The translations under genes were made by a program, and so were the position numbers. Source: Rhodobiaceae bacterium (GTDB lineage Bacteria > Pseudomonadota > Alphaproteobacteria > Rhizobiales > NORP267). Taken from it: a stretch of 64,000 nucleotides of DNA. Shown in pieces: positions 1 through 64,000 of this stretch. Position 1 is the first letter of the stretch. Each line of letters opens with the position of its first letter. A model generated the notes under the pieces. That model did not search any database and was not told where the DNA came from. It was given only the letters and a program-made list of their open reading frames with translations. Where the stretch lies: assembly GCA_020441905.1 (NCBI GenBank), contig JAGRLG010000076.1, forward strand, positions 1-64,000, written 5' to 3'.

Positions 1-1
1 G

Positions 2-745
2 GCGCAGCGCGGCATCGTCTATATCGACGAGGTCGACAAGATTTCGCGCAAGTCCGACAATCCCTCGATCACCCGCGACGTTTCGGGCGAGGGCGTCCAG
101 CAGGCGCTGCTGAAGATCATGGAGGGCACGGTGGCCTCGGTGCCGCCCCAGGGCGGGCGCAAGCACCCGCAGCAGGAATTCCTCCAGGTCGACACCACCA
201 ATATCCTGTTCATCTGCGGCGGCGCCTTCGCGGGCCTCGAGAAGATCATCTCGGCGCGCGGCAAGGGCACCTCGATCGGCTTTGGCGCCGATGTCCAGGC
301 GCCGGACGACCGGCGGACCGGCGAGGTTCTGAAGAACGTCGAGCCGGAAGACCTGCTGCGCTTCGGCCTGATTCCCGAATTCGTCGGCCGTGTGCCGGTG
401 ATTGCCACGCTTGAGGATCTCGACGAGCCGGCGCTGATGGAAATCCTGACCGAGCCGAAGAACGCGCTGGTCAAGCAGTATCAGCGCCTGTTCGAGATGG
501 AGGACGTGCAGCTGACCTTCGCCGACGAGGCGGTGCGGTCCATTGCCAAGAAGGCGATTGAGCGCAAGACCGGCGCGCGCGGCCTGCGGTCGATCATGGA
601 AGCCATCCTGCTCGACACCATGTACGAACTCCCCGGCCTTGAAGGGGTCGAGGAAGTGGTGATCTCGAACGAGGTTGTCGAGGGCAAGGCACGGCCGCTG
701 CACATCTATGCAGATCGCGCCGAGGATGTCGGCAGCAGTGCCTGA
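2..745 (+). CDS. clpX: ATP-dependent Clp protease ATP-binding subunit ClpX (3' part)
   Basis: C-terminal part of the AAA+ unfoldase that feeds substrates to ClpP. The frame is open from the window edge, so the start codon, the zinc-binding N-terminus and Walker A lie outside. The visible part begins in the Walker B region ([13 protein letters not shown]), continues through the ClpX-typical [11 protein letters not shown] segment and [14 protein letters not shown], and has the sensor-2 arginine motif ([11 protein letters not shown]) near the end. It ends with TGA at 743-745. lon lies 286 bp downstream on the same strand, the usual alphaproteobacterial clpP-clpX-lon-hupB order. Identity is certain; only the truncation limits it. 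Confidence 0.97.
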
Positions 746-841
746 GCGGCAGGCAACTGCCCCTGAAAGACTCCGAATCGCTGTATCGTCGCGGCAGGGC
801 GCGCGCTGCAACGCTTTCACGCGCCCTCCGTGCACTTGTCG

Positions 842-870
842 CTTGAAGTTGGCGTTGCCAGTGGCCATTT
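842..870 (+). promoter_or_regulatory. Heat-shock (RpoH, sigma-32) type promoter of lon
   Basis: CTTGAAG at 842-848 and GGCCATTT at 863-870, separated by 14 bp, match the sigma-32 pattern CTTGAA-N13-17-CCCATNT, with TTGTCG just before the -35 resembling the extended consensus. It lies about 160 bp upstream of the lon start codon. Lon is a classic heat-shock protease, so position and function agree. The match is by eye; no transcript data are available. Confidence 0.6.
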
Positions 871-1031
871 AACAGGCGGCCATGTAGGCCGCCGCGTTGT
901 CGGAGCCCATTCGACAGGCTTATCTGCCTGGCGTAAGTTCCAGACGAAGTTTCGTCCGTGAGATTCGAGTCCGCCATCGCCCGGCGAGGGCTGGCGGGTT
1001 TGACAAGGGCCAAGAAAAGGATTCTTGCCAT

Positions 1032-3464
<2,433 letters not shown>

Positions 3465-3489
3465 CCACGGGATGGAATTCAAGAATGTT

Positions 3490-3527
3490 CCGGCGGCAGG
3501 CCTGCACGGTCTGCCGCCGGTACTTTT
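3490..3527 (+). terminator. Probable terminator of lon
   Basis: A perfect 10-bp inverted repeat, CCGGCGGCAG (3490-3499) and CTGCCGCCGG (3511-3520), has an 11-nt loop and is followed by a short TACTTTT tract. It sits 25 bp after the lon stop. The T-run is short, so termination may be partial. Confidence 0.6.
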
Positions 3528-3727
3528 CCCGCCTCCAGGCCAGGTCCGGCGCCGACCTGGCTTCACCTTTCTGATTGCCTGATTTGCGTTTGGACCAGCA
3601 AAGGTTTTTCAGGCTTACCTAATGTAAAATCTACAAAAAAAGCTTGCGAATCTGCGCTTTTTGCAGTGAGCATGGTGTCATTATCAAAGAATTCGAATCA
3701 ACTCTTGAAACCAAAAAGGGGACCGTC

Positions 3728-4003
3728 GTGAACAAGAATGAACTTATTGCCCGCGTCGCAGATCGCACCAACATGTCGAAGACCGCCGCGGCCGAGGCTG
3801 TAGAAGCTACCTTTGCGGAAATCGAAGGTGCCCTGAAGGCTGGCGGCGAAGTTCGCATCGTCGGATTTGGCAATTTCGTCGTCGCCCATCGCAAGGCGTC
3901 GACCGGCCGTAACCCGCGCACTGGCGAAACGATCAAGATTCCGGCCTCGACGACGCCGAAATTCCGCCCCGGCAAGGCCCTGAAGGACGCTGTCAACAGC
4001 TAG
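3728..4003 (+). CDS. hupB: DNA-binding protein HU-beta
   Basis: Small histone-like nucleoid protein of 91 residues, the standard HU length. It starts VNKNELIARVADRT and has the HU signature GFGNFVVAHRKA followed by the DNA-binding beta arm RNPRTGETIKIPAS, ending KALKDAVNS. The GTG at 3728 is preferred over the in-frame ATG at 3644: AAGGGGA lies just upstream, and homologues begin at this M/V-NKxEL. The preceding 263 bp are AT-rich compared with neighbours, consistent with its own promoter, though no clean -35/-10 pair was identified. A strong intrinsic terminator follows. Confidence 0.96.
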   Translation: MNKNELIARVADRTNMSKTAAAEAVEATFAEIEGALKAGGEVRIVGFGNFVVAHRKASTGRNPRTGETIKIPASTTPKFRPGKALKDAVNS

Positions 4004-4038
4004 CCTGATCCGGCGGCCCGACCGATTTCATTACAGGG

Positions 4039-4068
4039 GACCTCCCGCCACCGGCGGGGGGTCTTTTT
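4039..4068 (+). terminator. Intrinsic terminator of hupB
   Basis: An 11-bp GC-rich stem (4039-4049 with 4053-4063, one G-T wobble) with a 3-nt ACC loop is followed directly by TTTTT at 4064-4068. This is a textbook rho-independent terminator 36 bp after the hupB stop. Confidence 0.9.
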
Positions 4069-4113
4069 GCAGCCGGCGGCTAGAAAACTATATCCGGTGC
4101 GGTTCTGTTATCC

Positions 4114-4142
4114 TTGCGGTCCTTGTGCCGAAGGCTTAAACG
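4114..4142 (+). promoter_or_regulatory. Possible promoter of tRNA-Val
   Basis: TTGCGG (4114-4119), a 17-bp spacer and TAAACG (4137-4142) lie about 42 bp before the mature tRNA 5' end. Spacing is ideal but the -10 is weak (3 of 6), so this is tentative. Confidence 0.35.
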
Positions 4143-4183
4143 CACCATGCGCGGCAGGGGACATGGCCCCGCGCCGCGCGGGC

Positions 4184-4259
4184 GGGCGGTTAGCTCAGTT
4201 GGTAGAGCGCCACGTTTACACCGTGGATGTCGGGAGTTCGAGCCTCTCACCGCCCACCA
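4184..4259 (+). tRNA. tRNA-Val (anticodon TAC)
   Basis: A 76-nt cloverleaf: acceptor GGGCGGT (4184-4190) pairs with ACCGCCC (4249-4255), there is a D-arm GCTCAGTTGGTAGAGC, and the anticodon stem CCACG/CGTGG encloses TTTACAC, giving anticodon TAC at 4217-4219. The T-loop is TTCGAGC. The 3' CCA is encoded at 4257-4259. All stems pair, so identity is secure. Confidence 0.97.
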
Positions 4260-4286
4260 TTCCTTGAGCCTGCGAGCGGGCGGCCC

Positions 4287-4346
4287 GGCACTACAGAACA
4301 CGGCACCCCAGAACCCGGCACTTCAGGACATGGCACTCCAGAACAA
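4287..4346 (+). repeat. Four tandem 15-bp repeats at the start of the downstream gene
   Basis: Four imperfect 15-bp units begin at 4287, 4302, 4317 and 4332 (consensus GGCACTCCAGAACNC). In the frame of the downstream gene they encode repeats of the type A-L/P-Q-N/D-x. The chosen ATG (4330) falls at the boundary of the third and fourth copies. Confidence 0.8.
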
Positions 4347-4965
4347 GGTCACGCCGTTTGGTGATATCGTCGCGATCCGGGCCAGGTGCGACCTGATGGG
4401 CAATCGCGGCATCCTGCATGACGCGGACAAGACATTGCGCCCCGCCCGCTGGAAACATAAGCACTGGGTGACGTGCCGGCTGTCGTTCGGCGGCCGCAAG
4501 CGGGAAGTGATGGCGCTGGGCAAATATACGGAGTTGTTCTTCCTCGACGAGGCAGTGGCCCTGGCTGCCGGCCATCGCCCTTGCGGCGAATGCCGCCACG
4601 CCGATCTCAAGCGCTTCCTCATGTGCTGGCGCAACGCCCATGGAGGGGAACTGCCCCGTAGCGGCGATATCGACCGTATCCTGCACAAGGCGCGCGTCCA
4701 CTCCAGAAGCCGCGAGCAGATCCGCTACATGGCGCCAATCGATGATCTGCCGAATGGCAGCTTTGTGCGGGCCTATGACGGTGACACCGCCTTGCTGGTG
4801 TGTTCGGGAAGCCTGCTTCCTTATTCCCCCGGCGGTTACGGCAAACCGCGTCCCAGGCCGTCCAATATCGAAGTCGAGGTTTTGACCCCCCGGCCAACGG
4901 TAGAGACGCTGAAAGCGGGCTATGTGCCGGTATTGCACGCCAGCGCAGGCGCAAATAATGGCTGA
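4330..4965 (+). CDS. Conserved protein of unknown function with Ada-like Cys pair
   Basis: A 211-residue soluble protein of no known function. It contains MGNRGILHD, a central WVTCRLSFGGRKREV stretch and TELFFLDEAVALAAGHRPCGECRH. The last part resembles the second half of the zinc-binding domain of Ada (F...EEAxxAGYRPCxxC), but the first Cys pair of Ada is not present; Cys residues around 20 and 52 might complete a site. The start is uncertain: ATG 4330 keeps the VTPFGDI segment, which looks like part of the family, but its AGGA is too close to be a good ribosome site. ATG 4396, with CAGGTG upstream, is the alternative. The open frame continues back through tRNA-Val by chance. Confidence 0.75.
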   Translation: MALQNKVTPFGDIVAIRARCDLMGNRGILHDADKTLRPARWKHKHWVTCRLSFGGRKREVMALGKYTELFFLDEAVALAAGHRPCGECRHADLKRFLMCWRNAHGGELPRSGDIDRILHKARVHSRSREQIRYMAPIDDLPNGSFVRAYDGDTALLVCSGSLLPYSPGGYGKPRPRPSNIEVEVLTPRPTVETLKAGYVPVLHASAGANNG

Positions 4966-5041
4966 AGGGGACTTGGGGGCAGGCCGGCGCGCGCGTCTTG
5001 CCCGCTGTTTCCGCTGGCGGCAAGCCGCCGGTTCCCGCCAG

Positions 5042-5737
5042 CTAGAGCACCGCGCCGAACATCCGGCCGACAAGCGCGGTGATGCCCATGGCCACGGCGC
5101 CCCAGAAGGTCACCCTGATCGCCGGCTTGAGCAAACCGGCGCCGCCGGCCCGGGCGCCCAGTGCGCCGAGAACGGCAAGAAAAACGAGGGTGGAAACGAT
5201 CTCGGCATAGACCAGCGCCTGCGGGGGGGAAAGAAAGACCACGGCCAGCGGCATGGCGGCACCTACGGCGAAGCTCGCCGCCGAGGTCAGCGCCGCCTGA
5301 AGGGGGCGCGCGGTGGTGATCTCGCTGATTCCCAGTTCCTCGCGGGCATGGGCCGCCAGTGCGTCCTTTTCCATCAACTGGCGGGCAACTTCATATGCCG
5401 TTGCTTTCTCTACCCCCCTGCCGACATAGATCTGCGCCAATTCTTCAAGTTCGAACTCGGGTTGCTCGATCAGTTCCATGCGCTCGCGGTCCAAATCCGC
5501 CTGTTCGGTGTCCGATTGCGAGCTGACGGAAACATATTCGCCGGCGGCCATGGCCATGGCCCCGGCGAAGAGCCCGGCGGTGCCCGCGATAAGAATGTTG
5601 CTGGTGCCGGCCCCGGCCGATGCCACGCCGACGATCAGGCTTGCGGTCGAGATCAGGCCGTCATTGGCGCCGAGCACGGCGGCCCGCAGCCATCCGACAC
5701 GGTGAACGCTATGATTTTCTGGGTGAAATCTGCTCAT
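5042..5737 (-). CDS. VIT/CCC1 family membrane protein (putative Fe/Mn transporter)
   Basis: A 231-residue inner-membrane protein of the VIT1/CCC1 (nodulin-21-like) family, whose members move Fe2+ or Mn2+. The N-terminus has the family motif WLRAAVLGANDGLIST, followed by a hydrophobic segment and MAAGEYVSVSSQ with the conserved GEYVS. A charged region follows (ExxELxxIY-x-RGVEKATAYEVARQLMEKDAL), then three more hydrophobic segments near the C-terminus. Length and layout fit bacterial VIT proteins without an extra ferritin-like domain. It is transcribed alone, convergent with the unassigned gene at 4330-4965. Substrate is inferred from the family only. Confidence 0.9.
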   Translation of the reverse strand: MSRFHPENHSVHRVGWLRAAVLGANDGLISTASLIVGVASAGAGTSNILIAGTAGLFAGAMAMAAGEYVSVSSQSDTEQADLDRERMELIEQPEFELEELAQIYVGRGVEKATAYEVARQLMEKDALAAHAREELGISEITTARPLQAALTSAASFAVGAAMPLAVVFLSPPQALVYAEIVSTLVFLAVLGALGARAGGAGLLKPAIRVTFWGAVAMGITALVGRMFGAVL

Positions 5738-5893
5738 GAAAAAGCCTCAAGCCGCGGGATCCCGGAGCCAATTCGCATCCGGGCGCCGGCGCCGGCGGCA
5801 GGAGCGATTGGCTTGCCCGGCTAGCCTATAGCAAGATTGGGGTTCTTGGGGCGCCAAGGCGGCGCATTTATGTGTTTTGCATTGCTGTCGCGC

Positions 5894-5922
5894 TTGACTT
5901 GGGCAGGGGGCTTTCGTACATC
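5894..5922 (+). promoter_or_regulatory. Probable promoter of tRNA-Asp
   Basis: TTGACT (5894-5899, within CTTGACT) and TACATC (5917-5922) are separated by 17 bp. The -35 is good and the -10 weak, as is common in Alphaproteobacteria. It lies about 42 bp upstream of the mature tRNA. Confidence 0.5.
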
Positions 5923-5963
5923 AGCGCCACCGACCGCGCGGGCGCCTTTGCGCCGGCGCATAT

Positions 5964-6040
<77 letters not shown>

Positions 6041-6512
6041 CTTCGTGGCGCCGCCGGAACGGGCGGCAAATATCCTGAAGCTCACAAAATCCGTTATGCG
6101 ACCGGGCGATGCGCGCCGGTTTGCGCTATTCCGCCAGTCGATTTGAGCCTGAGCGGGTGCAAGGTGCGGGCCGGGAATCAGCCAGGTTGCCGGTTTCAAT
6201 GGCTGGAGAAAGCCGGTCGAGGGCGGAAATGAACGACAAAACGGGCGGCAGAACAGGCCTTGAGGCCGGCCGCGACCCGATGGCGCGGCAAAATTTCCAA
6301 CAATTATAGATACCGTCGCTTGCCTCGCCTGCGCCCCTGCGCTAAAGCCAAGCCTCGTCGTGGCGGTGTCTTTGTCCTGGAGGGGCGAGGCGGCGCGGAT
6401 TGTTCGGATCTGGCGGCAGAATGCTCCGCATACTGCCGATTGCGACGCAAGGGGGCTGCTGTGTTCCGAGGCGGCCCGGGGAACAAAAAGTCGGGGCAGC
6501 CAGAGGCTTCGC
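6041..6512. other. Intergenic region upstream of the nuo operon
   Basis: This 472-bp stretch has no credible coding sequence. A short hairpin (6036-6050) overlaps the tRNA 3' end but lacks a T-run. TATAGA at 6305-6310 in an AT-richer patch could be a -10 for nuo transcription, but the paired -35 is poor. The nuo promoter is presumably here, though it was not located with confidence. Confidence 0.4.
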
Positions 6513-6878
6513 ATGCAAGACCTTTTGATGGACTATCTGCCGATCGTCATTTTCATCGGCGTCGCACTGGTAATCGGGCTGGCGCTCCTGATCGCGCCGT
6601 TTCTCGTTGCCTACCAGCAGCCGGATCCGGAAAAGCTCTCCGCCTATGAATGCGGTTTCGCGGCCTTCGACGACGCGCGCATGAAATTCGACGTGCGCTT
6701 CTACCTGGTCGCGATCCTTTTCATCATTTTCGACCTTGAGGTCGCTTTCCTGTTTCCCTGGGCGGTGGCGTTCAAGGAAGTGGGCTGGTTCGGATTCTGG
6801 TCGATGATGATCTTCCTGGGCGTCCTGACCATCGGCTTCATCTATGAATGGCGCAAAGGAGCGCTGGAATGGGATTGA
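6513..6878 (+). CDS. nuoA: NADH-quinone oxidoreductase subunit A
   Basis: Membrane subunit of complex I, 121 residues with three transmembrane segments. The conserved YECGF loop (with the quinone-site-associated Cys) and [27 protein letters not shown] are both present. The ATG at 6513 gives [11 protein letters not shown], the usual short N-terminus; the frame extends upstream without similarity to NuoA. First gene of a nuoA-N operon; its stop overlaps the nuoB start by 10 nt. Confidence 0.97.
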
Positions 6879-7468
6879 CCAATACACTGGGGACGAAGGG
6901 CGCCGGCGGCGTTCTGACCGCTCCGGCAGCGAAGGGCATCATCGATCCGCGCACCGGCAAGCCGCTGGGCGCCGACGATCCATTCTTCACCGAGGTCAAC
7001 GCCGAACTGGCGGACAAGGGCTTCATCGTCACCGCGACCGACGAACTCATCACCTGGGCGCGCACCGGCTCCTTGATGTGGATGACCTTCGGCCTGGCCT
7101 GCTGCGCGGTGGAAATGATGCAGCTCTCCATGCCGCGCTATGACGTCGAACGCTTCGGTTTTGCGCCGCGCGCCAGCCCGCGCCAGTCCGATGTCATCAT
7201 CGTCGCCGGCACCCTGACCAACAAGATGGCTCCCGCCTTCCGCAAGGTCTATGACCAGATGCCGGAGCCGCGCTATGTCATCTCCATGGGCAGCTGCGCC
7301 AATGGCGGGGGCTACTACCACTATTCCTATTCCGTTGTGCGCGGCTGCGACCGCGTGGTGCCGGTGGACATCTATGTTCCCGGATGCCCGCCGACCGCGG
7401 AGGCTCTGCTCTATGGCGTCTTGCTGCTGCAGAAGAAGATCCGCCGCACCGGAACCATCGAACGCTAG
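6869..7468 (+). CDS. nuoB: NADH-quinone oxidoreductase subunit B
   Basis: Peripheral-arm subunit carrying the terminal iron-sulfur cluster N2, 199 residues. The tandem cysteines ([11 protein letters not shown]), GSCANGGG and the YVPGCPPT motif supply the N2 ligands. The start at 6869 is chosen for AAAGGA 9 nt upstream; MGLTNTL then leads into an N-terminal tail before the conserved core. It overlaps nuoA by 10 nt, suggesting translational coupling. Confidence 0.98.
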
Positions 7469-7501
7469 AGCCTAGGCCCAACGCAAAACCCGGATATTGA
7501 T

Positions 7502-8104
7502 ATGGACGAGACGCTGAAGGAACTCGGCGAATATATCGAGGCCGCTCTGGAGAATGACGTTGCCGCATGGCGCGTGGCCAATGGCGAGCTGACCGTCGAC
7601 ATAGCGCCGGCCGGTATCCTGCGGGTGCTCAAATTCCTGCGCGACGACAGCAATTGCGGATTTGTCTGCCTTATCGATATCTGCGGCGCCGATTATCCGG
7701 AACGCGAGCGGCGCTTCGACGTCGTCTATCACCTGCTTTCGCCGCGCCAGAACCTGCGCATCCGGGTCAAGCTGGCGACCGATGACACGACGCCGGTGGA
7801 CAGCGCGGTGGGGATCTACCCGGCCGCCAACTGGTTCGAGCGCGAAGCCTACGATATGTACGGCATCCTGTTTTCCGGCCATCCGGACCTGCGCCGCATG
7901 CTGACCGATTACGGCTTCGACGGCCATCCGCTGCGCAAGGATTTCCCGCTCACCGGCTTTGTCGAGTTGCGCTATGACGACGAGGCCAAGCGGGTGGTCT
8001 ACGAGCCGGTGAAGCTGACCCAGGAATTCCGCAATTTCGATTTCCTCAGCCCGTGGGAGGGGCCGGACTACGTGCTGCCCGGCGACGAAAAGGCGAGCAA
8101 ATGA
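7502..8104 (+). CDS. nuoC: NADH-quinone oxidoreductase subunit C
   Basis: 30-kDa subunit of the complex I peripheral arm, 200 residues and not fused to NuoD. The family signature [12 protein letters not shown] and [20 protein letters not shown], followed by [13 protein letters not shown], is clear. Its TGA overlaps the ATG of the following thioesterase gene (ATGA at 8101-8104), so the inserted gene is probably translationally coupled to nuoC. Confidence 0.98.
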
Positions 8105-8538
8105 AGGCGACGCTGAAACCGGGGCTTGCCCACCGCTTCGCCTATAAGGTGCCGCGCGAGAAGACCGTGCCGGCGCTTTACCCGGAAGCGAGCGAATTCG
8201 TCGAGATGCCGGAGGTGTTCGCCACCGGTTTCATGGTCGGACTGATGGAATGGACCTGCATCCAGCTGCTCAAGCCGCATCTCGATGCCGGCGAGGGCAG
8301 CCTGGGCACCCATATCGACGTGTCGCACCTGGCGGCAACTCCGCCCGGCCACACGGTCAATGTCGATGCCAAGGTGTCCACCGTCGAGGGGCGCCGGGTG
8401 TGGTTCGAGATTTCGGCCCATGACGGCGACGACCTGATCGGCGAGGGGCGGCACGAGCGCGCCGTGGTCGGCTGGGACAAATTCAACGCCAAGGTGGCGG
8501 ACAAGGCACGCGCGCGCAGCGGCGCGGCAGCGAATTGA
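8101..8538 (+). CDS. FlK-like acyl-CoA thioesterase inside the nuo operon
   Basis: A 145-residue single hotdog-fold protein resembling the fluoroacetyl-CoA thioesterase FlK family. Thr42 (VFATG), Glu50 (LMEW) and His76 (VSHLAATP) fall at the same residue numbers as the catalytic Thr42/Glu50/His76 of FlK. The end contains [10 protein letters not shown], typical of the family. It starts within the nuoC stop codon and ends 15 bp before nuoD, with the same codon style as its neighbours, so it is part of the operon. It is not a complex I subunit; the natural substrate is unknown, and fluoroacetyl-CoA itself is unlikely. A role in hydrolysing a toxic or excess short acyl-CoA is inference. Confidence 0.85.
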
Positions 8539-8553
8539 GTATGGGGCAGAACC

Positions 8554-9744
8554 GTGGCTGAAACGGAAATTCGCAACTTCTCGATCAATTTCGGGCCCCA
8601 GCACCCGGCCGCCCATGGCGTGCTGCGTCTGGTGTTGGAGCTGGACGGCGAGCTGGTGGAACGGGTCGATCCTCATGTCGGGCTGCTCCACCGCGGCACC
8701 GAGAAGCTGATCGAGCACAAGACCTATCTGCAGGCGGTGCCCTATTTCGACCGCCTCGACTATGTGGCGCCGATGAACCAGGAGCACGCCTTCGCCCTTG
8801 CGGTGGAGCGCCTGCTCGGCATCGAGGTGCCCAAGCGCGGCCAGCTTATCCGCGTCCTCTATTCGGAAATCGGCCGCCTGCTGTCGCATCTGCTCAACGT
8901 CACCACCCAGGCCATGGATGTCGGCGCGCTGACGCCGCCGCTGTGGGGCTTCGAGGAACGCGAAAAGCTGATGATCTTCTATGAACGGGCCTGCGGCGCG
9001 CGCATGCATGCTGCCTATGTGCGGCCCGGCGGCGTGCACCAGGACATTCCCGATCAGCTGGTCGAGGACATCGGCGCCTTCTGCGAGCCGTTCCTCAAGG
9101 TTTGCGACGATATCGAGGGGCTGCTGACCAACAACCGCATCTTCAAGCAGCGCAATGTCGATATTGCCACGGTGAAGCTGGAAGACGCCTGGGCCTGGGG
9201 CTTTTCCGGCGTCATGGTGCGCGGCTCCGGCGCGGCCTGGGACCTGCGCCGGGCGCAGCCCTATGAATGCTATTCGGAGCTGGAATTCGACATTCCTGTC
9301 GGCAAGCACGGCGACTGCTTCGATCGCTACCTGGTGCGCATGGAAGAGATGCGCCAGTCGGTACGGATCATGCGCCAGTGCATCGACCTGCTGCTGTCGC
9401 AGGCGGGCAGGGGGCCGGTGTCCCATACCGACGCCAAGATCGTGCCGCCCAAGCGCGGCGAAATGAAGCGCTCGATGGAAGCGCTCATCCATCACTTCAA
9501 GCTGTATACCGAGGGCTACCACGTGCCCGAGGGCGAGGTTTACGCCGCGGTCGAGGCGCCCAAGGGCGAATTCGGCGTCTATCTCGTTTCCGACGGCTCA
9601 AACAAGCCCTATCGCTGCAAGATCCGCGCGCCCGGATTTGCCCATTTGCAGGCCATGGATTTCCTGTGCCGCGGGCACATGCTGGCTGACGTATCGGCGG
9701 TGATCGGTTCGCTGGATATCGTGTTCGGGGAGGTCGACCGGTGA
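8554..9744 (+). CDS. nuoD: NADH-quinone oxidoreductase subunit D
   Basis: 49-kDa subunit that forms the quinone-binding pocket with NuoB, 396 residues. It has [13 protein letters not shown], the [13 protein letters not shown] motif with the quinone-site His, and [10 protein letters not shown]; it ends with the conserved FGEVDR. The GTG at 8554 is the only start that preserves [18 protein letters not shown]. The stop overlaps the nuoE GTG by 4 nt. Confidence 0.98.
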
Positions 9745-10445
9745 GTGTGCGCAGATTGCACCCGGAACAGCCGGCAAGTTTCGCGTTCAACCGCGAAAAT
9801 CTTGCCTGGGCCAAGGCGCAGATCAAGAAGTTCCCGGAGGGCAAGCAGGCCTCCGCGATCATCCCGCTGATGTGGCGGGCACAGGAGCAGCACGAGGGCT
9901 GGCTGTCCGAGCCGGCGATCCGCTATATCGCCGACATGCTCGGCGTGCCCTATATCCGTGCGCTGGAAGTCGCGACCTTCTACACCATGTTCCAGCTCGC
10001 GCCGGTGGGCAAAGTCGCCCATATCCAGGTGTGCGGCACGACGCCCTGCATGCTGCGCGGCTCTGACGAAATCATCAAGGTGTGCAAGAAGCGTATTGCC
10101 GAGACACCGCATACGCTGTCGGCGGATGGCAATTTCTCCTGGGAAGAGGTCGAGTGCCTCGGTGCCTGCGTCAACGCGCCGATGGTTCAGGTCTTCAAGG
10201 ACACATACGAAGACCTCACCGTGGAGAGCTTCGAGAAGGTGCTTGACGAATTCGCCGCCGGGCGCGTTCCGGCGCCGGGGCCGCAGAACGGGCGCAAGTC
10301 GTCCGAGCCGCTGGGTGGGGCCACCGTGCTGCTCAATGGCGGCGGCGCGATTGTCGTCCAGTCGCCTGTAAAGTCCCCGGCCAAGGCGGCAGCGAAAAAA
10401 CCAGCGGCGAAGAAGCCGGCGAAACCTTCCGGCAAGGCGAAGTGA
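9741..10445 (+). CDS. nuoE: NADH-quinone oxidoreductase subunit E with basic C-terminal tail
   Basis: 24-kDa subunit with the [2Fe-2S] cluster N1a: Cys98 and Cys103 (VCGTTPC), Cys139 and Cys143 (CLGAC). The thioredoxin-like fold spans about residues 85-175. The protein is 234 residues, longer than the ~165-residue E. coli NuoE; the extra C-terminus from about residue 180 is low-complexity and ends in a Lys/Ala/Pro-rich tail. GTG 9741 overlaps the nuoD stop (GTGA); a second GTG at 9747 is also possible. Confidence 0.96.
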
Positions 10446-10459
10446 GGGCGGGCAAGATC

Positions 10460-11764
<1,305 letters not shown>

Positions 11765-11794
11765 AGATTTGTTGAGGGAAAGCAGAGGGCTCCC

Positions 11795-13906
11795 ATGCCG
11801 ACTTTGAAGATCGACGGCAAGGAAATCGAGGTACCGGAGGGCATCACCCTCCTGCAGGCATGCGAAATGGCCGGCGCCGAAGTGCCGCGCTTCTGTTTCC
11901 ATGAGCGCCTTTCGATTGCCGGAAATTGCCGCATGTGCCTGGTCGAATGGGTGGGCGCGCCCAAGCTTCAGGCCTCCTGCGCCATCTCGGTCAACGACCT
12001 GAGACCCAACCGCGACGGCTCGCCGGCCGAGGTGCGCACCAATTCGCCGCAGGTCAAGAAGGCGCGCGAAGGGGTGATGGAGTTCCTGCTCATCAATCAC
12101 CCGCTGGATTGCCCGATCTGCGACCAGGGCGGCGAATGCGACCTTCAGGACCAGGCCATGGCCTATGGCGTCGATACCAGCCGCTTTGCCGAGAACAAGC
12201 GTTCCGTCGAGGACAAGCATATCGGGCCGCTGGTCAATACCGTCATGACGCGCTGCATCCATTGCACGCGCTGCATCCGCTTCACCACCGAGGTCGCCGG
12301 CGTTCCGGATCTCGGTGCCACCGGGCGCGGCGAGGACATGGAGGTCACCACCTATCTGGAAAGCGCGCTCGGTTCCGAATTGCAGGGCAATGTGATCGAC
12401 CTGTGCCCGGTCGGCGCGCTGACCTCCAAGCCCTATGCCTTCCAGGCTCGGCCCTGGGAGCTGAACCGCACCGAATCCGTCGACGTCATGGACGCGGTGG
12501 GCTGCAATATCCGCGTCGATACCAGGGGGCGCGAAGTGCAGCGGGTGATGCCGCGCCTCAACGAGCAGGTCAACGAGGAGTGGATTTCGGACAAGAGCCG
12601 CTTCATCTGGGACGGGCTGCGCTCCCAGCGCCTCGACCAGCCGTATGTGAAGAAGGGTGCCAAGCTGAAGCCGGCGAGCTGGCAGGACGCCTTTGCCGCC
12701 ATTGCCGAAAAAGTCGGCGCGACGACCGGCAAGAAGATGGCGGCGATTGCCGGCGACCTGGCCAGCGCGGAAGAGATGTTCGCGCTGAAAGACCTGATGG
12801 ACCGCCTCAATGTGGCGAGCATCGATTGCCGCCAGGACGGCACGGCGCTCGATCCGAAACACGGCCGGGCAACCTATCTCTTCAATGCCACCATCGAGGG
12901 TATCGAGGAAGCCGACGCCATCCTGCTGATCGGCACCAATCCGCGCCGCGAGGCGGCGGTGCTCAATGCCCGCATCCGCAAGCGCTGGCTGGCCTCGGGC
13001 CTGCCGATTGCCGCCATTGGCGGGGTTGCCGACCAGAACACCGACCTGACCTACGACTTCGACTATCTCGGCGCCGGTCCCGATACGCTCCAGGAAGTGG
13101 CGTCGGGCAAGCACAGCTTCGCCAAGGTGCTGAAAAAGGCCCGCAACCCGATCATTATCGTCGGCCAGGGCGCATTGGCGCGCCCGGACGGCAAGGCGAT
13201 CCTGACCCTGGCGGCGCGGGCGGCGAGCGAATGCGGCGTCGTGGTGCAGGGCTGGAACGGCTTCAGCGTGCTGCACACGGCTGCGGCGCGCGTGGCGGGA
13301 CTCGATCTCGGCCTGGTGCCGGGTGCCGGCGGGCGCGATGTCGCCGGCATCGTTAGCGCGGCCAAGAAAGGCGATATCGATGTCGTCTTCCTGCTCGGCG
13401 CCGACGAGATCAACGGCGACGCGCTGGGCGATGCCTTCGTCGTCTATATCGGCAGCCATGGCGACCGCGGCGCCCACCGCGCCGATGTTATCCTGCCGGG
13501 CGCGGCCTATACCGAAAAGTCCGGCACCTATGTCAACACGGAAGGGCGGGTGCAGATGGCCAACCGCGCTGCTTTCCCGCCAGGGGATGCCCGCGAGGAC
13601 TGGGCGATCCTGCGCGCGCTGTCGGATGTGCTGGGGCACAAGCTGCCTTATGACAATCTGGGGCGCCTGCGCGATGCCATGTACCAGGCGGCGCCGCATC
13701 TGGCCGCAATCGACGCCATCGAGGTGGTGGACGGGGGCGATATCGACAAGCTGGCGCTGGTGACGGCGGCGCCGAAAAAGGCGCCTTTCGTCAGCCCGGT
13801 CGAGGATTTCTACATGACCAACCCGATTGCGCGCGCATCCAATGTGATGGCGCAGTGCAGCGCGCTGGCCAAGGAGCGGGGCAAGGGGACCGGAACCGAT
13901 GGCTGA
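11795..13906 (+). CDS. nuoG: NADH-quinone oxidoreductase subunit G
   Basis: 75-kDa iron-sulfur subunit, 703 residues. The N-terminal ferredoxin-like domain has Cys34, Cys45, Cys48 and Cys62 for N1b; then [18 protein letters not shown] (N4/N5 region) and [10 protein letters not shown]. The remainder is a molybdopterin-oxidoreductase-like domain with no sign of a bound cofactor, normal for this subunit. Its last 8 nt overlap nuoH. Confidence 0.98.
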
Positions 13907-14963
13907 GATTTTCTGGACCTATGTGCTGCCGGCGCTGATCATCGCGCTGCAAAGCGTGGTGCTGATGGTGGCGCTGCTGGTGGCCATCGCCTTCCTGCTC
14001 TATGGCGACCGCAAGGTGTGGGCGGCGGTGCAGATCCGGCGCGGGCCCAATGTGGTCGGCCCATGGGGCATCATGCAGTCCTTCGCCGACCTCTTGAAAT
14101 TCGTGCTCAAGGAGCCGCTCATTCCCTCCAGCGCCAACAAGGGCGTGTTCCTGCTGGCGCCGCTGGTGACAACGGTTCTGGCGCTGTCGGCCTGGGCCGT
14201 GGTGCCGATGGGGGAATGGATCGACGGCACGACGCTGGTGATCGCCGATATCAATGTCGGCATACTCTATCTGTTCGCGATTTCCTCGCTCGGCGTCTAT
14301 GGCGTCATCATGGGCGGCTGGGCCTCGAATTCGAAATATGCCTTTCTCGGCGCCCTGCGCTCGGCGGCGCAGATGGTGTCCTACGAAGTCTCGATCGGCT
14401 TCGTCATCATCACCGTGCTGCTGTGCGTCGGCTCGCTCAACCTGACCGACATCGTGATGGCGCAGAAGACCGGCCTTGCCAGCTGGATCGGCGTGCCGTG
14501 GCTGACCTTCCTCAACTGGTTCTGGCTGCCGTTGCTGCCGATGTTCGTCATCTTCTTCATCTCGGCGCTGGCGGAGACCAACCGGCCGCCCTTCGACCTG
14601 CCGGAAGCCGAATCGGAACTGGTTGCCGGCTTCATGGTGGAATATTCCTCCACGCCCTATCTGCTTTTCATGCTGGGCGAATATGTTGCCATCGTGCTGA
14701 TGTGCGCGATGACCACCATTCTCTTCCTCGGCGGCTGGCTATCGCCGTTCGATTTCGCGCCCTTCACCTGGGTGCCGGGGCTGGTGTGGTTCGTCATCAA
14801 GACCTGTTTCGTTTTCTTCATGTTCGCCATGGTCAAGGCCTTTGTGCCGCGCTACCGCTACGACCAGTTGATGCGGCTGGGCTGGAAAGTATTCCTGCCG
14901 CTGTCGCTGTTCATGGTTGCGGCCGTCGGCCTGGTGCTCCAGCTGACGGGGTGGGCGGCATGA
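13899..14963 (+). CDS. nuoH: NADH-quinone oxidoreductase subunit H
   Basis: Membrane subunit joining the quinone site to the proton channels, 354 residues with about eight transmembrane segments. It carries [34 protein letters not shown], and the acidic quinone-chamber motif [20 protein letters not shown]. The start overlaps the nuoG end by 8 nt. Confidence 0.98.
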
Positions 14964-15009
14964 TCCGGATCAATGTGAACTACGGGGCCGAGCGCGAAGG
15001 AGATTGCAG

Positions 15010-15501
15010 GTGAGCAGGGTTGCCCAAGCTGTCAATTCGCTTCTGCTGAAGGAGTTCGTTTCGGCGTTCTTCCTGTCGATGCGCTATTTCTTCGCGCCGA
15101 AACCCACCATCAACTACCCCTTCGAGAAAGGCCCGCTTTCCCCGCGTTTTCGCGGCGAGCACGCGCTGCGGCGCTATCCCAATGGCGAAGAGCGCTGCAT
15201 TGCCTGCAAGCTGTGCGAGGCGATCTGCCCGGCGCAGGCCATTACCATCGAGGCCGGTCCGCGGCGCAATGACGGCACGCGGCGCACGACGCGCTACGAC
15301 ATCGACATGGTGAAGTGCATCTATTGCGGCTTCTGCCAGGAGGCGTGTCCGGTGGAGGCCATCGTCGAGGGGCCGAATTTCGAATACGCGGTGGAGACCC
15401 GCGAAGAGCTTTATTACGACAAGGAGCGCCTGCTCAATAACGGCGACCGGTGGGAGCGCGAACTGGCGCAGAACATCGCGCTCGATGCGCCGTACCGATG
15501 A
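15010..15501 (+). CDS. nuoI: NADH-quinone oxidoreductase subunit I
   Basis: Ferredoxin-like subunit (TYKY) binding clusters N6a and N6b, 163 residues. Two CxxCxxCxxxCP motifs are present: [12 protein letters not shown] and [12 protein letters not shown]. The GTG at 15010 is preferred over TTG 15004 because AAGGAG (14998-15003) is then 6 nt upstream. The protein begins [16 protein letters not shown], as in other alphaproteobacterial NuoI. Confidence 0.97.
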
Positions 15502-15541
15502 GCGGGCAGGGCTGGGACCACAACGGGGGCTCGTTTAAATC

Positions 15542-16153
15542 ATGATCCTGGCGGGAGCCTTCTTCTACCTGTTCGCGGGCCTGGCCGTTGCCGCCGCGTT
15601 CATGGTCATCACCGCGCGCAATCCTGTGCATGCGGTGCTCTTCCTCATCCTCGCCTTTTTCAACGCGGCGGGGCTGTTCGTGCTCATGGGCGCCGAATTC
15701 CTGGCGATGATCCTGGTCATCGTCTATGTCGGCGCGGTGGCGGTGCTGTTCCTGTTCGTGGTGATGATGCTCGATATCGATTTCGTCGAGCTGAAGCAGG
15801 GATTTCTGCAATATCTGCCATTCGGCGCGCTGGTCGGCGCGATCCTTCTGATCGAGCTCATCCTGGTGCTCGGCTCGTGGGTCATCTCGCCTGATATCGC
15901 CCAGCATGCCGGCGCGCCCCTGGCGGCGGACGGGGTGACCAACACCCAGGCGCTGGGGCAGATCCTCTATACGAAATACGTCTATTTCTTCGAGGCTGCG
16001 GGCATGATCCTGCTGGTGGCGATGATCGGCGCCATCGTGCTCACCCTGCACCACAAGCCGGCCGCCAAGCGGCAGAATATCGCCGCCCAGGTGGGGCGCG
16101 ATCCCAAGACGGCAATCGAGATCCGGCATGTCGAGCCCGGACAGGGTATCTGA
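15542..16153 (+). CDS. nuoJ: NADH-quinone oxidoreductase subunit J
   Basis: Membrane subunit of complex I, 203 residues with five transmembrane segments. ARNPVHAVLFLILAFFNAAG and the TM3 segment EFLAMILVIVYVGAVAVLFLFVVMML with its pi-bulge region are well conserved. It lies 40 bp after nuoI and 21 bp before nuoK. Confidence 0.97.
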   Translation: MILAGAFFYLFAGLAVAAAFMVITARNPVHAVLFLILAFFNAAGLFVLMGAEFLAMILVIVYVGAVAVLFLFVVMMLDIDFVELKQGFLQYLPFGALVGAILLIELILVLGSWVISPDIAQHAGAPLAADGVTNTQALGQILYTKYVYFFEAAGMILLVAMIGAIVLTLHHKPAAKRQNIAAQVGRDPKTAIEIRHVEPGQGI

Positions 16154-16174
16154 GGCGGGACGGGGAACAAGGAC

Positions 16175-16483
16175 ATGATTATAGGTCTTTCGCATTATCT
16201 CACCGTCGCCGCGATCCTGTTCACGCTTGGCATCTTCGGCATTTTCGTCAACCGAAAGAACGTCATCGTCATCCTGATGTCGATCGAGCTGATGCTGCTG
16301 GCGGTCAATATCAACCTGGTCGCCTTCTCGACCCATATCGGCGATCTGGTGGGCCAGGTTTTCGCGCTTCTGGTGCTCACCGTCGCCGCCGGCGAAGCGG
16401 CTATCGGCCTGGCCATTCTGGTCGTTTTCTACCGCAACCGCGGCTCCATCGCGGTTGAGGACATCAACATGATGAAAGGGTGA
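16175..16483 (+). CDS. nuoK: NADH-quinone oxidoreductase subunit K
   Basis: Small antiporter-like membrane subunit, 102 residues with three transmembrane segments. The buried glutamates needed for proton transfer are visible in [12 protein letters not shown] and [13 protein letters not shown]. Length is standard. It ends 6 bp before nuoL. Confidence 0.97.
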
Positions 16484-16489
16484 GGCGGC

Positions 16490-18430
16490 ATGTATTCGGC
16501 CATTGTCTTCCTGCCGCTCCTGGGCGCCCTGATCGCCGGCTTTTTCGGCCGCCAGATCGGAGCGCGCGCAAGCGAGATCATTACCTGCACCTTGCTCACC
16601 ATTTCGGCGGTGCTGTCCTGGGTTGCCTTCTTCTCCATCGGCGTTGACGGCGGCGAGGAGCATGTCACGGTGCTGCGCTGGCTGACCTCCGACACATTGC
16701 AGGTCAATTGGGCCTTCCGCATCGATACGCTGACGGCGGTGATGCTGGTGGTGGTCAACACGGTGTCGGCGCTGGTGCACTGGTATTCCATCGGCTACAT
16801 GCACCACGATCCGCACCGGCCGCGCTTCTTCGCCTATCTGTCGCTGTTCACCTTCGCCATGCTGATGCTGGTGACGGCGGACAATTTCCTTCAGCTGTTC
16901 TTCGGCTGGGAAGGGGTGGGCCTGGCGTCCTATCTGCTGATCGGCTTCTGGTATCTCAAGCCCTCGGCCAATGCGGCGGCGATCAAGGCCTTTGTCGTAA
17001 ACCGGGTCGGCGATTTCGGCTTCGCGCTCGGCATTTTCGCCATCTTTCTTATTTTCGGCACCATTTCGTTCGAGGAAGTGTTCGCCAATGCGCCGGCGCT
17101 GCCCGAAGCGGCGCGCACCATGACCTTCCTGTCATGGGAATTCGACACCCTGACGGTGATCTGCCTGCTGCTGTTCATGGGCGCCATGGGCAAGTCGGCG
17201 CAGTTCCTGCTGCATACCTGGCTCCCCGATGCCATGGAGGGTCCGACACCGGTGTCGGCGCTGATCCATGCCGCGACCATGGTCACCGCCGGCGTCTTCA
17301 TGGTGGCGCGCCTTTCTCCGCTGTTCGCGCTGTCTGAGACGGCAATGATGGTGGTCACCATCGTCGGCGCGACGACGGCGTTCTTCGCCGCCACGGTGGG
17401 CCTGGTGCAGAACGACATCAAGCGGGTGATCGCCTATTCGACCTGCTCGCAGCTCGGCTACATGTTCGTGGCGCTGGGCGTGGGCGCCTTCTCGGCCGGC
17501 ATTTTCCACCTCTTCACCCATGCCTTCTTCAAGGCGCTGCTGTTCCTTGGCTCCGGCGCGGTGATCCACGCCATGTCCGACGAGCAGGACATGCGCAACA
17601 TGGGCGGACTGCGGAATATGATTCCGGTGACCTACTGGATGATGGCGATCGGCACCCTGGCGCTGACCGGCTTTCCCTTCACAGCCGGCTTCTTCTCCAA
17701 GGACGCGATCATCGAATCGGCATTCGTCGCCCATAACGGCTGGGGTTTCTATGCCTTCCTGGCCACCGTCATCGCCGCGGGGCTGACCTCCTTCTATTCC
17801 TGGCGGCTCATGTTCCTGACCTTCCACGGGCGCTCGCGCGCCTCGGCCGACGTGCTGCATCACGTCCATGAGTCGCCGGCGGTGATGCTGGTGCCGCTGG
17901 GCGTGCTGGCCATCGGCGCGCTGGGCGCCGGCTATCTGTTCAAGGACCTGTTCATTGGCGGGAACCACGAGCATTTCTGGCGCGAAGCCATGGCGGCTGC
18001 CGGCGGCACGGAAATCCTCGAAGCCATGCATCACGCGCCGGGCTGGGTGGCGTGGTCGCCGACGGTGATGATGGCGGCAGGATTCGTGCTCGCCTGGTAC
18101 ATGTATATCCGCCGGCCCGAAGTCCCCGTGGCCCTGGCCCGCCGCCATGTGCTGCTCTACAAGTTCCTGCTCAACAAGTGGTATTTCGACGAGATCTACG
18201 ACTTCCTGCTGGTGCGCCCGGCGATGCGCCTCGGCCGTTTCCTGTGGAAGCAGGGCGATGGGCGCGTCATTGACGGCTTCGGCCCCGATGGCGTCTCGGC
18301 CCGCGTTCTCGACGTCACCCGTTCCGCGGTGCGCCTCCAGAGCGGCTACGTCTATCACTACGCCTTCGCCATGCTTATCGGCGTTGCCGCGCTAATCACC
18401 TGGTATATGTTCACGGGGAGCGTGCACTGA
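16490..18430 (+). CDS. nuoL: NADH-quinone oxidoreductase subunit L
   Basis: Distal proton-pumping subunit, 646 residues, Mrp antiporter-like, with many transmembrane segments and the long C-terminal lateral helix. [18 protein letters not shown] (TM5 Glu), [33 protein letters not shown] (TM7 Lys and half-helix) and [10 protein letters not shown] are present. Its TGA shares a base with the nuoM ATG. Confidence 0.98.
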
Positions 18431-19941
18431 TGTCCTTCGGGCCGATCCTTTCCCTCGTTACCTGGCTGCCGATTGCCGGCACGCTGTTCATTTTCCTGAT
18501 CCGGGACGATGGCGAGGTTTCCAACACCGCGGCGCGGCGCGTCGCCCTGATGACCACCACCATCACCTTCCTGCTGTCGCTGGGGATCTGGGCCGGGTTC
18601 GACCCCAATACGGCCGATTTCCAGTTCGTCGAGAAATATGACTGGCTGGCCGGGACCATCAGCTACCACATGGGCGTCGACGGCATTTCCATGCTGTTCG
18701 TCATCCTCACCACCTTCCTGATGCCGCTGTGCATTCTTGCCAGCTGGGTCGTCATCAAGGAGCGGGTGAAGGAATACATGATCGCCTTCCTGGTGCTCGA
18801 GACGCTGATGATCGGCGTCTTCACCTCGCTCGATCTGGTGCTGTTCTACCTGTTCTTCGAAGGCGGCCTGATCCCGATGTTCCTGATCATCGGGGTGTGG
18901 GGCGGCCCGCGGCGGGTCTATGCCAGCTTCAAGTTCTTCCTCTACACGCTGCTCGGTTCGGTGCTGATGCTGCTGGCGATCATGGCGATGTACTGGCAGG
19001 CCGGCACGACCGACATTCCGACCCTGCTGACCCACGAGTTCCCGACCGGGATGCAGACCTGGCTGTGGCTCGCCTTCTTCGCCTCCTTCGCGGTCAAGAT
19101 GCCGATGTGGCCGGTCCATACCTGGCTTCCCGACGCCCATGTCGAGGCGCCGACGGCCGGATCGGTGGTGCTGGCGGCGATCCTGCTGAAAATGGGCGGC
19201 TACGGCTTCCTGCGCTTTTCGCTGCCGATGTTCCCGCTGGCGTCCGACCTGTTCGCGCCGCTGGTGTTCACGCTGTCGGTGGTGGCCATCATCTACACCT
19301 CGCTGGTGGCGCTGATGCAGGAGGATATCAAGAAGCTGATCGCCTATTCCTCGGTGGCCCATATGGGCTTCGTGACCATGGGCATCTTCACGCTCACCCA
19401 TCAGGGCGTGCAGGGCGGCATCTTCCAGATGCTGTCGCACGGCATCGTGTCGGGCGCGCTCTTCCTTTGCGTCGGCGTGGTCTATGACCGCATGCATACG
19501 CGCGAAATCGCCGCCTATGGCGGGCTGGTAAACCGGATGCCGGTCTATGCCTTCGTGTTCATGGTCTTCACCATGGCCAATGTCGGCCTGCCGGGCACCA
19601 GCGGTTTTGTCGGCGAGTTCCTGACCCTGCTCGGCGCTTTCAAGGTCAACAGCTGGGTTGCCTTCCTCGCCACCTCCGGGGTGATCCTGTCGGCCGGCTA
19701 TGCGCTCTGGCTCTATCGCCGGGTCATTTTCGGGGTTCTCGAAAAGGAGAGCCTGAAGAACATCGCCGACATGAACCGGCGCGAGATCGCGATTCTGGCG
19801 CCGCTGGTGGTGCTGACGATCCTTTTCGGCGTCTATCCGAGTCCGCTCATCGACGTCACGGAAGTGTCGGTGCGCAATCTGATCGAACATTATCAAGCTG
19901 CGCTTGCGGCGGTCGACGCGACCAGCCTGGCAGCGCGCTGA
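18430..19941 (+). CDS. nuoM: NADH-quinone oxidoreductase subunit M
   Basis: Second antiporter-like proton-pumping subunit, 503 residues. It shows [18 protein letters not shown] (TM5 Glu), [20 protein letters not shown] (TM7 Lys), [15 protein letters not shown] and [19 protein letters not shown] junction with nuoL. Confidence 0.98.
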
Positions 19942-19958
19942 GAGGAGCCTAGACGCCC

Positions 19959-21398
19959 ATGCCTTCCATGGCCCTGCCAAATCTCGCTCCGGCGATACCG
20001 GAAATCATCCTCGCCGTCGGCGCAATGGCGATGCTGATGCTTGGCGTGTTCCGCTCCGGGCGTGTCTCGGACATGATCAACGCCCAGGCCGTGGTCGTGC
20101 TGGTGCTGGCCGCCGCCGCCGTCATCCTGGTGCCCGGCAAGCTGCTGCTGACCTTTGACGGGGTCTTTATCCTCGACGACTTTGCCCGCTTCATGAAAGT
20201 GCTGACCATCATCGGCTCGCTGGTCGCGGTCGTGATGTCGATCGGCTATTTCAAGGCCGAAAAGGCGATGCGCTTCGAATTCCCCATCCTCATCGTGCTG
20301 GCGACGCTGGGCATGATGATGATGATTTCGGCCAATGGGCTGATCGCGCTCTATATGGGGCTGGAGTTGCAGAGCCTGGCGCTCTATGTCGTTGCCGCGA
20401 TCCAGCGCGATTCAGCGCGCGCGACGGAAGCCGGGCTGAAATATTTCGTCCTTGGCGCGCTGGCCTCGGGCATGCTGCTTTACGGCGCCTCGCTGATCTA
20501 CGGCTTTTCCGGCACGACGGAATTTGCCGGGATCGCGGCGGTGATCGCCGGCGGCGGGATGTCGCTGGGGCTGATCTTCGGCATTGTGTTCCTGCTGGCG
20601 GGCCTTGCCTTCAAGGTTTCGGCGGTGCCCTTCCATATGTGGACGCCGGACGTCTATGAAGGCGCTCCGACTCCGGTCACAGCTTTCTTCGCCGCCGCGC
20701 CCAAGATTGCCGCCATGGCGATTTTCGTGCGCACCATGGTCACGGCCTTCCCGGCGGCAACGCCTGAATGGCAGCAGATCGTCGTCTTCATCTCCATCGC
20801 CTCGATGGCGCTGGGCGCATTCGCCGCTATCGGCCAGACCAATATCAAGCGGCTGATGGCCTATAGTTCGATCGGCCATATGGGCTTTGCCCTGGTCGGT
20901 CTGGCATCGGGCAGCCTGGCCGGTGTCAAGGGCGTCATCATCTACCTGTCCATCTATCTGGCCATGACGGCGGGCACTTTCGCCTGCATCTTGGCGATGC
21001 GGCGGCGCGAGGGCGCGGTGGAGGAAATCGACGAATTGGCCGGCCTTGCCAAGCGCAGCCCGATGTTCGCCTTCCTGCTCGCCATGCTGATGTTCAGCCT
21101 GGCCGGCATTCCGCCGCTGGCCGGGTTCTTCGCCAAGTTCTATGTTTTCCTGGCGGCCATCGAGGCCCAGCTTTACGGGCTTGCCGTTCTCGGCGTGCTC
21201 TCCAGCGTGGTCGGGGCGTTCTATTATCTGCGCATCATCAAGATCATGTATTTCGACGAGCCGGCGGAGGCCTTCGAGCCGATGCCCGGTGTCTTGCGCA
21301 CGGTGCTCGGACTGTCGAGCATTGTCGTCATCCTGTTTTTCCTGATCCCGGGGCCGCTTGTCGCCGCGGCCGATTTTGCGGCCCGGTCGCTGTTCTAG
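19959..21398 (+). CDS. nuoN: NADH-quinone oxidoreductase subunit N
   Basis: Third antiporter-like subunit and last complex I gene, 479 residues with about 14 transmembrane segments. [17 protein letters not shown] (TM5 Glu), [20 protein letters not shown] (TM7 Lys region), [16 protein letters not shown] and [14 protein letters not shown] are conserved. The stop is only 3 bp before birA, so birA is probably cotranscribed. Confidence 0.98.
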
Positions 21399-21401
21399 GG
21401 C

Positions 21402-22202
21402 ATGGCTGGCGCCGCCACCGGCAGCATGGGAGGGCGGATCGTCCGCCTGGAGGAAACCGATTCCACCAATGCCGAAGCCTTGCGGCGGGCCGAAGCGGGC
21501 GAGAGCGGTCCGCTGTGGATCGTTGCGGCGCGCCAGAGTTCCGGGCGCGGGCGGCGCGGGCGGGCATGGGTTTCGCAGCCGGGAAACCTGTTCGCTTCTC
21601 TGCTCCTCGGCGCGCCGGTGCCGCCGCAGCTTGCTGGGCAGCTTTCATTCGTCGCCGCCCTGGCGCTGCATCAAGCGTTATGCGCCTGCGCGCCCGATCT
21701 GGCCTCGCGGCTGACGCTAAAATGGCCCAACGACGTGCTGGTTGACGGGCGCAAGGTGTCGGGCATCCTGCTGGAGCGTTCGCAGACCGCCGGCGGCAGC
21801 CAGGGGGAAAACGCGGCCCTGGTCGCCGGATTCGGCGTGAACTGCATTTCTCACCCCGTAGATACGCCGTTTCCCGCCACCGACCTGGCGCATGAAGGCT
21901 TTGCAATTGATGCGGGGGCTGTCTTCGAACAACTGTTAAGCTGTTTTCAGCGCGAGCTTGCCGCCTGGGACACTGGCGCCGGGTTTGGCGCCATCCGCGA
22001 TGCCTGGCTGGCGCGGGCCGGGGGCATCGGCGAGGAAATCCGGGTGACCCTGCCAAACGGCGAGGAGGTTCGCGGAATTTTCGACAGTATCGACAACGAC
22101 GGCAACCTGATCGTTCATGTCGGCGAATGGACCCGCAAGCGAATTTCCGCGGGCGACGTGTTTTTTGTCGCACGCGGCGACGTACCAGAGCGCGGAGAGT
22201 AG
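21402..22202 (+). CDS. birA: Biotin--[acetyl-CoA-carboxylase] ligase, class I
   Basis: Activates biotin to biotinyl-AMP and transfers it to the carrier lysine of carboxylases. The 266 residues contain ETDSTNAEA, the GRGRRGRAW biotinyl-AMP loop, LKWPNDVLVDGRKVSGIL and the SH3-like C-terminal domain (IFDSIDNDGNLIV). There is no N-terminal helix-turn-helix, so it is an enzyme only and not a repressor like E. coli BirA. The nuoN-birA-RNase J order is common in Alphaproteobacteria; the type III pantothenate kinase gene (coaX) often found between birA and RNase J is absent here. Confidence 0.95.
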   Translation: MAGAATGSMGGRIVRLEETDSTNAEALRRAEAGESGPLWIVAARQSSGRGRRGRAWVSQPGNLFASLLLGAPVPPQLAGQLSFVAALALHQALCACAPDLASRLTLKWPNDVLVDGRKVSGILLERSQTAGGSQGENAALVAGFGVNCISHPVDTPFPATDLAHEGFAIDAGAVFEQLLSCFQRELAAWDTGAGFGAIRDAWLARAGGIGEEIRVTLPNGEEVRGIFDSIDNDGNLIVHVGEWTRKRISAGDVFFVARGDVPERGE

Positions 22203-22207
22203 GGCGG

Positions 22208-23881
22208 TTGTCAAAGAAGCGGCAGGAAGAGTTCGTGTTCGCGCCGCTCGGCGGCGTTGGCGAGATCGGCATGAACCTGGGGCTGTACGGCTATGGCCGC
22301 GAAGGCGCCCGCAAATGGATCGCGGTCGATCTCGGAATTACTTTTCCTTCCGAAACCCAGCCCGGTATCGAGCGCATCATGCCCGATATCCGCTTCCTGG
22401 AAGAAGAGCGCGACAACCTGCTGGGCATCGTGCTGACCCACGCCCATGAAGACCATTATGGCGCCGTCGGCGACCTGTGGCCGCGCCTTGGAGCGCCGGT
22501 CTACGCGACGCCTTTTTCGGCCGGGCTGCTGCGCGCGAAGATGGCCGAAGAGCGGATCCACGCGCCAATTCCGCTCAAGGAAGTAGCGCTTGGCGGGTCC
22601 ATCGAACTGGGGCCGTTCGCCATTCGCTTCGTCACCACCACGCACTCCATCCCCGAGCCCAACGGACTGATCATCGAGACGGCCGCGGGCACCGCCTATC
22701 ACAGTGGCGACTGGAAGATCGACGGCGCGCCGCAGATCGGCGGGCCGACCGATATCGCGGCGCTGAAGGAACTCGGCGCGCGCGGCTGCCGGGCGCTGAT
22801 CTGCGACTCGACCAATGCCACGCGCGAGGGTGTCAGCCCCAGCGAGGGCGATGTCGCGCAAACCCTGAAAAGCCTGATCGCCGAGGCGCCGGAGCGGGTC
22901 GCGGTAACTGCCTTTGCCTCGAATGTGGCGCGGCTGCGCTCGGTGGCGCTGGCGGCCCATGCCGCCGGCCGGCGCACCATTCTCATCGGGCGGGCCATGC
23001 ACCGGGTGGTGACGGTGGCCCGCGAGGCCGGCTATCTGCACGACGTGCCGGATTTTTTGACCGAGCACGATTTCAAGCAGTTGCCGCGCAATGAAGTGGT
23101 TCTGCTGGTCACCGGGAGCCAGGGGGAATCGCGCGCCGCTCTGGCGCGGATCGCTCAGGGCAACCATCCGGCGGTCAGTCTTGCCGCCGGCGACCGCGTC
23201 ATCTTTTCCTCGCGCACCATTCCCGGCAACGAAAAGGCGGTGGGGCAGGTGCAGAATGCCCTGGTGCGCGCCGGAATGGACGTCATCACCGATGCCGACG
23301 GGCTGGTTCACGTCTCGGGGCATCCGCGGCGCGGCGAACTGGTGCAGCTTTATGACTGGCTCAAGCCCGAAGTGGCGATCCCGGTTCACGGCGAGGCGCG
23401 CCACCTGGCCGCCCACGCCAAGCTGGCGCGCGAGCGCGGGGTCAGGGAAGTGGTGACGATCTTCAACGGCGACATGGTACGCCTGGCGCCGGGACCGGCG
23501 GCGATCATCGACGAGTTGCCAAGCGGACGGCTGCACAAGGATGGCCGCATCACGGTGGCGGAGGACGACGAGGCGCTGCGCGAGCGCCGCCGCCTGAGTT
23601 TCAACGGGCTGGTCGTGGTTGCCCTTACCGTCACCTCGAAAGGCGAGTTGGTGGCGGAACCGGAGGTGCGGTTGCTCGGTATCCCGAGCGCCGACGAGGA
23701 GGGCGGGTCGATGCTCGAACTGGTGTATGACACCATAGATTCGGTCATTACCTCGATCCCCAAGCCGAGGCGCAAGGATGCCGATCTGTTGCGCGAGGCG
23801 GTGCGCCGGGGCGTGCGCGCCACGCTGGGCGAGGTCTGGGGCAAGAGGCCGGTTTGCGAAGTGATGGTGACGCGGATCTGA
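22208..23881 (+). CDS. rnj: Ribonuclease J
   Basis: Metallo-beta-lactamase/beta-CASP ribonuclease with 5'-3' exo- and endonuclease activity, involved in mRNA turnover and rRNA maturation. About 557 residues. The active-site motif THAHEDHYG places His78, His80, Asp82 and His83; further metal ligands lie in TTTHSIPE and ICDSTNA, and the beta-CASP part includes FSSRTIPGNE and VHVSGHPRRGEL. The TTG at 22208 is chosen: it follows GGAGAG, gives LSKKRQEEFVFAPLGGVGEIGMN, and starts 5 bp after birA. The open frame runs further upstream inside birA without similarity. Confidence 0.95.
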   Translation: MSKKRQEEFVFAPLGGVGEIGMNLGLYGYGREGARKWIAVDLGITFPSETQPGIERIMPDIRFLEEERDNLLGIVLTHAHEDHYGAVGDLWPRLGAPVYATPFSAGLLRAKMAEERIHAPIPLKEVALGGSIELGPFAIRFVTTTHSIPEPNGLIIETAAGTAYHSGDWKIDGAPQIGGPTDIAALKELGARGCRALICDSTNATREGVSPSEGDVAQTLKSLIAEAPERVAVTAFASNVARLRSVALAAHAAGRRTILIGRAMHRVVTVAREAGYLHDVPDFLTEHDFKQLPRNEVVLLVTGSQGESRAALARIAQGNHPAVSLAAGDRVIFSSRTIPGNEKAVGQVQNALVRAGMDVITDADGLVHVSGHPRRGELVQLYDWLKPEVAIPVHGEARHLAAHAKLARERGVREVVTIFNGDMVRLAPGPAAIIDELPSGRLHKDGRITVAEDDEALRERRRLSFNGLVVVALTVTSKGELVAEPEVRLLGIPSADEEGGSMLELVYDTIDSVITSIPKPRRKDADLLREAVRRGVRATLGEVWGKRPVCEVMVTRI

Positions 23882-23959
23882 GGGCCGCGGCCCCGATGCC
23901 TTGCGGCGCCGGGGCGGCTCGACTAGGTTCGCGCCCAGTCAGGAACGAGAAGGAATGGG

Positions 23960-24370
23960 ATGCCCATGATTGGCCGTTTGAACCATGTTGCGATCGCCGT
24001 GCCGGACATTGCCGCCGCGGCCAAGGTCTATGAGGAAACGCTGGGCGCCAAGGTATCGGAGCAGGTTCCCCAGCCCGATCACGGCGTTACCACCGTTTTC
24101 GTCGAATTGCCCAATACCAAGATAGAGCTGCTGGAGCCGCTCGGCGAGGATTCGCCGATCGCCGCCTTTCTTGAGCGCAACAAGACCGGCGGCATGCACC
24201 ATGTCTGCTATGAGGTCGAGGATATCATCGCCGCCCGCGATCACCTCGTCGCCAATGGCGGACGGGTTCTCGGCAGCGGAGAACCCAAGATCGGCGCTCA
24301 CGGCAAGCCTGTGCTGTTCCTGCATCCCAAGGACTTCTGCGGCACCCTGGTCGAGCTGGAGCAAGCCTAG
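23960..24370 (+). CDS. mce: Methylmalonyl-CoA epimerase
   Basis: Interconverts (R)- and (S)-methylmalonyl-CoA in propionyl-CoA catabolism. A 136-residue vicinal-oxygen-chelate protein: metal ligand His in LNHVAIAVPD, GGMHHVCYEVEDI in the second half, and the C-terminal Glu in GTLVELEQA. Length is typical. It is followed 13 bp later by the DUF1467 gene, a constant partner in Alphaproteobacteria. Confidence 0.96.
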   Translation: MPMIGRLNHVAIAVPDIAAAAKVYEETLGAKVSEQVPQPDHGVTTVFVELPNTKIELLEPLGEDSPIAAFLERNKTGGMHHVCYEVEDIIAARDHLVANGGRVLGSGEPKIGAHGKPVLFLHPKDFCGTLVELEQA

Positions 24371-24383
24371 AAAGATAGTTCCC

Positions 24384-24644
24384 ATGAGCCTGTTCAGCGC
24401 GCTGGCGATCTATTTCGTCATCTGGTGGCTGGTGCTGTTCACGGTGCTCCCCTTCGGCGTGCGGACCCAGGAGGAGGAGGGGGAGGTCGAGCCGGGCAGC
24501 GCGCCCAGCGCGCCGGCACGCCCGCGCATCGCCATCAGGCTGCTGGCGACCTCGCTCATCGCCGCGCTGGTGTTCGGCGCTTTCTATTCCGCCTTTACCA
24601 GCGGTTGGCTGGACATGGTGATCCCGCCGCGGCCGGGGCACTGA
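24384..24644 (+). CDS. DUF1467 family small membrane protein
   Basis: An 86-residue inner-membrane protein of unknown function. It starts MSLFSALAIYFVIWWLVLF with the family pattern WWLVLFTVLPFGVR, has an acidic linker (QEEEGEVEPGSAPSAP) and a second transmembrane segment near residues 52-72. This matches the DUF1467 layout of two helices. The gene lies between mce and proS as in many Alphaproteobacteria. Its link to epimerase function is positional only. Confidence 0.9.
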   Translation: MSLFSALAIYFVIWWLVLFTVLPFGVRTQEEEGEVEPGSAPSAPARPRIAIRLLATSLIAALVFGAFYSAFTSGWLDMVIPPRPGH

Positions 24645-24665
24645 GGCAACCGCCCGGCCCAGGGC

Positions 24666-24693
24666 AAAAAAAAGCGAGGCTATAAAGCCTCGC
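24666..24693 (-). terminator. Intrinsic terminator read on the minus strand
   Basis: The perfect 7-bp stem GCGAGGC (24674-24680)/GCCTCGC (24687-24693) with a 6-nt loop is flanked by eight A residues at 24666-24673. Read on the minus strand this is a stem followed by TTTTTTTT, a strong terminator. On the plus strand the hairpin is followed by AAAATTA, so it does not serve the mce operon. Confidence 0.7.
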
Positions 24694-24850
24694 AAAATTA
24701 GGTAAATTTGACCGTCCGGCATTTGAGAGCCGACGGTTTCCCCTCTCCTCCCTCGACTTGGGCCAGATGACCGGCGCGCAAGGCGCACGGTCGTTGCCTG
24801 TACCCAGTCACTTATGGGGCAGAGATTAGCGGGGCGCGGTTGAGTTGTCA
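24666..24850 (-). ncRNA. Candidate structured small RNA ending at a minus-strand terminator
   Basis: The 391-bp gap between the DUF1467 gene and proS has no credible protein gene but strong paired structure. Helices: 24711-24720 with 24729-24737; GACCG+GCGC (24769-24777) with GCGC-A-CGGTC (24783-24792); GACTTGGG (24755-24762) with CCCAGTC (24803-24809); weaker outer pairing of 24743-24751 with 24816-24824. Together these form an irregular long hairpin with an internal bubble, next to the minus-strand terminator at 24666-24693. Length about 150-185 nt. The shape recalls 6S RNA, but no conserved 6S sequence was recognised and no minus-strand promoter was found. Confidence 0.4.
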
Positions 24851-25035
24851 CCTCCTTTCCGCAAACGAAATGAGGCTAGTTGCAAGTTATCCCTAACGTA
24901 AACTGGGTTGACATGACGCTGGGTGATGGCAGCGGCTGGACGGGGCTTGTCTTTCGCTGGCAATGAGGGTTCACTTCGGCGCCTTTCGCGGTGCGCCGCA
25001 CAACCGATTCCAGTTGGCCGAAAAGAAGCACTTCC

Positions 25036-26355
25036 ATGCGCCTTTCCCGATATTTTCTTCCGACGCTCAAAGAGAACCCCAAAGAGGCGGAGATCGTTTC
25101 ACACCGGCTCATGCTGCGCGCGGGGATGATCCGCCAGGAACAGGCGGGCATCTATTCCTGGCTGCCGCTGGGGCTTCTGGTGCTCAAGCGCATCGAGGCA
25201 ATCGTGCGCGAGGAGCAGGACAGGGCCGGTTTTTGCGAATTGCTGATGCCGACCATGCAGCCGGCGGATCTTTGGCGGGCCAGCGGACGCTATGACGATT
25301 ATGGCAAGGAGATGTTGCGCATCACCGACCGCCATGAGCGCGAAATGCTCTTCGGGCCGACCAACGAGGAAATGATCACCGACATCTTTCGCGGCTTCAC
25401 GCGCTCATATCGCGAATTGCCCAAACTGCTTTATCATATCCAGTGGAAATTCCGCGACGAGGTGCGGCCGCGTTTCGGCGTCATGCGCGGGCGTGAATTC
25501 CTGATGAAGGATGCCTATTCCTTCGATGTCGACGCGCAAGCCGCGCGGCGCTCCTATAACCGGCAGTTTGTCGCTTACCTGCGCACCTTCGCCCGCCTCG
25601 GCCTGCGCGCGGTGCCGATGGCCGCTGATACCGGGCCGATCGGAGGCGATCTTTCCCACGAGTTCATCATCCTGGCGGAGACCGGCGAGAGCGCGGTGTT
25701 TTGCGACAAGGTGCTGGTCGAGATGGATATTCCCGGCGAGGAAGTGGACTATGACAGCGATCTCGCGCCGCTGGTGAAGGCCTGGACCGCGCCCTATGCG
25801 GCGACCGACGAGAAGCATGACGCGGAGCGCTTCGCCGCCGAGGTGCCGGCGGAACGCCAGCTTTCCGCGCGCGGCATCGAGGTTGGCCATATCTTCTATT
25901 TCGGCACAAAATATTCCGCGCCCATGGGCGCCGTGGTGCAGCTGGCCGATGGCAGCCAGGCGGCCGCCGAAATGGGGTCCTATGGCATCGGCGTCTCCCG
26001 CCTGGTCGCCGGCATTATCGAGGCCAGCCACGACGAGGCGGGGATCATCTGGCCCGAGGCGGTGGCGCCGTTCAAGGTCGGGCTGATCAACCTGAAATCG
26101 GGAGATGAAGCCACCGACGCGGCCTGCGAGGATCTTTATTCCCGCCTTGGAGATGCCGGAATCGATGTGCTCTATGACGACACCGACGAGCGGGCGGGCG
26201 CCAAGTTCAAGTCCATGGACCTGATAGGGCTGCCCTGGCAGCTCATCGTCGGTCCGCGGGGGCTGGCCGAAGGGCAGGTCGAGATCAAGCGGCGGGCGGA
26301 TGGCGAGCGCATGACCCTGTCGCCGGAAGCGGCGCTGGAAAAGCTCTGCGGCTGA
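25036..26355 (+). CDS. proS: Proline--tRNA ligase, short alphaproteobacterial type
   Basis: Class II aminoacyl-tRNA synthetase that charges tRNA-Pro. 439 residues, the short form lacking the ~180-residue INS editing domain that E. coli ProRS carries between motifs 2 and 3. Motif 2 is seen in [27 protein letters not shown], motif 3 in [15 protein letters not shown], and a C-terminal anticodon-binding domain follows. ATG 25036 gives [15 protein letters not shown], the standard N-terminus. Without INS, mischarged Ala-tRNA-Pro would need a free-standing editing protein encoded elsewhere. Confidence 0.97.
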
Positions 26356-26426
26356 CAGGCGCATGGGCCGCCGGCGCCCGAGTGGATAGACCGGAGTGGA
26401 TAGAGTTGAGAAAGAGCGGACGGAAC

Positions 26427-27688
26427 ATGGCTGTATCCGACACCAGACCATTCTCCGGCTTTGAATGGATGCTTTCGCTGCGCTATTTGCGGGCGCGGCG
26501 CAAGGAAGGCTTCATCTCGGTGATCGCCGGCTTCTCCTTTCTCGGCATCATGCTCGGCGTCGCCACCCTGATCATCGTCATGTCGGTGATGAACGGCTTT
26601 CGCGCCGAGCTGATGAACAAGATCCTCGGCCTCAACGGCCATATGGTCGTTCACGCCATCGATACCCCGTTCAACGATTTCGACCTGGTGACCGACAGGA
26701 TCTCGAGGCTCGACGGCATCGTCAGCGTGATGCCGACGGTGGAGGGGCCGGTGATGGCGTCTTCGCCGCTGGGCGCCACCGGCGCCCTGGTGCGCGGCGT
26801 GCGCGCCGGCGACCTGAAGTCGCTCAAGTCGGTGGCGGGAAATGTGCGCGATGGCTCGCTGGAGGAGTTCGACGGCGGCGAAGGCGTGGTTCTGGGGCGC
26901 CGCCTTGCGGAGAATCTCGGGCTGATCGCCGGGGAGAAGGTGACGCTGATCGCGCCGCGCGGCGCCGCGACCCCCTTCGGCGTAGCGCCGCGGGTCAAGA
27001 GCTACCGCGTGCTGGCGACCATCGAGGTCGGCATGTCGGAATATGATTCGACCTTCGCCTTCATGCCGCTCGCCGAGGCGCAGCTGTTTTTCAACAAGGA
27101 GAATGTCGTCAGCGCGCTGGAAGTGATGGTCGCCGATCCCGACCGCATGGACGACTACAAGCTGGCGGTGGAAGCTGCGGCGGGACGCTCGGTGTTCCTG
27201 GTCGACTGGCGCCAGCGCAACTCGACCTTCTTTTCCGCCCTTCAGGTGGAGCGCAACGTGATGTTCCTGATCCTGACCCTGATCGTGCTGGTGGCGGCGC
27301 TGAACATCGTTTCCGGGCTGATCATGCTGGTCAAGGACAAGGGCCAGGACATCGGCATCCTGCGCACTATGGGGGCGACGCAAGGGGCTATATTACGCGT
27401 GTTCTTCATCACCGGCGCCAGCATCGGCGTCGTCGGCACCTTTGCCGGGTTTGCCCTCGGCCTCGTCGTTTGCCTGAATGTCGAGACCATCCGCCAGGGC
27501 CTGTCATGGGCGACCGGCACCGAATTGTTCTCGCCCGAGCTCTATTATCTCAGCCAGTTGCCGGCGGAACTGGACAGCGGCGAAGTGACCATGGTCGTCA
27601 TCATGTCTCTCGTGCTGTCCTTTTTGGCCACGCTGTATCCGGCGTGGCGGGCGGCGCGGCTCGATCCGGTCGAAGCGCTGCGTTATGA

Positions 27689-27692
<4 letters not shown>
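26427..27692 (+). CDS. lolC: Lipoprotein-releasing ABC transporter permease LolC/LolE
   Basis: Inner-membrane permease that extracts outer-membrane lipoproteins for transfer to LolA. 421 residues: first transmembrane segment in [30 protein letters not shown], a large periplasmic domain (about residues 50-270), and three C-terminal segments with FtsX-type features ([19 protein letters not shown]). ATG 26427 is preferred over the upstream in-frame start at 26382 because GAGCGGA precedes it and [21 protein letters not shown] is typical. Its TGA overlaps lolD. A single LolC/E gene suggests a homodimeric permease. Confidence 0.94.
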
Positions 27693-28453
<761 letters not shown>

Positions 28454-28497
28454 ACCCCCGTAAAGTCAATGGGATATAACCGTTTCCCAGTTTGCTG

Positions 28498-28526
28498 TTG
28501 ACAAAAGAACAAAACCAGAACATTGT
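28498..28526 (+). promoter_or_regulatory. Promoter with LexA (SOS) operator upstream of the 32-codon gene
   Basis: A perfect TTGACA (28498-28503) is followed by GAAC-AAAACCA-GAAC (28507-28521), an exact alphaproteobacterial LexA box (GAAC-N7-GAAC, equal to GTTC-N7-GTTC on the other strand). The -10 at 17-bp spacing would be CATTGT (28521-28526), which is weak. The operator lies in the spacer, as in the lexA promoter of this window, so LexA binding would block RNA polymerase directly. Confidence 0.8.
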
Positions 28527-28556
28527 GTCTGCCACAGACCAAGGAGGGCAGAGACA

Positions 28557-28655
28557 ATGGCAGTTTCCATCCATGACCTGGCGGCGGCGGGCGCGTTCAT
28601 CTGTTTCAGTTTCGGTATCGTTTCGCTTTCCGGCGCATTGACCCATTTGCTCTAG
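28557..28655 (+). CDS. SOS-controlled 32-residue membrane peptide (SidA-like)
   Basis: A short gene encoding 32 residues starting MAVSIHDLAAAG and ending GALTHLL. AAGGAGG (28541-28547) 9 nt before the ATG is among the best ribosome sites in the window. Residues 8-31 are hydrophobic with small residues, one probable transmembrane helix, with a short N-terminus. It is the first gene behind a perfect LexA box. Caulobacter SidA, a 29-residue LexA-controlled inner-membrane inhibitor of cell division, is similar in size, topology and control and, as I recall, also lies beside dnaE. Homology at sequence level was not tested, so a division-inhibitor role is inference. No gene symbol is given. Confidence 0.8.
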   Translation: MAVSIHDLAAAGAFICFSFGIVSLSGALTHLL

Positions 28656-28661
28656 CCGGGC

Positions 28662-28687
28662 CGTCGGCGGGAGCGCCGTCGCCTTTT
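28662..28687 (+). terminator. Possible weak terminator after the 32-codon gene
   Basis: CGTCGGCG (28662-28669) pairs with CGCCGTCG (28674-28681) apart from one T-T mismatch, loop GGAG, followed by CCTTTT. It starts 7 bp after the peptide gene stop. The rest of the gap to dnaE (28688-28937) has no further gene or clear motif and presumably holds the dnaE promoter. Confidence 0.45.
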
Positions 28688-28937
28688 GCCTATCGTCGTC
28701 TTTTACCAGTCGTCCGGAGCGCGTGTTTTTCGCCGATCCCCCCAAGTCAGGCGCCCAGCCCAATGGGCGGCACGGATCATCCCCCTCGGTCCGCTCCTGA
28801 TATAAGTGGAAAAGCGCGCTCCGGCGGCCCCTCGGCGGGTGACTTGGCAGGCTCGCTTTGCGACCATGGCATAGGCGGCGCGGGGCCGGTGCCGGGCTTT
28901 CCGGCATGACAGGCAGGCGCCAGGGCGGAAGGGCAGC

Positions 28938-31900
28938 ATGATGACAGCAGTGAAAGGTGGCGGGCCCGGTTTCGTTCACTTGCGGGTGCGCTCGGCCTAT
29001 TCGCTGCTGGAAGGCGCGCTGCCGGTCAAGAAGCTGGTCGGGCTGGCAGTTGCCGACGCCATGCCGGCGATCGCCATCTGCGATAGCGGCAACCTGTTCG
29101 GGGCGCTGCAATTTGCCACCGCGGCGGCGGATGCCGGGGTTCAACCGATCATCGGCACCACGCTTGCCGTCGACATGGACGACGAGCTGGCTGCGGCGCA
29201 GGCGGGCGCGCCTGGCGGGATACGGCAGGAGCGGCCGTGCCTTGCCCTGCTGGCGCGCGATGTGACCGGCTACCGCAATCTCATGCAGCTGTCGAGCGAG
29301 GCTTATCTTGCCACCGATGGCGCCGAGCGCCCCCATGTGCCGCTGTCTTTCCTGACCCGCCACAGCGAGGGGCTGATCGCGCTTTCCGGCGGTCCGGGCG
29401 GCCCGGTCAACGAGGCTCTGCTGGGGCAGCGGGGCGATATCGCAGAGGCGCGGCTGGAGATCCTGCGCCGGGCCTTTGGCGACCGGCTCTATATCGAATT
29501 GCAGCGCCATGGCCTCGACGAGGAAAAAGTGTGCGAGCCGCTTCTGATCGATCTTGCCTATCGTCTGTCGCTGCCTCTGGTTGGCACCAACGATGCATTT
29601 TTCGCCCGCGAGGACGATTTCGAGGCCCATGACGCACTGCTCTGCATCGCTGGCGGCGCGCTGGTGTCGGAGGACAAGCGGCGGCGCTCGACCCCTGAGC
29701 ACTGGCTCAAGCCCCGCGCCGACATGGTGGCGCTGTTCGCCGACCTGCCGGAAGCGGCCGCCAACAGCGTCGAGATCGCGCGCCGTTGCCGCTACTGGCC
29801 CCGTCCGGCCAATCCGATGCTGCCCCGGTTCACCTCAAGCGCGGAGCAGGAAGCGGCGGGGAAAAACGGGGCCGCCGCCGATCCGGAGACCGAGGAACTG
29901 GTGCGCCAGGCCCATGCCGGCCTCGAGGCACGGCTCGCAGCCCACGGCGCGGCGGCGGGATATGCCGTCGATGACTATCGCAAGAGGCTTGATTTCGAGC
30001 TCGATGTCATCGCCCGCATGAAATATTCGGGCTATTTCCTCATCGTTTCCGACTTCATCAAATGGGCCAAGGGCAGGGGGATCCCGGTGGGGCCGGGGCG
30101 CGGTTCGGGCGCGGGCTCGGTGGTGGCCTGGTCGCTGACCATCACCGATCTCGACCCCATGCGCTTCGGCCTGCTGTTCGAGCGCTTTCTCAATCCGGAA
30201 CGCGTGTCGATGCCGGATTTCGACATCGATTTTTGCCAGGAGCGGCGCGACGAGGTGATCGAATATGTGCAGCAGCGCTATGGCGCCGACCAGGTGGCGC
30301 AGATCATCACCTTCGGCACGCTGCAGGCGCGCGCCGTGCTGCGCGATGTCGGCCGGGTGCTGGAACTGCGCTATGGCGAGGTCGACCAATTGGCCAAGAT
30401 GGTGCCGGCCAATCCGGCCAATCCGGTTTCCCTGGCCCAGGCCATCGACGGCGAGCCGCGCCTTCAGGAGGCGCGCCGCTCCGATCCGCGCATCGCGCAG
30501 CTATTGAGGATCTCGCTGCGCCTCGAAGGGTTGTACCGCCACGCCTCGACCCATGCCGCCGGGATTGTGATCGGCGACCGGCCGCTGCGGGAAATCGTGC
30601 CGCTCTACCGCGACCCGCGCTCGAGCATGCCGGTGACCCAGTTCTCGATGAAGTGGGCGGAGCAGGCCGGGCTGGTCAAGTTCGACTTTCTCGGCCTCAA
30701 GACGCTGACGGTCATCGACAAGACGGTCAAGCTGCTCGCGCTTCGCGGCGTTTCGCTCGATGTCGCGGAGCTGCCGCTGGACGACGCGCGGACCTATGAG
30801 CTGCTGGCCAGCGGCGAGACCGCCGGCGTGTTCCAAGTTGAAAGTTCGGGCATGCGCGATGCGCTGAAGCGCATGAAGCCGGACCGCCTGGAGGATATCA
30901 TCGCCCTGGTCGCCCTCTACCGCCCGGGCCCGATGGACAATATCCCGACCTATTGCAACCGCAAGCAGGGCTCGGAGAAGCCCGACTATCTCCACCCCAT
31001 GCTGCAACCGATCCTGGAGGAGACTTTCGGGGTCATCATCTACCAGGAACAGGTGATGCAGATCGCGCAGGTGATGTCCGGCTATTCGCTGGGCGAAGCG
31101 GACCTGCTGCGCCGCGCCATGGGCAAGAAGATCAAGTCGGAGATGGACAAGCAGCGATCCGGCTTCGTCGCCGGCGCCGTCAGCAATGGCATCGAACAGG
31201 CGCAGGCGGAGTATATTTTCGAGCTCATCGCCAAGTTCGCCGATTACGGCTTCAATAAGTCGCACGCCGCCGCCTATGCCCTGATCGCCTACCAGACCGC
31301 CTATCTCAAGAGCCATTATCCGGTGGAGTTTCTTACCGCGTCGATGACGCTGGATATCAACAATACCGAGAAGCTGAACGAGTTCCGCCTCGAGGCGCTG
31401 CGATTGGGCATTCGCGTCGCGCCGCCCTCGATCAATTTCTCGGGCGTCGATTTCAGGCCGGACGGCAATGCCATCCATTACGCCCTGGCGGCGGTCAAGA
31501 CCGTTGGCCGGCAGGCGGTCGAGCATATCGTGGAGGAACGCGAGCGCGGCGGCGTGTTCCGCGACCTGGCCGATTTCACCTCGCGCATCAGTCCGCGCTT
31601 CCTCAACCGGCGCGCCTTCGAGAACCTTGCCGCGGCCGGCGCTTTCGACTGCCTTGAGCCAAACCGGGCCGCCGTGGTGCTTGGCGCGGAGGCCATTCTG
31701 GGCCTTGCGGCGAGCAATGCCGAGCGGCGCGCCCGCGGGCAGAACGATCTGTTTGCCACGGACAGCGCGCCGCCGGCGCCGCGCCTGCCCACGGTGGAAC
31801 CGTGGCTGCCTTCGGAGCGGCTGAGGCGCGAGTTCGAGGCGGTGGGGTTTTTTCTTTCTGGCCACCCGCTGGACGAATATCTGCCCGCGCTCCGGGCGCG

Positions 31901-32432
31901 CCAGATCAAGACCTGGGAGGAATTCCAGCGGCTCATCGACCAGGGGCAGAGCGCGGCGCGCCTTGCCGGCACCGTGCTCTACAAGCAGGAGCGCAGCGCC
32001 AAGAGCGGCAATCGTTTTGCCTTTGTCGGGGTGTCGGATCCGAGCGGGCAATATGAGGCGGTGGTGTTTGCCGACACATTGACCGAGTGCCGGGAGCTGC
32101 TGGAGCCGGGGTCTTCGATCGTCATGCGTCTTGAAGCCGATCAGCGCGACGGCGATACCAGGCTGCGGCTGCTGTCCGCCGAGCCGCTGGATGCCAATGC
32201 CGCCGCCATGCAGCAAAGCCTGATGCGCGTCTTCATTGGCGAGGACGCCTCCCCCGAGGCGCTGAAGGGGCGCCTGCCGGAAGCCGGCACGGGCGAGGTC
32301 GCGCTGGTTGTGGCGCTGGAGGGCGGACGGCGCGAGGTCGAGATCCGCCTGCCGGGGCGCTACCGCCTGACGCCGGAAACCGCCGGGGCCTTCAAGTCGC
32401 TGCCCGGCGTCATCAGCGTCGAGGCGCGCTAG
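28938..32432 (+). CDS. dnaE: DNA polymerase III subunit alpha
   Basis: Replicative polymerase catalytic subunit, 1164 residues, normal for DnaE1. Order: N-terminal PHP domain (VHLRVRSAYSLLEGAL), polymerase core with GPGRGSGAGSVVAW and the catalytic acidic motif PDFDIDFCQERRDEV, thumb/fingers with YRPGPMDNIPTY and FNKSHAAAYALIAYQTAYLK, helix-hairpin-helix, and a C-terminal OB-fold region (RLAGTVLYKQE). The PHP metal site is degenerate: HLRVRS where an active PHP domain has HxHxS, so PHP proofreading is not expected and a separate epsilon subunit should do it. The SOS promoter lies two elements upstream; read-through is possible but partly blocked by a hairpin. Confidence 0.98.
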   Translation: MMTAVKGGGPGFVHLRVRSAYSLLEGALPVKKLVGLAVADAMPAIAICDSGNLFGALQFATAAADAGVQPIIGTTLAVDMDDELAAAQAGAPGGIRQERPCLALLARDVTGYRNLMQLSSEAYLATDGAERPHVPLSFLTRHSEGLIALSGGPGGPVNEALLGQRGDIAEARLEILRRAFGDRLYIELQRHGLDEEKVCEPLLIDLAYRLSLPLVGTNDAFFAREDDFEAHDALLCIAGGALVSEDKRRRSTPEHWLKPRADMVALFADLPEAAANSVEIARRCRYWPRPANPMLPRFTSSAEQEAAGKNGAAADPETEELVRQAHAGLEARLAAHGAAAGYAVDDYRKRLDFELDVIARMKYSGYFLIVSDFIKWAKGRGIPVGPGRGSGAGSVVAWSLTITDLDPMRFGLLFERFLNPERVSMPDFDIDFCQERRDEVIEYVQQRYGADQVAQIITFGTLQARAVLRDVGRVLELRYGEVDQLAKMVPANPANPVSLAQAIDGEPRLQEARRSDPRIAQLLRISLRLEGLYRHASTHAAGIVIGDRPLREIVPLYRDPRSSMPVTQFSMKWAEQAGLVKFDFLGLKTLTVIDKTVKLLALRGVSLDVAELPLDDARTYELLASGETAGVFQVESSGMRDALKRMKPDRLEDIIALVALYRPGPMDNIPTYCNRKQGSEKPDYLHPMLQPILEETFGVIIYQEQVMQIAQVMSGYSLGEADLLRRAMGKKIKSEMDKQRSGFVAGAVSNGIEQAQAEYIFELIAKFADYGFNKSHAAAYALIAYQTAYLKSHYPVEFLTASMTLDINNTEKLNEFRLEALRLGIRVAPPSINFSGVDFRPDGNAIHYALAAVKTVGRQAVEHIVEERERGGVFRDLADFTSRISPRFLNRRAFENLAAAGAFDCLEPNRAAVVLGAEAILGLAASNAERRARGQNDLFATDSAPPAPRLPTVEPWLPSERLRREFEAVGFFLSGHPLDEYLPALRARQIKTWEEFQRLIDQGQSAARLAGTVLYKQERSAKSGNRFAFVGVSDPSGQYEAVVFADTLTECRELLEPGSSIVMRLEADQRDGDTRLRLLSAEPLDANAAAMQQSLMRVFIGEDASPEALKGRLPEAGTGEVALVVALEGGRREVEIRLPGRYRLTPETAGAFKSLPGVISVEAR

Positions 32433-32483
32433 AAGCTTCATCGCTTTACTTTTGGCGTTCCCGCGAAAGCGCGGCGAACGGGC

Positions 32484-32512
32484 TTGTATTGGCCGCCATT
32501 GGCGCCTATAAG
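32484..32512 (+). promoter_or_regulatory. Probable promoter of rpsB-tsf
   Basis: TTGTAT (32484-32489), a 17-bp spacer and TATAAG (32507-32512, 5 of 6 to consensus). Predicted start around 32519 would give a 5' leader of about 125 nt before rpsB, long enough for the S2 feedback control known in other bacteria; the leader element itself was not recognised. Confidence 0.5.
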
Positions 32513-32645
32513 GCGCGCCATCACACACGCGAAATGCGCGGGCGTCAGCAGGAGACATCTCTGACGGCCATCCGGTGCTCGCAAGGACCAGGTTGCCTGG
32601 CGAGTCACTTTTTCGCGGAGGTCGAACCGGAAAAGGAGAAGTTGA

Positions 32646-33731
32646 ATGGCTTTGCCAGATTTCAACATGCGCCAGCTTTTGGAAGCGGGCGTGCATTTTG
32701 GCCACCAGACCCACCGCTGGAACCCGAAAATGGGCCCCTATATCTTTGGGGACCGCAACAATATCCACATCATCGATCTGGCCCAGACCGTGCCCCTGCT
32801 GCACCAGGCGCTGAAGGCTGTCAGCGATACCGTGGCAGCGGGCGGCCGGGTGCTGTTCGTCGGCACCAAGCGCCAGGCGTCCGAGGCTGTCGCCGATGCG
32901 GCGCGGCGCTCGGCGCAGTATTACGTCAACCACCGCTGGCTTGGCGGCACGCTGACCAACTGGCAGACGATTTCCAATTCGATCGCGCGCCTGCGCAAGC
33001 TGGAAGAAACTCTTGAGGGCAACGTTCAGGGCCTGACCAAGAAGGAGCAGCTGCAGCTCACCCGCGAGTCGGAAAAGCTGGACCGCGCCCTTGGCGGCAT
33101 CAAGGACATGGGCGGCACGCCGGATCTTCTGTTTGTCATCGACACCAACAAGGAGCAGATCGCGATCAAGGAAGCGAAGCGGCTGGGCATTCCGGTGGCG
33201 GCGATCCTCGATTCCAACTGCGACCCCGACGGCATCGACTATCCGATTCCGGGCAATGACGATGCCGGGCGCTCCATCACATTCTATTGCGATCTGATCG
33301 CGCGCGCCGCGGTCGATGGCATCTCGCGGGCGCAGGGCGAAGTCGGCATCGATATCGGTGCCGCCGTCGAGCCGCCGGTCGAGCAGGTCGTCGCCGCCGA
33401 AGCGCCGGTCGTGGCCGAAGCCGAGGTCGTGATGCCGGTCGTGGGCGAGGTGACCGAGGTTTCCGAGGCGGTGACCGTCGAGGCGGTGACCAGCGAAGAC
33501 AAGTTTGTGCCGCTGGATGCGCCGCGCGGCGCCGCCGACGATCTGAAGAAGATTTCGGGCGTTGGGCCGGTGCTGGAGCAGAAGCTCAACGATCTGGGTA
33601 TCTATCACTATTGGCAGGTCGCGGCTTTCTCGGCCGAGGATATCGCCAATATCGACGAGAAGCTCAACTTCAAGGGCCGCATCGAACGCGACGACTGGAT
33701 CAAGCAGGCCACCGACCTGGCCAATAGCTGA
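32646..33731 (+). CDS. rpsB: 30S ribosomal protein S2 with C-terminal helix-hairpin-helix extension
   Basis: Small-subunit ribosomal protein. Residues 1-230 are ordinary S2 ([59 protein letters not shown]). The protein is 361 residues against 241 in E. coli. The extra part is a Val/Glu/Ala-rich acidic linker (about 238-285) and a C-terminal module with [20 protein letters not shown], a helix-hairpin-helix pattern, plus [10 protein letters not shown]. This extension occurs in Rhizobiales-like Alphaproteobacteria. AAAGGAGAAG is just upstream of the ATG. Confidence 0.97.
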
Positions 33732-33786
33732 CCTTCGGTCTTCGACTCACCGATTTTTGAACGGAACTGCAAGAAAGAGGCTCGTT

Positions 33787-34713
33787 ATGGCTAATATTTC
33801 CGCCGCAGTGGTCAAGGAACTGCGCGACAAGACCGGCGCCGGCATGATGGACTGCAAGCAGGCGCTGTCCGAAACGGATGGCGATCTTGAAGCCGCGGTC
33901 GACTGGCTGCGCACCAAGGGTCTTGCCAAGGCGGCGAAGAAGGCGGGGCGTGTTGCCGCCGAGGGCCTGGTGGCGGTCGCCACCGACGGGCGGCGCGGCG
34001 CGGTGGTCGAGGTCAATTCCGAGACCGACTTCGTTGCCCGTAACGAGCAGTTTCAGGACATGGTGGCGAAGGTCGCCGACCTGGCGCTGGATGCCGGCGG
34101 CGATGTCGATGCCCTGGGCGGACTGACCTTTCATGGCGCCGCCAATTCCGTCAACGATCACATCAAGGAAATGGTGGCGTCGATCGGCGAGAACATGTCG
34201 CTGCGCCGCACCGCCGCCCTTGAGGTCAAGGATGGCGTCGTTGCCGCCTATGTCCACAACGCCATCGCGCCGGGCATGGGCAAGATCGGAGTGCTGGTGG
34301 CTCTGGAGTCGTCCGGCGATGCCGGCAAGCTGAGCGAGATCGGCAAGCAGGTGGCGATGCATGTCGCCGCGACTTCGCCGCTGGCGGTCAGCCCGGCGGA
34401 ACTCGACCCGGAAGTGGTCGAGCGCGAAAAGGCGGTGTTGGCGGAACAGGCCCGCGAATCCGGCAAGCCGGAAGAGATCATCGGCAAGATGGTCGAGGGG
34501 CGCATTCGCAAGTTCTACGAGGAAGTTGTGCTGCTCTCGCAGACCTTCGTCATCGATGGCGAGAATACCGTCGAGAAGGCGCTCAAGGCGGCCGAGGCCG
34601 ATGTCGGCGCACCGATCAAGGTCACCGGTTTCGTGCGTTACGCGCTGGGCGAAGGCGTCGAGCGCCAGGAAAGCGATTTTGCGGCGGAGGTCGCGGCCGC
34701 GGCCGGGCACTAG
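33787..34713 (+). CDS. tsf: Elongation factor Ts
   Basis: Nucleotide-exchange factor for EF-Tu, 308 residues. The N-terminal UBA-like domain has [19 protein letters not shown], the core has [13 protein letters not shown], contacting EF-Tu, followed by two similar subdomains and the dimerisation region. ATG 33787 follows AAGAGG; the upstream in-frame opening overlaps rpsB and is rejected. Placed directly after rpsB as in nearly all bacteria. Confidence 0.98.
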
Positions 34714-34829
34714 GCTGACTTGTTGCCCGAAGCGGACGAATCGCGGACTAATCGCCAGTCGGACTTGGGGTTGCGCGCCATCGCGCGCAGGCAAATACCG
34801 TACCGCGCCAAGGGCGCAGCGAGGGCGGA

Positions 34830-35561
34830 GTGAGCGGCAGGCTTGCCTATAGCCGGGTGTTGCTGAAGGTCTCGGGCGAGGCCCTGATGGGTCCCGAGCC
34901 CTACGGCCTTCACATTCCCACCCTTGAGCGCATCTGCCGCGATGTCGCCGAGGCCGTCCGGCTCGGCGTCGAAGTTGCCCTGGTCGTCGGCGGCGGCAAT
35001 ATCTTTCGCGGCCTGTCGGGCGCGGCGGGCGGCATGGACCGCGCCAGCGCCGACTATATGGGGATGCTGGCGACAGTCATGAACGCGCTGGCGCTCCAGG
35101 ACATGCTGGAGAAGGTGGGTGCCCCGGCGCGCGCCATGTCGGCGCTGCCCATCGCCACGGTATGCGAACCCTTCACCCGCCCGCGCGCCTTGCGCCATCT
35201 CGACAAGGGCAGGGTGGTTGTGTTCGCCGGCGGTACCGGAAACCCGTTTTTCACCACCGATACGGCGGCGGCCCTGCGCGCGGTTGAAACCGGTTGCGAC
35301 GCCCTGTTCAAGGGAACGCAGGTCGATGGCGTCTATTCGGCCGACCCGCGCGCCGACGCCGCGGCGGTGCGATACGATCAGATAGGCTATGACGAAACCC
35401 TGGCCCGCAACCTGAAGGTGATGGACGGGGCGGCAATCGCCCTTGCCCGCGACAACCAGATGCCGATAATCGTTTTTTCGATCACGGCTGCGGGGTCTTT
35501 CGCCTCGGTGCTCAAGGGGGAAGGGACCTGTACGCTGGTTGGAAATGCGACCCGGTCCTGA
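34830..35561 (+). CDS. pyrH: Uridylate kinase
   Basis: Hexameric UMP kinase making UDP for nucleic acid and cell-wall precursor synthesis, 243 residues of the amino-acid-kinase fold. KVSGEALMG is the N-terminal phosphate-binding loop, [10 protein letters not shown] binds the nucleotide phosphates, and [13 protein letters not shown] and DGVYSADPR follow. The GTG at 34830, after GAGGGCGG, gives the usual [17 protein letters not shown]. Third gene of rpsB-tsf-pyrH-frr. Confidence 0.97.
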
Positions 35562-35689
35562 TGGGCAGCAAGGATTTGCTACAGACGTGAAGATTTCGCC
35601 GCGCCCTGAGGGGAGTTGAGGCATGGGGGTGCCGGACGCCGCAAGGTGTGTCCGGCAAGGAAAGAACAGGCGAGAGGCGGGAGTTACCG

Positions 35690-36253
35690 ATGGCCGACGA
35701 CGAATTCGATATTGCCGATCTTGAACGGCGCATGCATGGCGCGTTCACTGCGCTGAAGGCGGAATTTTCCTCCCTTCGCACCGGACGGGCCTCTTCTTCC
35801 CTGGTCGAGCATATGCATATCGAAGCCTATGGCGCGCATATGCCGCTCAATCAGATGGCGACGATTTCGGTGCCCGAGCCGCGCATGATTTCAGTGCAGG
35901 TCTGGGACAAGGGCAATGTTGCCGCCGTCGATCGCGCCATTCGCGAATCCGACCTTGGGCTTAATCCCGTTGTCGACGGCACGACCCTGCGCCTGCCGAT
36001 TCCCGAGCTCAACGAGGAGCGGCGCAACGAGCTGGTCAAGGTGGCCCACAAATATGCCGAGCAGGCGCGCATCGCGGCGCGCAATGTTCGGCGCGACGGC
36101 ATGGAGCATCTCAAAAAACTCGAAAAGGATGCCCATATGAGCCAGGACGAACACCACGCCTGGGCCGAGGAGGTCCAGAAGCTGACCGACCGGACGATCA
36201 AGGAGATCGACGAAGCGCTTGGCAGCAAAGAGGCGGAGATCAAGCAGGTCTAG
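35690..36253 (+). CDS. frr: Ribosome recycling factor
   Basis: Splits post-termination ribosomes together with EF-G, 187 residues. Conserved [43 protein letters not shown], and the long C-terminal helix region [29 protein letters not shown] 35690 follows GAGGCGGGAG; the in-frame opening from 35648 adds a non-conserved tail and is rejected. Confidence 0.98.
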
Positions 36254-36264
36254 CGACACGCGGG

Positions 36265-37062
36265 ATGCAAAAGTCCATGACGGCGGGGCACAAAATTGCA
36301 GGTCGGGCAGGGCCGGTTGCCGGCCCTCAGGCCGGGGCGGGCGGCGGCACGGTGCCGCGTCATGTCGCCATCATCATGGACGGCAATGGACGCTGGGCCT
36401 TGCGGCGCGGCATGAGCCGCACGCGGGGCCACCGCCACGGCATGGAAGCGGTGCGCCGGATTGTCCGCGAGGCCGGGGATCTGGGCATCGAGTATCTCTC
36501 GCTCTACGCCTTTTCATCCGAGAACTGGTCGCGGCCGGCTGGGGAAGTGCGCGAATTGATGGGGCTGCTGAAGCTCTTCATCCGCCGCGACCTGGCCGAA
36601 TTGCACGAGGCGAATGTCCGGGTGCGGGTGATCGGCCGGCGCGATGATCTGAAACCCGATATCCGGCGCCTGATCGAGGAATCGGAAGCGCTGACCGCAG
36701 CAAATAGCGGTCTCAATCTGATCGTCGCCTTCAATTACGGCGCCCAGGACGAAATCACCCGCGCGGTTCAGGATCTCGCTGGCCAGGTCAAGGAAGGCAC
36801 GATCGACCCGGCCGAAATCACCGCCGCCATGATCAGTCAGCGGCTCGACACGGCGGGGGTTCCGAACCCCGACCTGCTGATACGCACCAGCGGGGAGCGG
36901 CGCCTGTCCAATTTCCTGTTGTGGCAATGCGCCTATACCGAATTTGTCTTTGTCGACGAGTTGTGGCCCGATTTCACCGGGGCCACGTTGCGCGCGGCAC
37001 TGGAAGAATATGGCGGGCGCGAGCGCCGCTTTGGCGGACTGGCGGCCAAGGCCGCACCCTGA
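36265..37062 (+). CDS. uppS: Isoprenyl transferase (undecaprenyl diphosphate synthase)
   Basis: cis-Prenyltransferase producing the C55 lipid carrier for peptidoglycan and O-antigen, 265 residues. The catalytic Asp is in [12 protein letters not shown], followed by [25 protein letters not shown] and the substrate-binding [21 protein letters not shown]. The N-terminus before VPRHVAIIM is about 30 residues of Gly/Ala-rich tail; ATG 36277 is an alternative start. Followed 32 bp later by cdsA, the normal order. Confidence 0.96.
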
Positions 37063-37094
37063 TTTTCAGATATTTTCCCGATCAGAGGATGCCG

Positions 37095-37943
37095 ATGGCA
37101 AAGGGCAAGGAGACTGGCGGCTTCGCCGGAAAGGAACTGCTGATCCGCATTGCCGCGGCGGCGGTGCTGGCGCCGGTGGCCCTCGCGGCGGTGTGGGCCG
37201 GCGACTGGATCTTTGCCCTGCTGTGTGCCGCCGGCGCGGTTATCGTCGTCCTCGAATGGTGGAAAATGTGCGGATATGGCGCCTCGACCGTCGAGGCCGT
37301 CGTCATCGCGCTGGCCTTTGCCGCCACAGCCTGGCTGGTTCTGACCTTCGAACTGCAAGGCGCCGTGGCCCTGTTCGCGGTCATGATCGCTGCGGGCGCG
37401 CTTTCGGGGCTGCTGCGCAAGGGGGGGAGCGGCTGGCGCGCGGCGGGCGTGGCCTATGCCGGGCTTGCCATGCTGGCCCTGCTGGTTATCCGCAATGATT
37501 ACGGCTTCGGCCTGGTCGGTGTAGTGTGGATCTTGGCGCTGGTCTGGGCCACCGATATTGCCGCCTATGGCGCCGGGCGCCTGATCGGCGGCCCCAAGAT
37601 CTGGCCCAGGGTTTCGCCAAAAAAGACCTGGGCGGGGCTGATTGGCGGCGTGGCCGCCGCGGCCGCCACGGGCTACGTGATCGCCAGCCAGCTAGCCGAA
37701 AGTCCGGCCGGGCTGATTGCCTTGATGAGCGCGGGCCTTGCAGTTGTGGCCCAAGCGGGCGATTTTATGGAGTCCGCGCTCAAGCGCCGGTTTGGCCAAA
37801 AGGATTCCGGAACGCTTATTCCCGGCCATGGCGGCCTGATGGACCGTGTCGATGGCCTGCTGGCGGTGGCCGTGGTCGCGGCGCTGATCGGCATCTGGCG
37901 CGAGGGGCCGGATCTGGCGGCACGGGGACTTTTGATCTGGTGA
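37095..37943 (+). CDS. cdsA: Phosphatidate cytidylyltransferase
   Basis: Integral membrane enzyme making CDP-diacylglycerol for phospholipid synthesis, about 282 residues with seven or eight hydrophobic segments. The C-terminal signature QAGDFMESALKRRFGQKDSGTLIPGHGGLMDRVDGL is complete, and WPRVSPKKTWAGLIGG precedes it. ATG 37095 is chosen since AGAGG lies 6 nt upstream; ATG 37089, two codons earlier, would touch that site. Part of the frr-uppS-cdsA-dxr-rseP-bamA series. Confidence 0.95.
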   Translation: MAKGKETGGFAGKELLIRIAAAAVLAPVALAAVWAGDWIFALLCAAGAVIVVLEWWKMCGYGASTVEAVVIALAFAATAWLVLTFELQGAVALFAVMIAAGALSGLLRKGGSGWRAAGVAYAGLAMLALLVIRNDYGFGLVGVVWILALVWATDIAAYGAGRLIGGPKIWPRVSPKKTWAGLIGGVAAAAATGYVIASQLAESPAGLIALMSAGLAVVAQAGDFMESALKRRFGQKDSGTLIPGHGGLMDRVDGLLAVAVVAALIGIWREGPDLAARGLLIW

Positions 37944-37953
37944 GGTCCAGTTG

Positions 37954-39174
37954 GTGAAACATATCCTGTCTTCCCCGTCCCCGAGGCTGGCTCCTGTCGA
38001 GGCGCCGCGCCGGGTCAGCGTGCTTGGCTCCACCGGATCGATCGGCCGCAACACCGCCGAAATACTGGCCGCCGCGCAGGGGCGTTTCGAGGTCGAGGCG
38101 CTCATTGCCAATTCGAATGCGGCCCTGCTGGCCGAACAGGCCCGCGCGCTGGGCGCTCGTATCGCGGTCGCCGCGGACGAGTCGGTCGGAGACGAGCTCA
38201 AGGCGCGGCTGGCGGGCAGCGGCATCGAGGCTGCCGCCGGGCGCAGCGCCGTTCTTGAGGCCGCCGCGCGCCCCGTCGACTGGATGATGGCAGCGATCGT
38301 CGGCATTGCCGGGCTGGAACCAACCATGTCCGCCATCGCCCAGGGCACCCGCATCGCGCTGGCCAACAAGGAGTGCCTGGTGTCGGCCGGGGCCTGCTTC
38401 ATGGCTGCGGCGCGACGGGCGAACTGCGCGATTATTCCGGTGGATTCAGAGCACAGCGCGATATTCCAGGCTCTCGGCGAGCGGCAGGGCAAGGAGGCGG
38501 AACGCATTATCCTGACTGCCTCGGGCGGGCCGTTCCGCACTTTTGGGGTTGAACAGATGGCGACCGTGACCCCCGAACAGGCCCTCAAGCATCCCAATTG
38601 GGACATGGGCGCCAAGGTCACCATCGATTCCGCCACCATGATGAACAAGGGACTTGAGCTGATCGAGGCCCATCATCTGTTCGGGCTGGAGGGCGGACGG
38701 ATCGACATCCTGGTCCACCCGGAGTCGGCGGTGCACGGCATGGTCGAATTCGCCGACGGATCGATCATTGCCCAGCTCGGCGCCCCGGACATGCGAACCC
38801 CGATCGCGGTGGCGCTGGCCTGGCCGGACCGCATGGCGGCTCCGGCGCGGCGGCTCGATCTGGTTGAGCTGGGCCGGCTGACATTCGAAGCCCCGGACGA
38901 GAAGCGTTTTCCTTCGCTTCGCATTGCCCGCGAGGCCCTTGGCGAGGGGCCTGTGGCGACCGCGATTCTCAATGCCGCAAACGAGATCGCGGTTCCCGCG
39001 TTCCTAGCCGGCCGGATCGGCTTCCTCGATATCCCGGCGGTGGTGGAGCGGACGCTCGAGAGGCACGCCGGCGATTTCTCCGGCGCGGCGGACAGCCTCG
39101 AAGGAGTGTTGGAATTCGACCGTCTGGCGCGCGCAACGGCGAGCGAGCTTACCGCCTCGCTTTCACAGGACTGA
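37954..39174 (+). CDS. dxr: 1-deoxy-D-xylulose-5-phosphate reductoisomerase
   Basis: Second enzyme of the non-mevalonate (MEP) isoprenoid pathway, using NADPH and a divalent metal; about 406 residues. NADPH-binding VSVLGSTGSIGRNTAEIL near residue 20, NKECLVSAG, metal ligands in VDSEHSAIFQAL, the catalytic loop SGGPFR, and WDMGAKVTIDSATMMNKGLE. Start: GTG 37954 with GAGG 8 nt upstream, or the adjacent TTG 37951. The gene follows cdsA by 10 bp and supplies precursors for uppS nearby. Confidence 0.96.
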   Translation: MKHILSSPSPRLAPVEAPRRVSVLGSTGSIGRNTAEILAAAQGRFEVEALIANSNAALLAEQARALGARIAVAADESVGDELKARLAGSGIEAAAGRSAVLEAAARPVDWMMAAIVGIAGLEPTMSAIAQGTRIALANKECLVSAGACFMAAARRANCAIIPVDSEHSAIFQALGERQGKEAERIILTASGGPFRTFGVEQMATVTPEQALKHPNWDMGAKVTIDSATMMNKGLELIEAHHLFGLEGGRIDILVHPESAVHGMVEFADGSIIAQLGAPDMRTPIAVALAWPDRMAAPARRLDLVELGRLTFEAPDEKRFPSLRIAREALGEGPVATAILNAANEIAVPAFLAGRIGFLDIPAVVERTLERHAGDFSGAADSLEGVLEFDRLARATASELTASLSQD

Positions 39175-39183
39175 TTGGAAACC

Positions 39184-40329
39184 ATGGATTTTCTGGCGCC
39201 GCTGAGCTGGCTGAACGACACCGTGATCGGCTATCTGTTGCCTTTCGTTTTCGTTCTGACCATCGTCGTGTTTTTCCACGAGCTTGGACATTTTCTTGTC
39301 GCGCGCTGGTGCGGTGTCGCGGTGAAGGTGTTTTCGATCGGATTCGGGCCGGAGATCTTCGGCTGGACCGATGGCAAGGGCACGCGCTGGCGCGTTTCCT
39401 GGGTGCCGCTTGGCGGCTATGTGAAATTTCTCGACGACGAGAATGTCACCAGCGCCGCGCCCCATGCCGCCGCCGATAGCCTGAGCGAAGCGGAACGCGC
39501 CGGCAGTTTCCACCTCAAGCCGCTGCGCAGCCGCGCCGCCGTCGTCGCCGCCGGCCCGATCGCCAATTTCATTCTCGCGATCGCCATCTTCACCGTCATC
39601 TTTTCGGTGTTCGGGCGCACCGTTCTTGAGCCCATGGTGGACCAGGTTGCTCCCGACAGCGCGGCCGCCGAGGCCGGGTTCCAGCCTGGCGACGTGGTGC
39701 GTTCGATCAACGGCGATGCAATCGAGAGCTTTTCCGACATGCAGCGCATCGTCTCGGTCAGCGCCGGCGTGCGGCTGCAGATCGAGATTGAGCGCAACGG
39801 CCAGCCCCTGACCCTGGTGGCGGTGCCGCGCATGCAGGAAATTAGCGACAATTTCGGCAACAAGCAGCGAATCGGCCTGCTTGGCCTGTCTCGAACCTCG
39901 ACCGGGGAAAACAGGCGGCTGGAACGGTTTTCGGTTCCCAGCGCTTTTGTCCTCGCGGTCAAGGAGACGTGGTTTTTTGTCGCGCGGACCATGGGCTACC
40001 TCTATGACGTGGTCGCCGGGCGGCAGGCCGCGGACCAGCTTGGCGGACCGATCCAGATCGCGCAGGTTTCGGGGCAGGTCGCTTCCGTTGGCCTGCTGGC
40101 GCTGATCAATCTGTCGGCGGTGTTGTCGATAAGTATCGGATTACTGAACCTGTTTCCGATCCCGATGCTCGACGGCGGGCATCTGCTCTATTACGGCATT
40201 GAGGGGCTGCGCGGGCGCCCCTTGAGCGAAAGGGCCCAGGAATTCGGCTTCCGGATCGGCCTCATGATCGTATTGGGCCTTATGATATTGGCGACGTGGA
40301 ACGATCTCGTCCGCCTACAGGTTTTGTAA
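39184..40329 (+). CDS. rseP: Site-2 zinc metalloprotease RseP
   Basis: Inner-membrane protease that cleaves anti-sigma factors and remnant signal peptides, 381 residues. Zinc motif HELGH at residues 32-36 in the first transmembrane segment, one PDZ domain (VDQVAPDSAAAEAGFQPGDVVRSINGD, about residues 145-230), and the second metal-binding motif in NLFPIPMLDGGHLL in the third hydrophobic segment. ATG 39184 is used; the TTG at 39175 in the same frame is less likely. Placed before bamA as in most Proteobacteria. Confidence 0.97.
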   Translation: MDFLAPLSWLNDTVIGYLLPFVFVLTIVVFFHELGHFLVARWCGVAVKVFSIGFGPEIFGWTDGKGTRWRVSWVPLGGYVKFLDDENVTSAAPHAAADSLSEAERAGSFHLKPLRSRAAVVAAGPIANFILAIAIFTVIFSVFGRTVLEPMVDQVAPDSAAAEAGFQPGDVVRSINGDAIESFSDMQRIVSVSAGVRLQIEIERNGQPLTLVAVPRMQEISDNFGNKQRIGLLGLSRTSTGENRRLERFSVPSAFVLAVKETWFFVARTMGYLYDVVAGRQAADQLGGPIQIAQVSGQVASVGLLALINLSAVLSISIGLLNLFPIPMLDGGHLLYYGIEGLRGRPLSERAQEFGFRIGLMIVLGLMILATWNDLVRLQVL

Positions 40330-40485
40330 GAAATCGTTGGTTTATTTTACCAATTGCCTGTTTGCATCCCCCGAAAAAGCCTGTAAAACCTCTCCATCGA
40401 CGCCGTCTTTCGCCAATTGCATGGCGGGACGGTCTTTGCGCGCATGGCGCGCTCGGGGGAGCGGGATAGAGGGAAGTACGTCCGC

Positions 40486-42852
40486 ATGTCGCGATTCTTG
40501 ATGTTTTTCAGGGGGCTTACCGCCGCTCTGGTGATGGTGCTGGCCGTGTCCGGCACCGCGGCAATTGCGGTCGCGGTGAGCACGGACGCGGCGCAGGCGC
40601 AGAGCACCGTGATCCAGCGAATCGACGTGCAGGGCAATCGCCGTGTCGAATCCGCCGCCATCATCTCCTATCTGACGATCTCGGTCGGCGAGCGCTATGA
40701 CGCCTTCAAGGTCGATCAGTCGTTCAAGGCGCTGTTTGCCTCGGGCCTGTTTTCCGACGTCAAGATCACCCTTCAGCGCACGACGCTGGTGGTTGCGGTG
40801 GTCGAGAATCCGATCATCAACCGCGTTGCCTTCGAAGGGAATCGCAAGCTCACCGACAAGACGCTGGAAAACGAGGTGCAGTCGCGTCCGCGCGTCGCGC
40901 TGACCAGCACGCGGGTGCAGAGCGACGTTCAGCGCATTCTGGTGCTGTACCGGCGCTCGGGGCGCTTCAATGCCACCGTCGAGCCCAAGATCATCGACCT
41001 GGGTCAGAATCGGGTCGACCTGGTGTTTGAGATCAGCGAAGGCGGCAAGACCGGCGTGTCGCGCATCAATTTCATCGGGAACCGGGCGTTCTCCGATCGC
41101 GCGCTGCGCAAGATCGTGAGCACCGGTGAAACCGGACTTCTCAGTTTCCTGCGCTCCAACGACGTTTATGATCCCGACCGCCTGGCCCATGACACCGAAC
41201 TGTTGCGGCGCCACTACCTGCGCAGCGGATATGCCGATTTCCGGGTGGTTTCGGCGGTTGCCGATCTCGACCAGCAGAGCAATGCGTTCTTCATCACCAT
41301 CACCGTGGATGAAGGCGAGCGCTACAAGTTCGGCGCCATCGAGATCGAATCCAATGTCCGGGCGCTTGATCCCAATCTGCTGCGCGGCGCAGTGCATACC
41401 TATGAGGGCAACACCTACAATCTCGAACTCATCGACCGCACGCTCGAAGACCTGACCCTGGAAGTTTCAAAGCTGGGCTACGCCTTTGCGCAGATCGTTC
41501 CGCGCGGCGACCGCGACGCTTCCGGCAAGCTGGTTTCCATCACCTATGTCATCGATGAAGGCCCCCGGGTCTATATCGAGCGCATCGATGTGCGCGGCAA
41601 CACGCGCACCCAGGACCGCGTGATCCGGCGCGAATTCGATCTTGTCGAGGGCGATCCCTATAACCGGGTGCTGATCGAGCGCGCCAAGCGGCGGTTGAAC
41701 GGCCTCGACTTCTTCAAGGAAGTCAAGATCCGCAACGAGCCGGGCAGTGCGCGCGACCGCGTCATTGTCGTCATCGATGTCGAGGAAGAGGCGACAGGCA
41801 GCTTCGCGGCCGGTGTCGGCTACTCGACCAGTGACGGTATTCTCGGCGACGTTTCGATCACCGAACGCAACCTGCTGGGCCGCGGCCAGTTCATCCGGCT
41901 GGCGCTGAGCGGCAGCTCCAAGCGCACCGACATCGATTTCTCCTTTACCGAGCCCTATTTCATGGATCGCCGCCTTGCCGCCGGCATCGATCTGTTCTCG
42001 CGTGAACTCGATTTGTCCGACGAGTCGGCATTCAAGAGCACGCGCCAGGGCGGCGGTGTGCGGTTCGGCTTCCAGATCACGCCCGAACTGTCGGTCAACA
42101 CGCGCTATGTCTTCACCGCCGAGAGGACCACGCAAGGGGCGACAACGACGGCGACTTCGGCCGCCGTGCTTGCCGAACTGGGAACCGACTATATTTCACA
42201 GGTCGGATACACCGTCCGCTACGATACCATCGACAACAAGAAGGACCCGCGAAACGGTATCTACGCCTCGTTCTCGCAGGATGTGGCCGGCCTTGGCGGC
42301 ACGGTGAATTTCATCCGCACGACGGCTGAAGCCCGGGTCTATCACGAGATTGTTGCCGATATCGTCGCCTTGCTGAGGGTCGAGGGCGGCCATATTGCCG
42401 GCTTCGGCAGCAAGGATGTCCGTATCTCCGACGCCTTCTTCAAGGGCGGCGAGACTATTCGCGGCTTTGCCCGTGGCGGCATCGGGCCGCGCGACGCGGC
42501 GGTCATGAACCAGCTCGGCGGCAAGGTCTATGCCGTCGCCTCGGCGGAATTGCAGTTCCCGATTCCCTTCGTCCCCGATGAACTCGGCTTCCGTGGCGCC
42601 GTATTTGCCGATGCCGGCACGGTGTTCGACACCGATACCAAGGGCAAGCTGTTCGATACCAATGGCGACGGTATTATCGATGCCGGTCCGATCACGGTGC
42701 TCGATTCCAGGGCGATACGCTCATCGGTCGGCGCCAGCCTTCTTTGGAACTCGCCATTCGGACCGTTGCGGGTCGACTATGCCTATGTCCTGTCAAAGCA
42801 GTTCTTTGACGCGGAAGAGTCGTTCCGGTTCGGGGCTGGTACAAGATTCTAG
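40486..42852 (+). CDS. bamA: Outer membrane protein assembly factor BamA
   Basis: Essential outer-membrane insertase, 788 residues. Signal peptide to about residue 37 (FRGLTAALVMVLAVSGTA...AQA cut before QSTV), then five POTRA repeats, recognisable by IDVQGNRRVES, VAFEGNRKLTD, INFIGNRAFSD and IDVRGNTRTQD, and a 16-strand barrel from about residue 430 with RGFARGGIGPRD (the L6 RGF motif). It ends in aromatic F (GAGTRF), the usual outer-membrane sorting end. The ATG at 40486 gives a complete signal peptide; upstream in-frame ATGs only extend it. Confidence 0.97.
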   Translation: MSRFLMFFRGLTAALVMVLAVSGTAAIAVAVSTDAAQAQSTVIQRIDVQGNRRVESAAIISYLTISVGERYDAFKVDQSFKALFASGLFSDVKITLQRTTLVVAVVENPIINRVAFEGNRKLTDKTLENEVQSRPRVALTSTRVQSDVQRILVLYRRSGRFNATVEPKIIDLGQNRVDLVFEISEGGKTGVSRINFIGNRAFSDRALRKIVSTGETGLLSFLRSNDVYDPDRLAHDTELLRRHYLRSGYADFRVVSAVADLDQQSNAFFITITVDEGERYKFGAIEIESNVRALDPNLLRGAVHTYEGNTYNLELIDRTLEDLTLEVSKLGYAFAQIVPRGDRDASGKLVSITYVIDEGPRVYIERIDVRGNTRTQDRVIRREFDLVEGDPYNRVLIERAKRRLNGLDFFKEVKIRNEPGSARDRVIVVIDVEEEATGSFAAGVGYSTSDGILGDVSITERNLLGRGQFIRLALSGSSKRTDIDFSFTEPYFMDRRLAAGIDLFSRELDLSDESAFKSTRQGGGVRFGFQITPELSVNTRYVFTAERTTQGATTTATSAAVLAELGTDYISQVGYTVRYDTIDNKKDPRNGIYASFSQDVAGLGGTVNFIRTTAEARVYHEIVADIVALLRVEGGHIAGFGSKDVRISDAFFKGGETIRGFARGGIGPRDAAVMNQLGGKVYAVASAELQFPIPFVPDELGFRGAVFADAGTVFDTDTKGKLFDTNGDGIIDAGPITVLDSRAIRSSVGASLLWNSPFGPLRVDYAYVLSKQFFDAEESFRFGAGTRF

Positions 42853-42933
42853 GCGTGCGGCTTGCCGCCGTACCAGCCATTTCCATCCGGCGCGGGCCTG
42901 GTAGCGGCGCGCGGGCAATCGATCGAGCGGCCC

Positions 42934-43986
42934 ATGAGTGATCCCGTTTTCTTTCGGCGACAGGGTCCGTTTTCGGTAGCTGAACTGGCGGCCTGGACGG
43001 GTGCGAAAATTGCCGGCGGCGGCGATGGCAGCCGCCAGGTGCGCGATATAGCGCCGCTGGACTGCGCCGGGGCCGACGATCTGGCCTATTTCGAGAACCC
43101 GGCCTATCTCGACCAATTATCGGCGACGCGGGCCGGTATATGCCTTCTGGCGGAGAAATATGCCTCGCGCGCGCCTGAGGGCGCGGTGTTGCTCATTGCC
43201 GCAGAGCCCTATCGCGCCTATGCCGAAATCGGCGCCCGGTTTTATCCCGAGGCGCTTCGCCCTCTTGGAGCCTGGGGCGGCAGCGGCGTTGCGCCCGGCG
43301 CGCATGTCCATGAAAGCGCCCGTCTCGAAAGCGATGTAACCGTCGAGCCAGGAGCCGTTGTCGGCGCGGGGGCGCAGATCGGCTCGGGCAGCTGCATCGG
43401 GGCGGGAGCCATTGTCGGCAGCAATGTGCGGATCGGGCGTAATTGCTCGATATCTCCCGGCGCCAGCCTGCTCCACGCCCTGGTCGGCGACCGGGTCATC
43501 GTTCACCCCGGGGTGCGTATCGGACAGGACGGTTTTGGCTTTGCCATGGGCGGCCAGGGGCATGCCAAGATCGTCCAGACCGGCCGTGTCGTGATTCAGA
43601 ACGATGTCGAGATTGGCGCCAATACGACCATCGACCGCGGTGCGAGCCGCGATACCGTTATCGGCGAGGGAACCAAGATCGACAATCAGGTGCAGATTGG
43701 CCATAACGTCGTTGTCGGCCGCCATTGCATTATCGTGGCGCAGAGTGGAATTTCCGGCAGCACCGAACTGGGGGATTTCGTTGCCATCGGTGGCCAGGTC
43801 GGGATTCTCGGCCATGTCAAGATTGGCGCCGGGGCCCAGATCGCGGCATCGAGCCGGGTCAGGGACGATGTTCCGGCCGGCGAAAGATGGGGCGGCACGC
43901 CGGCAAAACCGGTCCGTATCTGGTTCCGGGAAATGACCGCGCTGAAACGGCTGGGTGAAAGCGACCGGCCCAAAAAGGGTAGCTGA
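42934..43986 (+). CDS. lpxD: UDP-3-O-(3-hydroxyacyl)glucosamine N-acyltransferase
   Basis: Third step of lipid A synthesis, adding the N-linked acyl chain; 350 residues, standard for LpxD. N-terminal uridine-binding domain, then a left-handed beta-helix of hexapeptide repeats ([18 protein letters not shown] onward). The catalytic His is in [10 protein letters not shown], and [19 protein letters not shown] is conserved. ATG 42934 gives [13 protein letters not shown]; the upstream opening to 42862 is not conserved. No skp gene lies between bamA and lpxD. Confidence 0.96.
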
Positions 43987-44052
43987 ACCGGCGCCGCCGG
44001 TGACGAGGGCTGAACGAAGCGTTTTATTTTCGGTTGGTGGGGGCGAAAGGCA

Positions 44053-44517
44053 ATGGCAGACGAAATGAGCGGGCAGATGAATAGTGCCGATATCATGCGG
44101 ATCCTCGAACTGCTGCCGCATCGCTACCCGTTTCTTCTTGTCGACAGGATTCGCGACATATCGGGCGATGATTCCTGTGTCGGGATCAAGAATGTAACGA
44201 TCAACGAACCGCATTTTCAGGGGCATTTTCCGGCACAGCCCATTATGCCCGGCGTGCTGATCGTCGAAGGCATGGCGCAGACCGCGGGCGCCTTGTGCGT
44301 CAACAGCCTGGGCATGAACGGCAGCGCGAAACTGGTGTATTTCATGTCGATCGACGGCGCCCATTTCCGCAAGCCCGTGGTGCCCGGCGATACGCTGGAA
44401 TACTGGGTCAAGAAGCTGCGCCGCCGCGGCACGGTCTGGAAATTCGCCTGCGAGGGGCGGGTCGATGGCGTGCGTGTGGCCGACGCCGAATTAACAGCCA
44501 TGATTGTCGATGCTTGA
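44053..44517 (+). CDS. fabZ: 3-hydroxyacyl-[acyl-carrier-protein] dehydratase FabZ
   Basis: Dehydrates 3-hydroxyacyl-ACP in fatty acid elongation; a hotdog-fold protein of 154 residues. [13 protein letters not shown], catalytic His58 in [14 protein letters not shown] and Glu72 in VEGMAQ are all present. Sits between lpxD and lpxA, where it shares the 3-hydroxyacyl-ACP pool with lipid A synthesis. The ORF runs past the lpxA upstream region but ends before the chosen lpxA start. Confidence 0.97.
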
Positions 44518-44527
44518 GCGCCTGGCC

Positions 44528-45328
44528 ATGACGGAAATACATCCTACCGCTATTGTCGAAGACGGCGCCCGCCTGGGTTCCGGCGTAAGAATTGGGCCAT
44601 TCTGCGTGGTAAGCGCCGGCGCGGAGATTGGCGACCGCACTGTCTTGCAGTCGCATGTCGTCATTTCCGGTCATACCCGCATCGGAAGCGATTGCCAGAT
44701 CTTCCCCTTTGCCTCGCTTGGCTCGGCGCCGCAGGACCTGAAATATCGGGGCGAGAAGAACCAGCTGGTTATCGGCGACCGCAATGTCATCCGCGAATAT
44801 GTGACCATGAATGCGGGCACCAAGCCCGATCAGCGCCTGACCCAGGTTGGCTCCGACAGCATGTTCATGACCGCTGCCCACATCGCCCATGACTGCGTTG
44901 TGGGAAATGGCGTGGTGTTCGCCAACGCGGCAACGCTGGGCGGGTTCGTTACCGTTGGCGACAATGTCATCATCGGCGGGCTGGCGGCGGTCCACCAGTT
45001 TGTCCGGGTGGGACGCAATGCGATCATCGGCGGCGTCAGCGCCGTGGTCAACGACGTCATTCCATATGGCATGGTGGCCGGCGACCGCGCCCAGCTTGGC
45101 GGATTGAACATTATCGGCATGAAGCGGCGCTCCATGAGCCGCCAGCAGATCCACAATATGCGCAAGGCTTACAGGATCATTTTTTCCGATATGGCGGCGC
45201 TGGAAAAACAGCTGGGCATGGCGCAAGACGCTTTTCCCGACGACGGCAATGTCGCCGACCTTATTGCCTTCATGCGCGGGCATTCGGACCGTCATTACTG
45301 CCTGCCGCGCCGCCAGCTGGTGATCTAG
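44528..45328 (+). CDS. lpxA: UDP-N-acetylglucosamine O-acyltransferase
   Basis: First lipid A step, acylating UDP-GlcNAc; 266 residues, a left-handed beta-helix trimer. IHPTAIVEDGARLGSGVRIGPF begins the coil, His118 and His121 in AAHIAHDC match the catalytic region of E. coli LpxA (His125), and the C-terminal helices follow. ATG 44528 is preferred; ATG 44510 and TTG 44504 in the same frame would overlap fabZ. lpxC, the next enzyme, is not in this window. Confidence 0.96.
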   Translation: MTEIHPTAIVEDGARLGSGVRIGPFCVVSAGAEIGDRTVLQSHVVISGHTRIGSDCQIFPFASLGSAPQDLKYRGEKNQLVIGDRNVIREYVTMNAGTKPDQRLTQVGSDSMFMTAAHIAHDCVVGNGVVFANAATLGGFVTVGDNVIIGGLAAVHQFVRVGRNAIIGGVSAVVNDVIPYGMVAGDRAQLGGLNIIGMKRRSMSRQQIHNMRKAYRIIFSDMAALEKQLGMAQDAFPDDGNVADLIAFMRGHSDRHYCLPRRQLVI

Positions 45329-45332
45329 AACG

Positions 45333-46211
45333 ATGATGGCGCCACGCCGCTCGGGAACGGCCCCCGGAATCGCGGCGGATGGCGCGACGCCTTTGGCCAT
45401 CATATGCGGTGGTGGCAATGTGCCGTTCAAGGTCGCCAATGCGGCGCGCGATGCCGGCCGGCCGGTCTATCTGATCGGCATAGAGGGGGCCGCGGATGCC
45501 GACATCGCCAACTGGCCCCATGACTGGTTCAGCTGGGGCGAGGTCGGGCGGCTGTTCAAGCTGCTGAAAGCGGCCCATTGCAGGGACGTGGTGTTTGTCG
45601 GCCATGTCCACCGGCCGTCGTTTCGCGAACTTCGGCTCGATCTCGGCGCCATTCTCGAATTGCCCCGCCTGCTGGCCTTCCTCATCGGCGGCGACGACAA
45701 GATCCTCAGCGGCGTTATCCGCTATTTCGAGGACAAGGGCATCCAGGTGCATGGCGCCCATGAAATCGCGCCCGCGCTGATACTTGGCGCCGGCGCGGTG
45801 GGCCGCCACAAGCCGGGCCGCAAGGTGCGCGGGGATATCGCGCTCGGGTTTCGCGCCGCCGCGACTTTGGGTGCCTTCGATATCGGCCAGGGCGTTGTCG
45901 TCGAAAACGGACTGGTGCTCGCGGTTGAAGCGGCCGAGGGCACCGACCGCATGCTGGCGCGCGTTGCCGAGCTGCGAAAGGGACGCGCGCGCGGCGCCGG
46001 GGTGTTCGTGAAACGGGCCAAGCCGGGGCAGGAACTGCGTATCGACATGCCGACCATAGGCGAGCGGACCGTTGAACGAGTTGCCGAGGCCGGGCTGGCC
46101 GGGATCGCGGTACAGGCGGGACACACCATTGCCGCCGACCGCGAAGCGCTGGCCGAGGCAGCGGACAGGGCCGGGATATTCGTCGTCGGGATGATACCCG
46201 AAGACGCTTGA
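45333..46211 (+). CDS. lpxI: UDP-2,3-diacylglucosamine pyrophosphatase LpxI
   Basis: Cleaves UDP-2,3-diacylglucosamine to lipid X and UMP; LpxI (former DUF1009) replaces LpxH in most Alphaproteobacteria. 292 residues. LAIICGGGNVPFKVANAARD is the conserved N-terminus; the C-terminal domain includes GQGVVVENGLVLAVEAAEGTDRML, where the catalytic Asp (equivalent to Asp225 of Caulobacter LpxI) is expected, and KRAKPGQELRIDMPTIG. Two adjacent ATGs (45333, 45336) can start it. Directly between lpxA and lpxB, as the pathway requires. Confidence 0.96.
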   Translation: MMAPRRSGTAPGIAADGATPLAIICGGGNVPFKVANAARDAGRPVYLIGIEGAADADIANWPHDWFSWGEVGRLFKLLKAAHCRDVVFVGHVHRPSFRELRLDLGAILELPRLLAFLIGGDDKILSGVIRYFEDKGIQVHGAHEIAPALILGAGAVGRHKPGRKVRGDIALGFRAAATLGAFDIGQGVVVENGLVLAVEAAEGTDRMLARVAELRKGRARGAGVFVKRAKPGQELRIDMPTIGERTVERVAEAGLAGIAVQAGHTIAADREALAEAADRAGIFVVGMIPEDA

Positions 46212-46220
46212 GGCAGCGCC

Positions 46221-47417
46221 ATGGCCAACACCGACAGGACACGCGATGCCGGGCCGCAACAAGGCGGCGGACGAACGGATCGTCATTTCTTCCTCGTCGC
46301 CGGCGAACCATCCGGAGACATGCTGGGCGCCAGCCTCATGGAGGCTCTTGCGGGGGAACTCGGCGGCGCCGTGCGCTTTTCCGGCATTGGCGGTGAGCAC
46401 ATGCGCGCCCAGGGCATGGACAGTCTGTTTCCGCTGTCGGAAATGGCGGTGATGGGCCCGGTCGCCATTGCGCGGCGGATCGTACCGCTGCTGCGGCGAA
46501 TCCGGCAGACCGCCGAGGCCGCCATTGCGTCGGATGCCGAGGCACTGGTGATTATCGACAGTCCCGAGTTCACCCATAGAGTGGCGCGGCGGGTCAGGGC
46601 GCGCCGGCCTTCGATGAAGATCATCAATTATGTGTCGCCTACAGTCTGGGCCTGGCGTCCCGGCCGGGCCAAGGCGATGCGCGGCTATGTCGATCATGTG
46701 CTGGCGGTCTTTCCTTTCGAGCCGGCGGTAATGGCCGAACTAGATGGGCCGCCATGCAGCTATGTCGGCCATCCGCTGGCGGCGCGCATCGATCAACTGC
46801 GCGGGACCGGGCAGGCGGCACTGTCGCCGCCGGTACTTGTCGTGCTGCCCGGCAGCCGGGTCAGCGAGGTGTCGCGGCTGATGGCGCCATTCGGTGAAAC
46901 TGTGGCCCGTGCCAAGGCGCGGCTTCCCGATCTCAGAGTAATCCTGCCGGCGGTGTCTTCTGTTCGGCGACTCATTGAAACAGAAGTGAAAACATGGGAC
47001 GTGCAACCTGAAATCGTCGGCGGCGAGGCGGCGAAACTGGCCGCCTTCCATGCCGCCACCGCCGCGCTTGCGGCGTCCGGAACGGTATCTCTGGAACTGG
47101 CGCTGGCCCGGGTTCCCATGGTCATCGGATACCGCGTCGAGCCTCTCATGGTACTTTTCCGCTTCCTGTTGCGGCTCCATTCGGTGGTCATGGCCAACCT
47201 CATTCTCGGCCGCAACGCCATTCCCGAGCTGCTGCAGGAGAAGTGCATTCCCGACTTGCTGACCGCGGCCCTGCTGCCGCTGCTTACCGATACGCCGCAG
47301 CGGCGCGCGCAGATTTCGGCTCTGGAGGAGGTTGCCGATAAGGTGCGAACGAGCGAACAGCCGCCGACCAATGCGGCACGGCAGGTTCTGGCCCTGACCG
47401 GCAAGCCGGCACCATAA
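46221..47417 (+). CDS. lpxB: Lipid-A-disaccharide synthase
   Basis: GT19 glycosyltransferase joining lipid X to UDP-diacylglucosamine, 398 residues. FFLVAGEPSGDMLGASLMEAL is the N-terminal signature; MKIINYVSPTVWAWRPGRAK, FPFEPAVMAELDGPPCSYVGHPL, LPGSRVSEVSRL and SGTVSLELALARVPMVIGYR follow in order. The N-terminus before HFFLVAGE is a short charged tail. Last gene of the lpx cluster; gltA is convergent 80 bp away. Confidence 0.97.
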   Translation: MANTDRTRDAGPQQGGGRTDRHFFLVAGEPSGDMLGASLMEALAGELGGAVRFSGIGGEHMRAQGMDSLFPLSEMAVMGPVAIARRIVPLLRRIRQTAEAAIASDAEALVIIDSPEFTHRVARRVRARRPSMKIINYVSPTVWAWRPGRAKAMRGYVDHVLAVFPFEPAVMAELDGPPCSYVGHPLAARIDQLRGTGQAALSPPVLVVLPGSRVSEVSRLMAPFGETVARAKARLPDLRVILPAVSSVRRLIETEVKTWDVQPEIVGGEAAKLAAFHAATAALAASGTVSLELALARVPMVIGYRVEPLMVLFRFLLRLHSVVMANLILGRNAIPELLQEKCIPDLLTAALLPLLTDTPQRRAQISALEEVADKVRTSEQPPTNAARQVLALTGKPAP

Positions 47418-47455
47418 AACAAGGTCCGCGAAAACCTTTCGGCTCTCGCGGACCT
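47415..47455 (-). terminator. Intrinsic terminator of gltA
   Basis: A perfect 10-bp stem, AGGTCCGCGA (47422-47431) with TCGCGGACCT (47446-47455), lies between the convergent lpxB and gltA. On the minus strand it is followed by TTGTTTTA, so it mainly ends gltA; on the plus strand no T-run follows, though the stem might still attenuate lpxB transcription. Confidence 0.75.
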
Positions 47456-47497
47456 GGCGTTCTTCGCGTTCAGTGGCGGGTTGCCCGCGCGCTTCAG

Positions 47498-48793
47498 CTA
47501 TTTGCGCTTGGACATCGGCACGTAATCGCGGCGCGGGGCGCCGGAATAGAGCTGGCGCGGGCGGCCGATGCGCTGATCGGGATCCTCGATCATTTCCTTC
47601 CACTGCGCGATCCAGCCGACGGTCCGTGCCACGGCGAACAGAACGGTAAACATCGTGGTCGGAAAGCCGAGCGCCTTCAGGGTGATACCGGAATAGAAGT
47701 CGATATTGGGATAGAGCTTCTTCTGGATGAAATATTCGTCGGAAAGCGCGATTCTCTCCAGTTCCATGGCGACTTCGAGGAGCGGATCGTCCTTGATGCC
47801 AAGTTCTGCCAGAACCTCGTGGCAGGTCTTCTGCATGATCTTGGCGCGCGGATCGTAATTCTTGTAGACGCGGTGACCGAAACCCATGAGGCGGAAAGGA
47901 TCGTCCTTGTCCTTGGCGCGCGCGACATATTCCGGAATATTTTCGACGGAGCCAATTTCCGACAGCATGTTGAGCGCGGCCTCGTTGGCGCCGCCATGGG
48001 CAGGACCCCACAAGCAGGCAACGCCGGCGGCGATGCAGGCGAAGGGGTTGGCGCCCGACGAACCGGCGAGCCGCACGGTCGAGGTCGATGCGTTCTGCTC
48101 GTGGTCGGCATGGAGCATGAAAATGCGGTCCATGGCGCGCGCCAGCACGGGGTTGACCTTGTAGTCCTCGCACGGCACCGAGAAGCACATATGCAGGAAA
48201 TTGGCCGAGTAATCGAGTTCGTTGCGCGGAAACACGAAGGGCTGGCCGATATGATACTTGTAGGCCATCGCGGCGATGGTCGGCGTTTTGGCGACCATGC
48301 GCAGGCTGGCGACCATGCGCTGGTGCGGGTCGTTGATATCGGTCGAGTCGTGATAGAAGGCCGACAGCGCGCCGAGGGCGCCGCACATCACCGCCATCGG
48401 ATGAGCATCCCGGCGGAAGCCGGTGAAGAACTTGCTCATCTGCTCGTGGATCATGGTGTGATAGGTGATGCGGTGGGTAAAGTCCGCCTTCTGCGCATGG
48501 GTCGGCAATTCGCCGTAAAGCAGCAGGTAGCAGGTTTCGAGAAAGTCACCCTGTTCGGCGAGCTGTTCGATCGGATAGCCGCGATAGAGCAGCACGCCCT
48601 CATTGCCGTCGATATAGGTGATCTTGGAGTCGCAGCTCGCGGTGGAGGTGAAACCGGGGTCGTAGGTGAACATCCCGGTATCGGCATAGAATTTGGAGAT
48701 ATCCATCACGGCCGGGCCGATGGAGCCCTTTTGGATCGCCAGTTCCAGTTCCTTGCCGCCAATGCTCAGCTTCGCCTTATCACTACCGCTCAT
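47498..48793 (-). CDS. gltA: Citrate synthase (type II, hexameric)
   Basis: Condenses oxaloacetate and acetyl-CoA as the first TCA step, 431 residues. Type II features: N-terminal domain with [23 protein letters not shown], catalytic residues in [12 protein letters not shown] and [13 protein letters not shown], and the Asp in [24 protein letters not shown] is complete. GGAGG lies 8 nt before the ATG on the minus strand. A candidate promoter is upstream (48905-48933). Confidence 0.98.
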
Positions 48794-48904
48794 ATCTCAA
48801 CCCTCCAATTACCTACCGCTCACCGCAGACCAGAACGTTGCCGGACAACGTACTGAAACAAGACTCTCAGGTTCGGGAGCAGGAATCCTCGAATAGCCCG
48901 CCTC

Positions 48905-48933
48905 TGGATAGACGATTTGCACCCTAGCCGCAA
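48905..48933 (-). promoter_or_regulatory. Possible gltA promoter
   Basis: On the minus strand TTGCGG (48933-48928) and TATCCA (48910-48905) are 17 bp apart, about 110 bp before the start codon. A 6-bp hairpin (48835-48851) would lie in the leader. Weak -10, so tentative. Confidence 0.35.
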
Positions 48934-48982
48934 TGTTCCCGCGGCGCACTGAAGCGAAATAGCGCAGGGCAGTGGGGCCGCG

Positions 48983-50419
48983 TCAGGCATCGGCCGCCTG
49001 GTCGGCAATGCGCGCCAGGCTTTCTTCGCGGCCCAGCACCGCCAGGACATCGAAAATGGGGGGCGAAACCGCGCGCCCGGTAAGGGCGGCGCGCAAGGGC
49101 TGGGCGATGGCGCCGAGCTTTACTCCCGCCGATTCCGCATAGGCCTTGGTCGCGGCCTCAAGTTCTCCCGCCTGCCATTCCCTTGCGCCGGACAGCACGG
49201 GCTGGATCGCCGCCAGCATCTGCCGGCCTTCCGGCCCCAGATGCGTCAGCGCCTTGTCATCGGCGGCCAGGGGGCGGACGGCAACAATGAACTGCGCGCC
49301 CTCCCACAACTCCCGCAACGTCTTGGCGCGCTCCTTGAGGCCCGCCATGGCCATCAGCAGCTTGGCGCGCAGCGCATCGTCGATCCGGGCAGGGGCAGGG
49401 GGCGCATCGGGCGGAAGAAACGGCAGATAGGCTTCAAGTTCAGCCAGAAGCGCGCCGTCCTCGCTGGCGCGCATATAGTGTCCGTTGAAGTTCTCAAGCT
49501 TGGCGAAATCGAATCGCGCCGCCGACTTGCCGACACCATCGAAACCGAACTGGGCGATCATTTCCTCGGTGGAGAAAAATTCGTTGTCGCCATGGCTCCA
49601 GCCCAGGCGGACCAGATAATTCCTGACCGCGGCGGGCAGATATCCCATTTCGCGGTAGGCCTCGACGCCAAGGGCGCCGTGGCGCTTGGACAGCTTGGCG
49701 CCATCCGGGCCGTGAATAAGGGGAATATGGGCCATTTCCGGCACCGCCCAGCCAAGGGCGAGGTAGATCTGGCTCTGGCGCGCGGCGTTGGTGAGGTGAT
49801 CAACGCCGCGAACGATATGGGTAACACCCATGTCGTGATCGTCGACGACCACCGAAAGATTATAGGTCGGGCTGCCGTCGCTGCGCAGGATGATCAGGTC
49901 GTCCATTTCCGTGTTTGGAAATACCACGCGGCCCTGAACCTTGTCGTCGATGACGGTTTCGCCGTCTTTTTCGGCGCGGAACCGCACCACGAAGGGCGCG
50001 CCCGCCGGGGCCAGAGCGGGGTCGCGGTCGCGCCAGGTGCCGTCATAGCGCGGCGGGCGGCCTTCAGCCGCCGCTTTTGCCCGCATGGCGTCCAGTTCTT
50101 CCGCCGTGCAATAGCAGCGATAGGCCTTGCCGCTGGCCAGCAATTGTTCGGCGACCTCGCGGTGGCGCCCGGCATGGGCGAACTGCGAGAATGCGTCGCC
50201 GTCCCAGTCCAGCCCGAGCCAACGCAAGCCGTCGAGAATGGCCTCAACCGCCGCCTCGCTGGAGCGGGCGCGGTCGGTATCTTCGATGCGCAGCAGCATT
50301 CGGCCGCCATGGTGGCGGGCAAACAGCCAGTTGAAGAGCGCGGTCCGGGCGCCGCCGATATGCAGAAATCCGGTCGGCGAGGGGGCAAAACGGGTAACAA
50401 TTTGCTGCGATTCAGCCAT
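48983..50419 (-). CDS. gltX: Glutamate--tRNA ligase
   Basis: Class I aminoacyl-tRNA synthetase, 478 residues. The HIGH-type motif is in [16 protein letters not shown] near residue 15, the KMSKS-type motif is KLSKRHG, and the C-terminal anticodon-binding domain follows. Many Alphaproteobacteria have two GltX paralogues, one of which charges tRNA-Gln with Glu for later amidation; which one this is cannot be told. Read on the minus strand, upstream of gltA by 189 bp, divergent from comEC. Confidence 0.97.
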
Positions 50420-50574
50420 GGCGCCTTCTCAACATTGCGCGAGGAAATGCGGGTGCGGGTGGTCAAGAGACAGCCCGGTTGGGCAACCCGATGCGGCGAT
50501 GTAGCATAGCTCGGCGGCGGGGGTAAGCCCGCCGCCCATGGAGGCAGGCGACCTTGCGGCCCTCGGGGGGACCA

Positions 50575-52938
50575 GTGGCTGGAAACAAGGACCGGAACAG
50601 GCGCCGGGGCGGGCGCGGCGCCAATGCGGGCGGGCGGGCCGCCTGGGCGGCTATCGGCATCCTCTGGCGCCGCGCGCCGGACGCCTTTCTGGCTGAGCAG
50701 GACCGATGGTTCCTGTGGGTCCCGGTGGCGCTGGCGCTGGGAGTGTCGGCCTATTTCTCGCTGCCCCGCGAACCCATGCTGATCGCCCTTGGCGGCATCA
50801 CGGTCTTGCTGCTGCTCATCGTTTACCGCCTTCGCGCCCGCGCCATGGCCCTGGCGCTGGCCGTCTTCCTGGCCTGTATCGCCGGGGGCATGCTGGCCGG
50901 CAAGATACGCACCGAGACAGTGGCGGCGCCGGTACTGCACAGGACGCTGGTGTCGGCCCATGTTTTCGGCTGGGTGGATGAACTCGCGCCGCGCGAGGAC
51001 GGGCAGATGCGGCTGCGGCTGCGGATCGACCATATAGACCGCCTCGCGCCGGAAAGAACGCCGGCACGGGTGCAGGTCACGCTGCGGGGCGAGGCCGGCG
51101 CTGCGCTGGATTTGGGGACGCCGGTTCAGGTCAGGGCCTATCTTCAGCCGCCGCCCGAGCCGCCCGCGCCCGGCGCCTATGATTATGCCCGCGCCGCCTA
51201 TTTCGAGAGCCTGGGCGGGGTCGGGCGCGCGCATGGGCCAATCGAGCGTTGGGAAGGGGCGGGGCCGGCGCCCGGGTTGCTGGCGTATTCGGCCTGGATC
51301 GGCAGGCTGCGCCAGGCGCTGGCCGCGCGCATCGTCTCCGGGCTCGACGGAGACAGCGGGCAGATCGCGGCAGCGCTCCTTACCGGGCTGAGGGGCGGCA
51401 TTCCGGCGCCTGTCCTGGACCTGCTGCGGATTTCCGGCCTGGCTCACATCCTGGCCATTTCCGGCCTGCATATGAGCCTTATGGCCGGCTCGCTGTTCTG
51501 GCTGGCGCGGGCCGGCATGGCGGCTTTTCCCGCTTTCGCCCTGCGTTATCCGGTCAAGAAGATCGCCGCCGGCATGGCCCTTGCCGGAGCGGCCTTCTAT
51601 CTCGCGCTGTCGGGGGCCGGCATCGCGACGCAGCGTGCCTTCATCATGATCGCGATCATGCTCGTGGCGGTGCTGGCGCAAAGACCGGCGATCACCATGC
51701 GCAATGTCGCGCTTGCCGCCATCGCGATCGTTCTGCTGCGCCCGGAAAGCGTTCTGACCGCAAGCTTCCAGATGTCCTTCGGCGCAACCGCGGCGCTGGT
51801 GGCGGCCTATGAGGCGCGCAACGAGTGGCTTTGGCGCCGGCCGGGAGCGCCGCGGCGCCAACTCGGACTGCCATCACGCCTGTTGCGCTGGGCGGGCGTC
51901 TATCTTGGCGCCATCGCCCTGACCACCCTGGTGGCGTCGCTGGCGACGGCGCCGTTCGCCGCCTTTCATTTTCATCGTGTCGCGCCTTACGGTCTGATCG
52001 CGAACCTGATCGCCATGCCCGCCGTGGCCCTCCTGGTCATGCCGGCCGGGCTGGCCGCCCTGATCGCCATTCCCTTCGGCCTGGAGCCACCCGCGCTCGC
52101 CATCATGGGGGCGGGCATCGACTGGGTTCTGGCCAGCGCGAGGCTGGTTGCGGACCTGCCCGGCGCGGCGCTTGCCGTCCGCCAGCTGCCGCTGGCCTGC
52201 CTGAGCGCGATCGTGCTCGGAGCGATGTGGATCATGATATGGCGGCGGCGCTGGCGGCTGGCGGGCCTGGTCCCCATCGCAGCAGCTTTGGCGCTGGCGC
52301 CGCTTGCCGCCGGCCCTGACCTTCTTGTCGACCGGCTGGGAACAAGTATCGCGGTAAGGTCTGTCGATAGCGGCCGGTTTTCGGTGCTGGCGCGTAATAC
52401 CGCCAGCTATACCGTGGCGCGCTGGCTTGAGAGCGACGGCGACGGCCGCGAAGCGGCCCAGATCGACGCCGCCGCCTTTTCCTGCGACAGGGACGCCTGT
52501 ATCGCGCCGCTGCCGGGCGGCGGGCACCTGGCGGTCGTCATCCACCGCGCGGCGCTCGCCGAGGAATGCGCCTCGGCGCGCATCCTGGTGGCGCGCTTCG
52601 CGCTATCGCGGGCCTGCGCCGGGCCGCAACTGGTACTCGATGCCAGATCTTTGACGCGTCATGGCACTCATGCGGTCTGGCTGGGCGGCAAAAGCGCCCG
52701 CGTGGAAACGGCGCGCCCGGTTGCCGGCGCGAGGCCATGGAGCGGAGGATGGGCCGGAGCGCGCGGCGCGGCGCCGCGCCGGAACGAAGATGAGGACTCT
52801 TTCGCCGGGGCGCAGGGCAAGGCAGGGCCGGGCAAGGAAGGGCCGGGCAATGCTGGCAAGAGCGGCAGGATTGGGCAGCAAAAAAGCCGCCGCGAAAATG
52901 AAGCGGCGTCACCAATGGACGGCGAAAGAGATATTTGA
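50575..52938 (+). CDS. comEC: ComEC/Rec2 family DNA-uptake channel protein
   Basis: Inner-membrane protein of the ComEC/Rec2 family, thought to pass single-stranded DNA into the cytoplasm. About 787 residues: N-terminal transmembrane segments and soluble DUF4131 part (about residues 55-220), then the Competence core with GLRGGIPAPVLDLLRISGLAHILAISGLHMSLM and many hydrophobic segments. The C-terminal metallo-beta-lactamase domain of some ComEC proteins is missing; instead there is a short soluble part and a low-complexity Gly/Ala/Lys/Arg-rich tail. GTG 50575 is preferred over TTG 50554 as GGGGGGA lies just upstream. Whether the host is transformable is unknown. Confidence 0.92.
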   Translation: MAGNKDRNRRRGGRGANAGGRAAWAAIGILWRRAPDAFLAEQDRWFLWVPVALALGVSAYFSLPREPMLIALGGITVLLLLIVYRLRARAMALALAVFLACIAGGMLAGKIRTETVAAPVLHRTLVSAHVFGWVDELAPREDGQMRLRLRIDHIDRLAPERTPARVQVTLRGEAGAALDLGTPVQVRAYLQPPPEPPAPGAYDYARAAYFESLGGVGRAHGPIERWEGAGPAPGLLAYSAWIGRLRQALAARIVSGLDGDSGQIAAALLTGLRGGIPAPVLDLLRISGLAHILAISGLHMSLMAGSLFWLARAGMAAFPAFALRYPVKKIAAGMALAGAAFYLALSGAGIATQRAFIMIAIMLVAVLAQRPAITMRNVALAAIAIVLLRPESVLTASFQMSFGATAALVAAYEARNEWLWRRPGAPRRQLGLPSRLLRWAGVYLGAIALTTLVASLATAPFAAFHFHRVAPYGLIANLIAMPAVALLVMPAGLAALIAIPFGLEPPALAIMGAGIDWVLASARLVADLPGAALAVRQLPLACLSAIVLGAMWIMIWRRRWRLAGLVPIAAALALAPLAAGPDLLVDRLGTSIAVRSVDSGRFSVLARNTASYTVARWLESDGDGREAAQIDAAAFSCDRDACIAPLPGGGHLAVVIHRAALAEECASARILVARFALSRACAGPQLVLDARSLTRHGTHAVWLGGKSARVETARPVAGARPWSGGWAGARGAAPRRNEDEDSFAGAQGKAGPGKEGPGNAGKSGRIGQQKSRRENEAASPMDGERDI
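52880..52908 (-). terminator. Probable terminator of lexA inside the comEC 3' end
   Basis: CGCCGC (52888-52893) pairs with GCGGCG (52903-52908) around a 9-nt loop; AAAAAA at 52880-52885 becomes a T-run on the minus strand. It lies about 100 bp beyond the lexA stop, in the low-complexity coding end of comEC. Confidence 0.55.
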
Positions 52939-53008
52939 CCACGGGCGCCGCCCGATACCGCGCCGTTGCCGGTTGCCGATAGCCGATAAAGCCGCCGCGG
53001 CCAGGTGC

Positions 53009-53722
53009 TCAATAGCGGCGGAACAGACCCACCAGCTTGCCCTGAATATCAACCCGGTCGGGGCCGAAAATGCGAGTCTCATAGGTTGGATTGGCCGCTT
53101 CGAGGGCAATCGAGGCGCCGCGCCGGCGCAGCCGCTTGAGCGTCGCTTCCTCGCGATCGACCAAAGCGACCACGATATCGCCGCTATCGGCCGAATTGGT
53201 GCGCTTGATCAGCACGGTATCGCCATCGAGAATGCCGGCCTCGATCATCGAATCTCCGCGCACCTCGAGAGCGAAATGCTCGCCGGGGGGCAGCATGTCC
53301 ACCGGCATGGAAATGGTGTGGCTCTGGGTCTGGATGGCCTCGATGGGGGTGCCGGCGGCGATGCGGCCCATGATCGGTATGGCCACGGTTTCGCGATTGT
53401 CCCCGCCGTCTTCCAGGTTCTTTTGCGCGACCCGGCCCAGGCTGCCCTCAATGACCGAGGGGGAAAATCCGCCGCGGCCGCGCGCCGCCGCAAGGCTGGG
53501 CGACATCGATTCGGGCAGCCGCAATACCTCCAGCGCGCGGGCGCGGTGGGGCAGCCGGCGGACGAAGCCGCGCTCCTCAAGAGCGGTGATGAGCCGGTGA
53601 ATGCCGGATTTGGAGCGCAGATCCAGCGCGTCCTTCATCTCCTCGAAAGAGGGCGGAACGCCGCTCTCCTTGAGACGCTCGTGAATGAACATCAACAGTT
53701 CAAGCTGTTTTCTCGTCAGCAT
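53009..53722 (-). CDS. lexA: SOS repressor LexA
   Basis: Transcriptional repressor of the SOS regulon, inactivated by RecA-stimulated self-cleavage. 237 residues. N-terminal winged helix ([21 protein letters not shown], with [17 protein letters not shown] as recognition region). The cleavage bond is Ala123-Gly124 in IAAGTP; catalytic Ser158 in GDSM and Lys196 in ATLKRL. The linker is longer than in E. coli LexA (202 residues), as usual in Alphaproteobacteria. It is autoregulated: a perfect GTTC-N7-GTTC box sits within its promoter. Confidence 0.98.
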
Positions 53723-53847
53723 GGCAAGATCTCAGTGCCCCGGTTTGGCCAGTGGCCGGCGTCGCCAGACATGGCCGGTGGTCAGCTTGCCCCGATCTTG
53801 CGCGGTCTGAGGCCGAAATGGCGCCGCGCAAGTACAAAGCATGAACA

Positions 53848-53876
53848 TTTATATCTGTTCTATTTGTGTTCCGCAA
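53848..53876 (-). promoter_or_regulatory. lexA promoter with SOS operator
   Basis: On the minus strand, TTGCGG (53876-53871), a 17-bp spacer and TATAAA (53853-53848) form a good promoter. The LexA box GAAC-ACAAATA-GAAC (plus-strand GTTC at 53857-53860 and 53868-53871) fills the spacer. LexA binding would exclude polymerase, giving autoregulation. The predicted leader before lexA is about 115 nt. Confidence 0.85.
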
Positions 53877-54125
53877 GGGGTTAACAGGCCATTAATGGGT
53901 GGCGGCGCCTGTGGGGGCGGTGACTGGCCAGCCGACCTGAAAGGCCTGGGCGAGCGCCAACAAGTGTAACAGGAAGTGTCAAAGGCGGGCGCGGGCAAGA
54001 CTTGTGACCGGAAGGACAAACCTGGGCCGCGAAAAATGCGTATAGAGGTCGGGAAACAGCGCAAAACGGGCAATTCTTGCCCATGCGCGACCGTCTTCAG
54101 CGATCAGAAAAAAGGGGCACTCCTC
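53877..54125. other. Rest of the divergent lexA/cytochrome b561 intergenic region
   Basis: The 403-bp gap between lexA and the b561 gene contains the lexA promoter at its left end. In the remaining 249 bp only a 6-bp hairpin GGGCAA-TTC-TTGCCC (54068-54082) and a lone TATAGA (54041-54046) without a partner -35 were seen. An in-frame opening upstream of the b561 start is not credible coding sequence. Confidence 0.4.
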
Positions 54126-54677
54126 ATGCAGATTTCCGATTCGAATTCCGGCTATGGCTGGGCGTCCATCGCCCTGCACTGGGCTGTCTTCATAGCCGTT
54201 GCGACGCTGTTCATTCTGGGACAGCAGCTCGACGACCTGGAGCCGTCGTCGCAGGCGGCGCGAGCGATTCGCGGCCTTCATGTATCGATCGGCATGGGCG
54301 CGGCGGTGCTGATTCTGGCCCGCTTCTTCTGGCGCCTCCGGCGCGGCGTGCCGGCGAATCTGGAAGGCACGCACCTTACCGACAAGCTTGCCATGGCGGT
54401 GCGTATCGCCTTGCTGGCAACCCTGCTGGTCCTGATCGTCACCGGCCCGCTCAATGTCTGGTCGGGCGGACGCGCGATCGCTTTCTTCGACCTGTTCGCC
54501 ATTCCCTCGCCGATGGGGCGGATCGAATGGCTGCACGAAGCGCTGGAGGAAATCCACGAAATTGCCGCCAATGCCTTGCTGCCGCTGGTCGGCCTGCATG
54601 TGCTGGGCGCGCTGAAGCACCTGGTGCTGGACCGGGACGGCCGCTTTCAGGCCATGCTGCGGCCACGCCAGGCCTGA
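54126..54677 (+). CDS. Cytochrome b561 family protein
   Basis: Di-heme inner-membrane cytochrome b of the bacterial b561 (CybB) type, 183 residues with four transmembrane helices. Candidate heme-ligand histidines occur in IALHWAVF (helix 1), RGLHVSIGMG (helix 2) and GLHVLGALKH (helix 4), the pattern of the family. E. coli CybB is a superoxide:quinone oxidoreductase; the role here is inferred from the family only. AAAGGGG precedes ATG 54126. It is convergent with moeA and divergent from lexA. Confidence 0.92.
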   Translation: MQISDSNSGYGWASIALHWAVFIAVATLFILGQQLDDLEPSSQAARAIRGLHVSIGMGAAVLILARFFWRLRRGVPANLEGTHLTDKLAMAVRIALLATLLVLIVTGPLNVWSGGRAIAFFDLFAIPSPMGRIEWLHEALEEIHEIAANALLPLVGLHVLGALKHLVLDRDGRFQAMLRPRQA

Positions 54678-54690
54678 ACCGGGTTCCGGC

Positions 54691-55905
54691 TCAGATGCTA
54701 TCGAGGCCGATGATCTGAACCATGTCGCCCGCCGACGCCGCGAAGGCGTTTGGCGGGCGCACGATCAGGCAGTCGGCGCGCGCCAGCAGGGCGAGCATGG
54801 AGGAGTCCTGCTCGGAAAAGGGGGTGGCGGTGAGCACGCCATCGCCGTCGCGCGTCAGTTCGGCGCGCATATAGTGCTGGCGCAGGGTGTTCGCCTTCAG
54901 GTCGCTGCCGGCGCGCGCGAACTGACCAAGGGTTTCTTCCGAGTCCAGCCCCTGCAAGGCCAGCAAGAGCGGGAGCAGGAAGACGCGGGCGCAGACCATG
55001 GCCGATACCGGATTGCCGGGCAGGCCCATGACATGCATGTCGCCAAGGCGGCCGAACATCAGCGGTTTGCCGGGGCGCATGGCGATGCGCCAGAAATCCA
55101 GCGACATTCCTTCATCCTTGAGCGCCTGCATCACCAGGTCGTGGTCGCCGACCGAGGCGCCGCCAAGCGTTACCAGGACATCGACCTTTTCGCTGCGCGC
55201 CCTGGCGATGCATTCGGCCAGCGACTGGGTGGTGTCGCGGGCGATGCCGAGGTCGACCGCAACCGCGCCGCAGCGCTCGACAAAGGCGGCAATGCCGATG
55301 GAATTGGAGGAAATGATCTGGCCCGGCCCCGGCTCCTCGCCGGGCAGGACCAGTTCATCGCCGGTGGCCAGCACGCCGACGCGGGGGCGGCGATGGACGG
55401 GCAGGGCGGCATGGTTCATGGCGGCGGCAAGCGCGAGATGGCGCGGCGAGAGGCGCGTTCCCGGCTCCAGCAGCACGTCGCCTTGCGCGAAATCTAGCCC
55501 GGCGGGGCGGATATGGTCGCCAGGTTTTGCTGCTTCCTTGACCGTAACAATATCGCCTTCGCGGCTCGTATCTTCCTGGATGACGATGGCATCGGCGCCG
55601 TCTGGCACCGGCGCGCCGGTAAAGATACGCAGCGCCTCGCCGGCGCCCAGGGTACCGGGATGGACGAACCCGGCGGGAATATCCCCGGTGACCCTGAGCT
55701 GCACCGGCACGCTGGCGACGTCCTGCGCACGCACCGCATAGCCATCCATGGCGGAGGCGGCGAAAGGCGGCTGGGTGCGCGTCGCGGCGACGGCGCCGGC
55801 GAGCACGCGGCCATGGGCCTGCATCAGCGGCACGCTCTCGCTGCCCAGCGTCGCGGCCCCGGAAAGAATTCGGGCGCGCGCTTCCTCAACAGGCATCAAG
55901 CTCAT
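54691..55905 (-). CDS. moeA: Molybdopterin molybdenumtransferase MoeA
   Basis: Inserts molybdenum into adenylylated molybdopterin in the last step of molybdenum cofactor synthesis, 404 residues. [52 protein letters not shown] and [11 protein letters not shown] are all typical. The start overlaps the moaC stop by 4 nt. Convergent with the b561 gene, 13 bp apart, with an imperfect hairpin (54674-54694) at the junction. Confidence 0.97.
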
Positions 55906-56387
55906 TTGTCCACCTTGTAATGTCCGGAGCGCCCGCCCGACTTTTCAAGCAGGCGGATATCTGAAATGCGCATCGCCTTGTCGGCGGCCTTGACCATGTC
56001 GTAGACGGTCAGGCAGGCCACCGAAACCGCGGTGAGAGCCTCCATCTCGACCCCGGTCTGGCCGGTGACGATGGCGGTGGCGGTGACATGGATCGAACCG
56101 GTGCCGGCGTCGGGGGTCAGATCCACCGAAACCTTGGTCAGCGCCAGGGGATGGCAGAGCGGGATCAGCTCATGGGTGCGCTTGGCGGCCATGATGCCGG
56201 CGAGGCGCGCAACGCCAAGCACGTCGCCCTTCTTGGCGTCACCGGCCAGGATCAATTCCAGGGTTTCCGGCTTCATGAAGACGCGGCCTTCGGCAACGGC
56301 GACGCGCCTGGTCGCGGACTTGTCGCCGACATCGACCATCTGGGCCTGTCCGCTCTTGTCGATATGGGTCAGTTTAGGCTTGGTCAT
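55902..56387 (-). CDS. moaC: Cyclic pyranopterin monophosphate synthase MoaC
   Basis: With MoaA converts GTP to cPMP, first stage of molybdenum cofactor synthesis; 161 residues. Conserved [57 protein letters not shown] with the catalytic Lys/Asp. Overlaps trpC and moeA by 4 nt each, so it is translationally coupled within the trp-moa operon. Confidence 0.97.
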
Positions 56388-57208
56388 CGAGTTGCCCCGG
56401 CGCTGCTTGCTGGCGCGTCCTTGCGCAGGATTTCGCGGGTCGCGGCGGCGACATCGCTTGCGCGCATCAGGCTTTCGCCGATCAGGAAAGCCTCGATTCC
56501 GGCGGCCGAAAGGCGGGCCAGGTCGGCGCTCGAGAACAAGCCGCTTTCGCCGATAATTAGCCGCTCCGCCGGCACCAGCGGCGCCAGCCTCTCGCTGGTT
56601 TCAAGGCTGGTCCGGAAGGTCTTCAGGTTGCGGTTGTTGATGCCGATCAGCGGTGTCTTGAGCCTTAAGGCGCGGGAAAGCTCGGCCTCGTCATGCACCT
56701 CGGCAATGACATCCATGCCCCAGTTTCCGGCCTCCGCCTCAAGGGCGGCGGCGGTGTCGTCATCGACGGCGGCCATGATGATGAGAATGCAGTCGGCGCC
56801 CCAGGCCCGCGCCTGCGTGACCTGATAGGGGTCGAACATGAAATCCTTGCGCAGCACGGGCAGGGCGCACGCCTCACGCGCCGCGATCAGGAAGTCGGGA
56901 TGGCCCTGGAAGCTCGGGCCGTCGGTGAGAACGGACAGGCAGGCGGCGCCGCCCTCCTCATAGGCCCGCGCCAGCGCCGGGGGATCGAAATCGGCGCGGA
57001 TCAGGCCCTTGGACGGGCTGGCCTTCTTGATTTCGGCAATGAGGCCATAGCGGCCGGCCGCGATCTTGGCCCGCAGCGCCGCCGCGAAACCGCGCGGGGC
57101 ATCTTGGCTCGCCGCCAACCGGCGCAATTCGTCAATTGATTTCAACGCCTTGGCGGCGCGGATTTCCTCGCGCTTGTAGTCTGCAATCTTGGTCAGGATA
57201 TCAGCCAT
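56384..57208 (-). CDS. trpC: Indole-3-glycerol phosphate synthase
   Basis: Fourth step of tryptophan synthesis, a TIM barrel of 274 residues, not fused to trp[66 protein letters not shown], and [11 protein letters not shown] are all present, including the catalytic Lys and Glu residues in these motifs. 11 bp after trpD, overlapping moaC by 4 nt. Confidence 0.97.
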
Positions 57209-57219
57209 GGCAATGCGGC

Positions 57220-58242
57220 TCAGCTGCCGGAAGCGGCATTGGATACCGCGACCAGCCTTTCCAGAACGGCGGCTGCTTTGCCCTGGTCGAGGGCGGCGCG
57301 GGCCAGGTCGGCTCCCGCGGCCAGATCTCCGGCTTTCCCGGCAATGACCAGCGCCGCGGCGGCATTGAAGATGACGATATCGCGGTAGGCGCTCTTTTCT
57401 CCAGCCAACACACCGCGCAGGGCCTGAGCATTGTCCTCGGCGCTGCCGCCCTTGAGATCCTCGGCGCGCGCGCGCGCGATCCCGGCGTCCTCGGGATTGA
57501 TCTCGAAGGTGGTCACCTTGCCGTCCTTCAGTTCGGCGACCCTGGTCGCTCCGGTGGTGGTGATTTCATCAAGACCCCCGCCGTGGCAGATCCAGACCGC
57601 CTCGGCGTCGAGATTTTTCATGACATGGGCCAGCGGCTCGACCCATTCGGGCGAAAAGACCCCGATCAACTGGCGCCGGGTGCGCGCCGGATTGGAGAGC
57701 GGGCCGAGCAGGTTGAAGATGGTGCGGGTGCCAAGCTCGACGCGGGCCGGGCCGACATGCTTCATCGCCGCGTGATGGGCGGGGGCGAACATGAAGCCGA
57801 CACCTGCCTCGCGCACGCATCTGGCGATCAGCTCCGGCCCGATGTCGATATTGACGCCAAGTGCCATGAGCACGTCGGCGGAGCCGGATTTCGAGGACAG
57901 GGCGCGATTGCCGTGCTTGGCGACGGGAACGCCGCAACCGGCGACAACGAAGGCGGTGCAGGTGGAAATGTTGAAGGTGCCGGAAGCGTCGCCGCCGGTT
58001 CCGACGATATCGACGGCGCCGGCGGGCGCATCGACGGTCAGCATCTTGGCTCGCATGGTGGCCACGGCGCCGGTGATCTCGTCGACGGTTTCGCCGCGCA
58101 CCCGCAGCCCCATAAGAAAGCCGCCGATCTGTGCCGGCGTCGCTTCGCCCGACATGATGACATTGAAGGCGTCGGCAGCCTCGGCCACGCTCAGGGACTG
58201 GCCGCCGGCAACCTTGGCGATAAGGCTTTTCAAGTCGGACAT
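57220..58242 (-). CDS. trpD: Anthranilate phosphoribosyltransferase
   Basis: Transfers phosphoribosyl from PRPP to anthranilate, 340 residues. The glycine-rich PRPP site is [31 protein letters not shown] and [40 protein letters not shown] are conserved. It is not fused to trpG. The 74-bp gap after trpG shows no leader or terminator. Confidence 0.97.
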
Positions 58243-58316
58243 ATCGTTTCCGCCGTTACTTCCGGTGCTCAGGGATTAAACCGGCCCGCGCCCGCGTGCA
58301 AGCGGCGCAGCCGCAT

Positions 58317-58925
58317 TCAGCCATTTGCAGCCCTGCGGCCCGCGGAATTCCAGCGCGCCGCGAGATGGAGGAAATTCGACAGCAGGCGATGGCCATGCTG
58401 GGACGCGATGCTTTCCGGGTGAAACTGGACACCGCAGATCGGCAGTTCGCGGTGCTCGATCGCCATGGCGAGGCCGCTGTCGTCCTCGGCGGTGACTTTC
58501 AGGCGTGGCGGCATGGATTCGCGCTCTACGACCAGCGAGTGATAGCGCGTGGCGTCGAAGCGTTCCGGCATATCGTCGAACAAGGGCCCGCCGTGGTGGG
58601 TGATCGGCGTCACCTTGCCATGGAGCAGGCTCGGTGCGCGCACCACCTTGCCGCCGAAGGCCTGGCCGATGGACTGCATGCCGAGGCAGACGCCAAACAG
58701 CGGCACGGCGCGCCTTTCGGCCTCGCTGACCGCATCGAGGCAGATGCCTGCCTCATTGGGCGTGCAGGGGCCGGGCGACAGCACGATGGCCTCGACATCC
58801 TCGGCGAAAAGATCGGGGATTGCGACCTTGTCATTGCGGTGGACGCGGATCTGCGCACCGAGTTCACCCAGATAGTGAACCAAGTTGTAGGTGAAGCTGT
58901 CGTAATTATCGATCACGACCAGCAT
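58317..58925 (-). CDS. trpG: Anthranilate synthase component II (glutamine amidotransferase)
   Basis: Supplies ammonia from glutamine to TrpE, 202 residues, class I amidotransferase. IDNYDSFTYNLVHYLGELG at the start, nucleophile Cys80 in FGVCLGMQ, and the His-Glu of the triad in GVQFHPESIAS. The same family serves folate synthesis as PabA, and one protein may do both. Starts 15 bp after trpE. Confidence 0.96.
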   Translation of the reverse strand: MLVVIDNYDSFTYNLVHYLGELGAQIRVHRNDKVAIPDLFAEDVEAIVLSPGPCTPNEAGICLDAVSEAERRAVPLFGVCLGMQSIGQAFGGKVVRAPSLLHGKVTPITHHGGPLFDDMPERFDATRYHSLVVERESMPPRLKVTAEDDSGLAMAIEHRELPICGVQFHPESIASQHGHRLLSNFLHLAARWNSAGRRAANG

Positions 58926-58940
58926 GGCGCCCGCTCTCCC

Positions 58941-60455
58941 TTACTGCGCGCGCCCGGCGCGGGCGGCGAAGCGAACCGCCTCGTCGCCGGCGCGAAACAG
59001 CGCCTTGGCCTTGTTGACGCATTCCGTCTGTTCGCTTTCGGGCACGGAATCGGCGACAATTCCGGCGCCGGCCTGCACATACATGCGCCCGTCCTTGATG
59101 ACGGCGGTGCGCAACACGATACAGGTATCCATGTTGCCGTCGGCGGAAAAATATCCGACGCAGCCGGCATAGATGCCGCGTTTCTCGCTTTCCAGCTCAT
59201 CGATGATCTGCATCGCCCGCACCTTTGGCGCGCCCGACACGGTACCGGCGGGAAATCCCGCGATCAGCGCGTCGAGAGCGTCGTGGGGTGGCGCCAGGGC
59301 GCCAGTGACATTGGAGACGATGTGCATGACCTGGCTGTAATATTCGAGGAAGAACTGGTCGGTGACCTTGACCGAGCCGATTTCCGCTACCCGGCCGACA
59401 TCGTTGCGTCCCAGATCGAGCAGCATCAGGTGTTCGGCGCGCTCTTTCGGATCGGCCAGCAATTCCTCTGCATTGGCCTTGTCCTCGGACGGCGTGGCGC
59501 CGCGCGGCCTGGTGCCGGCGATGGGGCGTATGGTGACCTCGCCATTGCGCACGCGGACCAGGATTTCCGGGCTTGAGCCGGCGATGGCGAAACCGCCGAA
59601 GTCGAGAAAATAGAGGAACGGCGCCGGGTTGACGCGCCTCAAGGCGCGGTAGAGGGCGAAAGGCGGCAAGTCGAAGGGGGCCTCGAAACGCTGGCTGAGG
59701 ACAACCTGAAAGATATCCCCGGCGGAGATATAGTCCTTGGCCCTGGCGACCATTTCCTTGTAGCGCTGCGGCGCGGTATTGGAGCTGATCGCGCGGTGGG
59801 CGGAAAGGTCCACTGGCTCCGCGGTCTGCTTGAGCGGCATATCGAGGGCGTCGATAACGGCGTTGAGCCGTTCCTCGGCCCTGGCGAAAGCCGCCTTTGC
59901 CGAAACACCGGCACGCGGGCGCACCGGGGTAACGACGGTGATCTCGTCCTTGATGGCGTCGAAGACGACGATGACGCGGGGGCGGATGAGCACCGCCTCG
60001 GGCAGGCCGAGCACATCCTCGTTGGGCGGCCCGATATCCTCCATCTGGCGCACCATGTCATAGCCAAGATAGCCGAAGACCCCGGCGGCCATGGGCGGCA
60101 GGCCCTCCGGCAATTCGATGCGCGATTCGACGATCAATTTGCGCAGCGCGGCCAGCGGCGGCTCATCGCAGGGCGTGAAAGCCTGCGCGTCCTGGTCCGG
60201 CGCGCGGTTGATTTCGGCGATATCGCCCTGCGAGCGCCAGATCAGGTCGGGATCGAACCCGATGATCGAATAGCGGCCGCGCACGGCGCCGCCCTCGACC
60301 GATTCGAGCAGGAAGGCATTGGCCTTGGTGCCGGCGAGCTTGAGCATGGCCGAAACCGGGGTTTCGAGATCGGCGACCAGGCGGGTCCATACCACCTGGG
60401 CCGCGCCGCCGCGGTGGCGCGTCTCGAAACTCTCATAGTCGGGTTCAATCAGCAT
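58941..60455 (-). CDS. trpE: Anthranilate synthase component I
   Basis: Converts chorismate to anthranilate, 504 residues. The N-terminal part has the tryptophan feedback motif region (AFLLESVEGGAVRGRYSIIGF), the C-terminal chorismate-binding domain has FQVVLSQRFE, GTRPRGATPSEDKANAEELLADPKERAEHLMLLDLGRNDVGRV and AGFPAGTVSGAPKVRAMQIIDELE. Tryptophan inhibition is likely from the LLES motif. Only 18 bp separate it from ppiD upstream, leaving no room for an attenuator leader. Confidence 0.98.
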   Translation of the reverse strand: MLIEPDYESFETRHRGGAAQVVWTRLVADLETPVSAMLKLAGTKANAFLLESVEGGAVRGRYSIIGFDPDLIWRSQGDIAEINRAPDQDAQAFTPCDEPPLAALRKLIVESRIELPEGLPPMAAGVFGYLGYDMVRQMEDIGPPNEDVLGLPEAVLIRPRVIVVFDAIKDEITVVTPVRPRAGVSAKAAFARAEERLNAVIDALDMPLKQTAEPVDLSAHRAISSNTAPQRYKEMVARAKDYISAGDIFQVVLSQRFEAPFDLPPFALYRALRRVNPAPFLYFLDFGGFAIAGSSPEILVRVRNGEVTIRPIAGTRPRGATPSEDKANAEELLADPKERAEHLMLLDLGRNDVGRVAEIGSVKVTDQFFLEYYSQVMHIVSNVTGALAPPHDALDALIAGFPAGTVSGAPKVRAMQIIDELESEKRGIYAGCVGYFSADGNMDTCIVLRTAVIKDGRMYVQAGAGIVADSVPESEQTECVNKAKALFRAGDEAVRFAARAGRAQ

Positions 60456-60473
60456 TGGCGCTGGCTCTCCCGC

Positions 60474-62363
60474 TCAGCGCTCGCCGAGAACGGACTGAAG
60501 CGTCTGCTGATTGACGGAAACCCCGAAGCGGTCCTGCATGGCGCCGATATAGGCGGTCAGCAGGCTGCTGGACAGAGAATTGGCGATACCATCTACGATC
60601 TGGCGGGTGTCGTCGCCGTCCGGCTTGAATTCCGGCGCGGTGACGGAGGCAACCTGAAGCAGCACCCGGTCGGCGCCGTTGGCGTGGCTCGACGCGGCAT
60701 AGGCTTTTTCGGGCAGGGCAAAGGCATTGGCGATGGCGGCCGGCGACAGGCTGTCGTCGCTGGCCGACCGCTTGAGCGAGCCCGTGGTCTGGACGCTGGC
60801 GCCCAACTCGCCGGCTATCTTCTCCAGGTCCTCGCCGCCCTTCAGGCGCGCCAGAAGGGCGTCGGCCTTGGCGGCGAGCCGGCGGGCCGTCTCCTCCTTG
60901 CGCCAGGCGGCAACGACATCGGCGCGCGCTTCCTCGAAGCTACGCTGGCTCTCCGGCGCCACATCGAGAACGTTGAGCCAGACAAACCCGCCCCCCGGGG
61001 TCTGGAGCGCATCGAGTTCAAGGCCCTGGTCGCTGTCAAACGCGACCTGAACGACGTCGCCCGCCGCCGGCAGACCGGTGACTTCCTTGCCCGAGCCGTC
61101 GCGGCCCCTGGCATCGAGCTGATCTATGACGCGGTAGGGGAGGTTGAGCTTGGCGGCGATATCGGAAAAGGAGGCGCCGCTGGCGCGCTCGTCCTCGACG
61201 GCGGTATAAATATCGAGCACCTTGCCCGCCGCCTTGTCCCTGGCCAGTTCGGCGCTGATTTCGCCACGCACATCGTCCAGCGTCTTGACCGTCCCGGCCT
61301 CGATGCCGGTGATCTTGAGGATGACGGCGCCAAGGGCGGTCTTGACCGGTTCGCTGACCTGGCCCTCGCGCAGGGCAAAGGCGGCTTCGGCGACGGCCTG
61401 GTCCAGCATTTCCGATTTGGCAAAGCGCCCGAGCAATACGTCATTGTCGGACAGGTTGCGCTCGGTGGCGATCGCGGCAAAGCCGGCTCCGGTCTTGATG
61501 CGGTCCGACGCCGCCTGAGCTTCTTCCAGCGTCGGGAAGACGATCTGCTTTATCTCGCGCCGCTCCGGCGCGTTGAAGCTGTCCTTGCGCGACTCGTAGG
61601 CGGCGGAGATCTCTTCCTCCGGCACCTCGATCGACTTGGCCATCTCGGCCGGGTCGACGTCTATCAATTCGATCTTGCGCAATTCGGGCTTGCGAAAAGC
61701 CGCCTTGTTGCCTTCGAAGAATTCGGTCAGGGCCGCGTCGTCCGGATCGCCAATGGGGTCCAGCGCGGCGGCGCCGACCGTGACATAGGAAATGGTGCGC
61801 TCCTCGTGCTGGAAGCGATGCACCGCCTCCAGCAGGACGCGCGGCGGCTCGCCGGTGGCGCCAATCGCGGTGGCGATCTGCTGGCGCAGATGGCGGCGGC
61901 GTTCCAGCGCGATATAGCGCGGCTCGGTCAGGCCGTTGGAACGCAGGACCTGCTCGAAATAGGAGCGGTTGAACTTGCCGAACGAGTCCTGAAAGCTGGG
62001 GTCGAGGGTGACCGACCGCACGATCGCCTCGTCGCTGATACCGAGCTTGCGCTGGCGGGCGTCATTGTCGAGGGTCGCCTCGCTGATGAGTTGGCCGAGT
62101 ACGCGGCGGTCGAGGCCGAAGGCGCGGGCCTGGTCGAGGCTGACAGCGCTGCCGATCTGGCGCCCCACCTGCTGCATTTCGCGCTGGAAGGCAAAGCGGA
62201 ATTCCTCGGCGCCGACATCGGTCTTGCCGACGGTGACCAGGGCTTGCGAGCGGTAGCCGCCGAAGATGTCGGCGACACCCCAGACACCGAAACTGATCAC
62301 CAGCAGGCCCATGAATATCTTGGCGACCCAGCCGCCGGCGTGTTTTCTCATTACATCAAGCAT
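60474..62363 (-). CDS. ppiD: PpiD-like periplasmic peptidyl-prolyl isomerase/chaperone
   Basis: Inner-membrane-anchored folding factor for exported proteins, 629 residues. A cytoplasmic start (MLDVMRKHAGGWVAK), one transmembrane helix at about residues 16-33 (FMGLLVISFGVWGVADIFGG), a SurA-type N-terminal chaperone domain, and a parvulin-like region around 260-360 (ERREIKQIVFPTLEEAQAA...ALREGQVSEPVKTALGAVILKI). Parvulin domains in PpiD are often inactive; activity here cannot be judged. First gene of the trp operon by spacing, a conserved alphaproteobacterial arrangement. Divergent from tpiA. Confidence 0.9.
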   Translation of the reverse strand: MLDVMRKHAGGWVAKIFMGLLVISFGVWGVADIFGGYRSQALVTVGKTDVGAEEFRFAFQREMQQVGRQIGSAVSLDQARAFGLDRRVLGQLISEATLDNDARQRKLGISDEAIVRSVTLDPSFQDSFGKFNRSYFEQVLRSNGLTEPRYIALERRRHLRQQIATAIGATGEPPRVLLEAVHRFQHEERTISYVTVGAAALDPIGDPDDAALTEFFEGNKAAFRKPELRKIELIDVDPAEMAKSIEVPEEEISAAYESRKDSFNAPERREIKQIVFPTLEEAQAASDRIKTGAGFAAIATERNLSDNDVLLGRFAKSEMLDQAVAEAAFALREGQVSEPVKTALGAVILKITGIEAGTVKTLDDVRGEISAELARDKAAGKVLDIYTAVEDERASGASFSDIAAKLNLPYRVIDQLDARGRDGSGKEVTGLPAAGDVVQVAFDSDQGLELDALQTPGGGFVWLNVLDVAPESQRSFEEARADVVAAWRKEETARRLAAKADALLARLKGGEDLEKIAGELGASVQTTGSLKRSASDDSLSPAAIANAFALPEKAYAASSHANGADRVLLQVASVTAPEFKPDGDDTRQIVDGIANSLSSSLLTAYIGAMQDRFGVSVNQQTLQSVLGER

Positions 62364-62448
62364 CGGAACCTACTTTTTCTGGTGCGCCCTGGCGGCCCAG
62401 GTTGGTGCGCCGCAAGGGTGGCGGGTCTGGAGCGGCGGCATCATAGGT

Positions 62449-62498
62449 AAGTGACGGTGCGCCAGCAAGACCGCTGCTTGGGCTAAGTGACAAGTGAC
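62449..62498 (+). repeat. Three AAGTGAC direct repeats in the ppiD/tpiA divergent region
   Basis: AAGTGAC occurs at 62449-62455, 62485-62491 and 62492-62498, the last two in tandem. The 263-bp region between the divergent genes should hold both promoters. The repeats might be operator half-sites, but nothing else supports this. Confidence 0.35.
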
Positions 62499-62626
62499 AA
62501 ACGGGGCCGGGGCAGCTTTTCCCGGTGGCCCGGGCCTGCTAAAGACGGCCCCATGCCGGCCCGCAATTGGACGCGGGCGCCGCCACCCTGTAGACGGGGT
62601 GCAAGATTGCAGAATTCGGAGGACAG

Positions 62627-63382
62627 ATGACCGGCAGGACACCCATCGTTGCGGGAAACTGGAAAATGAACGGCCTCAAGGCATCCAAAGGTGAAATCGA
62701 GGCCATTATTTCAGGTCTTGGAACGGGACCGGCGCCGCGCGCCGAAGCCTTGATCTGTCCGCCGGCAACGCTGGTGGCGGGATTTGCCGAAATCGCGTCG
62801 TCTTCCGCCCTCGCGATCGGCGCCCAGGACTGCCACGCCAGGGTGTCCGGCGCCCATACCGGCGATATATCGGCGCAAATGCTGGCCGATGCCGGCGCCA
62901 GCTCGATCATCGTCGGCCATTCGGAGCGGCGCGCCGACCATGGCGAGAGCAACGAGACAGTGCGCGCCAAGGCGGCGGCGGTGCTCGGCGAAAGGCTTAC
63001 CGCGATCATTTGCGTTGGCGAAACCGAAGCCGAGCGCAAGGGCGGCAAGACCCTTGAAGTGGTCGCCGGGCAATTGCGCGGTTCGCTTCCCGAAGGCGCC
63101 AATGCCGCCAATACCGTGATTGCCTATGAGCCGGTCTGGGCCATCGGGACCGGACTGACCCCGACAACCGGCGATGTCGGCGAGGTTCACGACATGATTC
63201 GCCGCGAACTGGAAAACCTGGCCGGCGGGGAAGCGGCAGGCATGCGCATCCTGTATGGCGGCTCGGTGAAACCTTCCAATGCGGCGGAATTGATGGCGAT
63301 CGACAATGTCGATGGCGCCCTGGTCGGCGGCGCCAGTCTCAAGGCGGACGACTTCCTTGCGATTCTTTCGGTTTACCGCTGA
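62627..63382 (+). CDS. tpiA: Triose-phosphate isomerase
   Basis: Interconverts dihydroxyacetone phosphate and glyceraldehyde 3-phosphate, 251 residues. Asn11 and Lys13 in AGNWKMNG, catalytic His98 in IIVGHSERR, Glu168 in [11 protein letters not shown], and the phosphate-binding ILYGGSVKP near the end. TTCGGAGGACAG precedes the ATG. In many Alphaproteobacteria secG follows tpiA; here a transporter gene follows with a TGATG-type one-base overlap. Confidence 0.98.
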
Positions 63383-64000
63383 TGGCAAGCCCGGCCGGTG
63401 AGACGGAACGTCTGCCGGTCGACCAGATCGGACGGGGCGTCGCCTGGGGGCTGATGGGCGCCCTGTTTGCCTCGCTGCTGTTTGCCATACCCAAATTCGC
63501 CGGAGCCGGGGTGCCGGCGATGGAAATCGCCTTCATCCGCTATCTCGCCGGTTTCCTGCTTGTCGCGCCGATGTTCGCATTCGCGCATTACCGGAACAGC
63601 ATTGCCGCGTCCCCGGCCGCCGTCTCGCGCCGGGTAGGGCTTTGGTTTCATGTCTTGCGCGCGGTGCTGGCAGTTACCCGGCTGTCGCTGGCGATCGGCG
63701 CGGTGCAGTTGATGCCGCTGGCCAATGCCCAGGCGATCCTGATGACCAATGGCGTCTTCATGTTCATCTTCGCCAGCCTGATTCTGAAAGAGCCGTTCGA
63801 ATTGCGGCTGGCGGTGCCGGCGGTGATCTGCCTGATCGGCGGCATAATCGCCGCCAAGCCGGATTTCTCGGCCGAGTCGGTTTGGCTTGGAATCGGTCCG
63901 CTGCTCGCTTTCGGCTCGGCGCTGCTGTTCGGCCTCGAGACGGTGGTGATCCGCTATACCGCGCTGCGCGACCGGCCGCTGCGCATCGTGTTCTGGATCA
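63382..64000 (+). CDS. EamA/DMT family transporter (5' part)
   Basis: First 206 codons of a drug/metabolite transporter superfamily membrane protein, cut by the window edge. After a charged N-terminus ([19 protein letters not shown]) come hydrophobic segments typical of EamA: WGLMGALFASLLFAIPKF, EIAFIRYLAGFLLVAPM, LAIGAVQLMPLANAQAILMTNGVFMFIFASLILKEPFELRLAVPAVICLIGGIIAAKP, and the start of the second repeat. The ILKEPF position is typical of the first EamA domain end. Substrate unknown. The ATG overlaps the tpiA stop by one base. Confidence 0.88.
   Translation, partial: MASPAGETERLPVDQIGRGVAWGLMGALFASLLFAIPKFAGAGVPAMEIAFIRYLAGFLLVAPMFAFAHYRNSIAASPAAVSRRVGLWFHVLRAVLAVTRLSLAIGAVQLMPLANAQAILMTNGVFMFIFASLILKEPFELRLAVPAVICLIGGIIAAKPDFSAESVWLGIGPLLAFGSALLFGLETVVIRYTALRDRPLRIVFWI

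Follow-up and report, generated by a model that had tools for sequence, protein, structure and literature searches.

A hydrophobic peptide gene directly 5' of dnaE in a Rhodobiaceae bacterium is probably a divergent, LexA-controlled orthologue of Caulobacter sidA

The 64,000-nucleotide stretch of Rhodobiaceae DNA analysed here (the window) carries, directly 5' of dnaE, a gene for a 32-residue hydrophobic peptide whose position, control and linked sequence similarity argue strongly that it is a divergent orthologue of sidA. The Caulobacter SidA protein is a 29-residue inner-membrane protein that halts division via FtsW with FtsI and FtsN, a complex that is held inactive (PMC4211646). Regulation of the window gene by LexA is likewise strongly indicated by the sequences, and we consider LexA control and SidA orthology, taken jointly, to be very probable; that the peptide is induced in the SOS response and inhibits late division through FtsW/FtsI/FtsN is, by analogy with SidA, likely. 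SidA itself is already known, and the window gene is a new, diverged member that is named by none of the models searched.

The peptide gene and its surroundings

The preliminary description of this DNA had reported a TTGACA hexamer, an exact LexA box, an AAGGAGG and a 32-codon gene for a hydrophobic helix, and all of these were recovered at the same positions (Table 1). The translated product is a single hydrophobic helix of 32 residues, and structure prediction places the helix at residues 2-31 with a mean pLDDT of 91.8. The gene is separated from dnaE by 282 nt. A consensus scan did not call the promoter at 28498-28526; of 65 relatives, 39 have TTGAC no more than 14 nt ahead of the box. The hairpin that follows the stop codon is not conserved (13 of 72 relatives, with 6.7 expected from shuffles), and the idea of a conserved terminator separating the peptide gene from dnaE is thus unsupported.

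Table 1. Features of the peptide gene region and of lexA, in window coordinates
Feature	Position	Strand	Basis
-35-like hexamer TTGACA	28498-28503	+	read from sequence
LexA box GAACAAAACCAGAAC, exact GAACN7GAAC, inside the promoter spacer	28507-28521	+	pattern match; conserved 5' of orthologues
Weak -10-like CATTGT	28521-28526	+	17 nt after TTGACA
Ribosome-binding site AAGGAGG	28541-28547	+	sequence; 9 nt ahead of ATG
32-codon ORF, product MAVSIHDLAAAGAFICFSFGIVSLSGALTHLL, proposed sidA orthologue	28557-28655	+	orthologues in family, order and class
Terminator-like hairpin 3' of the peptide gene's stop codon	28665-28681	+	sequence scan
Upstream neighbour, ABC-transporter ATPase consistent with lolD	27689-28453		Pfam
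Downstream neighbour dnaE, DNA polymerase III alpha subunit	28938-32432	+	Pfam PHP and DNA_pol3_alpha; TIGR00594
lexA, presumed repressor	53009-53722	-	Pfam LexA_DNA_bind and Peptidase_S24
LexA box GAACACAAATAGAAC directly upstream of lexA	53857-53871	-	pattern match

Conservation of the box, the peptide and the place before dnaE

The bare GAACN7GAAC pattern is weak evidence, since it occurs three times in the window where 1.42 are expected and 52 times genome-wide against 83 for the reversed control; box enrichment alone, with counts not above chance or control, was therefore rejected as evidence. It is conservation in relatives that lifts the box in front of the peptide gene above chance. 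The preliminary description had made its reading depend on whether relatives conserve the peptide, and we found the peptide, the box and the dnaE position kept in the family, in the order and in Caulobacter. A peptide search of 61 genomes gave convincing matches in two family members, both of them small ORFs directly 5' of dnaE with an exact box ahead (GAACAAAACGAGAAC in one, GAACAAAAAGGGAAC in the other); a profile search added two more family members with the peptide, and in a fifth, whose genome is 1.4 Mb, the peptide was not found.

With dnaE as the anchor, 39 of 70 genomes of the order have an exact box on the coding strand in the 700 bp ahead of the gene, where the reversed motif gave none; among 69 genomes sampled from other families of the class, the box was present in 11 and the reversed motif in one. 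Downstream of most dnaE-side boxes, at a median distance of 34 nt, comes a short ORF (about 24-40 codons) that encodes one hydrophobic helix, an observation that alone is not independent because ORFs were sought near boxes. A profile of 35 peptides was also searched genome-wide, blind to box and dnaE, against 101 genomes of the order; it matched 49 of them, leaving about half without a match, and 43 of its 51 matches are at most 1 kb upstream of dnaE and on the dnaE strand. An exact box is found within 150 nt upstream of 58 of the 66 distinct profile-found loci, a set that includes members used to build the profile; 63 have a box when one mismatch is allowed, and the control motif was found at none. 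Among dnaE-upstream regions unused in the profile the scores are bimodal, with eight at 25-43 bits and the next at 6, and 299 phylum-sampled genomes gave a single match outside the class, which is weak and has no box. The box and peptide stand before dnaE in Hoeflea, Aurantimonas, Devosia, Cucumibacter, Alsobacter and Microvirga, and also in Rhodopseudomonas, Tardiphaga, Afipia and Methylobacterium; these genomes were sampled by a CtrA scan, a choice of query that bears only on which genomes turned up. The window is assigned to the order of these named genomes, Hyphomicrobiales/Rhizobiales, by the similarity of its peptide and neighbouring genes to theirs.

The gene had originally been described as lying between lolD and dnaE. 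The dnaE side of that setting is borne out, and the lolD side is not: relatives with a different left-hand neighbour retain the peptide, and we do not count linkage to lolD among the defining features. Copies no longer next to dnaE are informative in another way. In two genomes (G066 and G072) the peptide gene and dnaE are on different contigs and the box is retained, and the copies in G137, G247 and G264, which are on other contigs than dnaE or far from it, also keep the box; the LexA link thus outlasts the dnaE link.

Several loci show variant arrangements. At L288, L289, L292 and L295 (Rhodopseudomonas, Tardiphaga, Afipia) GAACN7GAAC is followed 3 nt on by GTTCN7GTTC, an inverted double operator. 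SidA-type genes off dnaE occur at L410, L412, L416, L417 and L419, several of them with two overlapping LexA boxes 11 nt apart. In G087 the dnaE-side match (C2:247836-247919) crosses a TGA stop, and another contig carries a second match (C4:407405-407485), a pair that might reflect decay of one copy after duplication.

Sequence core and selection

The peptides align nearly without gaps around a core [RKQ][DE]-x-x-A-[LF]-x-[SA]-x-x-x-F, often with a W seven residues further on; the window peptide does not have the W that is common to many orthologues. Comparison of orthologue pairs, some of which share members, gave an overall pN/pS of about 0.19 (127 synonymous and 72 non-synonymous differences), which shows purifying selection on the protein and not merely on the reading frame.

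Relation to Caulobacter SidA

The preliminary description also placed Caulobacter sidA in a dnaE neighbourhood, which is correct. The peptide found 5' of dnaE in Caulobacter species, one sequence or close variants of it, is 29 residues long and scores 72.4 bits, with a cut-off of 35, against the NCBIfam equivalog NF033228 (cell division inhibitor SidA); of 61 Caulobacter genomes, 60 gave a match. The SidA-like reading first proposed for the window gene gains support from this identity of the Caulobacter peptide at the same spot and from the conservation of box and position. The window peptide itself gave no match to NF033228 at its 35-bit cut-off and lies outside that model as it is drawn; no Pfam or NCBIfam family model matched it.

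Against a profile built without Caulobacterales, SidA scores 29.2 bits, a value that none of 5000 shuffles reached, and the order profile and the Caulobacterales profile align in register with P 2.3e-6. When the profile leaves out the window's family, members of that family score between 11.4 and 23.8 bits against it; for the window peptide the score is 14.2 bits, which 5 of 5000 shuffles reached, a result that is good and not overwhelming. The top entries of the natural-helix control in this test resemble members of the family that curation had overlooked, and at least one comes from L027. Aligned directly with one SidA, the window family gives a weak alignment, though in register. The connection between the window peptide and SidA thus runs through intermediates, and it is by way of the family profile that its similarity to SidA exceeds that of shuffled or unrelated helices. 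The window gene also has a length of about 30 residues with a predicted single helix, a box overlapping the promoter and a place directly 5' of dnaE, all as in the SidA type.

The two genes can be compared further. They share a product of about 30 residues forming one hydrophobic helix, a GAACN7GAAC-type box just 5', a position directly before dnaE and an ungapped core. The window peptide differs in being 3 residues longer and in scoring below the NF033228 cut-off, its gap to dnaE is 282 nt where that of Caulobacterales is roughly 5-20 nt, and its box is exact, whereas the Caulobacter boxes sampled are often tandem with one mismatch. DidA of Caulobacter is also a small single-helix membrane inhibitor of late division at FtsW/FtsI/FtsN, but it has 71 residues and is SOS-independent and DriD-induced (PMC4211646), whereas a LexA box precedes the window gene. 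YneA of Bacillus and SosA of Staphylococcus are SOS-induced membrane division inhibitors, YneA also acting on FtsW; they are larger proteins of Gram-positive hosts, and a sequence relationship with the window peptide would not be expected.

Proposed mechanism and alternative explanations

By analogy with SidA, LexA bound to its box in the promoter spacer would block transcription of the peptide gene; after DNA damage, activated RecA would promote self-cleavage of LexA and the 32-residue peptide would be made. The peptide would then insert into the inner membrane as one helix and keep FtsW/FtsI/FtsN inactive, as SidA does in Caulobacter, so that septation would wait for repair. FtsW is encoded in the window's genome. 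For the window peptide, the binding of LexA, the response to damage, the insertion into the membrane and the target in division are all inferred.

A small SOS-induced membrane peptide could act in another way, by depolarising the membrane and slowing growth with no specific divisome target, as TisB and DinQ of E. coli would suggest. Such an activity is plausible to the extent that TisB and DinQ are likewise SOS-controlled, single-helix inner-membrane peptides and that the peptides outside Caulobacterales have much diverged from SidA. However, the window gene shares its place, its regulation and linked sequence similarity with SidA, and its orthology to SidA disfavours an activity of this kind; TisB and DinQ act on membrane energetics, and we saw no sequence or positional link between them and the window peptide. 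The charged and aromatic positions (D/E, F, W) are moreover conserved across very different genomes, which suggests a specific protein partner, and we regard membrane depolarisation as an unlikely function.

Proximity to dnaE raises the different idea that the ORF adjusts dnaE expression, as a leader peptide or upstream ORF, given that it precedes dnaE in most genomes, that the two are merely some 5-20 nt apart in Caulobacterales and that no conserved terminator lies between. Against this, copies remote from dnaE or carried on other contigs retain the box; the protein itself is under selection (pN/pS about 0.19), and SidA has been proven to inhibit division in trans in Caulobacter (PMC4211646). 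We rejected the leader because the box-peptide pair is found apart from dnaE and the protein is under selection, and judge it very improbable. It is harder still to credit a chance ORF beside a chance GAACN7GAAC match, common as the bare pattern is in this genome and plentiful as short ORFs are: protein and box are both conserved in relatives, the pN/pS is about 0.19 and profile scores exceed those of shuffles, so that the odds of coincidence seem negligible. SOS-induced inhibition of late division by a SidA orthologue is the function that we favour.

Implications for SOS checkpoints in Alphaproteobacteria

At L269-L273, L284 and L294, all from Caulobacterales, the gap between sidA and dnaE is only roughly 5-20 nt, and SOS induction of sidA may there carry dnaE along. 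We tentatively raise the possibility, itself rather doubtful, that SidA is an ancestral SOS checkpoint peptide of much of the Alphaproteobacteria, placed beside dnaE because LexA derepression may raise polymerase and brake together, as a sidA-dnaE checkpoint unit, in many lineages. In the open literature, taken without the original SidA paper (Modell 2011), we found no description of SidA outside Caulobacter, which is weak evidence of absence, and none of the succession of box, peptide and dnaE that we see across much of the order and in part of the class. The family is missed by current models because its members are short and diverged.

The window gene offers a candidate SOS division inhibitor for the Hyphomicrobiales/Rhizobiales, an order without one named in the literature searched. 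With about 70 collected sequences and a clear core motif, SidA is no longer just a gene of Caulobacter and becomes a family of the Alphaproteobacteria that can be tested, and the alignment points to residues whose mutation could reveal the way in which so short a helix, of 30 residues, blocks the FtsW complex.

Other LexA boxes in the same genome

One of the two remaining boxes in the window, at 15460, falls within a coding gene. The other is directly 5' of lexA, about 24 kb from the peptide gene, so that the window holds both the presumed repressor and another instance of its motif. Elsewhere in the genome boxes stand 5' of imuA, of an ssb/uvrA pair and of comM, and dnaE2 shares a contig with the boxed imuA (ssb and the Mg-chelatase-like ComM were assigned by Pfam, ImuA and UvrA by eye). 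Two more A-rich LexA-type boxes are found in this genome beside ORFs of unknown function, at L327 2001-2015 (G000:C11:39029) and L336 2001-2015 (G000:C81:23615), and these ORFs are candidate new SOS genes.
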